From an uncultured Candidatus Melainabacteria bacterium (GTDB lineage Bacteria > Cyanobacteriota > Vampirovibrionia > Gastranaerophilales > Gastranaerophilaceae): a stretch of 64,000 nucleotides of DNA. The stretch covers positions 1 through 64,000 of the forward strand of contig CATKZI010000007.1 in the NCBI GenBank assembly GCA_949841365.1. Reading direction: 5' to 3'. Below, in pieces: positions 1 through 64,000 of this stretch. The translations under genes and the position numbers were made by a program. A model generated the notes under the pieces. It saw only the letters and a program-made list of their open reading frames with translations, did not search any database and had not been told where the DNA came from. Numbering within the stretch: position 1 is the stretch's first letter; each line of letters starts with the position of its first letter.

Positions 1-1164
1 ATTTTTAGGGATGCTTCCTTTTATTTTGTAATATTTTACTTTAGAACAGTCAGAACTTAAAGAATATACTCTGTAGATATAAAAAGAATCGCTATGTCCT
101 TGTGAAAATTCAACTTCATTTATGGATACCTCAAATGGTTTATTAATACTTCCTGTTGTTGTTTTTACTTCTATATATATTTCTTTTTCTTCTTTGTTAG
201 GTAAAATCTCATAAGATAAAATATCATAGCCTAAACCATCACCTTTATCTTTAGAATCCCAATTAACTTTCTCTGATAAATCTTCTCTTCCCAAATCATT
301 CAATTTTTGTTTTTCAATCGCCAGAATGATTTGTTCCCCTGCATCACCAGCAATTTTCTTGTTTTTGTTACTTTTAACGTAATCTCTTTTTATTGGTCTA
401 TATTTTCTAGGTTGAGATGATTTCTTTTTGATGGAAACTTCCGGAGGTTGTGTTTCTACAACGATATCTGTAATGTTGGTTGGGATTTCGAAACTAACAT
501 CATCTTTATCATATTCAATTTTGTCGTCAGATATTTTACTTATATCGATACCGTCTACATTATCCTCTGCAACCAATTCATCAATCATAAACGGATTATC
601 AGAAGAATTTTGAAACGGGATCTCTCTTTCTATAAAGATTACACCACGACGTTCTTCTTCAAAAAGTTTTTCTAAACCGATTCCAGCAGGCCAATTATCT
701 GGCAATACATCTACATCAAAAAAACCTGCATAATATGAATTTGTTGACGTTTTAAGAATGTATATGGTTAGATTTTCTGTTACGTTTGAAAAATTCGGGT
801 CATTTTCAAAGTCAGGTTCTGGAAAGTTGTTATCTGGTGACCATGCCGGATGCTTGTGCTTTAAATTTTGTCTTGATATTTTGTAATTTTTTCTATTATG
901 CCTTGGTTCAAATTCAATTTCCTGATGAATATTTCTATTCCCTAATACTGATACATCAATGACAAAAGATGGTCTATCGTCACCTACATATGTAGACGGA
1001 ACTGTCCTACCTCCTGTAGAAAATTCGGCAAATTCTTCTGTTGTAATACCAGTAGCATCAATATATGTCTGTCCTCCTCCTGTTTCAGGCTTATCAATAT
1101 CGTACATTTTTTTAAAATCAGAAGGATTTAATTTTCTATATAAAATTGCTTTAATATATTCCAT
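1..1164 (-). CDS. DUF3883-type restriction nuclease, 3' end outside window
   Basis: The reading frame is open for 388 codons and leaves the left edge without a stop, so the C-terminus is missing. The last ~120 residues match the DUF3883 pattern as I know it: GDAGEQ near residue 270, GDGLGYDI near 308-315 and YIEVKTT near 329. The D...E-x-K spacing fits a PD-(D/E)XK nuclease fold. The N-terminal ~260 residues (with GGGQTYI near residue 30) I do not recognise; they could recognise DNA. It starts at ATG 1164, 11 nt after the D12 methyltransferase stop, with a weak GTAGG ribosome site, so it is the third gene of a methylase-methylase-nuclease operon. I infer it is the restriction subunit. Nuclease activity is not proven by the sequence. 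Confidence 0.72.
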   Translation of the reverse strand, partial: MEYIKAILYRKLNPSDFKKMYDIDKPETGGGQTYIDATGITTEEFAEFSTGGRTVPSTYVGDDRPSFVIDVSVLGNRNIHQEIEFEPRHNRKNYKISRQNLKHKHPAWSPDNNFPEPDFENDPNFSNVTENLTIYILKTSTNSYYAGFFDVDVLPDNWPAGIGLEKLFEEERRGVIFIEREIPFQNSSDNPFMIDELVAEDNVDGIDISKISDDKIEYDKDDVSFEIPTNITDIVVETQPPEVSIKKKSSQPRKYRPIKRDYVKSNKNKKIAGDAGEQIILAIEKQKLNDLGREDLSEKVNWDSKDKGDGLGYDILSYEILPNKEEKEIYIEVKTTTGSINKPFEVSINEVEFSQGHSDSFYIYRVYSLSSDCSKVKYYKIKGSIPKN

Positions 1165-1175
1165 GACTATACCTA

Positions 1176-2219
1176 CTACTTGTATAGTTCAATTATATAT
1201 TCCTGAATTTTATTAGGCAATTCGCTTTGATTGCTCCTAAATCTTTTATAATCTATTGTGGATACTTTTGTTTTTCCAAATTGGTTAAGGAAATCAACTA
1301 ATTCATTTATGGATAAGAGACCATCTTCGCTATAACTAATTAAGAAACACGGACAATTCATATCTGTAATAACTTTTTTAAAAGAATCTCTTATTCGAGT
1401 CTTTGTACAAAATTTTGAATGTTGATCCCACCAATCTCTTAAACCACTTTTCCCTTGTGCTATTGGATTATCACCTCTGGCAATAGTTTCTAATATATGA
1501 TAATTTGCAGCATACTGGCGCTTTGTATATGGAGGATCAATATAGCATAAATCTGCTTTAATATTTTTTGCAACATCTTCTGCGAAACCTTGCATAACCT
1601 TATTATTTGTAGATCCTATATTACAAAATTCTTGCTGTTCTAAAAAAATATCCTCAATAGAATTTTTTGTAAATTTAGATAAAAAATACCCATATGTTCC
1701 AGATATATTAGCGACCTTATTCACTGCCATTATTAAAGTATGCTTTAATACTGCTTCTTCGTTTGAATCAATTTTTTTATTTTGAATCCAGTTCTCAAGT
1801 TCTCGTCTAATGGCATCTATTTTTTTTGCATTTTTAGATACAAAATATTTTCTTGGCGAATATCCATTGTTTGGAATTCCCTCTGGGGAAAATTCATTAT
1901 AGAAATATCCTTCTATTCCTTCTAAGTTGTTTAAATATGCAAGAATAGATTCATACATACTCATACCAGCTATTTTTAATGATATCAAGCCCTTGAATTC
2001 AGGGCTTTTGCTATTTAATAAATTTGTAATCAAATGACATTTGCTATATGTCATCATATCGGACGCAATAACATTATAACCATTTTTCCTGTATTCTAGT
2101 GATACCATACCAGTCCCAGCCATAATATCTGCTACTGTTCCGGATTTACCAATAATGTCTTTAGTCTTTCCAATTATATAATCTAATAATTTTGATTTAT
2201 TTCCTATATATCTATACAT
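1176..2219 (-). CDS. D12-class N6-adenine DNA methyltransferase
   Basis: The 347-residue protein opens with YRYIGNKSKLLDYI, the usual start of D12 (Dam/FokI-type) adenine methyltransferases. The S-adenosylmethionine motif I follows (MAGTGMVS near residues 33-40), and the catalytic motif IV is DPPYTKRQY near residue 228, followed by NYHILET. It would methylate adenine N6 in DNA. Only one nucleotide separates its ATG from the TGA of the upstream methyltransferase (TGA-A-ATG), so translation is coupled. A nuclease gene follows 11 nt downstream. Two methylases beside one nuclease suggest an asymmetric recognition site with one enzyme per strand. Substrate class is firm; the recognised sequence cannot be read from the protein. 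Confidence 0.9.
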   Translation of the reverse strand: MYRYIGNKSKLLDYIIGKTKDIIGKSGTVADIMAGTGMVSLEYRKNGYNVIASDMMTYSKCHLITNLLNSKSPEFKGLISLKIAGMSMYESILAYLNNLEGIEGYFYNEFSPEGIPNNGYSPRKYFVSKNAKKIDAIRRELENWIQNKKIDSNEEAVLKHTLIMAVNKVANISGTYGYFLSKFTKNSIEDIFLEQQEFCNIGSTNNKVMQGFAEDVAKNIKADLCYIDPPYTKRQYAANYHILETIARGDNPIAQGKSGLRDWWDQHSKFCTKTRIRDSFKKVITDMNCPCFLISYSEDGLLSINELVDFLNQFGKTKVSTIDYKRFRSNQSELPNKIQEYIIELYK

Positions 2220-2220
2220 T

Positions 2221-3918
2221 TCAATACTTCATATGATTAATTGCACCTAAATTAGGCAATTTATTTATTTCTGTTTTTATTATTTCAATATCATTATCAG
2301 TTAAATTATAAAGTTTATAAATTAAATTTTCTATCTGAAAATCAATATCTCTTGAATAATTATTTATAATTTTCTTTGTCAAATTTGCTATTTCTAAACA
2401 TATATCCATGTTTGTATTATCAATTTGTCGTATAGGTAAGCAAAATACTACTTCTTTTGTAAAATATGGATGAGATTTCCATTCATTTTCACCAAAAAGT
2501 TTTAAATAATAATAATACATTACTCTTGAATTTAAAACACCTAAATAATATTCAAGAGGGATATTATTTTCTTTTATATAATTACAGGAATAAACTGTTT
2601 GAGAAATATATGTACTATCATAATCTATACAAGCATTTATTCCCAAACCAGTTTTTCTAATTAAAATTTTAGGAGGCATATAAATATCTTTACTTTTATA
2701 ATCAATACCTTTTTTATTTTTAATTATATACTTATTACCTTTCAGGTAATAACGTTGTATATTTTCACCAACATAGATCTTTGTATAATTATCCTCTTTT
2801 GAAGTACTAATAACAGATTCAATATTATTTTTACTAAATTGAAAAATCTTTGAACAATTTTTACAAATTTTACTTCCTGCATTAATTTGTTTTTTTGAAA
2901 CACCTTGTGCTATTCCACAATATGGACATTCGACAACTAGACCTTGTTTGGATATTTCTACTCCTCTATTAAATTTAAAAATCGAATTCCAATCAATTTT
3001 ATTTTGTTCAATTTTTCTTATTAATAATTCTTCTTGTTCTTGCGTATCAATATCAAAATTATAATTTAAGTTATTACAAAACCTATCTTGTTTTACAAAG
3101 TGCGCAACTTCTATATAATGTCTATAAATATCAATATTATTACTAAGATAATCTTTTCTTGCATTAGTCGCAAGCCTAAAACATTTAGTTTTTGTTAATT
3201 TTGTTGGTTTACATTTTTTTGTGATTATAATGGTAGTTGCCCTATGGACACCTTCAAAAATTTTTTCTCCCAAACGAGCAATAACTTTTATTGATGATTT
3301 TTCTAGAAGTAATTTTCTTAAATTACTTTTTTCATCCGAAAACACTGAATCTGGAAGAATAAAAGCACAATATCCATCATCTGCAACAATATTAAGACAC
3401 AATTCTATAAACAATTCATAGCTGTCATATTGTCCTTTACTTAGTGTAAATCCATGCTCTAATAAAATATTTTTATCATAAATTCTATTAGAACTCCAAG
3501 GGGGATTTGAAATAATAAGGTTAGGACTATCAAACTTTAATTTCCAAAAATATTCTGTAGATATTTGATTTGTAGGCAAAATAGAATCAAAAGAATCAAA
3601 TATAAAATGTCTACCAGAATATAATTTTTTATTATTGTTAATAACATTCTTATCTACATCTACACCAATAAAATCTATGTTAAATTTTCTATTATTAATT
3701 CTATTTATAGAATTTAAAAGAGCATTTTCGCCACATGAAGGATCTAATACAATAAATTTCTCCTTCTTTACAAAAGATTTATCATTTTTGATTTCATTTA
3801 TTACTATTTTAGAAACAAAATCTGCTAATTCTGGAGGGGTATACACGACTCCATAACCTGATTCTTCTATTAAGTTTTTATAATTATCTTTTGTTTTACT
3901 AGCTAATTGTTGTACCAA
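2221..3918 (-). CDS. N6-adenine DNA methyltransferase (TaqI/Eco57I-like) with zinc ribbon
   Basis: A 565-residue gamma-type methyltransferase. It has VVYTPPELADF near residue 24, motif I DPSCGENALL near 59 and motif IV SNPPWSS near 138. A target-recognition region follows. Inside that region sits a CPYC...CKNC four-cysteine zinc ribbon (about residues 328-356), uncommon in this family. The C-terminal part (IYMPPKILIRKTG, YYLGVLNSR) resembles Eco57I/type IIG specificity regions. The first usable codon in frame is TTG at 3918, preceded by GAGG about nine bases upstream; no ATG lies near. First gene of the restriction-modification operon. It is more AT-rich than the chromosomal genes further right, in keeping with horizontal transfer. 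Confidence 0.88.
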   Translation of the reverse strand: MVQQLASKTKDNYKNLIEESGYGVVYTPPELADFVSKIVINEIKNDKSFVKKEKFIVLDPSCGENALLNSINRINNRKFNIDFIGVDVDKNVINNNKKLYSGRHFIFDSFDSILPTNQISTEYFWKLKFDSPNLIISNPPWSSNRIYDKNILLEHGFTLSKGQYDSYELFIELCLNIVADDGYCAFILPDSVFSDEKSNLRKLLLEKSSIKVIARLGEKIFEGVHRATTIIITKKCKPTKLTKTKCFRLATNARKDYLSNNIDIYRHYIEVAHFVKQDRFCNNLNYNFDIDTQEQEELLIRKIEQNKIDWNSIFKFNRGVEISKQGLVVECPYCGIAQGVSKKQINAGSKICKNCSKIFQFSKNNIESVISTSKEDNYTKIYVGENIQRYYLKGNKYIIKNKKGIDYKSKDIYMPPKILIRKTGLGINACIDYDSTYISQTVYSCNYIKENNIPLEYYLGVLNSRVMYYYYLKLFGENEWKSHPYFTKEVVFCLPIRQIDNTNMDICLEIANLTKKIINNYSRDIDFQIENLIYKLYNLTDNDIEIIKTEINKLPNLGAINHMKY

Positions 3919-4265
3919 TCTTCATACCTCTTTTATATATTATCTCAAAAATATAGAATTTTAAATCGATGGAATATAGTCATTTTATTATATTTTTTGT
4001 TGTTTTGTCCAATTTGTAAAATTTATACATTTGAGATTTTCTTATATATTAACATTAACTCTGAAGTTAAAAATTTGGAACCTAATTACATATAAATATG
4101 TTGTTTTGTGTATTAATTTTCAACCTAAATTTACTTTCTAGAACTAATAAGAAATGAAGTCGAGTTTAATATAATTAACTGGTTTTATTCAAAATAACTT
4201 TATCTCGAATAGAATTGCCATATAAGAATAAATTATGTCAAGTTCTTTTATATTTATTAAATGCT
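3919..4265. other. AT-rich intergenic gap between CoiA-like and restriction-modification genes
   Basis: About 350 bases without a convincing gene on either strand. It must hold the promoter of the restriction-modification operon: on the minus strand TATAAT lies near 3995 with a TTGGAC-like element only about 14 nt upstream, a poor spacing, so I do not assign it firmly. No terminator hairpin is evident after the CoiA-like gene. Confidence 0.4.
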
Positions 4266-5066
4266 TTACAAGCGTCTAGAAAATCGTCTTCTTGTATATC
4301 TTGGTCTTAATTGATACTGTACAAGTCTTTGAGTTTGCATATTTTTCAGTTTCCTATACAGTTCAGGAATTTCCCGGGTTAAATTATTTAAATAATTTAA
4401 AATTGCATCATTTTGTACATTATATATAAATGTACTACGCGTCATTCTCACAATAATTGCTTTATTATCAACAATAACGGGTAACACACAAAATAAAAAC
4501 TGTCTAATATCATTTTGTGGTATATTTTCTTCAATTCCTAAAAAGTCAAACAAAATTGGAACATTTGAATTGCGCCACATTTTCGGTATTGCACTTTGTG
4601 GATTATGACACAAAAATAGAGCAGGTTCTGCGGGTTTGCCTATAAGTTCAAAAGTTCCATTTTGAAATTTCGGATAATCATTTTTTAATCTAGTTCCGTC
4701 AATAACCCATAACATATTTTTATAAAAATTTTCTCTAAAAATTTTTTCCTCAGGTTTTATTGCGGAATGTTGAAATTCTATAACTAGATTGCTATCTGTA
4801 CATATATCTGCAATATGTTTTTCTCCGGTTGCGTCATCAGTAAATATTTTTTCTTGCCATTCTGGCGCAAAATAATTTTTCCAATTTCGATGCCAAATAG
4901 TCTCATTTTCCCACCAAGCATCACAATTATGTTTTGTTTTATGTGCCCAATGATTAATTTTATAGTTTCCACATTTTGCTATAACAGTACTTCCGCACAC
5001 CGGACAAATACCAACTTGTCCTTTTGCGGCTTCGACTTTTTCGTTATTTACCAATGCATATTTCAT
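4266..5066 (-). CDS. CoiA-like nuclease
   Basis: A 266-residue protein with the CoiA layout. The N-terminal zinc-finger-like segment has CPVCG near residue 21 and NHWAHK near residue 38. The nuclease core has HIADI near residue 84 and VIEFQHS near 94-100, the D...E-x-Q form of the PD-(D/E)XK site. The C-terminal ~100 residues are unassigned and end in an Arg-rich tail. CoiA promotes recombination after DNA uptake in competent Firmicutes; related proteins also sit in defence and mobile regions. No competence gene is adjacent here, while restriction genes lie downstream and a transposon module upstream, so a role on mobile DNA is more likely than in competence. That role is inference. Confidence 0.75.
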   Translation of the reverse strand: MKYALVNNEKVEAAKGQVGICPVCGSTVIAKCGNYKINHWAHKTKHNCDAWWENETIWHRNWKNYFAPEWQEKIFTDDATGEKHIADICTDSNLVIEFQHSAIKPEEKIFRENFYKNMLWVIDGTRLKNDYPKFQNGTFELIGKPAEPALFLCHNPQSAIPKMWRNSNVPILFDFLGIEENIPQNDIRQFLFCVLPVIVDNKAIIVRMTRSTFIYNVQNDAILNYLNNLTREIPELYRKLKNMQTQRLVQYQLRPRYTRRRFSRRL

Positions 5067-5206
5067 TATTAGTTCCTTATAATATTTACATTATTATAAT
5101 AACCAATGTTTATGTCAAATACGGACACAGCACATTTTAAGATATAAATTCATCTTTACTACTTTCTTCTACTTTTGATACATCAATTGTGTTAAAGGTG
5201 GATTTT

Positions 5207-5995
5207 ATGAAGTTAAGAATCATATCTGATATACATTGCGATATTAATTCAGGGAAAAATACAAGTTTTGATTTTGCACCGGATGATTTTGTAATTTGTT
5301 GCGGAGATATTTCAGGAGATAGAATTACAACCGAAAAATGGATAAATAATAATCTGAAACAAGGGATTGTTGTCGATGGAAATCATTTAGGCTACACTCA
5401 CTTTACTTATGCCAAAGAAGAATCATTAAATTTATCTATAAAATATCTTCAAAACAAATTCTTAGGACCTGTACATTTTTTAGAAAATCAGAGCATTGTT
5501 ATTGATAACATTTGTTTTATAGGCTGTATTTTATTTACTGATTTTAATTTATATGGAAACTCTGACGGTTGTAGGTTTATTGCACAAAAATATTTGAATG
5601 ATTTTAGAAATGTAAAATTGTACGAAAAAGGAAAATTAAAAACAATTTCCACAGAAGATCAATTGGCGCTTCATAAGAAAAGCATTAATTTTATTGAAAA
5701 AACTTGTCAAAAATACAAAGATAAAAAAATAGTTGTCGTAACTCACCATGCACCAAGTTTAAAAAGCATTTCTGAAGAATATAAAAACGATTTATTATGT
5801 GCCGCATTTGCGAGCAATCTAGAATACTTGTTTGAAAGATATCCAAACATAAAATTGTGGTGTCACGGCCACGTTCACAATTCAGTTGATTACAAGCTCG
5901 GAAATGCAAGAGTTATTGCTAATTCTTTGGGTTACGGAAATGAAAACAAAGATTTTGATAGCAAAGGCATTCTGATAGATACTGGGGACTTATAA
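5207..5995 (+). CDS. Calcineurin-like metallophosphoesterase
   Basis: The 262-residue protein shows the complete two-metal phosphoesterase set: SDIH near residue 7, CGDIS near 32, GNH near 58, THH near 176 and CHGHVH near 215. It is probably cytosolic, since there is no signal peptide or membrane segment. A GTG 18 nt upstream is in frame, but ATG 5207 is preferred because AAAGGTGG stands about six bases before it. It is the only plus-strand gene in the first 10 kb and ends 3 nt from the stop of the third transposon gene (convergent). Substrate unknown: nucleotide, phosphoprotein or nucleic-acid substrates are all possible in this family. Probably transposon cargo. Confidence 0.85.
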   Translation: MKLRIISDIHCDINSGKNTSFDFAPDDFVICCGDISGDRITTEKWINNNLKQGIVVDGNHLGYTHFTYAKEESLNLSIKYLQNKFLGPVHFLENQSIVIDNICFIGCILFTDFNLYGNSDGCRFIAQKYLNDFRNVKLYEKGKLKTISTEDQLALHKKSINFIEKTCQKYKDKKIVVVTHHAPSLKSISEEYKNDLLCAAFASNLEYLFERYPNIKLWCHGHVHNSVDYKLGNARVIANSLGYGNENKDFDSKGILIDTGDL

Positions 5996-5998
5996 TTC

Positions 5999-7243
5999 TT
6001 ATATATGAATAATCGAATATATAGAATTAAGTAACTCCTCAAAATTACAAATACATTCTTTCCAAATCATTACAGTCAGGTGATGCTCCAAATATTTTCG
6101 CATACTTGCCATAAACTTTTTGCGGTAAAGAATGTTATACATTCTGCGGGCTTCTTTGACTTCCTCGGGTTGTTGACGTCGTTGCGACAACTTTGATTTT
6201 AGTGGTTTTTGAGTGATAAAAACATTGTCATTATAGCAGTACAAGCATATCGAAACATCGTTCATAAAAATCCTGACCTGCGGGATTTGAGGCTCGGAGT
6301 CAAAATGTTCAACTAATTCCTGATACTGTTTATCATAAATTTTTGCTCGAATATATTGATAAAAAGTTTCTGTTGTCGTGTTTCCTATATTTGCAATTTT
6401 TGCGGTTTGAGAAGCCGGTATTCCAAAGCAGAAGCATTTATAAATAATCTCGATTTGTTCGGCTGTCGCAAGATTGTAAACCTTCGGCAGCCGATTAAGA
6501 TTTCTGCGGACTTTTGGCTCTTCTTCTCTGCAATCCGGCATAAAATATTTAGGGAATATTCCCATCATCCCTTCTATTTGGTACTTTTTGCGTTTGGAAT
6601 GAAACGCAGAATATGAAACTTTTAGCTTGGGATTCTTTAGCGGAATTATTTCTAAAAAGCTACGAAGTTCTCTGCAATTCATACCTTCTGTGAGTTTAAA
6701 AAGTTTCAAGTATCTATATATAAATTCTTTGCCTCTGTCTGAAGCCACAACATATAGACGTTCTTCCTCTTTATTATGAAAAAGCTTTTTGACTTCCTTA
6801 TCCATTGCACGACGTTCGGAATCTTCTAAAAAATCATATAGTTTAAGCGACGAGCGTTTAATTAAATATTTCCCCTCTAAATCAGGTTCTTTATTCGGTT
6901 TAACAACATAATTCCCTTTAAGGCAGTTTCTTTTAACAGTTTCTTCCTGAATGTTCAGTAGTCGAGCAACTTCGGGCATTGTTAGCCAAATATCTGAATC
7001 GCCGCTTTGGCTTGTGGGAACTGGTTTATTCACACACTTTTTAAAATTTGTATATAGATATTCTGTATTTGATATCTTTTTAATTTGGTTTAAAGACTCT
7101 AAATCATTAAGCGCTTTTTGAATTGTTTTTTCATTTTCTTCAAGCATTGGCAAAATGTCAGACAGAGTAAATTTATTGAGTCCCTTTGCTATTTTAAGAA
7201 TTTTCATTTGTAAGTTCAATTTCTTCTGCGTCAGCATCGTCAT
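5999..7243 (-). CDS. Third protein of Mu-like module (HTH, accessory)
   Basis: I do not recognise a named family for this 414-residue protein. The first ~65 residues look like a winged-helix unit. Residues ~82-135 (DIWLTMPEVARLLNI... to LIKRSSL) resemble the N-terminal DNA-binding domain of the neighbouring transposase (DIWIDVETLAKLKNI...IKLSTL). A second HTH-like stretch, FGIPASQTAKIANIG, lies near residue 275. No DDE catalytic triad is evident. The gene overlaps the end of the MuB-like gene by 50 nt. ATG 7243 is chosen over ATG 7207 because GAAGGAGGTG sits seven bases upstream of it. The overlap and domain sharing suggest a transposition accessory or regulator binding the same element ends; that is inference. 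Confidence 0.7.
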   Translation of the reverse strand: MTMLTQKKLNLQMKILKIAKGLNKFTLSDILPMLEENEKTIQKALNDLESLNQIKKISNTEYLYTNFKKCVNKPVPTSQSGDSDIWLTMPEVARLLNIQEETVKRNCLKGNYVVKPNKEPDLEGKYLIKRSSLKLYDFLEDSERRAMDKEVKKLFHNKEEERLYVVASDRGKEFIYRYLKLFKLTEGMNCRELRSFLEIIPLKNPKLKVSYSAFHSKRKKYQIEGMMGIFPKYFMPDCREEEPKVRRNLNRLPKVYNLATAEQIEIIYKCFCFGIPASQTAKIANIGNTTTETFYQYIRAKIYDKQYQELVEHFDSEPQIPQVRIFMNDVSICLYCYNDNVFITQKPLKSKLSQRRQQPEEVKEARRMYNILYRKKFMASMRKYLEHHLTVMIWKECICNFEELLNSIYSIIHI

Positions 7244-7925
7244 TTTTTAACACCTCCTTCAAAGTTATTTCGTCAATTTCTTTTATTCCGTTTGATTTTG
7301 CGACCTGTTCCGCTTTACTGATAGTTTTTACCAATTGCCTGAATCGATTTGTGCGAGTGTATAAAAGTTTTTTGGCGCAATCCGTAAACGGAACTTCTGA
7401 TAATTGGTCGATTATTGAAGTTATATCCTGTTTTGAGAATGGCTCAAATTTTATTATTTCCAATAATCTGTCATATAAATGTTTGTGCCGTTGGAGCCTT
7501 TTATTTGCCGTACCCATTCCGACTAAAACAATAGGGATATTCGTTTTATCGTGAATGTCCCTTAAAGTTTCAACCGCCCGAGAATCAATCGTCAAATAGT
7601 CCGTTTCATCTACAATAATGGTTCTTGGAGTCTTGATTAATTGAACTACCACTTGATTGAAGATATCCGAGAACTTGTTATAAGGAATTTCGCCTAACTC
7701 TTCAACCATCTCTTCTAATAACCACCTAGCAGACATGAGATTGGCACTCCTGATTAGTATTGCATCATTTTGTGCCGCCCACCAAGTAATTGCGTAAGTT
7801 TTACCAAGACTGGGTTCGCCATAAACAAGTCCCATTCCGGGAACTCCGTCTTCTCTTTCACGCAGGCGGTTCATCATCGAGATTAGTTGTTTTACATTCT
7901 TTGTTTTTACGAAAACCTTTTTCAT
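7194..7925 (-). CDS. MuB-like transposition ATPase (AAA+)
   Basis: The 243-residue protein carries Walker A GEPSLGKTY near residues 36-44, Walker B TIIVDETDYL near 100-109 and the sensor segment IVLVGMG near 132. It has the length of MuB/TniB-type target-selection ATPases, which bind target DNA in an ATP-dependent manner and activate the DDE transposase. Its ATG overlaps the transposase stop (TAATG), and AAGGAG inside the last transposase codons serves as its ribosome site, so it is translationally coupled to the transposase. The end of the gene contains the ribosome site of the next gene. Family assignment is strong; naming it MuB rather than a related helper is a judgement from gene order. 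Confidence 0.88.
   Translation of the reverse strand: MKKVFVKTKNVKQLISMMNRLREREDGVPGMGLVYGEPSLGKTYAITWWAAQNDAILIRSANLMSARWLLEEMVEELGEIPYNKFSDIFNQVVVQLIKTPRTIIVDETDYLTIDSRAVETLRDIHDKTNIPIVLVGMGTANKRLQRHKHLYDRLLEIIKFEPFSKQDITSIIDQLSEVPFTDCAKKLLYTRTNRFRQLVKTISKAEQVAKSNGIKEIDEITLKEVLKNDDADAEEIELTNENS
7251..7260 (-). promoter_or_regulatory. Strong ribosome binding site inside the MuB-like gene
   Basis: On the minus strand GAAGGAGGTG is followed after seven bases by ATG 7243. It lies within codons of the ATPase gene and fixes the start of the overlapping third transposon gene 50 nt before the ATPase stop. Confidence 0.8.
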
Positions 7926-10009
7926 TACTGCTCCTTTCCGTATATTTCTTTGTATTCGTCTGATTTTATGTAGTTAGTTAGCCAAGTTCTGTCCTCTTGG
8001 CAGATACAACCATTCTGCATATGCCATTCATAACGCTCGTATGCACTTTTAAATATCGGCCTTGCAACAATTGAAGTTTTAACTTTGGGCTCAAAATTCT
8101 GTTGCGGCTTCGGTTCTGTTTTTTGTTCAGGTTGAACCGTTATTTCTTTAATCGGCTTGGGTTCAGGCAAGCGGATATTTTGCATTAATTCTTTTTCAAG
8201 ATAATCCATATCCTCTAAATTGAAATGCTCACGAACCGCCTTAATCGTTTTTCTGCGGAGCTTTTGTTGCTTTTCAATCTTTTGTTTGTAATCTTCAATG
8301 TCTTTAATATCGCCAATTTGATAAGCAAGCGGATGAGTTTCGGTTATTCGGTTTGCTTTACAGATAAATTCGCCCTTCATTGAATAAACTTTTATGTACG
8401 ATAAATCAAACAGGCTGTACTTTATGACAGTTTTCTCTTTAATTCCGTAGAGTGCCTCGTCAAAGTAATCCGCTTTCAAAAACCTTATTCCGTTTCTGCC
8501 GATACTCTTAATCTCTTGTGCCATCATCAAATCGTCAAGCAAGTTTTCGTCAATATTTTGTTTCTCGATTCCGTTTAAAACCTCTTGAATTGTTTTATCT
8601 CTATCATTAGGACAAGGTTGGGAATGTTTAAATTCAAGCCATTTTCCAATCATTTTAAGAGCCTGCTCTATTGTCGGGGTAAAACTGTATTTCTCGTGGA
8701 TATTTTTGTGCAACTTTTCGTTTCGCATAAGGTAAGCGGGTTTATTTTCAATGCTTGTCCCGATGTAGCTTGGAATCAGCTTTTCAAAACTTTCCTGAAA
8801 ATCCAAAAAGAAACGCTCGATGACTTTGGCTCGAGCGTTGTATGGAGTGGCATAGACAGGTTTTATTCCGAGTTTGTTGTAAACACCTGTAAATCCGAGT
8901 TCTTCAAACTTTTTATCGCCATTAAAGAATTTGCTTTTGAAGGCTCTACCGTTATCTTGGTAAACATATTCTGGGATATGATCCATTTTTAAAATTGCAT
9001 TACGGAGGGCAGACGCGATATTTTGCGTACATTCTTCAAGCATAATGTCGTAGCCGACAAGTCCGCCTGATTTCCAATCTAAGAAACCAAGCAGAGTCGC
9101 TCGGCAAGGTTTACCTGTGAACGGATTTATTACTTGGAAGTTGAGCGTATGCCCGTCTGCCACAAGCACTTGCCCTGCTTTTAAAAGTGCTGCGTTTCTG
9201 ACTATAAAGGGACTTACTTTATCCTTTAGTGCTTTTTCGCCATCTCGTGCGAGTGTCCATTTGTCAAAATTATTATCCCGAAACCATTCGGCATATCTTC
9301 TAAATGTAATATCTTTTGGTAAAATTTCTTGCCCGCGTTCCTTTAGAATATGTTTTGTAAGTGAAATAGCTTTGCCTATTGAAAACGCACTAGGGGACAG
9401 CAAAATCTGTATAAATATTTTAATCTGTTCTTCATTTAAGGTTGTTCTGTATTCTTTCCTTGTTGAATATTTATACTGCCCGACTAACGCTGTCCAATCT
9501 TTGTTGTAATCCAATAATGCACGCCAGCGATAAAGTGAGCCGATTGAGACTTTACCTAAGATTTTGAAAATCTCTTCTTGGAACATTCCTGTATTATATA
9601 ATTGCAGGAATTCTTTATCTGGAATATTCCCGTTGGTTTTAAGCTTATCCCTTTTATATTCTTTCCTAAAATCAAGCCAAACATAAATCAGGTCATATTT
9701 TGCAAGTGCAATTTTTCTTTGGTTTTCGGATATGAGTTTTTCTTGTTTAATATTGAAATTAGATAATTCAATAACCTCGTTATCACACGTTTTATAATCA
9801 TCATAATATTCCTGAAAATACTTAAGCTGAAGCTCTTCTTCAAGCGTTGATAGTTTAATTTTGTATGTTTTGCCGCCTCTAATATTTTCAACTTTGTATT
9901 CATATTTATTCTGATTAAGAGCAAGCCGAACAGCTCGACGAGTAATGTTTTTCAATTTCGCGAGTGTTTCAACATCAATCCAAATATCATTATTATTAAT
10001 GTCTGCCAT
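7925..10009 (-). CDS. Mu-type DDE transposase (MuA-like)
   Basis: A 694-residue transposase. The N-terminal winged-helix DNA-binding domain (DIWIDVETLAKL) is followed by a second helical binding region with SIGSLYRWR near residue 155. The RNase H-like catalytic core contains the triad: VLVADGH (Asp near 285), YQDNGRAF (Asp near 350) and ARAKVIERFF (Glu near 398). The C-terminal ~120 residues are basic and Gln/Pro/Glu-rich, as expected for the part contacting MuB. Length is close to phage MuA (663). ATG 10009 is preceded by AAGGATACGG. It is first in the transposition operon and next to the repeat-rich element end, as A is in phage Mu. No frameshift or stop is seen, so it may be active. Confidence 0.93.
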   Translation of the reverse strand: MADINNNDIWIDVETLAKLKNITRRAVRLALNQNKYEYKVENIRGGKTYKIKLSTLEEELQLKYFQEYYDDYKTCDNEVIELSNFNIKQEKLISENQRKIALAKYDLIYVWLDFRKEYKRDKLKTNGNIPDKEFLQLYNTGMFQEEIFKILGKVSIGSLYRWRALLDYNKDWTALVGQYKYSTRKEYRTTLNEEQIKIFIQILLSPSAFSIGKAISLTKHILKERGQEILPKDITFRRYAEWFRDNNFDKWTLARDGEKALKDKVSPFIVRNAALLKAGQVLVADGHTLNFQVINPFTGKPCRATLLGFLDWKSGGLVGYDIMLEECTQNIASALRNAILKMDHIPEYVYQDNGRAFKSKFFNGDKKFEELGFTGVYNKLGIKPVYATPYNARAKVIERFFLDFQESFEKLIPSYIGTSIENKPAYLMRNEKLHKNIHEKYSFTPTIEQALKMIGKWLEFKHSQPCPNDRDKTIQEVLNGIEKQNIDENLLDDLMMAQEIKSIGRNGIRFLKADYFDEALYGIKEKTVIKYSLFDLSYIKVYSMKGEFICKANRITETHPLAYQIGDIKDIEDYKQKIEKQQKLRRKTIKAVREHFNLEDMDYLEKELMQNIRLPEPKPIKEITVQPEQKTEPKPQQNFEPKVKTSIVARPIFKSAYERYEWHMQNGCICQEDRTWLTNYIKSDEYKEIYGKEQ

Positions 10010-10068
10010 ACCGTATCCTTATTTATTATTACAGCTACTGTATGTTAGACTGATTTCTCTCAAATTGG

Positions 10069-10712
10069 AAGTGTCTGAGGGGGGAAATGTGTTGTTTTGT
10101 GTCCCATTATATCTGAATTTTAAGCAGAAATTTTTATAAAACACCCATAAAACTATTTTAAAACGCAATTTAAACAAGGTTTGAATTCAATATTTTGGAA
10201 AAATCTGCTATTTTCTCTCAATTCTGCTTCCAGCTTTGAGGGGTAAAATTAATCCGATATTTTTTACACATAGTTTTAGAAAAGTCATCTTTAAGTTTTG
10301 GAATTTGTTTCGATAAAATCTTTATTAAATAAAGTCAGGGAAGCGATTTCCCACTAAAAAAATTCCTTCCGACTTAGGGATAAATATCGTAGAATTATGC
10401 GAAACAATTAAAATTCTAAAAGGCACAAGTTGCGGGGTTCTTCCAAGTTTAGTATAATTTTTGAATAGCAAATTGCACAAAATGTCCGTTTTTGCACTCG
10501 GCTGTAACTCAAATATAATAGGGAAACTCGGCAATTTTATAAAATTTTATGGAAAAATACCGGACATTTTCGTCCTAATAACCGGACATTTCGGACTTTT
10601 CAAACCCCCGACTCTCAGACTTGGGGAAGCGGGTAAAACTCAAACACCAAGCCAAACACGGCGATTAAATATCTCAAAAACCAATTTCAAAAGTGTCCGA
10701 AAAACCATAACA
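10069..10712. repeat. Putative transposase-binding repeats at element end
   Basis: Four copies of a CGGACA core lie within about 220 bases: 10481-10488 (reverse), 10559-10568 and 10581-10590 (forward; ACCGGACATT, exactly 22 bases apart, about two helical turns), and 10691-10700 (reverse; AAGTGTCCGA, nearest the junction). A degenerate copy AAGTGTCTGA is at 10069-10078, 60 bases before the transposase gene, and could act as operator. No gene is convincing in this interval. Multiple spaced sites at one end are the rule for Mu-type transposases. The binding role is inferred. Confidence 0.7.
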
Positions 10713-11921
10713 GCTTAAAGAGGTTAAAAAGAATTCAAAATACAATACTTCTCAAAAGTATGAGAGAAGTTTTGATAAACTTGATACTTATATTAAAAAG
10801 TCTTCGTTACAGCTTAAAGATCCGAAACTTTTTACGTTCTCAACAGTTACTCCTGTTGATGCGAACAAGTATAAAGCTAAATTAGAGCAGGATGAAAAAA
10901 TTTATAAATCTGTAATTGAACCTGCTATTAATAAAAAGTTAAATTCGGTAAACATTGATCGGCTGTTGATTTTTATAGAGTTTATAGGGTTGCAGAACGT
11001 TTAATAAGAGCAAATAATCTGGAATATACAAATTGGAGATTTGCAATCAGAAAAAGTCATGATGAGATTAATGCAGCATCAGGTGCTAATAATTTTGTTG
11101 AAATAAATACAGCTTTGTATGATTCGCTTTATAATAATGAAGATGCTCTGGCTTTTGTAATGGCACATGAATTATCGCATCTTTTGCTCGGACATTCTCA
11201 AAGAACTGCTGAAATTAACAAGAAACTTAACGATATTGTTAATGCTCAAAAAGTCGTAAATGATAATTCGGCGGCTTATAATTTGGCAAATTCTACAGCT
11301 TCTATGGTATATATAAAAAAATATTATAATGAGCTTAAAATGATGGAATTTATGGCAGATGCGGAAGCTTGTACCCTTATTATCAAAGCCGGTTATTCAC
11401 CTTCGAAAGCTATGGAAGCTCTTAATTTTTTGGATATAGCTCCTCAAATAAAATATTTTATTGCAACTCATCCTCTGGCTAAAGAAAGACTGGAGAGTGC
11501 AAATCAGAATATTTATTATGCAAATCCGAATTGGGTAGAAGAAGGAAAATTAAATATTTATAATAGTCCTGTATTGACCTGTAAAAAATCTTCGGACAGG
11601 GTTTCAATAGTTATAAATAAAGTAGAAAATTTTAATAAAATATATGAGCCTGAAAATATTGTTCAACGTCTTTCCAGAATTGCTTATGCATCTTATATTA
11701 AAGGAAATATGAATGATGCAAGTAAATATTTTAAGAAGCTTGCAGACGCAACAGATGACTATAGGGCATATCTGTATTTATCTTATACAGAAGAACAATT
11801 ATTTAAGCAGACAAATGCTAAAAAGCATGAAAAACTCGCTGTTAAAAGTATCTTAAAAGCAAAAGAATTAAACCCGAATGAACTGAATGTACAAAAACAG
11901 CTTAAAGATCTTGATTTATAG
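10713..11921 (+). pseudogene. M48 metallopeptidase with TPR-like tail, 5'-truncated and frameshifted
   Basis: The frame beginning right at the transposon junction (LKEVKKNSKYN...) continues to VNIDR at about 10,962. It then shifts by one missing base into AVDFYRVYRVAERL... and reaches the zinc site HELSHLLLGH (codons near 11,167) and the downstream Glu in EFMADAEAC. The C-terminal ~100 residues look like helical TPR-type repeats. The family degrades or processes envelope proteins. Here the start codon and any signal sequence are gone, because upstream DNA is the Mu-like element. A TTG at 11,115 could start a 268-residue remnant, but it lacks the N-terminal helix bundle. Non-functional in this genome unless the frameshift is a sequencing error and an alternative start is used. 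Confidence 0.8.
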
Positions 11922-12000
11922 ATTTGCTTTTGTTATTACGAACGAGAAAAATACCCAAATGGCTAATTTATTTTTGACAAGTATTTGGTAAAATATACTA

Positions 12001-12720
12001 ATGATATTGATAGAAAAAGGTTTAGTACCACATTCGTATAAAATAAATATTTTTGGAATTAGAATACGATTTCGAAACAAATTTGAAATGAAAAATAATA
12101 AAGTTATTATTGTTTCAAAGAATGGTAAAGAGTCTGTTAAAACGCCAAAAGGTTTAAAGGTTAAGTTTCTCGGTGAAAATTCACTGGTGAAAATTTATTC
12201 GCCATGCCCAAAATTCAAAAACTGTCAAATAACATGCTATGATAATGCATTTGTATCCATAGGTTCTTCTAACAGAGAAATTTCTAATTTAACAGTAAAC
12301 ATTTTTTCAAAAAATGGTAAGTTAATATTGGGTAATAATCTTAAAATTCGGGGGGGGGGCATTTTCATAGGTGATAAAGAAAATCTTTCAGTATCGATAG
12401 GCGACAATTGCTTGTTTGCTAAAACAGTAAGTATAAGAACTGCTGATTATCATGTTATTTATGATAAAGATACAAAACAGCCTTTAAATGAACCTGCAAA
12501 TGTCTCTATTGGTAATCATTGCTGGTTATGTGATGAAGCAGTTATTTGCAAAGGTGTTTCTTTGCCTGATGATACTATTGTAGGTGCAAGATCTTATGTA
12601 ACTAAATCATTTGAAAAACCAAATACTATTATTGCGGGAATACCGGCAAAAGTTATTAAAGATGCAAATACAACCTGGTCGGAAATGTCTTATGAGCAGT
12701 ATCTGGCATCAATCTCTTAG
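12001..12720 (+). CDS. Hexapeptide-repeat acyltransferase with poly-G tract (phase-variable candidate)
   Basis: The 239-residue protein ends in a left-handed beta-helix transferase domain: LSVSIGDNCLFAK, ANVSIGNHCWLCDEAVICKG and the closing AGIPAKVIK are hexapeptide-repeat hallmarks. Such enzymes O-acetylate surface sugars. The N-terminal segment INIFGIRIRFRNK is common in polysaccharide-locus enzymes. A run of ten G (12350-12359) encodes the Arg-Gly-Gly-Gly near residue 117 and keeps the frame open in this copy; gain or loss of one G would truncate the protein before its active region. The ATG is uncertain: TTGACA (11974) and TATACT (11994) abut it and no ribosome site is visible, so translation may start later or be leaderless. 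Confidence 0.85.
   Translation: MILIEKGLVPHSYKINIFGIRIRFRNKFEMKNNKVIIVSKNGKESVKTPKGLKVKFLGENSLVKIYSPCPKFKNCQITCYDNAFVSIGSSNREISNLTVNIFSKNGKLILGNNLKIRGGGIFIGDKENLSVSIGDNCLFAKTVSIRTADYHVIYDKDTKQPLNEPANVSIGNHCWLCDEAVICKGVSLPDDTIVGARSYVTKSFEKPNTIIAGIPAKVIKDANTTWSEMSYEQYLASIS
12350..12359 (+). repeat. Homopolymeric G10 tract within coding sequence
   Basis: Ten consecutive G in a low-G+C genome, inside the acyltransferase reading frame. The frame is open with ten G and would break with nine or eleven. This is the classic form of a slipped-strand mispairing switch. Confidence 0.9.
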
Positions 12721-13026
12721 ATTTTTTGCGTAATCGGTATATTCTTTTATAAAATCAATAATTTCTAAAGCAAGTTCTTTTCTGATATCGACAGGTGCAT
12801 TTTTCAAGTATTCCATAGCATGAGATACTTTAATGTTTTTGTCATACCATCTGCGCATAATGTAATTATATTGATCATCTAAAGACATTTCAATATTGAA
12901 ATCAATATCTTTAAGTCTGTCAATAATAAAATCTGCACAGCGAACTTGAATATATTCTTCTGCTTTTTCTAAACTTGCAACAGCTCTGCTGACTGTCGGA
13001 TCTATATCATACCAACGTTTTTTCAT
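12709..13026 (-). CDS. Conserved-looking hypothetical protein, 105 aa
   Basis: A soluble, charged, largely helical protein with two similar halves: KKRWYDIDPTVSRAVASLEKA at the start and RRWYDKNIKVSHAMEYLKNA near residue 58. That is an internal duplication of an RWYD...vS.A...L.kA unit, followed in both cases by a long helix. No signal peptide, membrane segment or metal motif. It converges on the acyltransferase gene with a 12-nt overlap of 3' ends. A TGGCAAAAAATTT element (13042-13054) lies 16 bases before its ATG, like that before the 98-residue protein further right. I do not recognise a family or function. Confidence 0.65.
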   Translation of the reverse strand: MKKRWYDIDPTVSRAVASLEKAEEYIQVRCADFIIDRLKDIDFNIEMSLDDQYNYIMRRWYDKNIKVSHAMEYLKNAPVDIRKELALEIIDFIKEYTDYAKNLRD

Positions 13027-13046
13027 ATGTTAATAATACAAATTTT

Positions 13047-13076
13047 TTGCCATTCTGTCAACATTTGTTATATAAT
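13047..13076 (+). promoter_or_regulatory. Promoter candidate for exported 382-aa protein
   Basis: TTGCCA (13047-13052) and TATAAT (13071-13076) are separated by 18 bases and end 6 bases before the ATG at 13083. The short distance implies a very short or leaderless transcript, so confidence is moderate. Confidence 0.4.
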
Positions 13077-13082
13077 ATTATT

Positions 13083-14231
13083 ATGAAAAAGGTTATTTCT
13101 TGGGTATTGTTATTAATATTTTTGGGTTCTAACTGTTATGCCGATGTTTTACAAGGTCATGCCGAAAAAGTTGAACAGTATGAACAAAGACTTCAACAGG
13201 AGCTTTTTACGGGCAAGGTTGAAAATCTTGAACGCAAAGATGTTATTAATATGACAGTTTCTCAAGTATTGGACAGCAGCATAAATATTGAGGGCGATGA
13301 ATTTTTTGCAGAAGTAACCGATGAGGTTAAAGGTGATAAGGGGGTAATTTTACCTAAAGGTACTGTTGCTCATGGCAGAATTACTCAGACGGTTGACCCA
13401 AAGCGTCTTGGACGTTCGGGATGGATAGAACTGGATTTTGATTATCTTATTACGCCCGATGGACGCGAGATTCCGATTGAAGGTAAAATGTCTACAAAGC
13501 TACATCCTGTTGCGGAAGCTTCAAAAATTGTAGCACAGGATGTAGGATATACGCTTGTCGGTGGTGCTGTCGGAGGATTTGCTGCTTTAAATTGGCTCGG
13601 GCTTGAAGCTGCTGTCGTATCGCAAGGTTATACGCTTGCAGGCGGGGCTGCTGTCGGCGGCGCAATCGGGCTTGGTATGGCATTAATCAGAAAAGGGCAT
13701 GATGTTTTAATCGCACCCGGAGATCAAATTCGAGTTAAAATTAATACAACTGTTCCATTGCCTGTGTATAAAGAGGAAGCTTTAAAACAGCATGAAATGT
13801 TTTATCCGGGATTGGATATTCAAATCAGTGACATTAAGCATGAAACAGATCCTTTTGGTGAGGTCAATACAATAACTTTAACAGTTATGATTTCGAATAT
13901 GTCCGATAAAACATTTTCAGGGCTTGATATGGCATTGGTAAATGATTACAACTCAGTTTTTCGCCCGTCAATTTTCGGGGATACAAAATTGATGTTTAAA
14001 CAAATTCGCCCCGGAGATAAATTTGCAGGCAGGGTTTCTTTTGCAGTAGATAATATAAATCGAAGTTTCTGGCTTACATTCTACGACAGGCGCAAAGGAA
14101 CTGCTTTGACCAAGATTTCTATTGACAATGCTTACAGAAATGTTTCAAACAAAACCAAAAAGAGAAATCAAAAAATTAAAAAGAAAAAAACAAATTTTAA
14201 AAAAGAAGAAGATCTGTTTGATATGCGATAA
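13083..14231 (+). CDS. Exported protein of unknown function, 382 aa
   Basis: ATG 13083 is preferred over an in-frame upstream start because it begins a clean signal peptide (MKKVISWVLLLIFLGSNCYA, cleavage after residue 20). Residues ~55-150 form a beta-rich domain with LPKGTVAHGRI and GRSGWIELDFDYLITPDG, a pattern like the VirB10/TrbI-type barrel segments of envelope proteins. A Gly/Ala-rich hydrophobic stretch (about 158-200) could be a membrane hairpin. The C-terminal third has an Ig-like/beta domain and a Lys-rich tail (KKRNQKIKKKKTNFKK). Periplasmic or outer-membrane associated. The domain comparison is tentative and no function is assigned. It is followed by the promoter of the BlaI-type repressor. 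Confidence 0.7.
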   Translation: MKKVISWVLLLIFLGSNCYADVLQGHAEKVEQYEQRLQQELFTGKVENLERKDVINMTVSQVLDSSINIEGDEFFAEVTDEVKGDKGVILPKGTVAHGRITQTVDPKRLGRSGWIELDFDYLITPDGREIPIEGKMSTKLHPVAEASKIVAQDVGYTLVGGAVGGFAALNWLGLEAAVVSQGYTLAGGAAVGGAIGLGMALIRKGHDVLIAPGDQIRVKINTTVPLPVYKEEALKQHEMFYPGLDIQISDIKHETDPFGEVNTITLTVMISNMSDKTFSGLDMALVNDYNSVFRPSIFGDTKLMFKQIRPGDKFAGRVSFAVDNINRSFWLTFYDRRKGTALTKISIDNAYRNVSNKTKKRNQKIKKKKTNFKKEEDLFDMR

Positions 14232-14284
14232 TTGTAACATTTTCGTCATATCAAGCTTGAAATAATCTGTTTATATGTTACAAT
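14231..14284 (+). promoter_or_regulatory. Promoter with perfect inverted repeat before BlaI-type repressor
   Basis: TTGAAA (14257-14262) and TACAAT (14279-14284), 16 bases apart, make a good promoter for the next gene. ATTGTAACAT (14231-14240) and ATGTTACAAT (14275-14284) are exact reverse complements, and the second arm covers the -10 box. BlaI/MecI/CopY repressors bind TACA..TGTA-type dyads over their own promoters, so this is a plausible autoregulatory operator. The assignment is inference from position and symmetry. Confidence 0.6.
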
Positions 14285-14314
14285 GTTAGTAATAAAAAGA
14301 AAGTAGAGGAAAAT

Positions 14315-14653
14315 ATGGTGTGCGGTAAGTTAGAAATTGATATTTTAAATTCATTCTGGAACTTAACTAAAGAAGATGAAGACAAAGATGTTTCAATCCA
14401 AGACATCGTTGATGACTTATCTGCTAACGGTATTGAAAGAGCGTACACAACAATTAAAACCGTTATGGACAGATTGACCGTAAAATCAATTCTTGTTCGT
14501 TATAAGGTTGGTAAAAAATTCTTCTATAAGGCTGCAATGTCTAAAGAAGAAATGGCTGAGGAAGCTGTAAAAACTGTTGCTGAACAATTTTTTAACGGCA
14601 GTTATATTGAGTTAATCAGATTTGCTGAGAGTAAATCTCAAATTTTAGTATGA
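14315..14653 (+). CDS. BlaI/MecI/CopY-family transcriptional repressor
   Basis: The 112-residue protein has the penicillinase-repressor winged helix: LEIDILNSFWNL at the start, a recognition helix around AYTTIKTVMDRLTVK (residues 49-63) and the wing ILVRYKVGKKFFYKAA. The C-terminal ~35 residues are the helical dimerisation part. Members repress beta-lactamase, copper or envelope-stress genes until cleaved or displaced. No BlaR1-type sensor lies nearby. It begins 31 bases after an inverted-repeat promoter and overlaps the next gene by 4 nt (ATGA), so it probably controls its own operon, which includes an exported protein and perhaps radA. Ribosome site AGAGGAAAAT. Confidence 0.9.
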   Translation: MVCGKLEIDILNSFWNLTKEDEDKDVSIQDIVDDLSANGIERAYTTIKTVMDRLTVKSILVRYKVGKKFFYKAAMSKEEMAEEAVKTVAEQFFNGSYIELIRFAESKSQILV

Positions 14654-15015
14654 AAAATGATAGAGCATTAGTTGCCGATTTAATCAGGCAAGTTTTAATT
14701 TCTCGTATGTGTGTAAGGGAAGCCGTTTTAAATTTTCCGCGTGATACTGATGATAAAAGTATTCAGGCGGTTTATCATGCGCTTGTTCATTATGAAGCTG
14801 ATGAGGATTTGAGAAGGCGTGATGAGTTATACCGTGAGGAACAGGACGATTATCTTGAGTTTCTTGCCGATCTTATGGAACGCGGTGAGGATATTCCTGA
14901 AAATATCATACAGAACTATGAAAATTATCATGCTTGTGCTAATATTCCACATGAAAAAAACTCAAAAGGTTTTTTGAAAAGTTTTTTTAGATTTTTAAAT
15001 ATTAGGGAGAAATAA
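14650..15015 (+). CDS. Hypothetical cytosolic protein, 121 aa
   Basis: Not recognised. Highly charged and predicted helical: residues 1-65 carry LIRQVLISRMCVREAVLNFP and a DKSIQAVYHALVHYEAD segment, then an acidic linker (EEQDDYLEFLADLMERG) and a basic tail ending FLKSFFRFLNIREK, possibly amphipathic. The start codon overlaps the stop of the BlaI-type repressor by 4 nt, and the TAA is directly followed by the ATG of the exported protein, so it is the middle gene of a coupled trio. The stable placement suggests a partner role, but nothing in the sequence names it. Confidence 0.7.
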   Translation: MKNDRALVADLIRQVLISRMCVREAVLNFPRDTDDKSIQAVYHALVHYEADEDLRRRDELYREEQDDYLEFLADLMERGEDIPENIIQNYENYHACANIPHEKNSKGFLKSFFRFLNIREK

Positions 15016-16056
15016 ATGAAAAAATTATTTGTATTAATTGTAGTTTTATTGTTTGCAACATCGGTAACATTTGCAAAAACTTCGCAATCGCTCGATGTTC
15101 TGCCTTTGATGTCATCTCAGTCAGCTCAGCAAAACAGGCTTTGGGTCGGAACTTTCCAACTTGCTTGGAATGATTTGATGGACGGAATAGTTAATGGTCC
15201 TGTTAAATTCACAGGCGGAACTCCTGCACTTGTTAAAGCTTTGAATAAACAAACTTTTAAAGCTGAGGATTTGTCTGAAAGTTCATATTATAAAACTTAC
15301 GGAGAAACTTCTCCCGAATTAAAAGTTGAAATTGAAACAGCTATTAAAGAAAAATTTAATGAAACAAGTGATATTTTAGACGGTATGGACTGGTCTAAAG
15401 GTGAAGGGAAATACACTGTTTATGCAATGCTTAAAAAGGATTTTAAATTCATGACGGCATTTGATAAATTAAAGCCTGCAAGATTTGCTCGTTCCCTTTC
15501 AAAAGTAAACTTTTTTGGTATAGGCAATAACAGCGAAAAAATTCTTGATGATATGGTTCGTGTTCTTTTCTATAACTCCTCTAATGATTTTGCCGTTGCA
15601 ATTTTGACAGAAGGTAATGATGTTTTATATCTTTACAGAACAAGCGACAACAAATCTTTTGATAAATTATACGCTGATATGCAGAATAAAGAATCTGAAT
15701 ATATGGGAAACAGAGAGTTTGCATCAAAAGATGAATTGAAAATTCCTGATATTAATCTGTATAAGATGAAATCTTTTGATGAACTTTGCGGACACAGAAT
15801 AAAAGGAACTGATTTTGAGATTGATCAGGCTATAGAAACTGTTGATTTCAAAATGAATAACGAAGGTGTTAAATTGAAATCAGAAGCTCTTATTATGACT
15901 AAGATGACAGCTTTATTGCCGACAGAGGTTTCAAAACCAAGGAAGTTTTTCTTTGATGATACTTTTGTAATGTTCTTGCAGGAAGCTGATAAAGAACAAC
16001 CGTATTTCGCATTAAGAGTTTATGATGTATCAATGATAAATAAGACAGGAAAATAA
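15016..16056 (+). CDS. Exported protein with serpin-like features
   Basis: A 346-residue protein with a clear signal peptide (MKKLFVLIVVLLFATSVTFA). Two segments recall serpins. AIETVDFKMNNEG...KSEA (about residues 272-290) resembles the hinge before the reactive loop. FFFDDTFVMFLQEA near 315-328 resembles the conserved 'F..D.PF.FFI' close to the C-terminus. Length also fits a serpin. The N-terminal serpin signature is not evident, so this is a distant or convergent similarity and the protein may be something else. ATG follows the preceding stop directly with GGGAGAAATA as ribosome site, and its stop overlaps the radA start by one base (TAATG). Confidence 0.6.
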   Translation: MKKLFVLIVVLLFATSVTFAKTSQSLDVLPLMSSQSAQQNRLWVGTFQLAWNDLMDGIVNGPVKFTGGTPALVKALNKQTFKAEDLSESSYYKTYGETSPELKVEIETAIKEKFNETSDILDGMDWSKGEGKYTVYAMLKKDFKFMTAFDKLKPARFARSLSKVNFFGIGNNSEKILDDMVRVLFYNSSNDFAVAILTEGNDVLYLYRTSDNKSFDKLYADMQNKESEYMGNREFASKDELKIPDINLYKMKSFDELCGHRIKGTDFEIDQAIETVDFKMNNEGVKLKSEALIMTKMTALLPTEVSKPRKFFFDDTFVMFLQEADKEQPYFALRVYDVSMINKTGK

Positions 16057-17417
16057 TGGCTAAAGTTAAATCAAAATGGGTTTGTACGGAATGCGGGTAT
16101 GAAACTGCAGGATATCTTGGAAAATGCCCCGAATGCGGAGCGTGGGGAACTTTGACTGAAGAGGTACAGTATACCGCTTCTAAACAGGCTCAGGATGAAT
16201 TTATTAATACTGAAAAACCCGAACTATTGAAAGATATTCATATTGGAGAAGAAGTCAGAGTATCTACAAATATCTCGGAATTTGACAGAATTCTCGGCGG
16301 CGGTTTGGTTCAAGGCTCACTCGTTTTGATTGCAGGCGATCCTGGTATAGGCAAATCTACAATACTTTTGCAGACCAGCGGTGAACTTTGTAAGAATAAC
16401 AAAAAAGTCTTGTATATCTCGGCGGAAGAAAGTGCAAGCCAGTTGAAGTTAAGGGCTGAACGCCTTTCTATTAATGCCGATAATTTATATATTTATCCGC
16501 AGACTTCAATGGAAAGTATTAAAGCTCAAATTGAAGCTATTTCACCGGATATTGTAGTAATTGACAGTATTCAGGCTGTATATTCTCAAAATGTCGCAAG
16601 CTCGGCTGGCAGTGTGTCGCAAATTCGCGAATGTACAAACCTTTTGATGCATATTGCAAAATCCAAAAATATAACAACTGTTGTAATCGGGCATGTGACT
16701 AAAGAGGGTAATATTGCAGGGCCTAAGGTTCTTGAACACATGGTTGATACGGTTATTTATTTTGAGGGCGATAAATATAAATCATACAGAATGCTTCGAG
16801 CTATGAAAAATCGTTTCGGAAACACATCAGAAGTTGGGATTTTTGAGATGTGCACAACAGGCTTGAAATGTGTGACAAACCCTAATGAATTATTCTTGAA
16901 TGAGCGTTCTCAGGTAGCAGTCCCGGGGAGTGCAATTGTCGTAACCAATGAGGGTACACGCCCTTTGTTAGTGGAAATTCAGGCACTTGTCGGAACAACT
17001 CCTTATCCGACACCGCGCAGAGTCGCAAACGGTGTTGACACAAGCAGGGTTTTGCAAATTCTTGCTGTATTGGAAAAAAGAGTAGGATTAAACCTCTCAA
17101 AACAAGATGTTTATGTAAACGTTATGGGCGGAATTGATGTCTCGGAACCCTCTGCGGATTTAGGTATTGCGCTCGCCGTTGCAACATGTGCACGCGATGT
17201 TGTAGTAGATCCGCAAACCGTAATTATCGGTGAAATCGGCTTGTCAGGTGAAATTCATCCTGTGAACAATATTGAAAAACGTTTGAATGAAGCTGTAATG
17301 TCAGGGTTTAAAAAGGCTATAATACCTTATGCAAACAGAATTGAGTACGATAAAATAGAAATTGTACCCGTAAAACGTTTGATGGATGCAATTTCAGCTT
17401 GTATTTCTGCGAAATAA
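16056..17417 (+). CDS. radA: DNA repair protein RadA (Sms)
   Basis: The 453-residue protein shows every RadA element in order: the N-terminal zinc finger CTECGYE...CPECGAWGT (residues 9-31), the RecA-like ATPase with Walker A GDPGIGKST near 93-101, the RadA-specific KNRFGNTSEVG near 250, and a C-terminal Lon-protease-like domain (DVSEPSADLGIALAVA near 360). RadA is a hexameric helicase that drives branch migration during recombination and repair. Length is typical (about 455). Its start is coupled to the exported serpin-like gene by TAATG. No irregularity seen. Confidence 0.97.
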   Translation: MAKVKSKWVCTECGYETAGYLGKCPECGAWGTLTEEVQYTASKQAQDEFINTEKPELLKDIHIGEEVRVSTNISEFDRILGGGLVQGSLVLIAGDPGIGKSTILLQTSGELCKNNKKVLYISAEESASQLKLRAERLSINADNLYIYPQTSMESIKAQIEAISPDIVVIDSIQAVYSQNVASSAGSVSQIRECTNLLMHIAKSKNITTVVIGHVTKEGNIAGPKVLEHMVDTVIYFEGDKYKSYRMLRAMKNRFGNTSEVGIFEMCTTGLKCVTNPNELFLNERSQVAVPGSAIVVTNEGTRPLLVEIQALVGTTPYPTPRRVANGVDTSRVLQILAVLEKRVGLNLSKQDVYVNVMGGIDVSEPSADLGIALAVATCARDVVVDPQTVIIGEIGLSGEIHPVNNIEKRLNEAVMSGFKKAIIPYANRIEYDKIEIVPVKRLMDAISACISAK

Positions 17418-17714
17418 TTATTTGTCTTTTATTATAAATGGTCTTACAAATGCCCAGGTTCCGTATAATGATGCCAGAAGTCCGCTTGCTGTTAAAGTTT
17501 TGCTTGTCTTTGGATGTTTATTGAATACTCCGCCGAGAGTAACAAGTGTTGTTCCGAGCATAACTCCTAAATAACCTTTAAATATCGTTCTGGGAACAAT
17601 AACAGTATCATTCATGTCTGCAGAATTCTTTGTATAGGTATGAAGTTTATCCAAAAAAGATTGCTTTTTCGGCTGCGGTGTTGTTATACTGAAATTCCCG
17701 ACTTTATCTATCAT
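17418..17714 (-). CDS. Small two-helix membrane protein, 98 aa
   Basis: Two hydrophobic segments, about residues 44-64 (GYLGVMLGTTLVTLGG) and 75-92 (ASGLLASLYGTWAFV), follow a ~40-residue soluble N-terminus starting MIDKVGNFSITTPQ. GNFSIT is a weak version of the N-terminal Phe motif seen on several proteins in this window. Its stop directly abuts the radA stop (convergent, no gap). TGGCAAAAAATTTT (17737-17750) lies 23 bases upstream of the ATG. Function unknown; probably an inner-membrane protein of the same family style as the 293- and 144-residue proteins elsewhere here. Confidence 0.65.
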   Translation of the reverse strand: MIDKVGNFSITTPQPKKQSFLDKLHTYTKNSADMNDTVIVPRTIFKGYLGVMLGTTLVTLGGVFNKHPKTSKTLTASGLLASLYGTWAFVRPFIIKDK

Positions 17715-17773
17715 ATGTGCTTAAAAATCCCTAAAGAAAATTTTTTGCCAGTTTTATTTTTTTTAACAAATAC

Positions 17774-17802
17774 TTGAAGACTCTGAAAAAATATTTTATA
17801 AT
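17774..17802 (+). promoter_or_regulatory. Promoter of pilin-like gene
   Basis: TTGAAG (17774-17779) and TATAAT (17797-17802), 17 bases apart, near-consensus for the housekeeping sigma factor. It lies 56 bases before ATG 17858, leaving a leader of about 45-50 bases. A longer in-frame start would fall on the -35 box and is therefore unlikely. Confidence 0.7.
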
Positions 17803-17857
17803 GGTAATGTACGTATATGCATTTTGTTTTTTGATTATTTATATGGGGAGTATTGTT

Positions 17858-18532
17858 ATGAAAAAAGCATTTACTTTGGCTGAAGTATTGGTCACATTGG
17901 GTATTATTGGTGTTGTATCTGCATTGACTTTACCTACGCTTGTTAAAAATCATCAACGTCAGGTTTACGTAACTCAGTTACAGAAAGTTGTTAATGAACT
18001 TTCGCAGGCAACAGAGCGGGCAATTCAAGAAGCTAATGCTATAACTATGTCTGAAACACCTTACAGATCTACTAATAATCGTGCTGCACAACAATTTTTG
18101 AGTAAATATTTAAAAGTTGTTCAGACTTGTACAACTGACAGAGCACCTTGTATGGCAAGTGAATACAAGCAATTAAACGGTTCAGCTTTTGACAGCTGGG
18201 CTATGGGAGTTAGTGCAACTTCTCCCTGTGTTTCATTGGCAAATGGGGCTGCTGTTTGCATGAGCGGTGGATTTGAAATGGATGAATATAGTAATGGCAC
18301 ATATGACTTGCATGATTATGTGAGAATTTATATTGATGTAAACGGTCCGCAAGCACCGAATATTTTGGGCAGGGACTTTTTCTATGCTGAATTATACAGT
18401 GATGGTAAAATTGCAGAAGGGTATGAGATAGACCCGACCTGGCACGGTGAGGAATGTGGTGTTGCTGATGCTGTATATGGTTCAGGATGTTTATCAAAAA
18501 TCATGTCTGACGGTTGGAAGATGGATTACTAA
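17858..18532 (+). CDS. Type IV prepilin-like protein (type II pseudopilin family)
   Basis: The 224-residue protein begins MKKAFTLAEVLVTLGIIGVV, the class III prepilin signal: basic leader, cleavage after Ala4 before Phe, Glu at mature position 5, then a ~20-residue hydrophobic helix. The body has several cysteines (TCTTDRAPCM, GEECGV, GSGC), probably disulphide-linked after export. ATG 17858 has GGGGAG upstream; longer starts add an implausible hydrophobic leader. No pilus assembly genes are adjacent, so this looks like one of many scattered minor-pilin genes typical of gut Gastranaerophilales. It would be processed by a prepilin peptidase and act at the envelope in adhesion or secretion. Confidence 0.88.
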   Translation: MKKAFTLAEVLVTLGIIGVVSALTLPTLVKNHQRQVYVTQLQKVVNELSQATERAIQEANAITMSETPYRSTNNRAAQQFLSKYLKVVQTCTTDRAPCMASEYKQLNGSAFDSWAMGVSATSPCVSLANGAAVCMSGGFEMDEYSNGTYDLHDYVRIYIDVNGPQAPNILGRDFFYAELYSDGKIAEGYEIDPTWHGEECGVADAVYGSGCLSKIMSDGWKMDY

Positions 18533-18560
18533 TCAAATTTAACTATTTTTTAATATTTCA

Positions 18561-18590
18561 AAAAAACTAATCTGCTTGATTAGTTTTTTT
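18561..18590 (+). terminator. Rho-independent terminator after pilin-like gene
   Basis: Stem AACTAATC/GATTAGTT, extended by A:T pairs, loop TGCTT, followed by seven T. Confidence 0.85.
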
Positions 18591-18615
18591 GTTTGTTATA
18601 TAAATAAACTGTTAA

Positions 18616-19650
<1,035 letters not shown>

Positions 19651-19670
19651 TTTTTAGAAGAATAGATTTT

Positions 19671-19707
19671 AAAAGCGGGCTTTTGTTTGACGAAGTCCGC
19701 TTTTTTT
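19671..19707 (+). terminator. Rho-independent terminator after gap
   Basis: AAAGCGGGCT pairs with AGTCCGCTTT (one G-T pair) across a 12-base loop and is followed by seven T. Confidence 0.85.
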
Positions 19708-19721
19708 ATTATAATTTATGT

Positions 19722-20105
19722 ATGAAAAAGTTTTTTATTCTTTCTGTTATGATTTTGTCTGTTTGTACTGTTTTTGCATCAGAAAATACTTTAGTTCCCA
19801 AGGCGCAGCTGTCTGAGATTAAAAGTGCTGTATTTGCAAATGCTTTAAGGACTGTCAAAAAATGCAATAAACCTGTTATTAATGAAATAAATGTTGTGTC
19901 TGTATTAAGCAGTTTAAAGAAAAATGATGAAGGAAAAGCTATATTTGGAGAGTGGGTTGAAGAATGGACTGTAGATGCATGTGGAACAGAGGTTATCGTT
20001 CCTGTAGAATTTAAACAGCAATTTTCAGCATATAGCGGAAGTAAAAATAGAAAATATTCTAATTCTTATTTGAAATATAAAATTAGAGAACCACGTGTGA
20101 AATAA
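19722..20105 (+). CDS. Small exported protein, 127 aa
   Basis: ATG 19722 starts a signal peptide (MKKFFILSVMILSVCTVFA). The mature part, about 108 residues, has two cysteines (KKCNKP and VDACGTE) that could form a disulphide, and a beta-type segment (WVEEWTVDACGTEVIVPVEF). An in-frame start at 19683 would place the gap terminator inside the gene and is rejected. No family recognised. It probably acts in the periplasm. It converges on the M16 peptidase gene with no spacing and no visible terminator. Confidence 0.7.
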   Translation: MKKFFILSVMILSVCTVFASENTLVPKAQLSEIKSAVFANALRTVKKCNKPVINEINVVSVLSSLKKNDEGKAIFGEWVEEWTVDACGTEVIVPVEFKQQFSAYSGSKNRKYSNSYLKYKIREPRVK

Positions 20106-22898
20106 TTATTTTAAACTTTCCAGATATTGTTTGTTAGCATTTAATGTGTTTTCTGTAGCAACTATTGAATATGTCGGTTTGTTTGAGAATACATAATTTG
20201 CTGTGTTATATATGTCATCAACAGTTATTTTATCTATTTCATCAAATAATTGATTATCTTTAAAAGTCCCGTATGGAGAGTTTACACCCAATATCAAATT
20301 GATGTTTTTATCGCCCGGGGTGTGGTTGTCATTTAGTATTGCGTTTTTAAAACTTAATTTTGCGTTGTTTAGTTCTTCTTCCGTAACTTTTTCGGTTTTA
20401 ATTTTATCTATATGTCGTTTGAAACCTTCAATTGATTTTTGAACATTATCAAAACTTTGTTCGCCTGTTTCTTTGTTTTCTGTGGTTGTGCCGATTCTTA
20501 GACTTATCACACCGGTATTGTCATTGCTTTGGTATCGTGATTTTACGTGATATGCAAGTTTTTCTTTTTCTCGCAAATCCATAAATAAGCGTGATGATGG
20601 GTTTCCGCCAAGAATTATGTTTAATAGCTTCAAAGATGCTGTATCTTTTAAATTGCCGTTAATTTTGAATTTGTATGCTTGAATAATTTCTGCCTGATTT
20701 TTATAATCGGTGTCTGTCAGAACCTTAGTTTGTTCTGTTGGGTTGAAATTTTCTATCAATTTTGAGGGATTAAATTCTTTGACTTTAGGAAGTTGTGCAA
20801 TATTTGAAAAAATTTCGTTTTTAAGTTCCGGTTTTCTTTCAAAAGGTGCAGAAACAACTACTATACCTTTTCCGTTTTGGATAAGTTGATTATATAGTGT
20901 TTTTACGTCATCCAATGATAGAGTTTGTAAATCATCAAGGATTTCTTGCTTTGTATAACCGTCAACAGTACCCGAATATAGTTCTGCGTCTAGCTTGTCA
21001 TATGCGGATTTTTCCGAAGTCAAAATGTTATCTCTGATTTTGCTTTTAGCTTGTTCAAAGTCTGTTTGAGTAAATCTCGGATTGTTAATTATATCTTTTA
21101 AATTGTTAAAACTTTTAGTAACGGTATCAGTATCGCAACCTAACGCACAGGTTATTGAACGTTCAGATGCGGATAGCCCTTTCATAATGCCATCTTCGGC
21201 TAAATCTGCATCAAATTCTTCTTGAGTTTTGCTGATTGTACCTTCATTTAATAATTGTTGAAGTACAATTGATGCAGATGGTTTGATTATGATATCATTG
21301 TCTGTACATATTTTATAAAGAAGCTCTACATTATTGGTTTTTGAATTTTGAGTAATGACTCTGTAATTATTTTGAGTGTTATATTCTTTTACTGCTTCTG
21401 TAGTAATTGCTTCTTTCTGTGCGCCTGTAAATGATACATTTGTGTAATTCTGTTTGATTTTATCCTCAGTAATATTAGCAGGATGAACAACAGTAACAGA
21501 AGCTTTGTTTACATCAAGATATTTTTTTGCAGTGTTGACCAAATCCTCAGCAGTCATTGAATTTACAATTTGCTCAAAGTCGGTTAAATACGAATTGTTA
21601 TTTTCTAAGATAGCAGTTCCGATTGCATCATTTGTTGCAAAAGAGTCTTCTAAATCATTAGCAAAACTTTTCAGCATCATTTTTTTTATAATCTGCATTT
21701 CTTTTTCTGTCGGGGGATTATTTGCAATATTACCTATTTCTGTAAACATTGTTTTTAAGACTTTTTCTGAATTCTCGTCAGTGCTTTCTGACATAAACAT
21801 CAAAACTCTGCCATCTTTCGGGTTTGAACTGATTTTTTCCTGTTGTGCAATGGATTCGGAGTTAAATTGTTTAACTTTTGTATTAATTCTTGAACTTGGA
21901 GAATTTGCGAGAAGTGCTCCAAGTGCACTTGCATAAATTCTGTCTTTTGTATTGTTTGAGGATGGACCGTTAAATCCTATAATCATTGATGTTGCAGTCG
22001 CTTTATCAGAAATTAAATCCTCTCTGACAGCATTGTCGATGGGTTTGAATGTTTCAAAATGCTGTTGAGTTTTTGGTTGCTTTTTTGATGTAAAATATTT
22101 TGAAATAATTTGCATTGTTTCATCAGGTTTTACATCACCTGTGATTACAGTAACCATATTGGCGGGGTAATAGTTGTTATTATAATAGTTTACGACATCT
22201 TCACGGGTAAGATTTGTGATATTATCTGTAGTTCCGCCAATCATATCAACTGATGAACTTTTTATGCCGTAAAGGTTTTTAAGCATTTTATTTATCGCAA
22301 GATTTTCGGGATTTGAGGTAATCATGTTAATCTCTGAATTCACAATCCCTTTTTCTTTTTCAAGTTTTTCAACTGCGAATAAAGGTGTTTCAAGCATTGA
22401 GGCATGAAGTTTGATTTTATTTTCCAAATCGCCTTCGTTTAACAGGTTAGAACTTATGTAATAATTGGTTTCGGCAAAGCCTGTTGAGGCGTTTGTTGAA
22501 GCCCCCATTTTATCAACCTGTTTAAAGAAATCACCTTCTTGTAAACCTTCAGAACCGTTGAATAAATTATGTTCGATATAGTGGCTTATACCGCGAATAT
22601 TGTCAGGTTCATTCATTGAACCTGTGTTGACATAGGTTCTTAAAACAGTTTCACCTTCTTGTGGAACAATAATTACTTTTTGACCGTTTGCAAGTTTGTA
22701 ACAATGAGCTTTTGTATCATACGGGAAATTTATTTCTCCGGTCTTTGAATAGCTCATAGGAGTTTTAACGGCAAAATCGGGTTTTATGTCCTGCAATTCT
22801 TTAATCTGCGGGTTCGTTGCATTGTTTGCTTTAAAAGACGGTTTGTTTTGCGCTGTATTATAATTATTTACACTATTAATAGAATTTATTCTAACCAC
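20106..22898 (-). CDS. M16 family zinc peptidase (two-repeat, insulinase/pitrilysin-like)
   Basis: About 930 residues with two M16 halves. The first has the inverted zinc site HYIEH (GISHYIEHNLFNGSEG) near residue 105 with a downstream Glu, and the second is the inactive-type partner domain with the R-Y loop region (KLAYHVKSRYQ). Such enzymes close like a clam around peptides. The proposed start is GTG 22898, giving MVRINSINS; an ATG at 22970 would overlap purA by 35 nt and add residues unlike the family. No Sec signal. The N-terminus instead carries KPSFKAN at about residues 19-25, one of the recurring Phe motifs in this window. Last gene of the mtaB-purA minus-strand run. Confidence 0.88.
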   Translation of the reverse strand: MVRINSINSVNNYNTAQNKPSFKANNATNPQIKELQDIKPDFAVKTPMSYSKTGEINFPYDTKAHCYKLANGQKVIIVPQEGETVLRTYVNTGSMNEPDNIRGISHYIEHNLFNGSEGLQEGDFFKQVDKMGASTNASTGFAETNYYISSNLLNEGDLENKIKLHASMLETPLFAVEKLEKEKGIVNSEINMITSNPENLAINKMLKNLYGIKSSSVDMIGGTTDNITNLTREDVVNYYNNNYYPANMVTVITGDVKPDETMQIISKYFTSKKQPKTQQHFETFKPIDNAVREDLISDKATATSMIIGFNGPSSNNTKDRIYASALGALLANSPSSRINTKVKQFNSESIAQQEKISSNPKDGRVLMFMSESTDENSEKVLKTMFTEIGNIANNPPTEKEMQIIKKMMLKSFANDLEDSFATNDAIGTAILENNNSYLTDFEQIVNSMTAEDLVNTAKKYLDVNKASVTVVHPANITEDKIKQNYTNVSFTGAQKEAITTEAVKEYNTQNNYRVITQNSKTNNVELLYKICTDNDIIIKPSASIVLQQLLNEGTISKTQEEFDADLAEDGIMKGLSASERSITCALGCDTDTVTKSFNNLKDIINNPRFTQTDFEQAKSKIRDNILTSEKSAYDKLDAELYSGTVDGYTKQEILDDLQTLSLDDVKTLYNQLIQNGKGIVVVSAPFERKPELKNEIFSNIAQLPKVKEFNPSKLIENFNPTEQTKVLTDTDYKNQAEIIQAYKFKINGNLKDTASLKLLNIILGGNPSSRLFMDLREKEKLAYHVKSRYQSNDNTGVISLRIGTTTENKETGEQSFDNVQKSIEGFKRHIDKIKTEKVTEEELNNAKLSFKNAILNDNHTPGDKNINLILGVNSPYGTFKDNQLFDEIDKITVDDIYNTANYVFSNKPTYSIVATENTLNANKQYLESLK

Positions 22899-22935
22899 AT
22901 TAATATAAAAACATAAACAAACAAAAAATTGCGTT

Positions 22936-24213
22936 TTATTTGAAAATTGTTTGATTTCTATCAGGACCAACGCTCACAATTGAGATTGGAACTTCAAGAA
23001 TTTCCTCTAGTCTTTCAAGATATTTTCTTGCATTTTCCGGAAGTTTATTGTATTCTGTAATGCCTGTAATATCTTGCCCCCAACCTTTGTGAGTTTCGTA
23101 AACAGGTTCTAAATACTTGTGGATAAATACATTTGTTGGATAGCTTGTATAAATTTTACCGTCGCGTGTATCTTTGTATGCTGTGCAGATTTTAATTTCA
23201 TCAAATGTATCAAATACGTCAATTTTTGTAAGAGCAATTGATGTCAGACCGCCGACGAGCACTGCATATTTCATCGTAACTGCATCAAACCATCCGCAGC
23301 GTCGCGGTCTGCCTGTAGTTACACCAAATTCGTGTCCGATTGTCTGAATTTTGTTTCCTGTTTCGTCTGTCAATTCGGTTACAAACGGACCTTCACCGAC
23401 ACGTGTTACGTAAGCTTTTGCAACCCCGATAACTTCATCAATCATACAAGGCCCGTAGCCGGAACCTGTTGAAGCACCGCCGCCGATTGGGTTTGATGAA
23501 GTTACGAAAGGATATGTTCCGTAATCAATATCAAGCATTACGCCCTGTGCACCTTCAAACAATACAGCTTTTTTCTCGCGTTTCGCATCTTCAAGAGTTT
23601 TTTGCCAGTCAAAGCAAACATAAGGTTTGAAAATTTCTGCATATTTTTTGCAAAGTGTCGTAACTTCTTCTTTTGTATATGTTTTTAATCCGTAAACTTC
23701 TTTTAGTGTTTTATTTTTGATTGGAAGGATTATATCTAATTTTTCAGAAAGGGCTTCATCAGAATATAAATCTTCTATTTTTAAGCCGATACGAGCCATT
23801 TTGTCAGTATAAGTTGGCCCGATACCTTTTTTTGTTGTGCCGATTTTGCCTTTGCCTGCAGTGCTTTCAGAATAACCGTCAACTTCTGTATGCCATGGCA
23901 TTGTAATTGATGCAAGCGGGTTGATTTTTAAGCCTGAAACATCAATTCTTTCTTCTATTAAACCTTTGATTTCCTGTTCGAAAGATTCTGGCAAAATAAC
24001 CGTTCCCGCGCCGATAAAGCAGGTTTTACCTTTGTAGAGAATACCTGATGGGATAAGATGAAATTTAAAAGTTTTGTCATGAGCAACAACAGTATGTCCT
24101 GCGTTACATCCACCCTGATATCTTATAATTAAATCAGCATCTTGTGCTAATAAATCCGTAATTTTAGCTTTACCTTCATCGCCCCATTGAGCGCCGACAA
24201 CTACTCTGTTCAT
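22936..24213 (-). CDS. purA: Adenylosuccinate synthetase
   Basis: 425 residues, full length. The N-terminal GTP/IMP loop is QWGDEGKAKITD (the usual GDEGKGK has Ala for the second loop Gly), followed by NAGHTVV, then the KKGIGPTYTDK segment, the VLFEGAQG motif and TTGRPRRCGWFD near residue 303. It makes adenylosuccinate from IMP and aspartate with GTP in AMP synthesis. It sits 22 nt after etfA and 37 nt before the M16 peptidase, probably in one transcript. AAAGGACGGG precedes the ATG. The loop substitution is the only oddity and may be lineage-specific. Confidence 0.97.
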   Translation of the reverse strand: MNRVVVGAQWGDEGKAKITDLLAQDADLIIRYQGGCNAGHTVVAHDKTFKFHLIPSGILYKGKTCFIGAGTVILPESFEQEIKGLIEERIDVSGLKINPLASITMPWHTEVDGYSESTAGKGKIGTTKKGIGPTYTDKMARIGLKIEDLYSDEALSEKLDIILPIKNKTLKEVYGLKTYTKEEVTTLCKKYAEIFKPYVCFDWQKTLEDAKREKKAVLFEGAQGVMLDIDYGTYPFVTSSNPIGGGASTGSGYGPCMIDEVIGVAKAYVTRVGEGPFVTELTDETGNKIQTIGHEFGVTTGRPRRCGWFDAVTMKYAVLVGGLTSIALTKIDVFDTFDEIKICTAYKDTRDGKIYTSYPTNVFIHKYLEPVYETHKGWGQDITGITEYNKLPENARKYLERLEEILEVPISIVSVGPDRNQTIFK

Positions 24214-24235
24214 ATCCCGTCCTTTCTTTACTTGT

Positions 24236-25228
24236 TTATTTTAGCATAAACATTTTAGAAAGTTCAGGTAAAACTTCAAACACATCACCTACAAATCCGA
24301 CGTCAGAAATTTCAAATATCGGAGCGTTCGGGTCTTTGTTGATTGCAATAATTTTGTCGCTGTCACACATGCCGACCGTATGCTGAATTGCTCCTGAAAT
24401 CCCGCAGGCAATATAAAGTTTTGGTGTAACGGTTTTACCCGTCTGTCCGATTTGAATATCCTGCGATGCTAGTCCCATATCAACTGCTCCACGGCTTGCG
24501 CCGAGACTTGCGCCTATATTTTTTGCGAATTCTTTTAAAAGCTCAAATCCTGCTTCGTTTTTCATTCCCTTACCGCCTGCAACGATGATTTGCGCGCTGT
24601 CAAGGTCGTTAATTGTCACATTGATGCGTTTTACAAATTCAATAAACTCAACTTTTCTTTTTATATCGTCTATTTCAGGCTTTTTATATATAAATTCCGT
24701 GTTTTTAACGGTATTTTCAGCTAATGGCTTGAAAACTTTCGGTCTTACAGTAGCCATTTGTGGTTTTGTTCTGCATAATATTGTTGCCATAAGTTTTCCG
24801 CCAAAAGTCGGACGTGTTGCGGCAAGCTGTCCTTTTTCGTTAATGTCAAGGTCAATACAGTCTGCGGTCAATCCGGTATGAAGTGCGGATGAAATCCGCG
24901 GTGCTAAATCTCGTCCTTGAGTTGTTGCACCAATCAATATTATATCAGGCTGAACTTCTTTTATAATATCAATTGCAACTTTTGAATAAAATTCTGTTGC
25001 ATAATGTGTAAATCTGTTATCTTCTGCGATATAAACTTTATCAAATCCCGAATTTACAAATGCTTCTTTGTATAATTCAGCAAGCCCCTGTTTACAGATT
25101 AAAAGAGCCGAAACTTTTGCATTATCAAGTTTTTTTGAAAGTTCCTGCGCTTTACAGGCAAGTTCAAAGAGAACCGTATGGACATAATTTTCTTGCGTAA
25201 CTTCTGCATACAATAGAATTTCAGCCAT
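24236..25228 (-). CDS. etfA: Electron transfer flavoprotein alpha subunit
   Basis: 330 residues. The C-terminal FAD-binding signature is intact: SRGAVDMGLASQDIQIGQTG followed by LYIACGISGAIQH near residue 280. The N-terminal domain pairs with EtfB. No N-terminal ferredoxin domain is present. It overlaps etfB by 8 nt. The heterodimer passes electrons from flavin dehydrogenases; in anaerobes it often takes part in flavin-based bifurcation with an acyl-CoA dehydrogenase or related enzyme, none of which is visible in this window. An NfnA-like reductase lies just upstream and may be a partner. Confidence 0.97.
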   Translation of the reverse strand: MAEILLYAEVTQENYVHTVLFELACKAQELSKKLDNAKVSALLICKQGLAELYKEAFVNSGFDKVYIAEDNRFTHYATEFYSKVAIDIIKEVQPDIILIGATTQGRDLAPRISSALHTGLTADCIDLDINEKGQLAATRPTFGGKLMATILCRTKPQMATVRPKVFKPLAENTVKNTEFIYKKPEIDDIKRKVEFIEFVKRINVTINDLDSAQIIVAGGKGMKNEAGFELLKEFAKNIGASLGASRGAVDMGLASQDIQIGQTGKTVTPKLYIACGISGAIQHTVGMCDSDKIIAINKDPNAPIFEISDVGFVGDVFEVLPELSKMFMLK

Positions 25229-25991
25229 TTAATCCTCCGAATTCTTTTATTTTATCTGCAATACAATTAATGTCCTCGCAAAAACTGCATTCTCCGCGTT
25301 TATTTTCGGGACGGAACGCTCTGCTTACATAGGTGGGCGAACCTTTAATCCCCACTTCATCAGGTGTTAATCCTATATCTTCCATTGAATAAACCGTAAT
25401 ATCTGCATTTTTAGCTTTTTTAATACCGTTAATTGTCGGACGTGTCGGTTCGTCAAATCCTTTTAATACACAGATAAGCGCAGGCAATTGAACTTTTACG
25501 GTTTCTATGCCATCTTCAAGTTCGCGTTCAGCATAAATACTTTGTCCGTCAAATCTGTCCAATTTTCTCACATAAGTAACCTGTGGTATTCCTAATTGTC
25601 CTGCAATGCTTGGACCGGTTTGCGCTGTATCGCCGTCAACAGCAAATTGTCCGCATATTATCAAATCAAAATCAGGCATTTTAGATTTGATAGCTGAAGC
25701 TATAGTTTTGCCTGTTGCATAAGTATCTGCACCTGCAAATTTTTTATCGGAAATCAAAACTCCCTTGTCGCATCCGACAGCTATTGCCTTTCTTAGCATT
25801 TCTGATGCTTGTTGAGGTCCCATTGAGAGTACGGTAATTTCAGCGTCTTTAAATTTTAGCGCTTCCTCAATAGCGTATACATCAAAAGGGTTGATGACGC
25901 TTTCGACACCTTCCCTTTGAATTGTATTATTTTCTGTCCACTTGATATCTGTTGTATCAGGAACTTGTTTTATACAAACTAATATTTTCAT
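25221..25991 (-). CDS. etfB: Electron transfer flavoprotein beta subunit, cysteine-rich tail
   Basis: 256 residues. MKILVCIKQVPDT opens the family, with DPFDVYAIEEAL-type and GQFAVDGDTAQTGP segments and the VQLPALICV strand. ATG 25991 is chosen because GGTG stands six bases upstream; a longer in-frame start adds 14 odd residues. The C-terminus carries an extra ECSFCEDINC cluster (C-x2-C-x4-C, about residues 236-242) not usual in EtfB; it might bind metal or an iron-sulphur centre. Lies between the four-cysteine protein and etfA in one operon. Confidence 0.95.
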   Translation of the reverse strand: MKILVCIKQVPDTTDIKWTENNTIQREGVESVINPFDVYAIEEALKFKDAEITVLSMGPQQASEMLRKAIAVGCDKGVLISDKKFAGADTYATGKTIASAIKSKMPDFDLIICGQFAVDGDTAQTGPSIAGQLGIPQVTYVRKLDRFDGQSIYAERELEDGIETVKVQLPALICVLKGFDEPTRPTINGIKKAKNADITVYSMEDIGLTPDEVGIKGSPTYVSRAFRPENKRGECSFCEDINCIADKIKEFGGLNG

Positions 25992-26083
25992 TTTTTCACC
26001 ACTGGGCGGCTTATTCATAAGCCTGCTAAACATTGATTGTTTTTTTAAAACGCCTACTGTATGATTTTACCAACCTGATATAT

Positions 26084-26263
26084 TTACTTTTTAGGTTGTA
26101 CCTTTTGTCTGGCTTGAGTTTCAAGTAATGCGTTATATGCAAGCATGTATACCGAACATTTTTTTACACTCGGCACATACCAAGCACAACTTTCAAGTGT
26201 ACAAACCTTATCAATTTCAGAGCCTGCTGACATAAGCGGGCAGTATGGAATATCTTTTGCCAT
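26084..26263 (-). CDS. 59-residue four-cysteine protein
   Basis: A complete small gene: ATG 26263, TAA at 26084. The product starts MAKDIPYCPLMSAGSEID and has cysteines at positions 8, 21, 26 and 36 (YCPL, VCTLESCAWYV, KKCSVY). Four conserved-looking cysteines in so small a protein suggest a zinc or iron-sulphur site. It begins one base after the stop of the NfnA/SudB-like reductase gene, with AAGGAGAAATTA as ribosome site, and ends 92 bases before etfB, so it is co-transcribed with flavoprotein genes. I know no named family; an electron-transfer or assembly role is inference. Confidence 0.75.
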   Translation of the reverse strand: MAKDIPYCPLMSAGSEIDKVCTLESCAWYVPSVKKCSVYMLAYNALLETQARQKVQPKK

Positions 26264-26264
26264 A

Positions 26265-27107
26265 TTAATTTCTCCTTGCCTGTTTTAGTAAATTGCAATT
26301 TTCGTCGCGTTTTCTTTCCTGATCTTTATAGATTCTTGTTCTGTTGATTACTTCATCAAAATCTATTTTGTGAGCATCGAAATCAGGACCGTCAACGCAG
26401 GCAAATTTAGTTTCTCCGCCAACCGTAACTCGGCATGCCCCGCACATACCTGTTCCGTCAACCATGATAGGGTTCATACTTGCTTCAGTATAAATGCCTT
26501 TATCGCGAGTTAAATCCGCCACTGCTCTCATCATTGGCATTGGTCCGACGGCTATTGCATAATCAACTTTTTCTGTATCAATAATTCTTTGCAGAACTTG
26601 GGTTACAAAGCCTTTTTCACCTAAAGTTCCGTCATCAGTTGTGATAAACAGTTCTGTGCAGGCATCTTTCATTTTATCCTGCCAGAAAATTAAATCTTTG
26701 GTTCTTGCGCCCATAATCATATAAACTTTGTTACCTGCTTCTTTGAAAGCTTTTGCTATCAAATAGCATGGTGCAGCTCCGTATCCGCCTGCAAGGCAAA
26801 CAACTGTGCCGTATTTTTTTATATGGGTAGGTTTTCCTAATGGTCCTACGATATCATGAATTTCATCGCCTTCATTAAGTGCTGCAAGTTTTTTTGTTGA
26901 ATAACCGACTGCCATAAATACAAGAGTTAATTCACCTTTTTCTTTGTCAACATCAGCAATTGTTAAAGGTACTCTTTCGCTGTTTTCGTCTGCTCTGAAT
27001 ATGATAAATTGTCCCGCTTTTGCGTTTCTTACAACGTAAGGTGCATCAATAGTTATTTCATATTGGTTAGGACAAATTTCTTTTTTGGATAATATTTTAT
27101 AGCCCAT
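26265..27107 (-). CDS. NfnA/SudB-type FAD/NAD-binding reductase subunit
   Basis: 280 residues of the ferredoxin-NADP reductase alpha-subunit/PyrK family. A FAD-binding barrel (ERVPLTIADV near 46) is followed by the NAD(P) domain (VVCLAGGYGAAPC near 101). A C-terminal [2Fe-2S] motif, DGTGMCGACRVTV...FACVDGP, lies near residues 219-241. In known enzymes this subunit works with an NfnB/SudA glutamate-synthase-like partner in electron bifurcation between NADH, NADPH and ferredoxin; that partner is not adjacent. Here it lies upstream of a four-cysteine protein and etfBA, so it may feed or draw electrons from Etf. Family assignment is strong; partner is inferred. Confidence 0.9.
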   Translation of the reverse strand: MGYKILSKKEICPNQYEITIDAPYVVRNAKAGQFIIFRADENSERVPLTIADVDKEKGELTLVFMAVGYSTKKLAALNEGDEIHDIVGPLGKPTHIKKYGTVVCLAGGYGAAPCYLIAKAFKEAGNKVYMIMGARTKDLIFWQDKMKDACTELFITTDDGTLGEKGFVTQVLQRIIDTEKVDYAIAVGPMPMMRAVADLTRDKGIYTEASMNPIMVDGTGMCGACRVTVGGETKFACVDGPDFDAHKIDFDEVINRTRIYKDQERKRDENCNLLKQARRN

Positions 27108-27134
27108 AATTTCCCCTTCTCACAATTAATTATA

Positions 27135-28415
27135 CTATAAAAACAATTCGCCGTAAAGTTTTCCGTTTTCAAACTTTGTGATTTTAATAGTTTGTATAGT
27201 GTTTGCAAGAGTTTGGTCTTTACTGTTCAAAGTTACTGTAAGGTAATTTTTTGTAACACCCTTCATAAAACCGTTTTTGTCAGGATGTTTTTCAACCAGT
27301 AATTCGGTGGTTTTGCCGATATTTTTGCTGATAAATTCTTGATATTTGAAGGCTGATAGGGCTTTTACTATTTCAGCCCGCTGTTGACGAATATTCTCGG
27401 GAACCTGATTTTCAGCCTTTGCTCCGACAGTACCTTCTCTTATTGAATACGGGAATGTGTGAATTTGAGTTAAACCGGATTTTCTTAAATTATTTACGGT
27501 AATATCAAAATCCTCGGTTGTTTCATCTGCAAAGCCTGTAATAATGTCGCTTCCCAAAAACGGCAGGTCAAACATTGAATTGATTTTTTCAATTTGGGCA
27601 AGATAATCCTCAACTTTATAAAATCTGTTCATTGATTTCAAAGTTTTATTGCATGCAGACTGCAAAGAAAGATGAAAATGTGGACAGAAATTTTTTGACT
27701 TTTGTAAGAATTCAAGCATTTCATCGGTTATTTCAAGCGGGTTTAAAGAGCCTAATCTGTAACGAATGTCAGTTCGCTTTTCGATTTCTTTCAAGAGGTC
27801 TAAAAGCTCCATTCCGAAATCTTTTCCCCACTGACCGATGTGTATTCCTGTCAATACAACTTCTTTAAACCCGTGTTTTGAAAAGTTATTAATCTGTTCG
27901 ATAATGAAATCGATATCTGCGCTTCTGCTTTTCCCTCGAGCAAAAGGAATTATACAATATGAACATCTGTTGTCGCATCCATCTTGAATTTTCAGGCTTG
28001 CGCGGGTTTTTGTCATATCCTCAAGAACAACTTTATTAAAATCTTTTAATGTCATAATATCTGAAGTCTGGCATTTAATGTCGTTTGAAAGGACTTTTGA
28101 CATATCAAGTTTTTCGTCATTTCCGATTACAAAGTCTATAAAATCATTTTCAAGAAGTTTTTCTTTCTCAATTTGAGCAACACAGCCTGTCAAAACATTT
28201 ATAATGTTTGAATTTTTGTGTTTGGCGTTACGGAGAAGATACATTGCTTCATTGTCGCTTTTATGAGTTACAGAGCAGGAATTCAAAATATAAATGTCTG
28301 CATTTTCTATACTTTTAACTTCTTCATATCCGTTTTTATTTAAATTTTCTTTTATAATTGAGCCTTCAAATTGATTTGATTTACAGCCCATTGAGTGAAT
28401 GTAATACTTTTTCAT
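27135..28415 (-). CDS. mtaB: tRNA t6A37 methylthiotransferase MtaB
   Basis: 426 residues. The N-terminal UPF0004 domain has the three iron-sulphur cysteines in MGCKSNQ, NSCSVT and TGCVAQ. The radical SAM domain has CDNRCSYC near residue 148 followed by IIPFARGKSRS, and a TRAM-type C-terminus follows. NSCSVTHKSDNEA and the IQDGCDNRC context point to MtaB rather than MiaB or RimO. It adds a methylthio group to N6-threonylcarbamoyladenosine at tRNA position 37. It heads the minus-strand run towards purA. Confidence 0.93.
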   Translation of the reverse strand: MKKYYIHSMGCKSNQFEGSIIKENLNKNGYEEVKSIENADIYILNSCSVTHKSDNEAMYLLRNAKHKNSNIINVLTGCVAQIEKEKLLENDFIDFVIGNDEKLDMSKVLSNDIKCQTSDIMTLKDFNKVVLEDMTKTRASLKIQDGCDNRCSYCIIPFARGKSRSADIDFIIEQINNFSKHGFKEVVLTGIHIGQWGKDFGMELLDLLKEIEKRTDIRYRLGSLNPLEITDEMLEFLQKSKNFCPHFHLSLQSACNKTLKSMNRFYKVEDYLAQIEKINSMFDLPFLGSDIITGFADETTEDFDITVNNLRKSGLTQIHTFPYSIREGTVGAKAENQVPENIRQQRAEIVKALSAFKYQEFISKNIGKTTELLVEKHPDKNGFMKGVTKNYLTVTLNSKDQTLANTIQTIKITKFENGKLYGELFL

Positions 28416-28475
28416 TCCTGCATGATATAAGAAACATTAAACCTTGTAAATATTCTTAACAAAAATTTTTGTAAC

Positions 28476-28489
28476 TAGCAAAAAATTTT
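28476..28489 (+). promoter_or_regulatory. TAGCAAA..TTTT upstream element (one of seven)
   Basis: TAGCAAAAAATTTT stands 50 bases before ATG 28539. Related elements precede other genes of motif-bearing or membrane proteins: 17737-17750 (minus), 48183-48193 (minus), 54770-54780 (plus), 56186-56200 (plus), 60085-60098 (minus), and a truncated one at 13042-13054 (minus). All lie 16-52 bases upstream of a start codon. In this case TATAAT follows at about 28512-28517. An A-tract promoter element or operator is likely; the factor is unknown. Confidence 0.5.
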
Positions 28490-28538
28490 ACTTTTGGGTT
28501 TTGATAAAGTATAATAAATTTGTGAAAGGTGTGTGTAT

Positions 28539-29420
28539 ATGCAAGTATCTTCAATAGGTCCAAATTTCCAAGGCAGACGTGATAATGTTGATGCCTTAAT
28601 TGGTATGGATGATAATACTATTCGTCAATTAGCTTATATGAAAACTTCAGCTAAAATTGACCACGATAAAAATCGTAAAATTACAAATGCATTATTTTAT
28701 AATGCTCCATTGGCTGCCGGTTTAGGTACAGCTTTGTTAACCAAAAGCGGTAATACAAAATTATTTTCAAAAGAATTGACAGGAACTGCAGGCAGAATGG
28801 CTAAAGGTTTGAAAGTTGCAGCTTATTGGACTGCAGGTCTTTTAGCGATTGATTTACTTGGTGCTGCTAAAAATAAACTGGCTCAAAAATCACCTGAGGT
28901 GAGAAAATTTGATAAAGAACATCCGTTACTTTCGTTAGGTACAATGCTTGCAGCAGGTATTGGCGCAATTGCTTTGGTTGGTAAGGGCGCAAGTGCATTA
29001 TCAAAAGTTAACGCTCCTAAATTTATGCAAAAAGCAACAACCGGAGTTGCTGATTTCTTGAATGAAAGCAAAATTATGGTTAAAGCTAAAAACGGATATA
29101 AAAATCTTTTGGCAAAAACACCGTCAGCTTTAAAAGAAATTGGTGCAACAGCTCTTGATTGGGCTCCAACTGCATTGTTATTCGGCGGTTTGTTCCACTC
29201 TATAGCAAGTGCAAACGCTGAAAATAGAGAATTCGCTAAAAATTATACAGAACTTAAAGAAAAACAAATGAATGTTTCTCGCGTAAGAGTTCGTGAACTT
29301 GCTATGCAAAATGATTTCTTGATGCAAGATGCTCAAAATAAAGAAGATGTTGAAATTCTGAATGATAATTTAGCAGGTCTTCCTCAAGAAGTTGTTGATA
29401 AAGTTGAAGATTTAGCTTAA
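28539..29420 (+). CDS. Membrane-associated protein with N-terminal Phe motif, 293 aa
   Basis: MQVSSIGPNFQGRRDN places the recurring Pro-x-Phe-x-Gly motif at residues 8-12. Hydrophobic helices follow at about 50-65 (APLAAGLGTALL), 88-103, 128-150 (LSLGTMLAAGIGAIALVG) and 210-222, separated by Lys-rich amphipathic stretches. A coiled-coil-like C-terminus (ENREFAKNYTELKEKQ...) ends the protein. No Sec signal. ATG 28539 has AAAGGTG ahead of it. It stands alone between an upstream TAGCAAA element and a strong terminator. Not recognised as a named family; similar in build to the 233-, 492- and 144-residue proteins in this window. Confidence 0.7.
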   Translation: MQVSSIGPNFQGRRDNVDALIGMDDNTIRQLAYMKTSAKIDHDKNRKITNALFYNAPLAAGLGTALLTKSGNTKLFSKELTGTAGRMAKGLKVAAYWTAGLLAIDLLGAAKNKLAQKSPEVRKFDKEHPLLSLGTMLAAGIGAIALVGKGASALSKVNAPKFMQKATTGVADFLNESKIMVKAKNGYKNLLAKTPSALKEIGATALDWAPTALLFGGLFHSIASANAENREFAKNYTELKEKQMNVSRVRVRELAMQNDFLMQDAQNKEDVEILNDNLAGLPQEVVDKVEDLA

Positions 29421-29421
29421 T

Positions 29422-29455
29422 AAAAAAAAGACGCTTTTAAAAAGCGTCTTTTTTT
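29422..29455. terminator. Bidirectional rho-independent terminator
   Basis: AAAAAAGACGCTTTT pairs perfectly with AAAAGCGTCTTTTTT; runs of A and T on both sides let it work on either strand, between the 293-residue protein and nifJ. Confidence 0.85.
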
Positions 29456-29460
29456 ATATA

Positions 29461-29490
29461 AAAATCGGGAGTTGTTATACTCCCGATTTC
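29461..29490 (-). terminator. Rho-independent terminator of nifJ
   Basis: On the minus strand AATCGGGAGT pairs with ACTCCCGATT across a short loop and is followed by a T-rich tail, just after the nifJ stop. Confidence 0.8.
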
Positions 29491-29495
29491 TTTTG

Positions 29496-32400
29496 TTATT
29501 TAACCAGTTCACCAACTGCTTTGAACATTGCCATACGTCTTGCAGCATCTTCTTCTGCTTTTGTGTATAGCGCTTCAGCAGCTTCAGGGTTAGTTTTAAG
29601 TAATGACTTATAACGTCCTTCTGATCTGATGAAGTCTTGGTAGCTGATTTTTGTATCTTTAGCATCCCAAGTGAACGGTTGTTCATTTGCAGGGTTGTAT
29701 CTGTAAAGCGGGAAGTATCCTGCTTCAACTGCACGTTTTTGTTCTGTCTGTGTTTTAGACATATCAATGCCGTGAGCGATACAAGGAGCGTATGCAAAGA
29801 TGATTGACGGTCCGTTGTAAGCTTCAGCTTCTTGGAATGCTTTAAGAGTTTGCCCTCTGTCTGCACCCAATGCAACTGATGCAACGTAAACATAGCCGTA
29901 AGACATGCTCATCAAGCCCATGTTTTTCTTGTATGTCGGTTTACCGCCTGTAGCAAATTTTGCAACAGCACCTGTAGGTGTTGATTTAGAAGCTTGACCG
30001 CCTGTATTTGAGTAAACTTCTGTATCAAGTACGAGGATATTAACGTTTTTGTTTTGAGCAAGAACGTGGTCAATACCGCCGTAACCGATATCGTTAGCCC
30101 AACCGTCACCACCGATAATCCAGATTGATTTATCAGTGAAGTAGTCTTGAAGTTCACGAACTTTTGCTAAATCAGCACATCCGCAGTCTGCGTATTTTGC
30201 GATAACTTCTTTAGCTTTGTTTTGAGCTGCAACAGCTTCTTCTGTTTTTGAATTGTCGAAGTGAGCCATAGCACCTTCAAGAGCTTCTTTCAAGTCAGCA
30301 GGAGTTTTTTCGTTAGAAACAACTTTTTCAACGAATGTTTTCAAAGTATCTCTGTTAGAATCAACTGCTAATCTCATACCGAAACCGAATTCTGCGTTGT
30401 CTTCGAATAATGAGTTAGCCCATGCCGGACCTCTGCCTTCTTTAGTTTTTGTATAAGGAATTGTCGGGAATGTACCTGAGTAGATTGATGAACAACCTGT
30501 TGCGTTAGCAACGATAGCATTTTCGCCGAACAATTGTGATACAAGTTTAACGTATGGAGTTTCACCACAACCTGCACAAGCGCCTGAGAATTCGAATAAC
30601 GGTTTTCTCAACATTGCACCTTTAATTGTTTTTGTAGTGTTTTTACCCATTACGTTATCAGGTAATTCGTTGAAGAATTTTTCGTTTTCAACTTCACAAG
30701 CTTCAACTTCATCTTCGATAGTTGACCAAGTTATAGCGTGTTTTGATTTATCAGGATTTTTTAATGTAGGACATTGATCTAAGCAAACACCGCATCCTGT
30801 GCAATCCTGACAATAAACTTGAACTTTGAATTCTTCATCTGCAAGAGCAGGACGAGCCGGAATAGTTTTGAAAGATTTTGGAGCATCTTTCAAGTTTTCT
30901 TTTTCGATAAGCTTAGTTCTGATTGCAGCGTGTGGACATGCTGATGCACAGATACCGCATTGTAAGCAGTTTTCAGGATGCCAGTGAGGAACACGAGGTG
31001 CGATACCGCGTTTTTCCAAACAAGCTGTACCTGTTGGGATTACACCGTCATTTGACATAGCTGATACAGGAATGTCGTCGCCTTTTTGTCTCATTGAAGG
31101 TTCAATGATTTTTTTAGCGAATTCAGATGCATCATCAGGTAATAATTTAACATCATCAACACAGCCTACGCCGTCTAATGTTGCGGGAACAGGAACTTCT
31201 TCAGTTGCGTTAACTGCAGCATCAATCAAAGCAAGGTTCATGTTAACAACATCGTCGCCTTTTTTCTTGAAGGTTTTAGTTGTCATAGCTTTCATGCCTT
31301 CAAGAGCTTGTTCAAACGGAATAATTCCAGATACTTTGAAGTAAGCAACCATCATAACTGTGTTTGCACCTTTACCTCTAAGTCCCGGTTGTTCTTTGAT
31401 AAGTTTTTCAGCATCTACGTTGTAGAATTTGATTTTCTTATCCATGATAGTTTTTTGCATATCACGTGTTAAGTGAGCAAAAGCTTCTTCTTTTGTGTAT
31501 GGTGAGTTAAGAAGGAATGTTCCGCCTTCTTTAATACCTTTCAACAAGTCATATCTGCCAACGTAAGCATGAGCTGAGCATGATACAAAATCCGGTGCTG
31601 TGATAAGGTAAGTTGATTTAATGTGTTCATCGCCGAATCTCAAGTGAGAAACAGTTACACCGAAAGATTTTTTAGAGTCATAAGCAAAGTATGCTTGAGC
31701 GTCTTTATCAGTGTATTGACCGATGATTTTAATTGAGTTTTTGTTAGCACCAACTGTACCGTCAGAGCCTAAGCCCCAGAACATACAGTTTGTAGTACCT
31801 TTAGGTTCTGTAACGATGTGTTCTTCAATTTTTAAAGATTTGTTTGTTACGTCATCTTCGATACCAACTGTAAATCCGTGGAAACCGTTGTTTTCAGAGT
31901 GTTTGTAAATAGCAAGAACCATTGACGGAGTAAATTCTTTAGAAGATAAACCGTAACGTCCGCCGATAACTCTAACGTCTTTACCTGCAACAGCAGCTGT
32001 AACGTCCATGAATAAAGGTTCACCGATTGAACCGGGTTCTTTAGTTCTGTCAAGAACTGCGATACGTTTAACAGAAGCAGGAAGTGCTTCGTTGAAGCGT
32101 TTTACATCGAACGGTCTGTAAAGTCTTACTTTAACCAAACCGTATTTAGTACCTCTGTTAGCGTTCAAGTAGTTGATAGTTTCTTCGATAGTTTCGCAAG
32201 AAGAACCGATAGCAACGATAACGTCAGTTGCATCAGGAGCACCTACGTAATCGAACGGATGATATTGTCTGCCTGTAACTTTAGCAACTTTATCCATGTA
32301 TTCTTGAACGATATCAGGAACTGCATCATAGTATTTGTTAACTGTTTCACGTCCTTGGAAGTAAACGTCAGTGTTTTGAGCACCAACTTTACAAATAGGA

Positions 32401-33035
32401 GCTTCAGGTCTCAATGCACGATTTCTGAATTCTTCAATATATTTAGGTTCAACAAGTTTTGCGATATCTTCGTAAGAAATTTCTTCGATTTTGTGAATTT
32501 CGTGAGAAGTTCTGAAACCGTCGAAGAATTGCATAAACGGAACTTTAGCTTTATATGTAGCTAAGTGAGCTACTAAAGCCATATCCATTTCTTCTTGAAC
32601 AGAGTTTGCAGCTAACATTGCATAACCTGTGTTACGGCAACCCATAACGTCTGTATGGTCACCAAAGATTGCCAATGATTGAGCAGCCAATGCACGAGCT
32701 GTTACGTGGATTACGTGCGGAAGCATTTCGCCTGCAACTTTGTGCATAACAGGAATCATCAACAATAAGCCTTGAGAAGCTGTATAAGTAGAAGTTAAAG
32801 AACCTGCAGCCAAAGAACCATGAACTGCACCTGCAGCACCTGCTTCTGATTGCATTTCTGCAACTCTTACCTGTTTTCCCCAGATATTTTTCTTACCTTG
32901 AGAAGCCCATTCATCAATCCATTCACCCATTGTAGATGAAGGAGTGATAGGGTAAATTGCGGACACTTCGCTTAATGCGTACGCTACATGCGCCGCTGCG
33001 TAGTTGCCGTCAACTGTTATAGTTTTTCCAGCCAT
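29496..33035 (-). CDS. nifJ: Pyruvate:ferredoxin (flavodoxin) oxidoreductase
   Basis: 1179 residues, single-chain form at normal length. Order: domain I (MAGKTITVDGNYAAAHVAYALSE...YPITPSS), domain II/III, two [4Fe-4S] motifs (CLQCGICASACP near 690 and CTGCGVCLDQCP near 748), then the thiamine-diphosphate domain with CAGCGETPYV near 817 and GDGWANDIGYGG near 960. It converts pyruvate and CoA to acetyl-CoA, CO2 and reduced ferredoxin, the central fermentative step in strict anaerobes. AAGGAGGTTAG precedes the ATG, and codon use is biased as in gap, so expression should be high. Monocistronic, with its own terminator. Confidence 0.97.
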   Translation of the reverse strand: MAGKTITVDGNYAAAHVAYALSEVSAIYPITPSSTMGEWIDEWASQGKKNIWGKQVRVAEMQSEAGAAGAVHGSLAAGSLTSTYTASQGLLLMIPVMHKVAGEMLPHVIHVTARALAAQSLAIFGDHTDVMGCRNTGYAMLAANSVQEEMDMALVAHLATYKAKVPFMQFFDGFRTSHEIHKIEEISYEDIAKLVEPKYIEEFRNRALRPEAPICKVGAQNTDVYFQGRETVNKYYDAVPDIVQEYMDKVAKVTGRQYHPFDYVGAPDATDVIVAIGSSCETIEETINYLNANRGTKYGLVKVRLYRPFDVKRFNEALPASVKRIAVLDRTKEPGSIGEPLFMDVTAAVAGKDVRVIGGRYGLSSKEFTPSMVLAIYKHSENNGFHGFTVGIEDDVTNKSLKIEEHIVTEPKGTTNCMFWGLGSDGTVGANKNSIKIIGQYTDKDAQAYFAYDSKKSFGVTVSHLRFGDEHIKSTYLITAPDFVSCSAHAYVGRYDLLKGIKEGGTFLLNSPYTKEEAFAHLTRDMQKTIMDKKIKFYNVDAEKLIKEQPGLRGKGANTVMMVAYFKVSGIIPFEQALEGMKAMTTKTFKKKGDDVVNMNLALIDAAVNATEEVPVPATLDGVGCVDDVKLLPDDASEFAKKIIEPSMRQKGDDIPVSAMSNDGVIPTGTACLEKRGIAPRVPHWHPENCLQCGICASACPHAAIRTKLIEKENLKDAPKSFKTIPARPALADEEFKVQVYCQDCTGCGVCLDQCPTLKNPDKSKHAITWSTIEDEVEACEVENEKFFNELPDNVMGKNTTKTIKGAMLRKPLFEFSGACAGCGETPYVKLVSQLFGENAIVANATGCSSIYSGTFPTIPYTKTKEGRGPAWANSLFEDNAEFGFGMRLAVDSNRDTLKTFVEKVVSNEKTPADLKEALEGAMAHFDNSKTEEAVAAQNKAKEVIAKYADCGCADLAKVRELQDYFTDKSIWIIGGDGWANDIGYGGIDHVLAQNKNVNILVLDTEVYSNTGGQASKSTPTGAVAKFATGGKPTYKKNMGLMSMSYGYVYVASVALGADRGQTLKAFQEAEAYNGPSIIFAYAPCIAHGIDMSKTQTEQKRAVEAGYFPLYRYNPANEQPFTWDAKDTKISYQDFIRSEGRYKSLLKTNPEAAEALYTKAEEDAARRMAMFKAVGELVK

Positions 33036-33197
33036 ATTTAACTAACCTCCTTATTTAATAAGCTTAAATATAACAATAAAATTTTATTACAAACATGTTA
33101 TTAATACCATATTAACTTATGTTACAATTTCTTTCCAAAGAGTAAAATTTACAGATTGAGCGTTGTTAAATATTTGAAGTGTAGAAAAGGTGTAATT

Positions 33198-34283
33198 ATG
33201 AATATACAAGCTTTAACCCCAAAATTTTTTCGTAATGATATCATTACGCGTTCAAACCAAAACGGTTTGAACGTAAACAATGCTTCTTATCCGAATTTGA
33301 GACCTCTTGAAAAAGATACGGTTTCTTTCGGTGCGAAAACAAAATTTATAGTTGATGCTGCGGAAGCTGTTGAAGATGTTGCTAAGAAAAAAGTTGCTGG
33401 AGAATGGAATTATGAAACTCCAATTACTCGTCAAGGTATAATTGATCTTTTGGATAGTTTTGAAAAACCGTTTAGTAAATTCTTACGTGACTTGAAAGCT
33501 GAAATGAAACATCTTGTTGCAACAGACTCTAAACCTAATAACCCGATTATGCCAGGTCTTGCTGGTATAAAAGGTAGAATTAAAAGTGTTGAAGGAGTAG
33601 AGGTAAAATCAAATTCAAGAAAACTATTTACAATTGAACAAATTGCTCAAATGGGTGATGTTGCCGGTGCAAGAATTGTAATGCGGGATGCTTCTCCTGA
33701 AAATACTGCACTTGTTTTTGATGCTATTGGTAATATGGTTAAGAAAGGTGCTAAAATAAAAGAAGTTGAAAATTATCGTTCAACTCCAAAAAATAGTTAT
33801 GTTTCACAAAGTACTTTAGATGAATTTGAAGCTTTATGTCAAAAATTTGGGCAATATCCTGAAATAAAGAATAAATCGTTACCAAATTCTTATACGGCTG
33901 TTCATGTTACGTTTGAATTACCTGATGGAAAATTAGTTGAACTTCAAATTATGGGTCGAGATATGGAAAATGTCAAGGAAGTTGAAGATTTATTTTATAA
34001 ATGGAGATGTGAAAAAGACTTTGCTCCAAAATACAGACCAATTCAAACTATATTTGAAAGAATTATGCCGACATTGGATGATTTTCAAAATACTACGTTA
34101 GCAAGATATATTAAAGATTCTTATGAACACGCATTAGAAATTCCAGCGATGCCTGCAAAACGTAAACCAAATTATGATAAAGATTATTTCTTGCCGTTTC
34201 CGTATTCGTTACCGCAAGAATTGAGCTATAAAAACTTACACAGAATGATGGAAGAATGCAACGGAAGAGCTAAAAAGAAATAA
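33198..34283 (+). CDS. RelA/SpoT nucleotidyltransferase-fold protein with N-terminal motif
   Basis: 361 residues. Residues ~130-270 show the (p)ppGpp synthetase-type fold: QMGDVAGARIVMRD (compare DxxGxR), then PNSYTAVHVTFELPDGKLVELQIMGRDM (compare Y-x-A/S-x-H and E-x-Q-I). No hydrolase HD domain, TGS or ACT. The N-terminal 50 residues are low in structure and contain DTVSFGAKTKF with the recurring Phe motif at 42-46. It may make (p)ppGpp or be a repurposed member; substrates cannot be inferred. ATG 33198 with AAAAGGTG is preferred over a longer frame. Convergent overlap of 14 nt with rlmD. Confidence 0.78.
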   Translation: MNIQALTPKFFRNDIITRSNQNGLNVNNASYPNLRPLEKDTVSFGAKTKFIVDAAEAVEDVAKKKVAGEWNYETPITRQGIIDLLDSFEKPFSKFLRDLKAEMKHLVATDSKPNNPIMPGLAGIKGRIKSVEGVEVKSNSRKLFTIEQIAQMGDVAGARIVMRDASPENTALVFDAIGNMVKKGAKIKEVENYRSTPKNSYVSQSTLDEFEALCQKFGQYPEIKNKSLPNSYTAVHVTFELPDGKLVELQIMGRDMENVKEVEDLFYKWRCEKDFAPKYRPIQTIFERIMPTLDDFQNTTLARYIKDSYEHALEIPAMPAKRKPNYDKDYFLPFPYSLPQELSYKNLHRMMEECNGRAKKK

Positions 34284-35613
34284 TCGCAACATTTTCTATG
34301 TGATAAGTGTGGCAAAACATATCAAAGGGCTGTATGGATTCAACTGTACAGCCTTTTTCAACTAAATATTTTAAGTCGCGGGCAAGTGTTGCAGGGTTGC
34401 AGCTTACATAGATAATTTTTTGTTTTGTATGAGAGAGTGTTTCATCCAACGCTTCTGTTGTACAGCCCTTTCTTGGCGGGTCTAAAATTGTAATATCAAA
34501 TTTGCGTTTAATTGATTTGAGATATTTTGTAGTGTCTTGAGCATATAATTCGACATTGTTTATTCCGTTTTCGAGTAAAACTTCTTTAGCCTTCTCTATA
34601 GAAGCTTTATTTTCTTCCACGCTTACGACTTTTTCACACACATCTGAAACAACAATTCCAATAGTTGCAATTCCAGCATAAGCGTCCAATACCGTCGGGC
34701 TATCAAGCTTTGAAATTTCATCTTTAACATATCGGAAAATATTTTCTGCACTTTTGGGATTAACTTGAAAGAATGTATCTGCACCGATTTTGAATGTTTT
34801 ATCAAGGATTTTTTCTTCAACAAAATTTTGTCCGCAGATGCATTCTGTTTTTGAGCCCAAAATTACGTTTGTTTTTTTAGAATTGAAGTTTATACAAACT
34901 CCGGTAACTTTTTCAAAGTTTTCAAAAATTGCTTTTGCAAAATTATTAAGGCGTTCGAACGTTTTGGTGGCATTAACAACCAATGTAACCAAGCATTTCC
35001 CGTTGTCTGCCGAACTTCTGATTACAATGTGTCGTAAATCGCCTGTGTGTTTCTTTTCGTAAAATCCCGTAATCTCAAATTTGGGCGCGTTTTCTCTGAT
35101 AAATTCAATAATATCATCACAAATTTCAGGTTGTATCGGGCAGTATTTTATATTAACTATTTCATGAGATTGGGGTTTAAAATAGCCTGCGACAATCCTT
35201 CCCTCTTTCTTCTGCGATACGGGGTATTGAATTTTGTGTCTGTAATTTTTGATTTGAGGGCTTGCAATCGGATCATTAACTGATGTATCAATGTGCCCGA
35301 TTGTTTTCATTGCATCTTCTACAATTTGTTTTTTTAGTTTTAACTGATAATCGTAATCAATAAACTGCATCTGGCATGCTCCGCAAACCTTTTGCATCGG
35401 ACAGAATGGCTCTGTACGATATTGAGACGGAGTTATAACTTCTGTAACTTTTGCAGTTGCGTAGTTTTTATTAACCTTGGTAATTTTTATTTTGACTTCA
35501 TCTTTCGGGCAGGCATTTTCAACAAATACAACTTGCCCGTCAACTTTTGCAATGCCGGTTCCAAGGTTTGAAAATTTCTCTATTGTTACTATTAATTCAT
35601 CATTTTCGTGCAT
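34270..35613 (-). CDS. rlmD: 23S rRNA (uracil-5-)-methyltransferase, RlmD/RumA type
   Basis: 447 residues. N-terminal TRAM domain (VTIEKFSNLGTGIAKVDGQVVFV), the four-cysteine [4Fe-4S] site (CPMQKVCGACQMQF near 72 and a later Cys), SAM motif I VLDAYAGIATIGI near 312, DPPRKGC and the nucleophile in VSCNPATLARD near 407. It methylates C5 of uridine in rRNA (U1939 in E. coli). TrmA-family members can differ in target, so the exact uridine is inference. It ends in convergent overlap with the RelA/SpoT-like gene. A GTTACAC-containing promoter region lies upstream near 35,645. Confidence 0.88.
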   Translation of the reverse strand: MHENDELIVTIEKFSNLGTGIAKVDGQVVFVENACPKDEVKIKITKVNKNYATAKVTEVITPSQYRTEPFCPMQKVCGACQMQFIDYDYQLKLKKQIVEDAMKTIGHIDTSVNDPIASPQIKNYRHKIQYPVSQKKEGRIVAGYFKPQSHEIVNIKYCPIQPEICDDIIEFIRENAPKFEITGFYEKKHTGDLRHIVIRSSADNGKCLVTLVVNATKTFERLNNFAKAIFENFEKVTGVCINFNSKKTNVILGSKTECICGQNFVEEKILDKTFKIGADTFFQVNPKSAENIFRYVKDEISKLDSPTVLDAYAGIATIGIVVSDVCEKVVSVEENKASIEKAKEVLLENGINNVELYAQDTTKYLKSIKRKFDITILDPPRKGCTTEALDETLSHTKQKIIYVSCNPATLARDLKYLVEKGCTVESIQPFDMFCHTYHIENVAIISF

Positions 35614-35722
35614 AAGTATATTATATATAAAATTATGTAAATTAGTGTAACATTATTCCAAAAAGTCTAATTTGTTGGCATTTTAAATGTTTTATATATA
35701 TAAGCTATATAGAGAGAGATGT

Positions 35723-36373
35723 ATGAGCGGAAAAGATAGAATACCGTTAAATAATATTACGAGAAGGACAGCCAGACCTGAGCCTGCTGTCAGTACTGCA
35801 TATCGAAAAATTCCGCCTGTTATTATAGCGCCGTTTCCTAAAAAGAGTAGTAACAGGTCTAATGGAGCAGCATCTAATTTAGGTTGTATACCGCTTACAG
35901 ATCGAAGCAGAAATGGTGTGGTTAAAAAAAGATTGAATATTAATAGTAATTATGAATGTGAAGTACTTGCTTGCAGTCACAGTAACTTTAATAAAGTTCA
36001 GCCAGAGCTAGTCAGCTCTTTAAAATATATGTTACAAGCAGCAGAAGAACAAGGCTGTACACTTTTAATAAGTGATGTAACAAGAACAATTAAAACGCAA
36101 GAAAATTGCCGCAATAAAAAGGGTGCTATAGTAGCTAAAGGTGGAGAATCTGCACACAACTACGGAGCTGCAGTCGATATTGTTTTGTATAAAAATGGCA
36201 AAGTTGTAAATTTTGAATCTGATGAATATAAAAATTTTGCTCAAAGAGTATTAAGATTGAGCGGTAATAAACTTGAATGGGGTGGAGAATGGTCGAAAAA
36301 AGGTGAAAAACACCATTTTGAACTTCGTAATTGGGAAGCTTCCTATAAAAATAGTTTTAATTGTGTCGGTTAA
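35723..36373 (+). CDS. M15-family peptidase (VanY/endolysin-like), no signal peptide
   Basis: 216 residues. The C-terminal domain has the M15 zinc motifs SAHNYGAAVDI near 146 and the EWGGEW...KHHFEL end near 195-207. Members cleave D-Ala-D-Ala or L-Ala-D-Glu bonds in peptidoglycan peptides. The N-terminal ~70 residues are basic, Pro/Ser/Asn-rich and disordered-looking, with no Sec signal or membrane anchor, so how it would reach the wall is unclear. ATG 35723 follows GAGAGAG. A second M15 gene follows 74 bases downstream with a different N-terminus. Confidence 0.85.
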   Translation: MSGKDRIPLNNITRRTARPEPAVSTAYRKIPPVIIAPFPKKSSNRSNGAASNLGCIPLTDRSRNGVVKKRLNINSNYECEVLACSHSNFNKVQPELVSSLKYMLQAAEEQGCTLLISDVTRTIKTQENCRNKKGAIVAKGGESAHNYGAAVDIVLYKNGKVVNFESDEYKNFAQRVLRLSGNKLEWGGEWSKKGEKHHFELRNWEASYKNSFNCVG

Positions 36374-36447
36374 TATTCTATGTAAATGTTTGTAACAAAT
36401 AGGCAATTATTGAATTAATATATACTTTATATAAATAAGGGGATATT

Positions 36448-37227
36448 ATGGGATATTGCATGCCGATTATGAATTTTAATTTTATGCAGCCGATGCCGTT
36501 TTTCGGTTTTAATTTCATGTCGCAAATGCCCATGATGCCATCTTTATTCGGTATGTTTAATCCGATGCCGTTTAACTTTAATGTCAATCCATGGGCTATG
36601 ATGGGCTGGCAGCCTTCTTATAATTATGTACCTTCTGTACCTAATTTCAGCATGTTTAATCAACCTGCTAATTTATTCAGTGCACAACCTGTTAATTATT
36701 TTAATAATTGTAATTTCTATTCTGTGGCAGGAAATAATAATAAAACAAAAATTAATTCTGATAATACAACAGTTAAAACTAATACAATTTCCAATAATAC
36801 ATCTCCTCTTAATTTATCTGATTCAGAATTGACGGCTTATGGGTTTGATACTGCAGAAAAACGTACAGGTTTCAGACAGTTAAAACCCCAAATGCAAAGA
36901 GCAGTTATTGAATTAAGTGATTATGCTAAATCTCAAGGTATTAAAATTACTTATGGTTCAAAAAGAAGTATTTTCAGGACAAGAGCAGAACAGGAAGCTA
37001 TCTATAGAAGTGCCCGCCCCGGTTATGCTGCAAAGCCCGGAAGTTCAAGACACGAAAGCGGTGAAGCTGTTGATATTACAATACCGGGTGCTAATAAAAA
37101 CAGTAAAAATGACCCGCAATATAGAAAATTAGCCGAAAAATGGCAAAGTATGGGTTACACTTGGGGTGGCAATTGGAACCATTGTGAACCGTGGCATTTT
37201 GATTTACGTCCGAAAAGCGGATGTTAA
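36448..37227 (+). CDS. M15-family peptidase with Met/Phe/Pro/Asn-rich N-terminus
   Basis: 259 residues. The C-terminal half is an M15 D,D-peptidase: SSRHESGEAVDI near 200 and TWGGNWNHCEPWHFDL near 236-252, with KRSIFRTRAEQE between. The first ~85 residues are an unusual Met/Phe/Pro/Asn/Trp-rich stretch (MPIMNFNFMQPMPFFGFNF...), then a 45-residue Asn/Thr linker. No signal peptide. AAGGGGATATT precedes the ATG. The N-terminus may associate with membranes or self-assemble; that is speculation. Different from the preceding M15 protein outside the catalytic domain, so this is not a recent tandem duplicate. Confidence 0.85.
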   Translation: MGYCMPIMNFNFMQPMPFFGFNFMSQMPMMPSLFGMFNPMPFNFNVNPWAMMGWQPSYNYVPSVPNFSMFNQPANLFSAQPVNYFNNCNFYSVAGNNNKTKINSDNTTVKTNTISNNTSPLNLSDSELTAYGFDTAEKRTGFRQLKPQMQRAVIELSDYAKSQGIKITYGSKRSIFRTRAEQEAIYRSARPGYAAKPGSSRHESGEAVDITIPGANKNSKNDPQYRKLAEKWQSMGYTWGGNWNHCEPWHFDLRPKSGC

Positions 37228-37230
37228 AAT

Positions 37231-37262
37231 AAAAAAAAGAGGTCTAAATGACCTCTTTTTTA
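37231..37262 (+). terminator. Rho-independent terminator after M15 genes
   Basis: AAAAAAGAGGTC and GACCTCTTTTTT pair around a short TAAAT loop, with T run. Confidence 0.88.
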
Positions 37263-37338
37263 TGGTGGGCGTTAGAAGACTCGAACTTCTGACATCCTCC
37301 TTGTAAGGGAGGCGCTCTACCAACTGAGCTAAACGCCC
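37263..37338 (-). tRNA. tRNA-Val (anticodon TAC)
   Basis: On the minus strand the cloverleaf folds fully: acceptor GGGCGTT/AACGCCC, D-arm GCTC-loop-GAGC, anticodon stem CCTCC/GGAGG with loop CTTACAA (anticodon TAC), T-arm AGAAG-TTCGAGT-CTTCT. The 3' CCA is encoded. It lies alone between two protein genes. Confidence 0.97.
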
Positions 37339-37437
37339 TCAGCAAAATTAATCATATACAAAACAAAATTTAATGTCAACAGTTTCTTTGAACTTTTTTT
37401 TATTATTTTCGTTATAATTTATGTAAGGAGGTTAATT

Positions 37438-38082
37438 ATGAAAAAATTTCTTTTATTACAAATGGTTTTATGTCTTGCCTGCCCTGCTTTTGCGGTTCAG
37501 TATACTATTAAAGGATATAATACAAGGCCTTCTGTAAGACAGGCTGATTCAGAAATTTTGCGTGAGTTTTTAAACGGTGCTTCTATTGCATCGGGCAGAA
37601 TGTATCTGTCACCTTCAATCAGAACTTTAAATCCTGCACTTTCATATTTAGATCCTTATATTGTAAGTATTGAGGGTAAAAATTATATTCTTGTAAAAGA
37701 CTGCAAGGATGGTAAGTGGTCTGTTGAGAATATTCTCGGGTATGATGATTCAAGAGGTAATTTGTTTGGAGCTTTGAAAAAACTTGAAAGTGACGGAGAT
37801 GTATCAAAAATTACTATTGACGAATTGAAAAAAGCGGGAATAAGATTTGCGCTTCTTAACTCTGACGGGTCTGCAGAACTTGATAACAGAACTCTTGATT
37901 ACAATTTGGATAATGTTTTTTATATAGATATGAAAAATTTAAGAACAGCATTAGGTAACAAGAATCAGGAGGGAACTTTCGGATATTTTTACGTAATTAT
38001 AAATGAAAACGGCAAAAAACGGGCAGTTCCCGGACGCGTGACTTTTGAGGAAAAACAAGAATTACAAAAGTATATTAAATAG
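37438..38082 (+). CDS. Exported protein, 214 aa, unknown function
   Basis: A signal peptide (MKKFLLLQMVLCLACPAFA) leads a ~195-residue mature protein without cysteines beyond one KDCKDG. A stretch LLNSDGSAELDNRTLDY near 145 looks like a single calcium-binding loop (D-x-D-type spacing is incomplete), followed by two beta strands ending in the basic KKRAVPGRVTFEEKQELQKY. AAGGAGGTTAATT is a strong ribosome site. I do not recognise a family. The 3' end overlaps the next minus-strand gene by 8 nt. Probably periplasmic. Confidence 0.7.
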   Translation: MKKFLLLQMVLCLACPAFAVQYTIKGYNTRPSVRQADSEILREFLNGASIASGRMYLSPSIRTLNPALSYLDPYIVSIEGKNYILVKDCKDGKWSVENILGYDDSRGNLFGALKKLESDGDVSKITIDELKKAGIRFALLNSDGSAELDNRTLDYNLDNVFYIDMKNLRTALGNKNQEGTFGYFYVIINENGKKRAVPGRVTFEEKQELQKYIK

Positions 38083-38497
38083 ATTCTTGTGAAGTTTGTT
38101 CTTCAATACGTTTTTCATATTCTTCGCGGGCTTTGACCTTAATTTCATGTTTTGTCCCGTGGTGTACTTCTTCGCGTTTGTAGCGTTGGTCTACCCACCA
38201 TTTGGCAAATTTATATGAAAGGCGTTTTTTATAAGCTTCGGGATCTTCTTTTTTGGATACTTTTGGTTCTGCCATTTTTTTTATTCTGTCGGGACGTTGT
38301 TTTGTAACCTCAACTTCCACAGCAGGCTGGTCAAGAGTTTCCAATGTTTCCAGATTTAATCTGGGTGAAGGCGGAATGTAGCGGTAATCTGTGAAATCCG
38401 CTTCGTTAACGGCATAGCTTTCGGGGCTTACATAATTATCAAATGCAAAAGCCTGCGGTGTAATTAATATTAGAGTTAATAGTAAAAATCTTTTCAT
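38075..38497 (-). CDS. Small exported protein, 140 aa
   Basis: ATG 38497 begins a signal peptide (MKRFLLLTLILITPQAFA); an in-frame upstream start would prepend ten odd residues and overlap the PHP gene, and AAAGGAC precedes 38497. The mature protein is highly charged: a Pro-rich region (YRYIPPSPRLNL) then Lys/Glu-rich helices (KYKREEVHHGTKHEIKVKAREEYEKR type) likely to form a coiled coil. No cysteine, no family recognised. It starts 11 bases after the PHP phosphoesterase stop and is probably co-transcribed with it. Confidence 0.65.
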   Translation of the reverse strand: MKRFLLLTLILITPQAFAFDNYVSPESYAVNEADFTDYRYIPPSPRLNLETLETLDQPAVEVEVTKQRPDRIKKMAEPKVSKKEDPEAYKKRLSYKFAKWWVDQRYKREEVHHGTKHEIKVKAREEYEKRIEEQTSQESI

Positions 38498-38508
38498 TTT
38501 GTCCTTTC

Positions 38509-39630
38509 CTAGTAGTGCGGGCAACGGGATGAGATGCTGTTACCGTGGCTGTCCATGCCGCCTGTGGGCAATAGAGCGAAACTCTCTGCGGTTCTGTTGA
38601 TAATCGGGCACCATTCTATAAAATATTTGCCGTCGTATGATTGATAATATTTTTCAAAAAACATTGCTTTTTCTTTGCCGAATTTTTTAAAGTTATTAAA
38701 CAGGTATGTATAAAATTCGGGTGTATATGCTCTTGTTCTTGCCGGATGTGCAATCGACATAACTCCGCTGTTTAATGTTGTTACAAACTCTGCGGTTTCC
38801 TCAAATGATGAAAACGGTTCAAGCATTTTACCGATTGAGGGATGTGATGATGTGTATATGTCTTTTGCTGTTTGAATTTTTTCTAACACTTCTTCGGGTA
38901 TAAGCGGAAGCGAACAGCCTGCGTATAATTCCAACGCTCTTTTGTAGCATATTACAAATGAATCTGTGCCAAACAGATATTTATGTTTAAAAAACGGTTT
39001 TTCATAAGTGAAATCTGCATTTGGAAAAAAGTGATTTAAAAGAATTTTTCCGCATGTATATTTTTTCATAGGATGAGCAACTTCATCCTGACCTTTTAAA
39101 ATCATAGGATGGCATAAAGAAGCTTCTTCAAGTGTGAAATTATATTCGGGAAGCGCTTCATTAAGTCTTTTAATTGTATCTTTTGCAAGTTGTAATTTAA
39201 GCTCGCGTTTTTTATCAAGAAATTCATTTAGTTTTTTATCATTCGGATCTATACCGTAAACAAGCAAATGTATCGGCAATGGTTTGGGCTGTTTGGGAAA
39301 ATTAATTGCAACGGTTGAAATCTCAACTCCGAGTGCCAAATCCACGTTATCAGGACATATTTCAAGAGCCTTTTTGCAGCCATCAATTGTGTCATGGTCT
39401 GTGATTGCGACAAGTTTATTTTCTGATTTTTCAAGAAGTTCATCAATCGTCATTATCCCGTCAGAATATTCTGTGTGAATGTGTAAATTTGCACAAAAAT
39501 CACCTGACTCAACATATCTGAAATCGTGGCTGTCCATAATTTCAGGGTTTTGTCTTTCGCCTGCTTTATATGAGATTTCTTTTAAACCTTTTACTTTTTC
39601 AATAAAATCTTTTTCACTCAAAATTCCCAT
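38509..39630 (-). CDS. PHP-domain metal-dependent phosphoesterase
   Basis: 373 residues with the PHP metal ligands in order: [12 protein letters not shown] near 48, ITDHDTIDG near 76, GVEIST near 101, HLLVYG, then SIAHPAR near 292 and GGMDSHG near 360. This is the family of histidinol phosphatase and RNase AM/YciV-like 3'-5' phosphatases. An inserted ~100-residue segment between the metal motifs (about 150-260) makes it longer than YciV (about 290), so substrate is uncertain. Cytosolic. It ends 11 bases before a small exported protein. Confidence 0.82.
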
Positions 39631-39701
39631 ACTTTTATTTTACACCAAAATTGAAACAATTTTACACTTCATTCGTCAAGAAATTTAGTGGAGGGATTTA
39701 C

Positions 39702-40658
39702 ATGACAGAGAAGTATTTAGTAGAAGATTTATACAGTGACTTAAAGCAGGATTATAATGAAACGGCAGAATACATTGATGATGATTTGGAAGAACCTAAA
39801 ACTTTTAATTCAATCTCGAATGACGATGATATTTTGCAGATGTATTTGAAAGATATAGGAAAGGTGAAACTTCTTAATTCAAAAGAGGAAAAAGCACTGG
39901 GTAAGCAAATTAAGGAAGGCAGAGCGACAGATGCTGAGATTGCAAAACGAAAACTTGTTCAGGCAAATTTGCGGCTTGTTGTAAGTATTGCCAAAAAATA
40001 TATCGGACAGGGTGTTTTATTTATGGATTTGGTACAGGAAGGCTCTCTGGGGCTTATTAAGGCGGCTGAAAAATTTGATTACTCTAAAAATTTTAAATTT
40101 TCGACTTATGCGACCTGGTGGATTAAGCAGACTATTATAAGGGCAATTTCTAACAATTCGCGTACAATAAGGATTCCTGTTCACATGACGGATAAAATCA
40201 GAAAGTACAAAAGGGCTTATACGACATTGTCGTTTGAACTCGGCAGAGAACCTACAGATATAGAAGTTGCACAAAGGCTTGAAATAACGCCTAAACAGCT
40301 TTTGACAATAAAAAAGTCAATCATAAAAGAACCGATAAGCTTGGAAACTCCTGTAACAGAGGATTTGAATGTCGGGGATTATGTAGAGGATAAGTCTTAC
40401 CGCTCGCCTGAGGCACAGACTGGGAATAATGTTTTAAAAGGAAGTGTTGAGGATTTACTTGCATCTTTATCGGAAAGAGAAAGAAAAATTATTAACTGTC
40501 GGTTCGGTATCGGCGGTGAGATGCCGAAAACTCTTGAACAAGTCGGTGAATTAATGGGGTATTCAAAAGAGAGAATTCGCCAACTTGAAGATTCTGCCCT
40601 GACTAAAATAAGAGAGAGAAAAGAGTTACAGCATTTCAGAGATTTTATTGAGGATTGA
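39702..40658 (+). CDS. RNA polymerase sigma-70 factor, RpoD/SigA-like
   Basis: 318 residues. Region 1.2 ([18 protein letters not shown] near 43), region 2 ([38 protein letters not shown]), region 3 (RPVHMTDKI-like [11 protein letters not shown]), region 4 ([37 protein letters not shown]). It lacks the long region 1.1 of many primary sigmas and matches group 1/2 factors of cyanobacteria-related bacteria. ATG 39702 has TGGAGGGA upstream. Whether it is the primary factor or an alternative depends on whether another rpoD exists outside the window. Confidence 0.93.
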
Positions 40659-40684
40659 AGCGCACTTAGTGCGCTTTTTTTTAT
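40657..40684 (+). terminator. Rho-independent terminator after sigma factor gene
   Basis: GAAGCGCAC and GTGCGCTTTT form a GC-rich stem with a TTA loop and eight T. It also overlaps the end of recN on the other strand. Confidence 0.9.
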
Positions 40685-42327
40685 TGCATTATCAATGATT
40701 TTGCAAATTCGACGGATTGTTCGTTGATTTCACCCCCTGCAAGTTCGGCAAGTGCTTTTATGCGGTTATCTCCCGTGAGAACATATACTTCGACTTTTGT
40801 TTCATCGGTTTGAGATTTTCTGACATAAAAGTGCTTGTCTGCTTTTGAGGCAATTATTGCCTGATGGGTGATTAAAATTATCTGATGATATTTTGAAAGT
40901 TCTACAATTTCATCAGCCACGCTTTGAGAGGCTTTGCCTGAAATTCCCGTATCAATTTCGTCAAAGATTACTGTGTTGATGTCGTCGCTCTGGGCAAAAA
41001 TTGATTTTATTGCAAGCATTACGCGGGAAATTTCACCGCCTGATGCAACTTTTGCAAGCGGTTTCAAATCTTCCGAGATATTTGTTGAGATTAAAAATTC
41101 AACATCATCACAGCCGTCAGAACTTAATTCTTTTGGCTGAACGGAAATTTCAAACCTTGCTTTCGGAAGTTCAAGCTTTGCAAGCTTATCTTGAATAAGT
41201 GTTGAAAGAACTTCCGCATAATTTTTTCTCTGTTCTGAAATTTCTGACGCGCGTTTTTCTAAATCTTGTTTGGCATGGGAAATTTTTGCTTCCAATTCAT
41301 CAATATTTTGGGTTGAGAACTCAATTGCGTTAAGCTCTTTTGAAAGATTTTCAAAAGTTTCCATAACTGCTTGAAGTGTTCCGCCGTATTTGCGTTTAAG
41401 TTTATCCAACAAGTATAGGCGTTCTTGAATATCATTGAGCCTTTGAGTGTCATTATCGAGGTTTTGACTGTAATCTCTAAGTTCAGAGCCTGCAGTGCGC
41501 AGGTTTTCTATTGCATCAATAAGATTTTGTTCGAGTTCCTCAAGACTGCTGTCGTATGATACGGCTTTTGAGATGTTTTGTTTAATCTTAGTCAAAGCTT
41601 CCATAATAGAGCCGTCGTCGCCGTTGATTGCCCAGTAAGAACTTCCCGTTAATTCTTTAAGTTTTTCTGCATTTTCAAGAACTTCAAGTTCGCGGTTTAA
41701 ATCCTCGTCTTCAGTTTCTGATGTAATATTTGCACTGTCGATTTCATTAATCTGGAACTGCAAAAATTCCAATTGGCTTTCTGTCATATCGGATGCTGTT
41801 TTTAAGTTTTCAAGCTGTGATAAAAGGTTTTGATATTCTTTGAATTTTTCTTTATATTCCAGAAGTTTATCACCATAGCAGGTGTAATTATCCAGTAAAG
41901 TTATATGATACTTGGGCTGCATAAATGCATAAGTCTGATGTTGCGAGTGAATATCAAGAAAATAATTTTTCAGCTGTTTTATAAATTCTTGATTCACAAG
42001 AGTACCGTTTACGCGTGAACGGACGCCGTTTTGTGTAATCTCTTTTGTTAAAACGATTTCTGAGCCGAAGTTATCAATGCCGTTTTCTTCAAAAAGATGT
42101 GATAAATCATGTTTCGTATTCTCGATTACAAGTTCGATTACGGCTTTTTCTTTATCATGTTTTATTACATCTTTGGAAACTCTCGGTGCAAAAGCTATAT
42201 CAACAGCGTTAATCAGGATACTTTTACCGGCACCTGTTTCACCCGTAATAACGTTCAAACCGTCATGAAAATTAGCGGTTAATTCGTCAATAAGTATGTA
42301 ATCTTTTATCCTCAGCTGTTTTATCAT
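40681..42327 (-). CDS. recN: DNA repair protein RecN
   Basis: 548 residues. N-terminal ATP-binding half with LRIKDYILIDEL and Walker A TGETGAGKSILI near 30, long coiled-coil middle (about 150-370), and C-terminal ABC half with VASGGEISRVMLA near 428, Walker B VIFDEIDTGISG near 455 and the His loop ILITHQ. RecN is an SMC-like protein acting early in double-strand break repair. Start ATG 42327 is preferred to an ATG 18 nt upstream because the family begins just before LxIxDY. Convergent with the sigma-factor gene. Confidence 0.97.
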   Translation of the reverse strand: MIKQLRIKDYILIDELTANFHDGLNVITGETGAGKSILINAVDIAFAPRVSKDVIKHDKEKAVIELVIENTKHDLSHLFEENGIDNFGSEIVLTKEITQNGVRSRVNGTLVNQEFIKQLKNYFLDIHSQHQTYAFMQPKYHITLLDNYTCYGDKLLEYKEKFKEYQNLLSQLENLKTASDMTESQLEFLQFQINEIDSANITSETEDEDLNRELEVLENAEKLKELTGSSYWAINGDDGSIMEALTKIKQNISKAVSYDSSLEELEQNLIDAIENLRTAGSELRDYSQNLDNDTQRLNDIQERLYLLDKLKRKYGGTLQAVMETFENLSKELNAIEFSTQNIDELEAKISHAKQDLEKRASEISEQRKNYAEVLSTLIQDKLAKLELPKARFEISVQPKELSSDGCDDVEFLISTNISEDLKPLAKVASGGEISRVMLAIKSIFAQSDDINTVIFDEIDTGISGKASQSVADEIVELSKYHQIILITHQAIIASKADKHFYVRKSQTDETKVEVYVLTGDNRIKALAELAGGEINEQSVEFAKSLIMQ

Positions 42328-42419
42328 ATCTATAGCATAAAACAAGATTAATTTTTGGGCAATATATATACATTATTTTAACTATTTTATTTTATTATTA
42401 ATTATGTTATTCTAATTAT

Positions 42420-43754
42420 ATGAAAAGCACTAATCAACATTTGAAACCATTATCGTTAAAAGTTAACAAAAATCTTGAAATCGGCGGTTGTGATGTCGTT
42501 GAACTCGCTGAAAAATACGGAACGCCTTTATATGTTTTAGATGAGCATACTATCAGAAGCATTTGCAGAGATTATAAAGAAGCTTTTAAAGCTTATGATA
42601 AAGTAAATATGATGTATGCTTCAAAGGCTCTTTGCACAATGGCAACTTCAAAATTGATTGCGTCGGAAGGTTTTGGGTTTGATGTTGTATCTGCGGGTGA
42701 AATCTATACCGTTTATAAATCTGGCGCGGATATGTCAAAAGTTTTATTTAACGGTAATAATAAATCTTATGATGAGCTTTCTCTTGCAATAGAACTTGGT
42801 GTCGGCAGAATTTCTGCGGATAATTTCTTTGAGCTTGCATTGTTGAATGAAGCTGCAAAAGCTCAAAACAAAACTGTTGATATTTTGTTGAGAATTACTC
42901 CCGGAATTGAATGCCACACTCATGAATATATCCAAACAGGGCATTTGGATTCAAAATTCGGGTTCGATTTAACCCAAATTGATGAAGCTGTTGAATTGAT
43001 TAAAAATGATTATGCAAATTTGAATCTTCACGGGCTTCATGCTCATATAGGTTCGCAAATTTTTGAAACTTCAATCTATGGTGACGAAATTGAAATTCTT
43101 GTAAAAGAGATTGCGCGCCTAAACCGTAAATATTTTTCCGAAACCCAGGTGGCGGGTCAAGCGGCTACGCTTGCTGAAATTAATATCGGTGGTGGTATCG
43201 GTGTTAAATATACAGAAAGCGATTGTCCGCCTTCTGTTTATGATGTTGCGGAAATTATCATAAAAAGACTAAACGAATGTATTGAAAAATATAATATTGA
43301 ACCGCCTGCTTTGTTTATTGAACCCGGCAGAAGTATTATTTCAACAGCGGGTGTAACTTTATACACTGTCGGAAGCTCAAAACAAGTTCCGAACGGCAGA
43401 AAGTATGTTGCAGTTGACGGCGGTATGTCCGATAACGTCAGACCTTCTATGTATCAAGCAGAATACACTGCTCAAGTCGCAAACAAACCCGAAGCTGAAA
43501 ATCTTGAAAAGGTTACAATTGCAGGACGTTTTTGCGAATCCGGCGATATATTGATTAAAGATGTTGAGCTTCCTGAATTGGAAGAAGGCGATATTTTATG
43601 TGTTTATAATACGGGTGCTTATAACTATTCAATGGCATCAAACTACAATCGCGTGCCAAAACCTGCTATGGTACTTGTAAATAATTCAAAATCCTGTATT
43701 ATAGTTAATAGAGAAACTTTGGACGATTTAATTTTACATGATAGGCTGAACTGA
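42420..43754 (+). CDS. lysA: Diaminopimelate decarboxylase
   Basis: 444 residues, PLP-dependent alanine-racemase-fold decarboxylase. The PLP lysine is in MYASKAL near 65, with HAHIGSQ near 214, the Gly-rich GGGIGV near 258, EPGRSI near 302 and the partner-subunit motif CESGD near 364. It forms L-lysine from meso-diaminopimelate, the last step of lysine synthesis, which also implies DAP-type peptidoglycan. Its TGA overlaps the ATG of the c-di-AMP synthase gene (ATGATG context), so the two are co-translated. Confidence 0.96.
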   Translation: MKSTNQHLKPLSLKVNKNLEIGGCDVVELAEKYGTPLYVLDEHTIRSICRDYKEAFKAYDKVNMMYASKALCTMATSKLIASEGFGFDVVSAGEIYTVYKSGADMSKVLFNGNNKSYDELSLAIELGVGRISADNFFELALLNEAAKAQNKTVDILLRITPGIECHTHEYIQTGHLDSKFGFDLTQIDEAVELIKNDYANLNLHGLHAHIGSQIFETSIYGDEIEILVKEIARLNRKYFSETQVAGQAATLAEINIGGGIGVKYTESDCPPSVYDVAEIIIKRLNECIEKYNIEPPALFIEPGRSIISTAGVTLYTVGSSKQVPNGRKYVAVDGGMSDNVRPSMYQAEYTAQVANKPEAENLEKVTIAGRFCESGDILIKDVELPELEEGDILCVYNTGAYNYSMASNYNRVPKPAMVLVNNSKSCIIVNRETLDDLILHDRLN

Positions 43755-44647
43755 TGATAAATGAGATTTTTGCATACTTAACAAATTATATTAGTAATCT
43801 GGAAATGGCTTTTAATTGGTCGGATTTTATCCAGATAGCTTTTCTTACCTGTGTTTTGTTATTTTTCTACAGAAAGTTTATCAAAAATACATCATCCGAA
43901 AAATTTGTAAAAGGGCTTTTAATCCTCATTTGTGTATGGGTTTTCAGTGAAGTTCTTTTAAGAATAAATTTGAATATTATCGGAATGTTCTTGAAAGCTG
44001 TTGTAACTCTGGTTTCACTTAGTTTAATCGTAATATTCCAGCCAGAATTAAGACGCTTTTTAGGATTTCTCGGACAGGCTGATTTCGTAACTAAGGTATT
44101 TAATACTCATAGTGCTAAACCTAAAACAAGAAAAATTGATGTGGTAAAAGAACTTATTGAAAGCGTTAAATATCTTTCAAAATCTCATACAGGCGCGTTG
44201 ATTGTTTTTCAAAGTGATTTGAGCAATACATATTATGATGTTGGCACAAAGCTTAATGCTGATTTGTCAACAGAACTTTTATTGACAATTTTCCACGTAA
44301 ATACTCCGCTTCATGACGGTGCGGTTGTTATTAATGGGGATAAAATTATTTCTGCAGGTGTTTTATTACCGCTTACGGAAGATCCTAAACTAAGTTGGAA
44401 ATACGGAACACGTCACAGAGCCGCAATCGGTATGACCGAAACAAGCGATGCTGCATGTCTTGTAGTTTCCGAAGAAACAGGTGATGTTTCTATTGCTCTT
44501 GACGGTAACCTTAAAAAATACGAAGATTTGGTGACTTTAAAAACCGATTTGGAAAATATTTTAGGACTTAAAGAGCCTGATGATGCTAACAAAAAAACAA
44601 TATTTAAAATAAATAATTTTATGACTATTAAGAAAAGTGCGGAGTAA
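43754..44647 (+). CDS. cdaA: Diadenylate cyclase CdaA
   Basis: 297 residues. Three N-terminal membrane helices (about 23-40, 52-70 and 76-95) precede a DAC domain with LHDGAVVI near 193 and GTRHRAAIG near 225, the DGA and RHR motifs that make c-di-AMP from two ATP. Membrane architecture is that of CdaA rather than DisA. It lies between lysA and a YitT-type gene; no CdaR/GlmM neighbour, unlike Firmicutes. With PgpH further right, it completes a c-di-AMP cycle within this window. Envelope or potassium homeostasis is the usual role. Confidence 0.96.
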   Translation: MINEIFAYLTNYISNLEMAFNWSDFIQIAFLTCVLLFFYRKFIKNTSSEKFVKGLLILICVWVFSEVLLRINLNIIGMFLKAVVTLVSLSLIVIFQPELRRFLGFLGQADFVTKVFNTHSAKPKTRKIDVVKELIESVKYLSKSHTGALIVFQSDLSNTYYDVGTKLNADLSTELLLTIFHVNTPLHDGAVVINGDKIISAGVLLPLTEDPKLSWKYGTRHRAAIGMTETSDAACLVVSEETGDVSIALDGNLKKYEDLVTLKTDLENILGLKEPDDANKKTIFKINNFMTIKKSAE

Positions 44648-44650
44648 ATT

Positions 44651-45526
44651 TTGGAGAGAAAATTAACAAAAAAAGAGTTGTTATTTAATTTTTTGAGAAA
44701 GGTATTTTTTCTCACTCTCGGCCCGTTTATTGCAGCGTTTGCTCTTGAAGTTTTCTTAGTGCCGAATAATATTATTGACGGCGGAATCGTCGGTGTTTCT
44801 ATTATTTTAAGCTACCTTACAAAAATAAATCTGGGTTTGTTGATTTTTGTTATTAATATTCCATTTTTCTTTCTTGCATTTAACAAAATTGGAAAGAAAT
44901 TTGTTATTCAAACATTTTATGCAATCGGTATGCTTTCCTTGGCTGTTAATTTTTTAACGGTTCATCATTTACCGACAACTCATGATTTACTACTGGCAAC
45001 TGTATTCGGCGGAATTGTTCTCGGTACGGGGGTTGGGCTTGTTCTTAAAAATGAGGGTTCGCTTGATGGTACTGAAATTATGTCATTGGTTTTATCTAAA
45101 AAATTCGGGTTTTCTGTCGGCGAATGGATTATGACATTTAATATATTTATCTACGGTGCATCAGGACTTGTGTTCGGTTGGAACAAAGCAATGTATGCGG
45201 TTTTGACATATTTTATTGCATTCAAAGTTATTGATATTGTTCTTGAAGGTTTAAATTCTTCTAAATCAATCCGTATTATAAGCGATAAATCTTATGAAAT
45301 CGGTCAGGAGCTCCTTACAAGTTTGAATATCGGTGTAACCTATCTGAAAGGCGTCGGAGCTTATTCCGGAGCGGAAAAAACAATTGTATTCTGCGTTGTA
45401 TCCCGTCTTGAAATGGCTAAGATGAAAGAAATTATAAAAAATATTGATCCGCATGCATTTATTTCAGTTGTAGATGTACACGAAGCTTACGGCGGTAGAA
45501 CAAAAGGAAGTATTGACAAAATTTAA
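44651..45526 (+). CDS. YitT-family membrane protein (DUF161-DUF2179)
   Basis: 291 residues. Five to six hydrophobic helices in residues ~15-190 (GPFIAAFALEVFLVPNNIIDGG, LLIFVINIPFFFLAF and others) match the YitT/DUF161 pattern. The C-terminal DUF2179 domain is LLTSLNIGVTYLKGVGAYSG near 220 and VDVHEAYGG near the end. The start is TTG 44651 with GGAG six bases upstream; no ATG is available before the first helix. It begins 3 nt after cdaA. The function of the family is not settled. Position suggests envelope homeostasis together with c-di-AMP. Confidence 0.9.
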   Translation: MERKLTKKELLFNFLRKVFFLTLGPFIAAFALEVFLVPNNIIDGGIVGVSIILSYLTKINLGLLIFVINIPFFFLAFNKIGKKFVIQTFYAIGMLSLAVNFLTVHHLPTTHDLLLATVFGGIVLGTGVGLVLKNEGSLDGTEIMSLVLSKKFGFSVGEWIMTFNIFIYGASGLVFGWNKAMYAVLTYFIAFKVIDIVLEGLNSSKSIRIISDKSYEIGQELLTSLNIGVTYLKGVGAYSGAEKTIVFCVVSRLEMAKMKEIIKNIDPHAFISVVDVHEAYGGRTKGSIDKI

Positions 45527-45579
45527 CAATATGGACATAAGTATTTAATTATAGTAAAATTTAGAAAAAGGACGAAAAA

Positions 45580-45927
45580 ATGGCAAAAAATATTGATACA
45601 GTTCCAATAGAAGTAAGTATTTTGACTGCAGACCATGATATTAAAGGTGTGGTTCATGTTTCAAAATACACTAATACAAACAGAGAGCTTACTGATTTGT
45701 TAAACGATAGAGAACGCAGATTTTTAGCGGTTACTAACGCAGAAATTTATCCGCGCAATTCAAACCAAGCTCCAAGAAAGTATAATTTCTTAGAAATTCA
45801 TATGGATTATGTCTTGATGGTTCATCCGTCATCTCAGGCAGTATTCCAAGAATCAGGAAGAACACAGGAAGATATTTCAAGGTTCAGAGAACTGAGATTG
45901 AAATTAAACCAAACAAAACCATTTTAA
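45580..45927 (+). CDS. Conserved-looking small cytosolic protein, 115 aa
   Basis: A beta-rich soluble protein: EVSILTADHDIKGVVHVSKY, then RRFLAVTNAEIYPRN and EIHMDYVLMVHPSS suggest a small barrel or Sm/DUF-like fold. A charged helical tail follows (RTQEDISRFRELRLKL). AAAAGGACG is the ribosome site. No cysteines, no signal peptide. I do not recognise a named family. It is closed by a strong bidirectional terminator and may be the last gene of the lysA-cdaA-yitT transcript, 53 bases after yitT. Confidence 0.75.
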   Translation: MAKNIDTVPIEVSILTADHDIKGVVHVSKYTNTNRELTDLLNDRERRFLAVTNAEIYPRNSNQAPRKYNFLEIHMDYVLMVHPSSQAVFQESGRTQEDISRFRELRLKLNQTKPF

Positions 45928-45957
45928 AAAAGAGCCTTTTAAAGGCTCTTTTTATTT
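45925..45957. terminator. Bidirectional rho-independent terminator
   Basis: AAAAAGAGCCTTTT and AAAGGCTCTTTTT form a symmetric stem with A and T flanks, serving the 115-residue protein on plus and the 233-residue protein on minus. Confidence 0.88.
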
Positions 45958-46653
45958 TTGGAATTTTGCTAACAGATTTGAGTTTCCTGTACTTGTAATA
46001 TCAAGTTTTTGTGTGGGTTGATTAGCAGGTTTTTGTTCTTCTGCTTTTGGAGCTTCTTCATGTGCTCCGTTCTTTTTCAAATCCATTTTCTTTTCAACTT
46101 TTTTAGCAAGCGGTGTTGCAATTAGAGGAACGATTACACGTTTACCGATAATTGTTGCGGCTGCGATGTCTGCTACGAACTTGAACAGGTCTAAACCGTC
46201 TTTTTTAACTTGTTCGTATGCTTTATCGTATTTAATTTTCTTACCTGCCGTACCTGTTGCTGCATCTTCCATACGCATTCTGGAAATTGTATTTGCTTTG
46301 CTTACAGGATTAAATGATTTTTTGAATAATTTTTCAAATATCGGACCTGAATATTTTCTCATCGCAAAGAACATTGCGATTTGTGCTGCAATCATTAATA
46401 CACCGTTTGTTAAGTCTAATGCGGCAACGAATTTTCTTTTCTTTTCGGGGATTTTATCGTTGTGTAAACTCTGTGTTACATACATTGCACATCCGATACC
46501 GTCTTTTAAAATGATAGATGTAACGGTTGCCATTGCTAAGGCTTTTTCAGGATCTTTTTCAAATTTTTTACCAAGCCATGTTGCTGGTTTTGCATTTGTT
46601 GCTTTTGCAATTCCTTTACCGATTGAAGTTCCGATTGATTGAAGTCCGCTCAT
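45952..46653 (-). CDS. Membrane protein, 233 aa, coupled to upstream 492-aa gene
   Basis: Three hydrophobic segments (about 38-60 with MATVTSIILKDGIGCAM, 75-97 with ALDLTNGVLMIAAQIAMFFAM, and 155-180 with VADIAAATIIGKRVIVPLIATPL) separated by Lys-rich loops, then a ~60-residue disordered Lys/Glu/Pro/Gln tail. Its ATG overlaps the TAA of the 492-residue gene by one base. No named family recognised. The coupling and similar style suggest a two-component membrane complex. No Sec signal. Confidence 0.7.
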   Translation of the reverse strand: MSGLQSIGTSIGKGIAKATNAKPATWLGKKFEKDPEKALAMATVTSIILKDGIGCAMYVTQSLHNDKIPEKKRKFVAALDLTNGVLMIAAQIAMFFAMRKYSGPIFEKLFKKSFNPVSKANTISRMRMEDAATGTAGKKIKYDKAYEQVKKDGLDLFKFVADIAAATIIGKRVIVPLIATPLAKKVEKKMDLKKNGAHEEAPKAEEQKPANQPTQKLDITSTGNSNLLAKFQK

Positions 46654-48131
46654 TATTTGTTACCTCCAATCTTATTATTTGGCTGGTTGTCAGTTTTCTT
46701 TCCTGCAAGTTTCGGGAAGAAAATATCCATAAATCTCGGATATACCCAGTTAAGTGCTGTACAAGTTATAGGCAGAGTAATCAGGACACCTACGCCTATT
46801 TTTGTGAATTGGTTCCAGCTCTTGTAGTTGTTTTCTACAAGCTTTTTGTAGCCTTTTGATATATCGTGATAAATCTTTTTAGTTATACCGGCTAAGTTGT
46901 GGTCAAATGTATCTGTGTCACGAAGTACAGATTTTATGATGCCGTCTGTGTCATCAAAGTTGCATTGTCTTGCCACTCTTTCTATTGCGGCTTTTATTGC
47001 ATTAGTGTCAGCTGTTTTAGGATCACTGATTTTTGCAGCTGTAAGTTCTACAATTCTGTCGGCAAGAACTTTGTTTCTGTCGAGTAATGCTTGACGATAA
47101 CTTGCTCTTGAGAATGTTCCGTTACACATTTCTCTAATTGAGTCAATACGGACTAATGTTCTTTGAACTCTGCTGTAGCGTAAATCTTCAGGACGATCGA
47201 GAATTTCTTGCAGCAACTTCTTGACATCTTCGTTTGTTTCTTTATTCAGTAGTTCTTGAACTTTACTTGTTACCTGTTCTTTTTGAATACCGCTGAAAAT
47301 GTCTCGTAAATGTCTTTCGTTATCCATTAAGATTTGGGCTCTGTCAAGATGTTTTGCTATTGCTTCCGGAGATTTTTGCAGAGCTTTTGCATCTTTAATG
47401 TATTCGTCTATTTGTTTGTTAACAAGTTCGGCAGTAGTCTTAGAATCTAAGACACGTTCGCCGATATGAATTTTACCGTCAGCTTGGAATTTTCTTGCTA
47501 CTTCTTTAACTTGTGCTTCTTGTCTTGCTTTTACTCTTGCATCAAAATCTTCGGTGTAAGCTTGACGTTTTTTCTTAGCATCAGAACTGAACAATGCGCT
47601 TATCCAAGAAGGTTTTTTCTTACCTTCGGCTGCCATTTCTTTTTTGATGTTTGATTGAATATATGTTTTTGTATTAATTTCTTGTTGATCCAAGTTTAAT
47701 CTTGTATGTTTAGAAATTTCAGGGTTATTAAATACAAAATCCAGACCTTTGTCTATGTATTTTTGAACGCTTGCCTGGAATAAGATTGCAAGAACGGCTG
47801 AAATCGGCTGTCTCATTGCTGTATATAATTTTGTGTTTTTATTTTCTTCTTTTTGTTCGGGGGTTGCATTTTTAGGTGCTTTTACAAACGGGTTGAATCC
47901 GATAAATATCGGAGCAACAAGCCCTGTACCTAACGCTGTAATTAAAATACCACCTATTTCACCTTTTAACCATTCCAAGCTTTTCATGCGTTTTATAGCT
48001 TTAGCATGGTGTAAACCGTTAGTTATTTTCTCGGTATAAGAACCGGTGAAATTTGGTGAAGCTTTTTTCGCACTCGGTTTAATTCCGGTACGATTTTGAC
48101 TGTAACTGTTAATACTTCTTACTATTGCCAT
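46653..48131 (-). CDS. Large helical membrane-associated protein with N-terminal Phe motif, 492 aa
   Basis: KASPNFTGSYTEK at residues 24-36 carries the recurring Pro-x-Phe-x-Gly motif. Hydrophobic helices lie near 58-80 (GGILITALGTGLVAPIFIGF) and 110-126, and again at 446-470 (TKIGVGVLITLPITCTALNW). Between them is a ~300-residue charged helical domain without recognisable motif. Membrane-tethered with a large soluble loop. Upstream, TAGCAATTTTT lies at 48183-48193 (minus), 52 bases before the ATG, and TATATATATAGAAGG gives a ribosome site region. Coupled to the 233-residue gene by TAATG. Function unknown. Confidence 0.72.
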   Translation of the reverse strand: MAIVRSINSYSQNRTGIKPSAKKASPNFTGSYTEKITNGLHHAKAIKRMKSLEWLKGEIGGILITALGTGLVAPIFIGFNPFVKAPKNATPEQKEENKNTKLYTAMRQPISAVLAILFQASVQKYIDKGLDFVFNNPEISKHTRLNLDQQEINTKTYIQSNIKKEMAAEGKKKPSWISALFSSDAKKKRQAYTEDFDARVKARQEAQVKEVARKFQADGKIHIGERVLDSKTTAELVNKQIDEYIKDAKALQKSPEAIAKHLDRAQILMDNERHLRDIFSGIQKEQVTSKVQELLNKETNEDVKKLLQEILDRPEDLRYSRVQRTLVRIDSIREMCNGTFSRASYRQALLDRNKVLADRIVELTAAKISDPKTADTNAIKAAIERVARQCNFDDTDGIIKSVLRDTDTFDHNLAGITKKIYHDISKGYKKLVENNYKSWNQFTKIGVGVLITLPITCTALNWVYPRFMDIFFPKLAGKKTDNQPNNKIGGNK

Positions 48132-48201
48132 TTTAATACCTACACTATGAACCTTCTATATATATAGAGGTGCGAACAAAATAAAAATTGCTAATTTTTT
48201 A

Positions 48202-49791
48202 TTAATTATTAAGTTTTGTGAACTTAATAACTGTCCAACTACCCTTTCTCTCCAAACGTGTAATAGTAAGAGTACCCAACATATCCTCAAAAGTTTTGTT
48301 TTTAATATAAGAGAAAACTAAAAACAATAACGGTTCTTTATCATACAGATTTTTATCCATCGTTATTTTCGCCAAATCATCGGGCGAATAAAAAGATACA
48401 CTGTCTAATAATACCATTACGACGCTTTGATCTGGTTTCAGAATATCAAAAACATATTTTTTTAGCAAGTCGTCAAAATATTTGTTTTCCATGTTTGAGA
48501 AAATATTTTTGTAAATTTCTTTCCCGCTTTTGTAAACCTCATTATAATCAGTGTTTTCAGACATATAATGAGGGAAATTCCCTTTGTGAATTTCGACAAC
48601 TTTATAGTTTGAAAAATCAAAATATTTTTCAAATCTGTTTTGCGGATAATATTCAAGCATGACAATGTCATCTTTTTTCAGCTCCATGTTTTTGAGCATG
48701 TCCATTGGAATTTTGTTTCCTTCCGAACGACGCATTTTGGGAGCAGAATAAGGATGTATAAGAATATAACCGACAGAAATTAAACAATAAAATATTATGA
48801 TTGTGTTTTTTAATATTTTGTTATTAACGGATGAAAGTCCCGAGCATGCCAGATATATTAATATCGGATAAATTTCTATTGAATATTTTGTTATAAACAC
48901 GAGTTTCCCGCTCATTGATGCAATTACAAGTACTGTTATAAATGCCGTCGCGAGCAAAAATAATTTATCTCGGGATTTGATAATTAATATAATTGCGATA
49001 AGCGCCGGTACAATCATAAAAAACGCAAGTTTTGGCATGTATAAAAAATTGTCTGGTGCATTGGTAAGGTTTGTAAGGACAGGTGAAAAATAATCCGTAA
49101 ACAAAAATCCTATTTTTGATATTGAAAAATGCCCCCACCATTGTGAAAATGACTGGGTTGTCATAATTTTATAAGCTAACGGTGCTGTCAAAACCGAGCA
49201 TAGTGCAAGCGTTCCCCAGATATACGGCGCGGATTTTTTGTTATTTATACTTATGTAAATCAAATTGAAGAAAACAAACACAAAACCTATAGTATGTGTA
49301 AATAAAATCAAAAAATTAAATAATACGCACAGTATAATATTCTTTTTATCTGGATTTTTGACAAGTCTCAAGGTGAAAAGCATGCAAAGTGCCGAGAATA
49401 AAAATAGTACCGAATACAGCCGTACTTCTTGCGAGTAATAGATAAGAAATGAGCTTATTGCAGTAAAACCTGCGCAAAACAATCCTGTCTGTTCATTTTT
49501 TTCTTTACCGAGAAAATACATTGCGGGGATTGCAAGAATTCCTGCAAAAACCGAAGTTAATCTCAATACTAAATCACTTTGTCCGAAAAGTGTCATGAAA
49601 AATTTCAGATATAAATAGTAAAATGGCATGTGGCACTGAGATTTAACAGCATCCCAGAAGCCGTTTTGTGTTGAAGCTATCATCCAGCTTATGTATTCGT
49701 CGTTCCAGAGCCCGTCAGGCTTATCTATACAAATTAATCTTAAGATTAAGCCTAAAATAACTATTGCGATTATCCCTAAAGTTTTTTTCAT
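48202..49791 (-). CDS. GT-C glycosyltransferase (ArnT/PMT family 39-like)
   Basis: About 529 residues with some 11-12 membrane helices. The first loop holds LWNDEYISW near residue 32, the Asp-Glu acid motif that binds metal and acts in ArnT/PMT enzymes. YYSQEVRLYSV near 120 is also typical of this family. The C-terminal ~180 residues are periplasmic. These enzymes move a sugar from a polyprenyl phosphate carrier to lipid A, protein or glycan. ATG 49791 is chosen over TTG 49800 on ribosome-site spacing. A divergent GT2 enzyme that could make the polyprenyl-phosphate sugar is next door, which supports a donor-acceptor pair. Confidence 0.85.
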   Translation of the reverse strand: MKKTLGIIAIVILGLILRLICIDKPDGLWNDEYISWMIASTQNGFWDAVKSQCHMPFYYLYLKFFMTLFGQSDLVLRLTSVFAGILAIPAMYFLGKEKNEQTGLFCAGFTAISSFLIYYSQEVRLYSVLFLFSALCMLFTLRLVKNPDKKNIILCVLFNFLILFTHTIGFVFVFFNLIYISINNKKSAPYIWGTLALCSVLTAPLAYKIMTTQSFSQWWGHFSISKIGFLFTDYFSPVLTNLTNAPDNFLYMPKLAFFMIVPALIAIILIIKSRDKLFLLATAFITVLVIASMSGKLVFITKYSIEIYPILIYLACSGLSSVNNKILKNTIIIFYCLISVGYILIHPYSAPKMRRSEGNKIPMDMLKNMELKKDDIVMLEYYPQNRFEKYFDFSNYKVVEIHKGNFPHYMSENTDYNEVYKSGKEIYKNIFSNMENKYFDDLLKKYVFDILKPDQSVVMVLLDSVSFYSPDDLAKITMDKNLYDKEPLLFLVFSYIKNKTFEDMLGTLTITRLERKGSWTVIKFTKLNN

Positions 49792-49828
49792 GATTGTCAA
49801 AATCCCCCTTTGATTATATAATAAATAT

Positions 49829-50761
49829 ATGAAATTAGTTATTCAAATACCTTGTTATAATGAGGAGCAGGCATTGCCAGTTACTTTGGGAGCTTTGCCT
49901 GACAGTATAGAAGGGATAGATGAAATTGAGATTTTGATTATAAATGACGGTTCAACAGATAAAACCGTTGATGTTGCAAAATCTTTAGATGTGAAATCTT
50001 TTGTTAACATGCCTCATAATTGCGGGCTTGCAAAAGCATTCGTTGCAGGTTTGCATAAGGCTTTGGAAATGGGTGCTGATATTATTGTTAATACTGATGC
50101 CGATAATCAGTATTGTGCTGATGATATTGAAAAACTTGTTAAGCCGATTTTGTCGGGAGAAGCAGATATTGTTATCGGTGCACGACCTGTGACCAGTATT
50201 GAACATTTTTCTCCGTTGAAAAAGTTTTTGCAAAAACTAGGCTCAAGTGTTATGCGTCTTGTCAGTTCAACTGAGGTTGAGGATGCGCCTAGCGGATTTA
50301 GGGCTTTTTCAAGAAATGCGGCTTTGCAGATGAATGTATTTGATAATTATACTTATACAATGGAAACTATTATTCAGGCTAAGGCTAAAGGGTTAATTTT
50401 GAAATCTGTTCCAATTCGTGTAAATGCTGATTTAAGAAAGTCAAAACTTGTAAAAAATATGTTTGATTATATTGTTCGTTCGGTATTCACAATGCTTAGA
50501 ATGTTCATTATTTACAGACCTTTCAGATTTTTTGCAATAATTGCAGGGATATTTTTGCTTTTGGGAACGATATTAGGTTTAAGATTCTTATATTATTATA
50601 TATTTACAAGCGGTTCGGGGCATATTCAATCTTTGATATTATCTGCAATTCTTATAATCACAGGGGTTCAGATAGCTGTTATTGCCGTTATGTCCGAATT
50701 GTTTTCTATTAATCGTAAACTGTTAGAGGATATTCAAAGACGGCTTAAAGACTTGAAATAA
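49829..50761 (+). CDS. GT2 polyprenyl-phosphate glycosyltransferase (DPM1/GtrB-like)
   Basis: 310 residues. The GT-A domain starts KLVIQIPCYNEEQALP, has IINDGSTDKT near 38 and the DxD-like NTDADNQY near 92. Two C-terminal membrane helices (about 232-254 and 266-290) anchor it. Such enzymes load a sugar from a nucleotide donor onto undecaprenyl phosphate on the cytoplasmic face. It is divergent from the GT-C gene, which would use that product on the outside. Its start lies 38 nt from the GT-C start, so both promoters are in that interval or outside it. Confidence 0.9.
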   Translation: MKLVIQIPCYNEEQALPVTLGALPDSIEGIDEIEILIINDGSTDKTVDVAKSLDVKSFVNMPHNCGLAKAFVAGLHKALEMGADIIVNTDADNQYCADDIEKLVKPILSGEADIVIGARPVTSIEHFSPLKKFLQKLGSSVMRLVSSTEVEDAPSGFRAFSRNAALQMNVFDNYTYTMETIIQAKAKGLILKSVPIRVNADLRKSKLVKNMFDYIVRSVFTMLRMFIIYRPFRFFAIIAGIFLLLGTILGLRFLYYYIFTSGSGHIQSLILSAILIITGVQIAVIAVMSELFSINRKLLEDIQRRLKDLK

Positions 50762-50804
50762 ATTTGGGCAGGTTGTAAAATATAAAAGAAAAATAAGGAT
50801 TATT

Positions 50805-52985
50805 ATGATAAAAACTGATATTATATCAAATGTAAAAGAATTTTTTGCTTCTTCAATGGCGCATAAAGCTTTGGCATTTTGCGGATTTACTTTTTTAATG
50901 ACTGCGATAATTGCATCACAAAACTTCTTTTTCCAAAACATTATTGAAAACGGAGTAAGCAAACGTGATATTATTGCTCAAAAAACATTAACAGTTGAGG
51001 ATGTTAAAAGAACGGAACAGCACAGAAAAGAGCTGGCTCAAAAAGTAGAACCTGTTTTAGCACCGGCAGAAGATGATTTTATTAAAACTAATTTACAAAC
51101 CTTGCAGACCTCGGTTTTTCAGATAAGAAAGAAAAATGTACCCGAATCTGAAAAAAAACAGGAAATAGAGGTGCTTTTTGACCTTTCCGGAAACCAAAAA
51201 CGTGATTTCATTGTGAATTTTCTGTTAAAAGCCGATGACAACAGCTTGCATGAAGCTTTTGACAAATCAACTTTAACCTTGTCAAATATTTTGCGTACGG
51301 GAATTACCGAGCGCGATTATGAAAAAGATAATATTGAAAGAATTATCCTGAACAATCTTGTTGCTAATGTTTCAAAACGACAGATTTCGGTTATTACGGC
51401 TATTTTAGAACAGGTAATTGTGCCTAATCTTGTTGTTGATGAATTTGCAACGGAAATTGCTAAGAAAAATGCTCAAACTTCAATAAAACCTTATGAAGTA
51501 GTTTTTCAAAAAGGCGACAAAATATTATTTGAGGGTGAGCCTGTTACCAGATTAAAACGTGATGCATTGCGTCAGGCAGGTTATAATGTATATGAACTTA
51601 ACGGTTACGGGCTTATTGCTGTTTATATAATCGTATTTATCGGAACGCTTTTGTTCTTGTGTTATATGAAATATTTTGAAAAAGAATTTCTTGAACCTAG
51701 ATATATGGCAATATCTGCGTTTTTGTCTTTATTGCTTGCATTAATCGCAGTTTTGCTTCCGACAGGAGCTTCGCCTTATATATTGCCAATTCCTGCATTT
51801 TTGATTTTAATGGCAATTTTTACAAAGCCGAGAATTGCTTTTGTTGCATCAATTGTACTTCTTGCAATTATGGCTGTCGGTTATCAGTATAATATTCAAT
51901 ATGTTGTTGCTTTCGCTCTTTTGAGTTTGTTTTCAATAATTTCTATTTCTCAAATAAGATATGCGGAACGTGTTGATGTTATTAAAACAGGTTTACATAT
52001 AGGGCTTGCGGGGCTGGTACTTGTTTTAAGTATTTACATCTTGGAAAAATGTCTTATTGATGTAAGTAATGTGCTTATTATAAAAAATTGTACATATATT
52101 CTGCTTAACGGTATTGTAAGCTCTATTATCGCATCAGGTTCTTTGCCGTTGTTTGAAAGTATGTTCAAAATAATTACTCCGTACGGGCTTGCAGAACTAG
52201 GCGATCATAACCAAAAACTTTTAAAACGTTTGCAGATGGATGCTCCGGGAACTTACCACCACAGTTTAATGGTATCAAATCTTTGTGAAGCTGCTGCAGA
52301 AGCTATCGGCGCAGATCCGATTTTAGCAAGAGTAGGGGCGCTTTATCACGATATTGGAAAACTTGAACGTCCGTTATTCTTTGTAGAAAACCAATCTTAT
52401 TTTATGATTGAAAATCCGCACAACAAATTTAACCCGCGAATAAGTAAAATGATTATTACAGCTCACACAACTGACGGGCTTAAAATCGCTAAGAAAAATA
52501 ATCTTCCGCCTGTAATTCAAAACTTTATTACACAGCACCATGGTGAAGGTTTGGCTAGTTATTTCTATAATCAGGCTATTAAAGAAGAGGGAATGGAAAA
52601 TGTAAAAGAGGAACAGTTCAGATATGCAGGACCAAAACCGAATATGAAAGAAACTGCAATTCTTATGATTGCAGATGCTGTTGAATCTGCTGTCAGATCT
52701 TTGAAAAATCCAACACCTGAAGAAATTGAAGCAATGATTAATAAAATTATTGTAGAAAGATTGAACGACGGTCAGTTATCTGACTGCCCGCTGACTTTGA
52801 AAGATTTGAAAGTTATTGCGGAAACTTTCTCAAGAATTTTGAGAGGTATGCAGCATAACAGAATTAAGTATCAGGAAAATTTACCGGAAGAAGTTGAAAA
52901 AGATAAGATTAATATGCCTATTTTAGATGCTGATTTGGAAAATAAAATTAAACAGCTTGAAGGTAAAGAGGATAAAAATGAATAA
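50805..52985 (+). CDS. pgpH: 7TM-HD family c-di-AMP phosphodiesterase PgpH
   Basis: 726 residues. One N-terminal helix (about 20-42), an extracytoplasmic helical domain (about 50-260), seven membrane helices (about 270-460), then a cytosolic HD domain. The HD ligands are YHHSLMVSN near 483, YHDIGK near 516, ITAHTTDG near 556 and QHHGEG near 578, with AD(AVES) near 625. This is the PgpH build, which hydrolyses c-di-AMP to pApA. It overlaps ybeY by 8 nt and forms an operon with ybeY and dgkA, an arrangement widely seen in bacteria. Confidence 0.95.
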   Translation: MIKTDIISNVKEFFASSMAHKALAFCGFTFLMTAIIASQNFFFQNIIENGVSKRDIIAQKTLTVEDVKRTEQHRKELAQKVEPVLAPAEDDFIKTNLQTLQTSVFQIRKKNVPESEKKQEIEVLFDLSGNQKRDFIVNFLLKADDNSLHEAFDKSTLTLSNILRTGITERDYEKDNIERIILNNLVANVSKRQISVITAILEQVIVPNLVVDEFATEIAKKNAQTSIKPYEVVFQKGDKILFEGEPVTRLKRDALRQAGYNVYELNGYGLIAVYIIVFIGTLLFLCYMKYFEKEFLEPRYMAISAFLSLLLALIAVLLPTGASPYILPIPAFLILMAIFTKPRIAFVASIVLLAIMAVGYQYNIQYVVAFALLSLFSIISISQIRYAERVDVIKTGLHIGLAGLVLVLSIYILEKCLIDVSNVLIIKNCTYILLNGIVSSIIASGSLPLFESMFKIITPYGLAELGDHNQKLLKRLQMDAPGTYHHSLMVSNLCEAAAEAIGADPILARVGALYHDIGKLERPLFFVENQSYFMIENPHNKFNPRISKMIITAHTTDGLKIAKKNNLPPVIQNFITQHHGEGLASYFYNQAIKEEGMENVKEEQFRYAGPKPNMKETAILMIADAVESAVRSLKNPTPEEIEAMINKIIVERLNDGQLSDCPLTLKDLKVIAETFSRILRGMQHNRIKYQENLPEEVEKDKINMPILDADLENKIKQLEGKEDKNE

Positions 52986-53463
52986 TATATTTAGCGAGAA
53001 TATCTATGAAGGCTGGGAAGTTGATGAAAAAAAGTTTATAGATATTGCAAAGAAAATATTGGATTTTTATCTGTCAGAAGTCTTGGAGCAATCTTGTCTG
53101 AACGGTTTTGAATATGATACGATTTCATTTGATTTTCTGTACTGCGACAGCAAAAAAACTCACGAAATTAACAGAGAATACAGAGAAAAGGATTATCCTG
53201 CCGATATAATTACTTTTGCGATTTTTGCTGATAGTGAGGAAAAGTTCATTTTTGATGGTGAAATCAATCTTGGAGAAGTAATTATTGCTCTTGATAAAGT
53301 TATTGAGGAAGCAGAGAAAAAAGGTGTTACCAAAGAACATGAGCTGGCGTTTTTGATAAGTCACGGGATTTTGCATCTATTAGGATTTGACCACCAGACA
53401 GAGGAAGATTATAATTTTATTATAGAATTACAGAATAGGGCTTTGGAGTATGTCAAAATTTAA
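52978..53463 (+). CDS. ybeY: Endoribonuclease/rRNA maturation factor YbeY
   Basis: 161 residues. The zinc motif HGILHLLGFDHQTEEDY lies near residues 128-144, with YREKDYPADIITF near 60 as the substrate-binding region (usually YR-x-KD-x-PTDVLSF). ATG 52978 follows GAGGATAAAA and overlaps the end of pgpH by 8 nt; a longer frame in front would lie inside pgpH and is rejected. It acts in 16S rRNA 3' end maturation and ribosome quality control. Overlaps dgkA by 14 nt. Confidence 0.95.
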   Translation: MNNIFSENIYEGWEVDEKKFIDIAKKILDFYLSEVLEQSCLNGFEYDTISFDFLYCDSKKTHEINREYREKDYPADIITFAIFADSEEKFIFDGEINLGEVIIALDKVIEEAEKKGVTKEHELAFLISHGILHLLGFDHQTEEDYNFIIELQNRALEYVKI

Positions 53464-53824
53464 ACAGCAGGGATTTTCAAATACTTTTAAAAATGCACGT
53501 AAGGGAATGCGTATTGTTTTTAAATCTGAAGTTAATATAAGAGTTCATTTTTGTATTGCAATGGCAGTAATTGCTATGGCGTTTGTGTTGGATTTCAGTG
53601 TTGAGCGTATGTGTATACTTCTTTTAACCATTGCGTTTGTAATAGTGACCGAAATGCTGAATTCGGCAGTTGAGTTTGCTCTGGATGCTGTTTTTCATAA
53701 CAAGTATTCTAAACTAGTCGGAATGGCAAAAGATATCTCGGCAGGTGCCGTAATGTTTGCATCTGTAATTGCTGTTGTAATCGGGGTAATTCTTTTCGGA
53801 TCAGCGTTTTTGAATTTGCTGTAA
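53450..53824 (+). CDS. dgkA: Diacylglycerol/undecaprenol kinase (DgkA family)
   Basis: 124 residues, standard length. N-terminal amphipathic helix (FSNTFKNARKGMRIVFKSEVN), then three membrane helices (about 33-50, 55-72 and 97-120). The family signature EMLNSAVEFALDAV is near 65-78. In most bacteria outside gammaproteobacteria this family phosphorylates undecaprenol for envelope carrier recycling; the substrate here is inference. Third gene of the pgpH-ybeY-dgkA operon. It converges with the TOPRIM gene by 24 nt. Confidence 0.94.
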   Translation: MSKFKQQGFSNTFKNARKGMRIVFKSEVNIRVHFCIAMAVIAMAFVLDFSVERMCILLLTIAFVIVTEMLNSAVEFALDAVFHNKYSKLVGMAKDISAGAVMFASVIAVVIGVILFGSAFLNLL

Positions 53825-54754
53825 AGATAATTCTTCTATAATTTCGGCAATCTCATCAGAAACATCATCTATGCCTGTTATGTTTTCTTTTACGGCATGG
53901 GCAAATTCTGCTTTTTTAAATTCATGCAAGCCTCTGTGTCTGTAAAATTCTTCCAAAAATTCTACTTTTGAAGCCTGTGCTTCTAACCCCTCAATTGGTG
54001 CAAGTGATATGTTTTGGGTTGTATAGTTTAGAGTTTTTATCAGCAGTGAATTTGGAAGCAAATCTTCAAATTCTCCGCTTTTTACAAGGTGAATTTTATC
54101 AAACTCTCTTAATCTGGGTTTTATTTCTCGCAAATTTTCTTGAGCGTCATTATCAAGAAGCACAAAAATAGGGATTTTTAGGCATTCGGCATAGTTGTAA
54201 AAATATTTTACCACCTGATTTTTTCCGCCTGCAGAAATTATATAAATCCCGTTTTTGTTCAGGTCATATCCGCAGATTTTTGCAAATTCGGGTAATAGTA
54301 TTTCTTCTGTTATACCTTCACAAAGGATTATTTTTTTTACGGGAAAACAATTTGTTTCTTTATGACCTTCGGCAAGTGATTTCAAAAATTGAAGATTTAA
54401 CGGAATATCATTCGGCAAAAGTTTCAAAATTCCTTTGTAATTTATTTTGTTTTTTAAAAGAATATTTGTTTTTTCATCAATTTTAAATACGGAATTTTCG
54501 TAATTATAAAGTTGTTTATTAATATCTAAATCCTTATTTTCAGGTAATAAGTAATTTATAATTTGTTCTGCAATGTTTTTAATTTCCTCATAATCCATAT
54601 TATCGAGTTCTGATTTCTTGAATTTAGGCTCTATAAGATTATTCAAAATTATATCTTTAAACACCCGTAGGTACTTAATCTCAGGCTCTTTAAAACGCGT
54701 CAGCCTGTCGATTGATATTATTAATTGTTCTTTTGTTAATTGTTTAATCTTCAT
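53801..54754 (-). CDS. Stand-alone OLD-like TOPRIM-domain protein
   Basis: 317 residues. Residues ~139-215 hold the OLD-type TOPRIM: ILCEGITEEILLPEFA with the catalytic Glu near 145, GIYIISAGGKNQVVKYF near 168, then FVLLDNDA with the Asp pair near 198. The ABC ATPase half that precedes this domain in OLD nucleases is missing. In its place is a ~130-residue helical domain (KEQLIISIDRLTRFKEPEIKYLR...). The C-terminus is acidic and helical. A DNA nickase, nuclease or primase-like role is possible; family naming beyond TOPRIM is uncertain. Not adjacent to other defence genes. Confidence 0.75.
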   Translation of the reverse strand: MKIKQLTKEQLIISIDRLTRFKEPEIKYLRVFKDIILNNLIEPKFKKSELDNMDYEEIKNIAEQIINYLLPENKDLDINKQLYNYENSVFKIDEKTNILLKNKINYKGILKLLPNDIPLNLQFLKSLAEGHKETNCFPVKKIILCEGITEEILLPEFAKICGYDLNKNGIYIISAGGKNQVVKYFYNYAECLKIPIFVLLDNDAQENLREIKPRLREFDKIHLVKSGEFEDLLPNSLLIKTLNYTTQNISLAPIEGLEAQASKVEFLEEFYRHRGLHEFKKAEFAHAVKENITGIDDVSDEIAEIIEELSLQQIQKR

Positions 54755-54822
54755 ATTTCTTAATTAAATTAGCAAATTTTCAACTGTTTATTTTTTTATT
54801 ATAATAATAGTGGAGTGGAATT

Positions 54823-56160
54823 GTGTATTTAACAGGTGTAAATAACATTCAATACAATAATTATACCACAGTTGGCGCAGTTAAGGCTACAGGTGAAAAT
54901 AAATGCCATGCCGTCAATACTTCTCATGTTTCCAATCCGCAATCCGTTTATTTCACATCTGCTCCTGCTTCTTTAAGAACTCAACTTTCGTCTGCGGACG
55001 AGAAAAATAAATATAATGAGCTTTTAAAAACAGTTTCAAAAGATACTAAAAAACAGTTGAATGTTCTTTTGAAAAACGGTGTTTTGCTGAATTCAGCTTC
55101 TAATGACAATTCCACAACCCTTGATAATTTGTATAAAATAGCAACAACTCCGCGAGCTCAGGGATTAAGCAACAGTGATATTTTGGCTCAAACAGTTGCA
55201 ATTCTTGCAGACCCCCATGTAATAACACAGCAGTTCGGAAATATTCCGACTCAATATAAGTCACAGGTTGCTATGTTAAATCAGAGTGCTCCAGGTGAGG
55301 AAAATGTAGAACACTCGGGTACTTGCGTTGCATCAAGTATTGAATTTAATCTGGCTCAAAAACATCCTGCTGAATTTGCAAGATTTGCACAAGGTTTAAG
55401 TTCGCCTGAAATGTCTGTTAATAAAACAATTAAGATGAATAATCTTGCAGACAATACTCTTGATGCTATATGGCTTTTAAACGCGTTTGAAGTACCATAC
55501 AAGGCTGATAATTTTGATGAAGCGCATTTGACATTTGCGCCTGATAAAAATGCAATCGTCAGGGCGCATATTCAAACTGTTGATAAAGACAGGTTAGAAC
55601 GTTCATCTGTTGATGTTTTAATGCAGTCTACATTTATGCAGATAGGCTCTCAACAGTCTTATGATACTTTAACAGATAAGCGCGCAGGCAAATTTAATCA
55701 AAATGATAAAGGATTGATTGAGTTTGAAAAAACATTTACAGAATCGGTCGTTGAGGACAAAAATAAGATTTCCGTAACATATCAGACAGTTGATGAGAAT
55801 GCAAAGCTTGTCGGATACGAAACTGATTTTAATACAATGAAAAAACAGATTATTGACTCATTGAAAATGGGTGAAAATGTTATAATCGGCTATACTCAGG
55901 TTGATAATAACAATACGATTATAAACGGTCATGAAATAACAATTACGGATGTTAAAACCGACAAAAACGGCAAATTAATATTTATATGTAATGATACGGA
56001 TGATAATTTAGCCAAACAGATTGAATATTCGGAAGATTATCTGCTTCCGAAAATCCACCATGCGGGTCTGCCGCAGGCAGTAATCGGAGATGATGTTAAT
56101 GTTGTCGAAAACTGGGTGGAAGGTTTGAAAACTTATAAAGAATTGAAAAAAAGGGCTTAA
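54823..56160 (+). CDS. Candidate papain-like cysteine peptidase with N-terminal Phe motif
   Basis: 445 residues starting at GTG with GGAG upstream; no ATG nearby. PQSVYFTSAPA at about 40-50 resembles the recurring N-terminal motif. A possible papain-type triad is visible: Cys in EHSGTCVASSIEF near 168, His in INGHEITITDV near 374 and Asn/Asp in FICNDTDDN near 388, with the right order and spacing. The region between them is variable. No Sec signal. TAGCAAATTTT (54770-54780) and TATAAT upstream give a promoter region. The catalytic assignment is my inference from pattern, not a recognised family match. Confidence 0.6.
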   Translation: MYLTGVNNIQYNNYTTVGAVKATGENKCHAVNTSHVSNPQSVYFTSAPASLRTQLSSADEKNKYNELLKTVSKDTKKQLNVLLKNGVLLNSASNDNSTTLDNLYKIATTPRAQGLSNSDILAQTVAILADPHVITQQFGNIPTQYKSQVAMLNQSAPGEENVEHSGTCVASSIEFNLAQKHPAEFARFAQGLSSPEMSVNKTIKMNNLADNTLDAIWLLNAFEVPYKADNFDEAHLTFAPDKNAIVRAHIQTVDKDRLERSSVDVLMQSTFMQIGSQQSYDTLTDKRAGKFNQNDKGLIEFEKTFTESVVEDKNKISVTYQTVDENAKLVGYETDFNTMKKQIIDSLKMGENVIIGYTQVDNNNTIINGHEITITDVKTDKNGKLIFICNDTDDNLAKQIEYSEDYLLPKIHHAGLPQAVIGDDVNVVENWVEGLKTYKELKKRA

Positions 56161-56187
56161 TGTTCGTTAACATTAAGCTTTTTTTTA
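56155..56187 (+). terminator. Rho-independent terminator overlapping the stop codon
   Basis: GCTTAATGTT and AACATTAAGC are perfect complements around CGTT, followed by nine T. The left arm contains the stop codon of the papain-like gene. Confidence 0.85.
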
Positions 56188-56234
56188 GCAAAAAAATTTT
56201 TGAGGACATTTAATATAGCAAAGGTGGAAAAAGT

Positions 56235-57812
56235 ATGAATTTATTAATAAACGCAACGCAAAAAACAGGCACAGTGCCACAAATTGCTCCTAAAACAAAC
56301 AATAATACATCACCGATTTTACAGCCGCAAAAACCTGATACTTTTGAAAAACAGCAGGTTGAAGCGGATATTTTCTATATTGCGGACTTGCATGGAAAAA
56401 TGACTAATATGGAAAGGATTTGTTCTATTTCAAAACAGTTTGATGGAATGAAATCTAACGGTGCAAAATTAAAACTTGCATCCGGCGATATTTTGTTAGG
56501 GTCAAGTCCGGTTAAAAATAAGGTTGCAAGCCATTTCTTAAACTGGATAGGAGTTACGGCAAACGCTCTCGGCAACCACGAAATGGATGCAACTCCGGAT
56601 GCTCTTGCAACAACATTATCAGATGCTAAATATAACCTTCTTGCCGCTAACGTTACAGTTAAACCTGACAGCCCTATGGCAGGAAAAATTCAAAAATCAA
56701 AAATTGAAGAATATAACGGTGAAAAATTCGGTATTATAGGTACTGCACCTTCCGATGCTCTGGAAAGAGTCGGAACAAGAGAATCGCTTCAAGATATTAC
56801 TATTGATGATATTGATACTACAATTAAAAAAGTTCAGGAAGAAGTTAATAACCTGAAGGCTCAAGGAATTAATAAAATTATTGTACTTTCACATATCGGA
56901 AAAGATATGGATAAACGTCTTGCTCAAGAAACTGACGGTATTGATATTATTTTAGGCGGTCATACTCATGACTTGTATAAAGGCGTAAAAGAAGGCGACA
57001 ATCTTCTTTATTCTAAATCCGGAGAACCGGTTCTGCTTACTCAAATCGGCAAAGACGGCGAGTTTGCAGGAGTTTTGAAAACTGTATTCGATAAAGACGG
57101 AAAACTTATAAAAGCTCAAAATAACGTAATGCGCTCAGGTGTTTATACACGAACACTGCCTTTTAAAACCGCGGTAGAATCTATTATCGGCAAACCTGAA
57201 ATTTTAGCAGAAATAAAAACAGCACCACCTGCTCCTAAAAACAGATTATTAGAAAACAATCCCCATGGTAACGTAATTGTAGATGCAATGCGTCATGAAC
57301 TTGGAACAGATGTTGCGATTTTAAATGCAGGTAATATCAGAGGTTATTTCCCAGAAGGTAAAATTGATTCGAGAAGAATAAGTGATATTACACCTTTTGA
57401 AGATAAAATGATGATTTGTGAATTGTCTGAAAAACAAATTGTTGATGCTATAAAAGTCGGTGCAAAATCTTTTGAAAAATCAGATTATAAACCGGGTATC
57501 CTGCTTGTTTCAGGACTTGAATATACGGTAACGGATAAAGGTGAATTAAAGGATTTGCAATATGTAAATAAAGACGGTTCAAAATCAAAAATTGATGTAA
57601 ATAATCCGAGTGAAACCAGAAAATTTACCGTAGCCTGTGATGATTTCTTTGCATACGGCGGAGATAATTATTTACCTGTAAATTCAAACCCTGATTACGT
57701 TGTGAAAAAATTCGACGTAGATAAAAATGTTTATACGGCAAACTATATTAAAAACCTTCCACAGCCTTTAGAAATCAAAGAAGACGACAGAATTAAAATA
57801 ATTAAAGGTTAA
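56235..57812 (+). CDS. 5'-nucleotidase/UshA-like metallophosphoesterase without signal peptide
   Basis: 525 residues. The metallophosphoesterase half has ADLHGKM near 51, ASGDILLGSS near 81, ANALGNHEMD near 112, SHIGKD near 220 and LGGHTHD near 240. The C-terminal 5'-nucleotidase domain has NAGNIRGYFPEG near 370 and the substrate-stacking region DDFFAYGGDNY near 473. UshA relatives hydrolyse nucleotides in the periplasm and carry a Sec signal; here the first ~45 residues are Asn/Gln/Pro/Lys-rich with no hydrophobic core. An upstream TAGCAAAAAAATTTT (56186-56200) links it to the group with N-terminal motifs. Possibly exported another way or used in the cytosol. Confidence 0.9.
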   Translation: MNLLINATQKTGTVPQIAPKTNNNTSPILQPQKPDTFEKQQVEADIFYIADLHGKMTNMERICSISKQFDGMKSNGAKLKLASGDILLGSSPVKNKVASHFLNWIGVTANALGNHEMDATPDALATTLSDAKYNLLAANVTVKPDSPMAGKIQKSKIEEYNGEKFGIIGTAPSDALERVGTRESLQDITIDDIDTTIKKVQEEVNNLKAQGINKIIVLSHIGKDMDKRLAQETDGIDIILGGHTHDLYKGVKEGDNLLYSKSGEPVLLTQIGKDGEFAGVLKTVFDKDGKLIKAQNNVMRSGVYTRTLPFKTAVESIIGKPEILAEIKTAPPAPKNRLLENNPHGNVIVDAMRHELGTDVAILNAGNIRGYFPEGKIDSRRISDITPFEDKMMICELSEKQIVDAIKVGAKSFEKSDYKPGILLVSGLEYTVTDKGELKDLQYVNKDGSKSKIDVNNPSETRKFTVACDDFFAYGGDNYLPVNSNPDYVVKKFDVDKNVYTANYIKNLPQPLEIKEDDRIKIIKG

Positions 57813-58471
57813 TAACCGAATTGTTCATGTGCATTCAGATATTCTTTAACCGAGTTAAGTGATGATTGCACAATACGAGTTACACGTGACGGTGACAAGC
57901 CGACCTGTGTTGCAATATCTTTAACCTGCATATTTCTGTAAAAACGGTATTCAACAACAGTTCTTTCTTTAGCAGGAAGTTTTGCAATTGCTGCTCTTAT
58001 CATACGACCCATTTCAGTAATTTCAGCTTGTTCATCAGGCTGAGCATGCCCATCTTTTAAGAAATCAAACGGAGAATCATTATCACTTGCAGCGGCAGCC
58101 AACCCGTCAATACTCAAGATAGTTTCGTAAACAGCTTCACGAACTTTAGCTTTTTGCATATCCATGCCTTCTACTGCTTCTTCGTCGTCGTATTCATCAT
58201 CAGCTTTATGTTTTAAAGAGTACCATTTATATCTTATTCTTAATTCGTTTCTGATAGCCCATCTTACAGCTGTTGCAACATAGGCAGCATTATATTTCTC
58301 CAATTGTTCCGGAGTTTTATTTTTAATCAAAACCTGTACAGCTAAAATCCCGATAGACACAAGTTCTTCGTAGTCTACCATGTGTGATGGTATTCTTCTG
58401 TGTTCTACTTTAGCTACTCTCTGTACTAAATCTATATATTCTTGTAATTTGTTTTTATTCTGCATAACCAT
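57809..58471 (-). CDS. FliA/WhiG-like alternative sigma factor
   Basis: 220 residues. Region 2 (YEELVSIGILAVQVLIKN...YNAAYVATAVRWAIRNELR) and region 4 (LPAKERTVVEYRFYRNMQVKDIATQVGLSPSRVTRIVQSSL) fit sigma-28-type factors. The linker between them is long and acidic (about 95-150, SIDGLAAAASDNDS). It lies 27 nt after flhB on the same strand, which supports an export- or motility-linked regulon. ATG could be residue 1 or 3; no clear ribosome site precedes either. No anti-sigma gene (flgM) is visible. Convergent with the nucleotidase gene by 4 nt. Confidence 0.82.
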   Translation of the reverse strand: MVMQNKNKLQEYIDLVQRVAKVEHRRIPSHMVDYEELVSIGILAVQVLIKNKTPEQLEKYNAAYVATAVRWAIRNELRIRYKWYSLKHKADDEYDDEEAVEGMDMQKAKVREAVYETILSIDGLAAAASDNDSPFDFLKDGHAQPDEQAEITEMGRMIRAAIAKLPAKERTVVEYRFYRNMQVKDIATQVGLSPSRVTRIVQSSLNSVKEYLNAHEQFGY

Positions 58472-58498
58472 GATTATAAATATATTCTAGCATAGATT

Positions 58499-59575
58499 TT
58501 ATTTTATATTACCTTTATTTGTAGTATTTTTCAAGTTGTATACAAAAAGTAAAATTTCTGCTATAGCTTTGTACAATTCCGGCGGAATTTGCTGGTTTAA
58601 ATCTACCATTTTGTATAACGCTCTGGCAACGGGGGCGTTCTCTATGACAGGGATTCCATGCTCTTTTGCAATACCTATAATTTTTTTTGCAATAAGTTCC
58701 GTACCTTTTGCGATGAGCATTGGAGAAGCCATTTCTTCCGCTTTATATTTTAGGGCGCATGCTATGTGTGTCGGGTTTGTGACAACAAAATCCGCGTCGG
58801 GTACTGCGTCCATCATACCTCTTTGAAGCATCTGCATACGGCGTTGACGAAGTGCAGCTTTAACGTTTGGATCGCCTTCTGTGTTTTTATATTCGTCTTT
58901 AATTTCTTTAAAAGACATTTTTTGATCTTTCAAAAATTTCCATTTTGTAACCCCGTAATCTGCAGCGGCTATGATTAAAAAGGCGATACATGCTTTGAAA
59001 ATAAAGTCTGTAATAAGTTTGCCAAACTCAATCATAACGGCGAAGTTATTGTCGATTGCTGCAAGCATCAGTATTGTTTCAATGTGCGACATGTATACGC
59101 TGTAACCGATAAAGCCCAATAAAACTACTTTAACAATATTTTTGAAAAGTTCAAATAAAGTCTTGATAGACATTATGTTTTTAAAATATTTTGTCGGGTT
59201 AAGTTTATCAAGTTTTGGAACAAGCGGCGCTGTAGCAACGAGCGGACCAACTTGAATAAAATCTGCCATAATTGCAACAAACCAGGCAATAAATAATATC
59301 GGACCTATAATAAGTGCCGTACACTTTATCGTTACCGTTAAAATGTATGTCAGCCCTACATCTGAGAGGTGACCGTTAGGGATTTGTTCATATAGGAGCG
59401 TATAAAGCTGAATAATTTGATCCCAAATAAAAGGTGCAAGTCCAAAAATTACGGTAAATAATATAAGCAGTGAAATAGCAGTTGAAAAGTCTTTAGACTT
59501 AACAACCTGCCCTTCTTTTCTTGCCTGCTCGAGTTTCCTCGGTGTGGCATCAAACTGTTTATCTTCATCACCCAT
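58499..59575 (-). CDS. flhB: Flagellar/type III export switch protein FlhB
   Basis: 358 residues. FDATPRKLEQARKEGQVVKSKD opens the family, four membrane helices follow (about 30-52, 85-108, 142-160 and 180-205). The cytosolic domain holds the autocleavage site VVTNPTHIACALKY near 267, then the tail PVARALYKMVDLNQQIPPELYKAIAEIL. FlhB is part of the flagellar protein export gate and sets substrate order. No other flagellar gene is present in the window, only a FliA-like sigma factor directly downstream. SctU of virulence secretion systems is similar; motif details favour FlhB. Confidence 0.92.
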   Translation of the reverse strand: MGDEDKQFDATPRKLEQARKEGQVVKSKDFSTAISLLILFTVIFGLAPFIWDQIIQLYTLLYEQIPNGHLSDVGLTYILTVTIKCTALIIGPILFIAWFVAIMADFIQVGPLVATAPLVPKLDKLNPTKYFKNIMSIKTLFELFKNIVKVVLLGFIGYSVYMSHIETILMLAAIDNNFAVMIEFGKLITDFIFKACIAFLIIAAADYGVTKWKFLKDQKMSFKEIKDEYKNTEGDPNVKAALRQRRMQMLQRGMMDAVPDADFVVTNPTHIACALKYKAEEMASPMLIAKGTELIAKKIIGIAKEHGIPVIENAPVARALYKMVDLNQQIPPELYKAIAEILLFVYNLKNTTNKGNIK

Positions 59576-59614
59576 TATGCTATTTCCTTAATAAATATTA
59601 TAGCATGGTCAAGA

Positions 59615-60049
59615 TTATTCTTCTGCAGGAGTTTCTTTTGCTTCTGTTTGAGCGGATTTTTGCGTTTTGTCTTCTTCTTTTACGAGTTGTTCTGCTTTTT
59701 CTGCAATTCTGTTTTGTTTGTCAGCCCATTCGTGAATTTTTATTTGCATTGGTTCTGTTTTCTTGAACCAGGGCCAAGTAATCAAATATGCGCCAACACC
59801 ACAAGCGAGAGCTATAAGTGCATTTCGTTTTGTATGGCTTTTTGCAAGCTGTTTCAATTCCGTAGCGGTCTTATTTTTTTTGTTTTTAGTTAGTGCAAAT
59901 TTATCCAGCGATTCAAGTACTGCGAAAGTAGCAAAAGCTCCGCCAATACCTTCACTCATTTGATAAGTTTCTTTTAAAATATTATATTTACGTTCTTCAG
60001 GTGTTTTTGAATATTGGTATTTTGCCGTAAATGATGGAATTATCTGCAT
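59615..60049 (-). CDS. Small membrane protein with N-terminal Phe motif, 144 aa
   Basis: MQIIPSFTAKYQYSK shows the recurring Pro-x-Phe-x-Ala motif at residues 5-9. One or two hydrophobic helices (about 30-46 and 76-92, ALIALACGVGAYLITWPWF) and a charged Glu/Lys/Gln tail follow. No Sec signal. AAAGGAGAAAGTT is the ribosome site. TAGCAAAAAATTTT (60085-60098, minus) is 36 bases upstream and lies almost against the deoC stop, so the element is probably its own promoter part. Function unknown. Confidence 0.72.
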   Translation of the reverse strand: MQIIPSFTAKYQYSKTPEERKYNILKETYQMSEGIGGAFATFAVLESLDKFALTKNKKNKTATELKQLAKSHTKRNALIALACGVGAYLITWPWFKKTEPMQIKIHEWADKQNRIAEKAEQLVKEEDKTQKSAQTEAKETPAEE

Positions 60050-60095
60050 AACTTTCTCCTTTATCGTTTAGAAAAACCGAACAAAAAATTTTTTG

Positions 60096-60734
60096 CTAGT
60101 TTGTAACGATTTTTACACCTGAACTTGTGCCAAGACGTTCAGCACCTGCTTCAAGCATTTTTAATGCTGTTTCTTTGTCGCGAATTCCGCCTGAAGCTTT
60201 TACTTTTAAACCGTATGGCGAAACTGTATCAAACATAAGTTTGACATCTTCTGCTTTTGCGCCGACACCATTTTTCACAAAGCCGGTTGATGTTTTTACA
60301 AAATCAGCTTTTGCTTCTATGCAAAGTTCGCATGCTTTTTTAATTTCGTCTTTGTCTAATAAATCAGTTTCTAAAATTACTTTTAAAGGTTTGTCTTTGC
60401 AAGCTTCTTTAACTGTTTTTATATCATTAACAATATAATCGTAATCTTTATTTTTTAGAGCTGTAACATTGATTACCATATCAATTTCATCAGCACCATC
60501 CTCGACTGCTTTTGCGGTTTCAAATGCTTTAACGTCAGATCTGTTTGCACCGAGAGGGAAACCTACGACAGTTACTATTTTACTTCCCTTCAAATGTTCT
60601 TTTGCAAGTTTTATATAAGCAGGATTTATGCATACTCCCAGAAATTTGTGTTCATTTGCTTCTTCAAAAAGTTTTATAAAATCCTCTAATTTCGCATCTT
60701 GTTTTAATAATGTGTGTTCAATATGTTTATTCAT
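60096..60734 (-). CDS. deoC: Deoxyribose-phosphate aldolase
   Basis: 212 residues, the short bacterial form. EHTLLKQDA at the start, GFPLGANRSDVKAFE near 58, then the Schiff-base lysine in ADFVKTSTGFVKNG near 142, and VKASGGIRDKETAL near 170. It splits 2-deoxyribose 5-phosphate to acetaldehyde and glyceraldehyde 3-phosphate in nucleoside salvage. AGGAGAGGGT precedes the ATG. It appears monocistronic. Confidence 0.97.
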   Translation of the reverse strand: MNKHIEHTLLKQDAKLEDFIKLFEEANEHKFLGVCINPAYIKLAKEHLKGSKIVTVVGFPLGANRSDVKAFETAKAVEDGADEIDMVINVTALKNKDYDYIVNDIKTVKEACKDKPLKVILETDLLDKDEIKKACELCIEAKADFVKTSTGFVKNGVGAKAEDVKLMFDTVSPYGLKVKASGGIRDKETALKMLEAGAERLGTSSGVKIVTN

Positions 60735-60780
60735 AAACCCTCTCCTTTACAACTTGATTATATCATAAAGTTTATTTATA

Positions 60781-62385
60781 ATGATTTTTATGAAAAACAG
60801 GTTGCGTATTTTTGCAGGTGATATTCTGGGCGGATTAAACGCCTCAATTATCACTTTGCCTCAGGCGCTTGCATTTGGTGTCGCGACGGGTTTTGGCGCA
60901 AGTGCGGGGATATGGGGTGCAATTATTCTTTGCTTTGTTGCAGGGATTTTAGGGACAAAAGTCCCGATGATTTCAGGTGCTACAGGTCCTGTTGCAATTG
61001 TAATCGCATCTGTTATGTATGATTTGAATAAGGACTTGAATGCAGTTATTTTTATAATCTTTCTTGCAGGGATTTTACAAATTATATTATCTTTGACAAA
61101 ACTGCCCGAGATTGTAAAATATGTACCGTATCCTGTGATTTCAGGGTTTATGAACGGTGTTGGTGTAATTATTATCATAATGCAGTTAAATCCGTTTTTG
61201 GGGCTTGGTGCATCTTCAAATACCATTGAAAGTATTCAAAATTTGTTTAGAGGAAGCCCGAATTTTCAGGCTGTTGCGATTGGTGTTTTGACACTCGCTA
61301 TTGTATTTTTCTTTCCTAAAAAATGGAATAAATATGTGCCGTCACAAATTCTTGCACTTGTAATCTGTACATTTTTCTCAATGGGGCTTGATGTTGCAAG
61401 AATTTCGGAAGTGGCTGTTTCTTTGCCTGCAATTAATCTCCCCCAGACAAATTTGCATGATTTTATAACTTATTTTCAATATTCCGTAATGCTTGCGGTA
61501 ATTTTATCATCAGAAAGCCTTTTGACAGGTTTGGTTTGTACATCAATAACAAAGGCTCAGGTATCGCCGAAACGCATTTTAGCATCTCAAGGTGTCGGGA
61601 ATATCTGTTGTGCGCTTACCGGAACTCTGCCGGGTTCTGCAGCTACAATGAGAACGGTAGCTGGATTAAAAAGCGGAGCGTCTACAAGAATTGCACCTGT
61701 TGTGACAGCATTTATTCTTGTGCTTTTGATTTATAAGTTTTCAGGGTTCGTATCTCAAATCCCTCTTGCCGTGCTTGCCGGAATCTTGATTAAAATAGGT
61801 TATGATATTATTGATACTAAATTTTTAAAAGTTTTGAAACATGCACCTAAAGATGATTTGTGGGTCTTGTCGGTCGTGTTTTTGTTGACGGTATTTTACA
61901 ATTTGATTGTTGCTGTTGGCGCAGGAATTACTTTGGCTTCTCTTTTATATGCCAAAAAAGTCGCAGATAATGCAAAACTTGTCGACAAAACAGTTTATGA
62001 TAAAAATTTAATTCTTGCGGAAAAACTTCTTGAAAAAAGATATAAGCATAAAATACGTGTTGTTCACATAAGCGGAGCATTTTTCTTTGGTTCTGCAACT
62101 CAATTGATTTCTCAGTTTGATGAATTTTTGGGTACTCGTTATTTGATTTTAGTTTATGATAGTGAGGAGTTGCTTGATATTTCCGCAATTTTTGCTTTGG
62201 AAGATATTATGCTGCGTTTAAAATCTCAACGTATCAAAACTTTGTTGGTTTTGAAAAATGAAGAAGTTTATGAACAATTAAAAAAACATGATATTGTTGA
62301 TAACCAACATCATGTTTTCTTTTCTGAATTTGAAGCTATAAATTATGCAAAAACTTCTTGTAAAAAACGAATAAAACGTCATTAG
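60781..62385 (+). CDS. SulP-family anion transporter with STAS domain
   Basis: 534 residues. About 10-12 membrane helices begin with the FAGDILGGLNASIITLPQALAFG signature, and SGATGPVAIVIA near 62 is the family motif. The C-terminal STAS domain (from about 430, KIRVVHISGAFFFGSATQLI) ends the protein. SulP members carry sulphate, bicarbonate or other anions; substrate is not evident. The start may be ATG 60781 or 60790; neither has a clear ribosome site. The 3' end overlaps the phosphoglucomutase gene by 4 nt (convergent). Confidence 0.93.
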   Translation: MIFMKNRLRIFAGDILGGLNASIITLPQALAFGVATGFGASAGIWGAIILCFVAGILGTKVPMISGATGPVAIVIASVMYDLNKDLNAVIFIIFLAGILQIILSLTKLPEIVKYVPYPVISGFMNGVGVIIIIMQLNPFLGLGASSNTIESIQNLFRGSPNFQAVAIGVLTLAIVFFFPKKWNKYVPSQILALVICTFFSMGLDVARISEVAVSLPAINLPQTNLHDFITYFQYSVMLAVILSSESLLTGLVCTSITKAQVSPKRILASQGVGNICCALTGTLPGSAATMRTVAGLKSGASTRIAPVVTAFILVLLIYKFSGFVSQIPLAVLAGILIKIGYDIIDTKFLKVLKHAPKDDLWVLSVVFLLTVFYNLIVAVGAGITLASLLYAKKVADNAKLVDKTVYDKNLILAEKLLEKRYKHKIRVVHISGAFFFGSATQLISQFDEFLGTRYLILVYDSEELLDISAIFALEDIMLRLKSQRIKTLLVLKNEEVYEQLKKHDIVDNQHHVFFSEFEAINYAKTSCKKRIKRH

Positions 62386-64000
62386 AAATTATATTCAGGA
62401 ATTACAAACGGAGCGTTGTTTGCATCTTTTTCAACAAATGCAAGATAATATTCCATAGCTTTATCTTTGGTTTCGTTATAAAATTTGTCGTCTATAAATT
62501 TCTTATGAAGTTCAGTTCTTTCTCCCGAATAATTTCCGAGGTTTTCTGCATAAGTTTCAATTATACCTTTGTCAGAACCGCCTCCGTAGGCTTTTGTTTT
62601 GGCATCAGTTCCTGATGGACGGATTTCGATATATTTGTCGGTAAATTCCAGATAAGTTCCGTCGCCGACAAATTTTATTGAAACAAGGTTGTCAAAAATA
62701 AGGCTTTTGAATGCATCATTCAAAACTTCTTTTACGTTATCAAGTGTCATTTTACCCTCTTTAACCCCCATTGCCATAGAAAGATAGAACAAATCATTTT
62801 TTGTACGTTTTGCTTCACCTTCAATTTTAGCAGTTTTGAGTTTATTAATATCAGGTTCGGATTCGTTGTAATAAGCGATATCAACGCGGGTGTCAAAACG
62901 TCCGATAATTTCATTTTCATCAAATATTTGAACAAGATATTCAGACAGCGGAGTTTTATCTAATTTGGAAATTAGGGCTGATGCTACAATAATTGCTTCT
63001 GTCGCAGATTTCTCTCTCATTGCAACAGCGCATCTGCCATGTTGTGATTTGATAAGTTCTTCCGTGCCCATAATCATTCCGCCGGATTCTTCTCCGCCAA
63101 ACAATAATCTCGGGTCTTGTCCAAGTTTAATCGAGTTTGCGAAAACATCATCCACTACAACTTCTTTGCCTAATTGTGCTTCAACTTTTTTCATAATATT
63201 AGCGATTTCTTTGAAGCCTACGGGAACGTTAACAACTTTTACATCGTTTTTCTTTGCCCATTCATCCCAAGAAATTGCAGAAGCTGTTGTTTTAATCATA
63301 AATCTCGGATGTTTATTCCATAACCCCTGCGCTTTTAATTGTTTTGCCCAGAAATCCATAAGCATTAAAAATGCCTGATTTGCAGTAAATACTGTCAAAA
63401 TTGTGTCGTGGTTTAATTGAATATAATCAATTCCTGCTTTTTCAAGTTCAGAAATTCTTGAAACGCTTTCTGTCTGAGTGATTGTGAGTCTGTCATGGTC
63501 AGGGTCTGTGATTAAAACGGCAGTACCAATCGGCATATCTTTTAATTTTTCGTCGTAATGCATTGTTTCTATTACAGGGAAAAACTTTTCACCGTTTTCT
63601 CTTTTTGCAATAACTGTCGCATCAACTGAATAATCGTAGAAAGTGCCGTTTTTATTATATTTCCCGATTGAATGGAAAAACGGATCTTCTTCAATATTAA
63701 ACCATACAAATTTGTCTGAAATGCCGAGTTTTTTTAATACTCTGCTTAATGTTCTGTATGCAGAACCGCCGACGTTTTCGATAACAATTTTGCCATTTAA
63801 ATCTTTTATTAAATCAAGACTGCTTTTTTGTGCAACTCCTGATTTTAAATATTCAACATACAAATCAACACCGTCATCAACATTTGAGAGAACTTTTTCG
63901 TCAATTAACGGATTATCCTGTGCTGAAATTTTGATTTCGTAAGTTCCGTTCTTTTCTGTTTCATCAAAAATCTGTTGAATTTTATTAACAAATTCCATTG
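62382..64000 (-). CDS. Phosphoglucomutase/phosphomannomutase, 5' end outside window
   Basis: The frame stays open to the right edge, and the visible 538 codons lack the phosphoserine motif (T-A-S-H-N-P) of domain 1. The N-terminus is therefore missing and the ATG at 63,998 is internal. Present are the metal-binding loop TDPDHDRLTIT near visible residue 164, the sugar-binding GGEESGGM near 297 and the phosphate-binding RPSGTDAK near 453. It interconverts hexose 1- and 6-phosphates for polysaccharide or glycogen synthesis. Convergent with the SulP gene. Confidence 0.93.
   Translation of the reverse strand, partial: MEFVNKIQQIFDETEKNGTYEIKISAQDNPLIDEKVLSNVDDGVDLYVEYLKSGVAQKSSLDLIKDLNGKIVIENVGGSAYRTLSRVLKKLGISDKFVWFNIEEDPFFHSIGKYNKNGTFYDYSVDATVIAKRENGEKFFPVIETMHYDEKLKDMPIGTAVLITDPDHDRLTITQTESVSRISELEKAGIDYIQLNHDTILTVFTANQAFLMLMDFWAKQLKAQGLWNKHPRFMIKTTASAISWDEWAKKNDVKVVNVPVGFKEIANIMKKVEAQLGKEVVVDDVFANSIKLGQDPRLLFGGEESGGMIMGTEELIKSQHGRCAVAMREKSATEAIIVASALISKLDKTPLSEYLVQIFDENEIIGRFDTRVDIAYYNESEPDINKLKTAKIEGEAKRTKNDLFYLSMAMGVKEGKMTLDNVKEVLNDAFKSLIFDNLVSIKFVGDGTYLEFTDKYIEIRPSGTDAKTKAYGGGSDKGIIETYAENLGNYSGERTELHKKFIDDKFYNETKDKAMEYYLAFVEKDANNAPFVIPEYNF

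What the first reader, a model, noticed from the sequence alone, without database searches (positions are those of the whole stretch)
12350..12359. G10 tract as a phase-variation switch in a surface-sugar acyltransferase
A homopolymer of ten G in an AT-rich genome, within a hexapeptide-repeat acyltransferase, is very unlikely by chance and is the known form of slipped-strand contingency loci in host-associated bacteria. The gene is in the ON state here. It would let a gut bacterium vary surface acetylation.
Basis: partly seen in the sequence, partly recalled or inferred. Interest (0 to 1): 0.8.

Follow-up and report, generated by a model that had tools for sequence, protein, structure and literature searches.

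The report
Replication-oriented G10 switches in pilin genes
The run of ten Gs is one of about fifty nearly identical ten-G sites in this gut bacterium, most of them inside pilin genes that are one base out of frame, and all lie on the same replication strand, so it looks like a genome-wide surface-protein switch rather than a single-gene oddity.

Summary
The G10 at 12350-12359 is real, in frame, and lies in a hexapeptide acyltransferase gene. It is not a lone switch. The genome (Candidatus Gastranaerophilales, gut cyanobacteria relatives) has 50 G tracts of 8 or more; 42 are exactly 10. About 40 lie in the leader of prepilin genes. At length 10 these pilins are out of frame and need one more base; the few non-pilin surface genes, including this one, are in frame. 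The G strand is always the leading strand, whichever way the gene points: one strand change in 39 neighbour pairs here, two in 72 in a relative, both at GC-skew flips. The tracts share a flanking motif, TC-G10-CANTTYTNAGCTT, on the same DNA strand in both gene orientations. Length, motif and polarity are absent together in one congener, a sister genus and Helicobacter. Best reading: a genus-level contingency system with a fixed set-point, pilins default OFF, modifying enzymes default ON. Switching itself was not observed. The strand polarity and motif are unexplained and, as far as I could search, unreported.

The parts
12350..12359 (+). G10 tract, in frame (R-G-G-G), on the strand that is G-rich at third codon positions
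12347..12349 (+). upstream flank TTC, shared by most of the 50 tracts
12360..12372 (+). downstream flank CATTTTCATAGGT, matching the CANTTYT start of the shared motif only in part and lacking its AGCTT end
12001..12720 (+). hexapeptide-repeat acyltransferase, 239 aa, open at tract length 10
17861..17929 (+). prepilin N-terminus without a tract (short leader MKKAFTLAEVLV), an internal contrast to the tract pilins

Best explanation
The tract belongs to a genus-level contingency system. A cis element (TC-G10-CANTTYTNAGCTT, G on the leading strand) sits in surface genes, mostly just after the start codon of prepilin genes. Slippage in the G run shifts the reading frame. The tract has a set-point of 10; at 10 the pilins are silent and are read only after a gain of one G (or loss of two), while the modifying enzymes and adhesins, including this acyltransferase, are read at 10 and lost after a shift. 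Shown: tract, set-point, frames, strand polarity, motif, phylogenetic range. Inferred: that the length changes in living cells, that replication slippage does it, and that the flanks and strand are kept because they tune it.
For: 50 tracts, 42 of length 10. At length 10 the pilins need +1 / need -1 / are in frame 110 / 3 / 6 times, pooled over this genome, G007 and named loci of the order. Non-pilin genes here are in frame at 10: hexapeptide transferase, Acyl_transf_3, Chlam_PMP-type autotransporter, glycosyltransferase, DUF2142 protein and one unknown. Two pilins are in frame through an 11-base tract, L016 and L056. Pilin frames downstream are intact and no other start serves most of them. 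Twenty tract-less pilins mostly have plain short leaders. The G strand is uniform between skew flips in G000, G007, G018 and G025.
Against: No length variation between strains was seen: the collections hold one genome per species, and the near-identical pairs were fetched by an exact G10 pattern. Length 10 is tighter than free slippage would suggest: 57 of 62 in G007 against 11 of 21 in the non-polar congener G006. MutS1 is present, so slippage should be repaired. Plain slippage predicts neither the strand polarity nor the flank motif. In G007 only 1 of 49 scored tract pilins is in frame.
Confidence: 0.6

Rival explanations
1. Recoding: the G10/C10 runs are fixed slippery sites. RNA polymerase or the ribosome slips by one base, so every pilin is made at a low level from an unchanged gene.
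For: Tract length is nearly constant and the needed shift is almost always +1 base, the same direction as a -1 ribosomal slip.
Against: RNA-level slippage gives no reason for the G strand to follow replication whatever the gene direction, nor for a flank motif read on a fixed DNA strand. The non-pilin genes are in frame at 10. From general knowledge, G and C runs slip far less in transcription than A or T runs.
Confidence: 0.14
2. Recombination site: the polar G-rich element marks sites where breaks or gene conversion between pilin genes start, as the pilE G4 does in Neisseria.
For: Polar G-rich DNA element with a conserved asymmetric flank, repeated in a large pilin family. [quoted passage not shown]
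Against: A single G10 is not the four-run pilE G4 sequence. The element lies inside the leader of each gene and sets its frame. Codon choice differs freely just after the tract, so there is no sign by eye of recent homogenisation.
Confidence: 0.12
3. Chromosome-orientation signal (KOPS/Chi-like) that happens to lie in pilin genes.
For: Near-perfect leading-strand polarity with flips at both GC-skew boundaries.
Against: About 80% of the sites are in one short segment of one gene class, which a segregation signal would not need; some congeners have few or none.
Confidence: 0.05
4. Ordinary poly-G contingency tracts whose polarity only mirrors base composition.
For: The leading strand is G-rich at third positions, and (G/C)^10 would give a bias.
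Against: The same model predicts 98.5% polar tracts in Helicobacter marmotae; observed 13 with and 45 against. It predicts 92% in sister genus G033; observed 6 with and 4 against. It also leaves the flank motif unexplained.
Confidence: 0.07

Closest known systems
Poly-G contingency loci of Campylobacter and Helicobacter
   Same: G/C runs in surface genes that set the reading frame; C. jejuni NCTC11168 has 29 loci with runs of 7 or more (PMC4965091)
   Different: Helicobacter marmotae tracts are mixed in strand, length and flank; here length, strand and flank are fixed and one gene class dominates
Neisseria pilC and opa leader-repeat phase variation (from general knowledge)
   Same: repeat in the leader-coding part of a pilus or surface gene, frame decides expression
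   Different: one or a few genes there, about 40-60 prepilins per genome here, with replication polarity
Chlamydia pmp poly-G phase variation (from general knowledge)
   Same: L021, a Chlam_PMP-type protein, carries a C10 in frame
   Different: only one such gene was found with a tract here
Neisseria pilE G4
   Same: orientation-sensitive G-rich element tied to pilin variation (PMC3547852)
   Different: four G runs upstream of one expression locus there; one G10 inside each gene here
KOPS/SRS and other architecture-imparting motifs (from general knowledge)
   Same: leading-strand G-rich polar motif
   Different: sites here are confined to a few genes

Membership tests
Homopolymer contingency (phase-variable) locus | long homopolymer in coding or promoter DNA, far above chance | tested here: met
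   50 tracts of 8 or more, 48 of them 9 or more apart from two shorter ones, against 0.08 expected for runs of 10 or more
Homopolymer contingency (phase-variable) locus | tract length decides the reading frame of an otherwise intact gene | tested here: met
Homopolymer contingency (phase-variable) locus | genes act at the cell surface | tested here: met
   by family assignment:
Homopolymer contingency (phase-variable) locus | tract length varies between cells or strains, reversibly | not testable with these tools
   one genome per species; no reads; one search pairs are biased to G10
KOPS-like polar motif | strand bias that flips at origin and terminus | tested here: met
KOPS-like polar motif | spread over the genome independent of gene class | tested here: not met
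   about 40 of 50 in prepilin leaders
pilE-type G4 | four closely spaced G runs able to form an intramolecular quadruplex | tested here: not met
   single G10 in an AT-rich flank
Prepilin (class III signal peptide) genes | N_methyl motif PF07963, [GA]FTLAEV after a short basic leader | tested here: met
   44 matches in the genome, about half beside a tract

The most novel reading that the evidence does not exclude
The G10 with its flank is a dedicated, replication-coupled switch cassette: a DNA site read on the lagging-strand template by a host factor that holds the tract at exactly 10 and lets rare one-base gains turn single pilins on out of a silent repertoire of 40 to more than 100 genes.
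Probability: 0.35. Interest if true: 0.9.

Novelty: new variant of a known kind. Interest (0 to 1): 0.78.

Why it matters
Contingency loci are usually treated as loose slippage tracts kept by selection on single genes. Here one genus has tens to about 170 tracts per genome with one length, one flank and one replication strand in the genomes examined closely, and congeners without them. That makes the question of whether bacteria evolve the mutation machinery of their switches, and not only the tracts, open to direct test. It also gives a concrete hypothesis for how uncultured gut cyanobacteria relatives vary their pili.

Tried and rejected
(1) Single-gene switch: rejected, because eight orthologous genes lack the G10. 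(2) Chance: rejected. (3) Loss of mismatch repair: MutS1 is present in the polar genomes; MutL was not searched. (4) Polarity from base composition to the tenth power: fits G006 roughly, fails in Helicobacter and G033. (5) Polarity from gene orientation: pilins point both ways, 22 sense and 17 antisense here. (6) Origin marked by dnaA: dnaA is elsewhere, so strands were assigned by third-position GC skew. (7) Tract spread by phage: the seven IMG/VR hits with TTC-G10-CANTT showed no pilin context by eye. (8) Strain comparison for length changes: the pairs found were biased to G10. (9) Literature: nothing on poly-G switches in this order was found in the held library; Bayliss 2012 on C. jejuni tract patterns was not held.

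Full report
Observation. The G10 stands at 12350-12359 inside ORF 12001-12720, read as ATT CGG GGG GGG GGC ATT, and it is the only G or C run longer than 6 in the window. A first-order model gives 0.003 such runs per window. Pfam finds a hexapeptide repeat in the protein just below the curated cut-off, so 'hexapeptide acyltransferase' is a fair but broad name.

The gene alone does not carry the story. Orthologous genes in eight congeners, 51-71% identical, have Arg-Gly-rich codons at the same place without insertion or deletion and without a G10; one has G7. The tract arose in place, ending as CGGGGGGGGGGC where the nearest ortholog has AGAGGGACAGGA.

Genome-wide family. The 1.69 Mb genome has 50 G tracts of 8 or more. 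Stretches around all of them were fetched. Forty-two are exactly 10 long. About 40 lie between the start codon and the prepilin cleavage motif (G/A)FTLAEVLITLGIIG. The host lineage is Candidatus Gastranaerophilales: the motif TTC-G10-CACTC, searched in one genome per species, hits named members of this order or unnamed gut MAGs in nearly every case. G runs of 9 or more reach 176 per genome in the genus, 13 and 35 in two sister genera, and are rare in other families of the order. CG10C is common in about 25 of the 33 genomes of the genus searched, rare or absent in the rest, and found once each in only two genomes outside it.

Frame logic. With the tract at 10 the pilin frame is closed; one more base opens it. 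Pooled over this genome, relative G007 and named loci, the counts at length 10 are 110 needing +1, 3 needing -1 and 6 in frame. Sense pilins (G in the coding strand, Gly-Gly-Gly) and antisense pilins (C in the coding strand, Pro-Pro-Pro) have different leaders but obey the same rule. Two pilins are in frame with an 11-base tract, L016 and L056. The non-pilin genes behave the other way: this transferase, an Acyl_transf_3 protein, a Chlam_PMP-type autotransporter, a glycosyltransferase with ATP-grasp domain, a DUF2142 protein and an unknown are in frame at 10, a significant contrast to the pilins (p = 2e-5). Two long proteins with a prepilin leader, one of them shown to carry YadA-head repeats, are also in frame at 10. 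Tract-less prepilins mostly have plain short leaders.

Polarity. On each contig the tracts are on one strand, with single flips; the strand changes once in 39 neighbour pairs here, twice in 72 in G007 and once in 29 in G018. In G007 the two changes fall where third-position GC skew changes sign. Around single tracts the skew agrees with the tract strand in 46 of 49 (G000) and 57 of 60 (G007) cases. The G strand is therefore the leading strand by the usual skew convention, which also makes it the lagging-strand template. Gene direction does not matter.

Flank motif. A matrix trained on sense pilins scores antisense pilins and the non-pilin sites far above position-shuffled flanks (p at most 0.0005), although the codons read are unrelated. 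For the G007 antisense group a shifted register scored higher still, so the spacing is not fixed there. The consensus is TC-G10-CANTTYTNAGCTT. C stands on both sides of the run in 58 of 62 tracts of G007 and 40 of 48 here. The window's own tract has the TTC and CANTT parts but not the AGCTT end.

Controls. Congener G006 has 27 tracts but mixed strands, lengths 9-15 in the 21 read, mixed flanks and no motif. Sister genus G033 and Helicobacter marmotae also lack polarity and motif; G034 lacks polarity. MutS1 is present in the polar genomes. Composition raised to the tenth power does not explain the polarity.

Mechanism. The simplest account that fits most facts is slipped-strand phase variation with a set-point of 10 and class-specific default states. 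The unexplained part is why length, flank and strand are so strict. I favour selection on the mutational behaviour of the element itself, perhaps through a host factor acting on the lagging-strand template, but no factor was found. Recoding and recombination remain possible. Direct evidence of length change in cells is missing, and no strain collection was available to get it.

Literature. Searches of the held library found no report of such tracts in this order; one termite-gut paper lists type IV pilus genes only (PMC5877343). The claim 'unreported' is limited to that library.

Noticed in passing
window 7925-10009: Mu-type transposase gene (Mu-transpos_C, rve) near the left side of the window, with negative GC skew over 1-8000, suggests a mobile element.
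   Followed up: partly
L045 586-2550: Protein with a prepilin-type leader, YadA-head repeats and a Peptidase_S74 domain, perhaps a pilus-linked adhesin; in frame at tract length 10. L047 has a similar leader on a 695-aa protein.
   Followed up: partly
L019, L025, L026, L027, L033, L266, L273: Short dispersed repeats (e.g. around TACGTACGTAGC) lie between tract and cleavage site of several pilins; L266 and L273 carry a duplicated FTLAE with such an insert.
   Followed up: no
L271, L272: Pilin leaders with an interrupted run (CCCCTCCCC), apparently decayed tracts; one is in frame, one not.
   Followed up: partly
L016, L038: Contigs C1 and C4 of the assembly end beside nearly the same tract pilin (G11, one base different), as if tract loci disturb assembly.
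   Followed up: no
L010 1881-4089: A C10 without the usual flanks between two serine recombinase genes.
   Followed up: no
L047-L048 (C1 257001-297000): dnaN and a XerC/D-like gene lie in the interval where tract strand and GC skew change; dnaA is on another contig.
   Followed up: partly
G002: A congener with 74 G runs of 9 or more but only one CG10C, worth testing as a second non-polar case.
   Followed up: no
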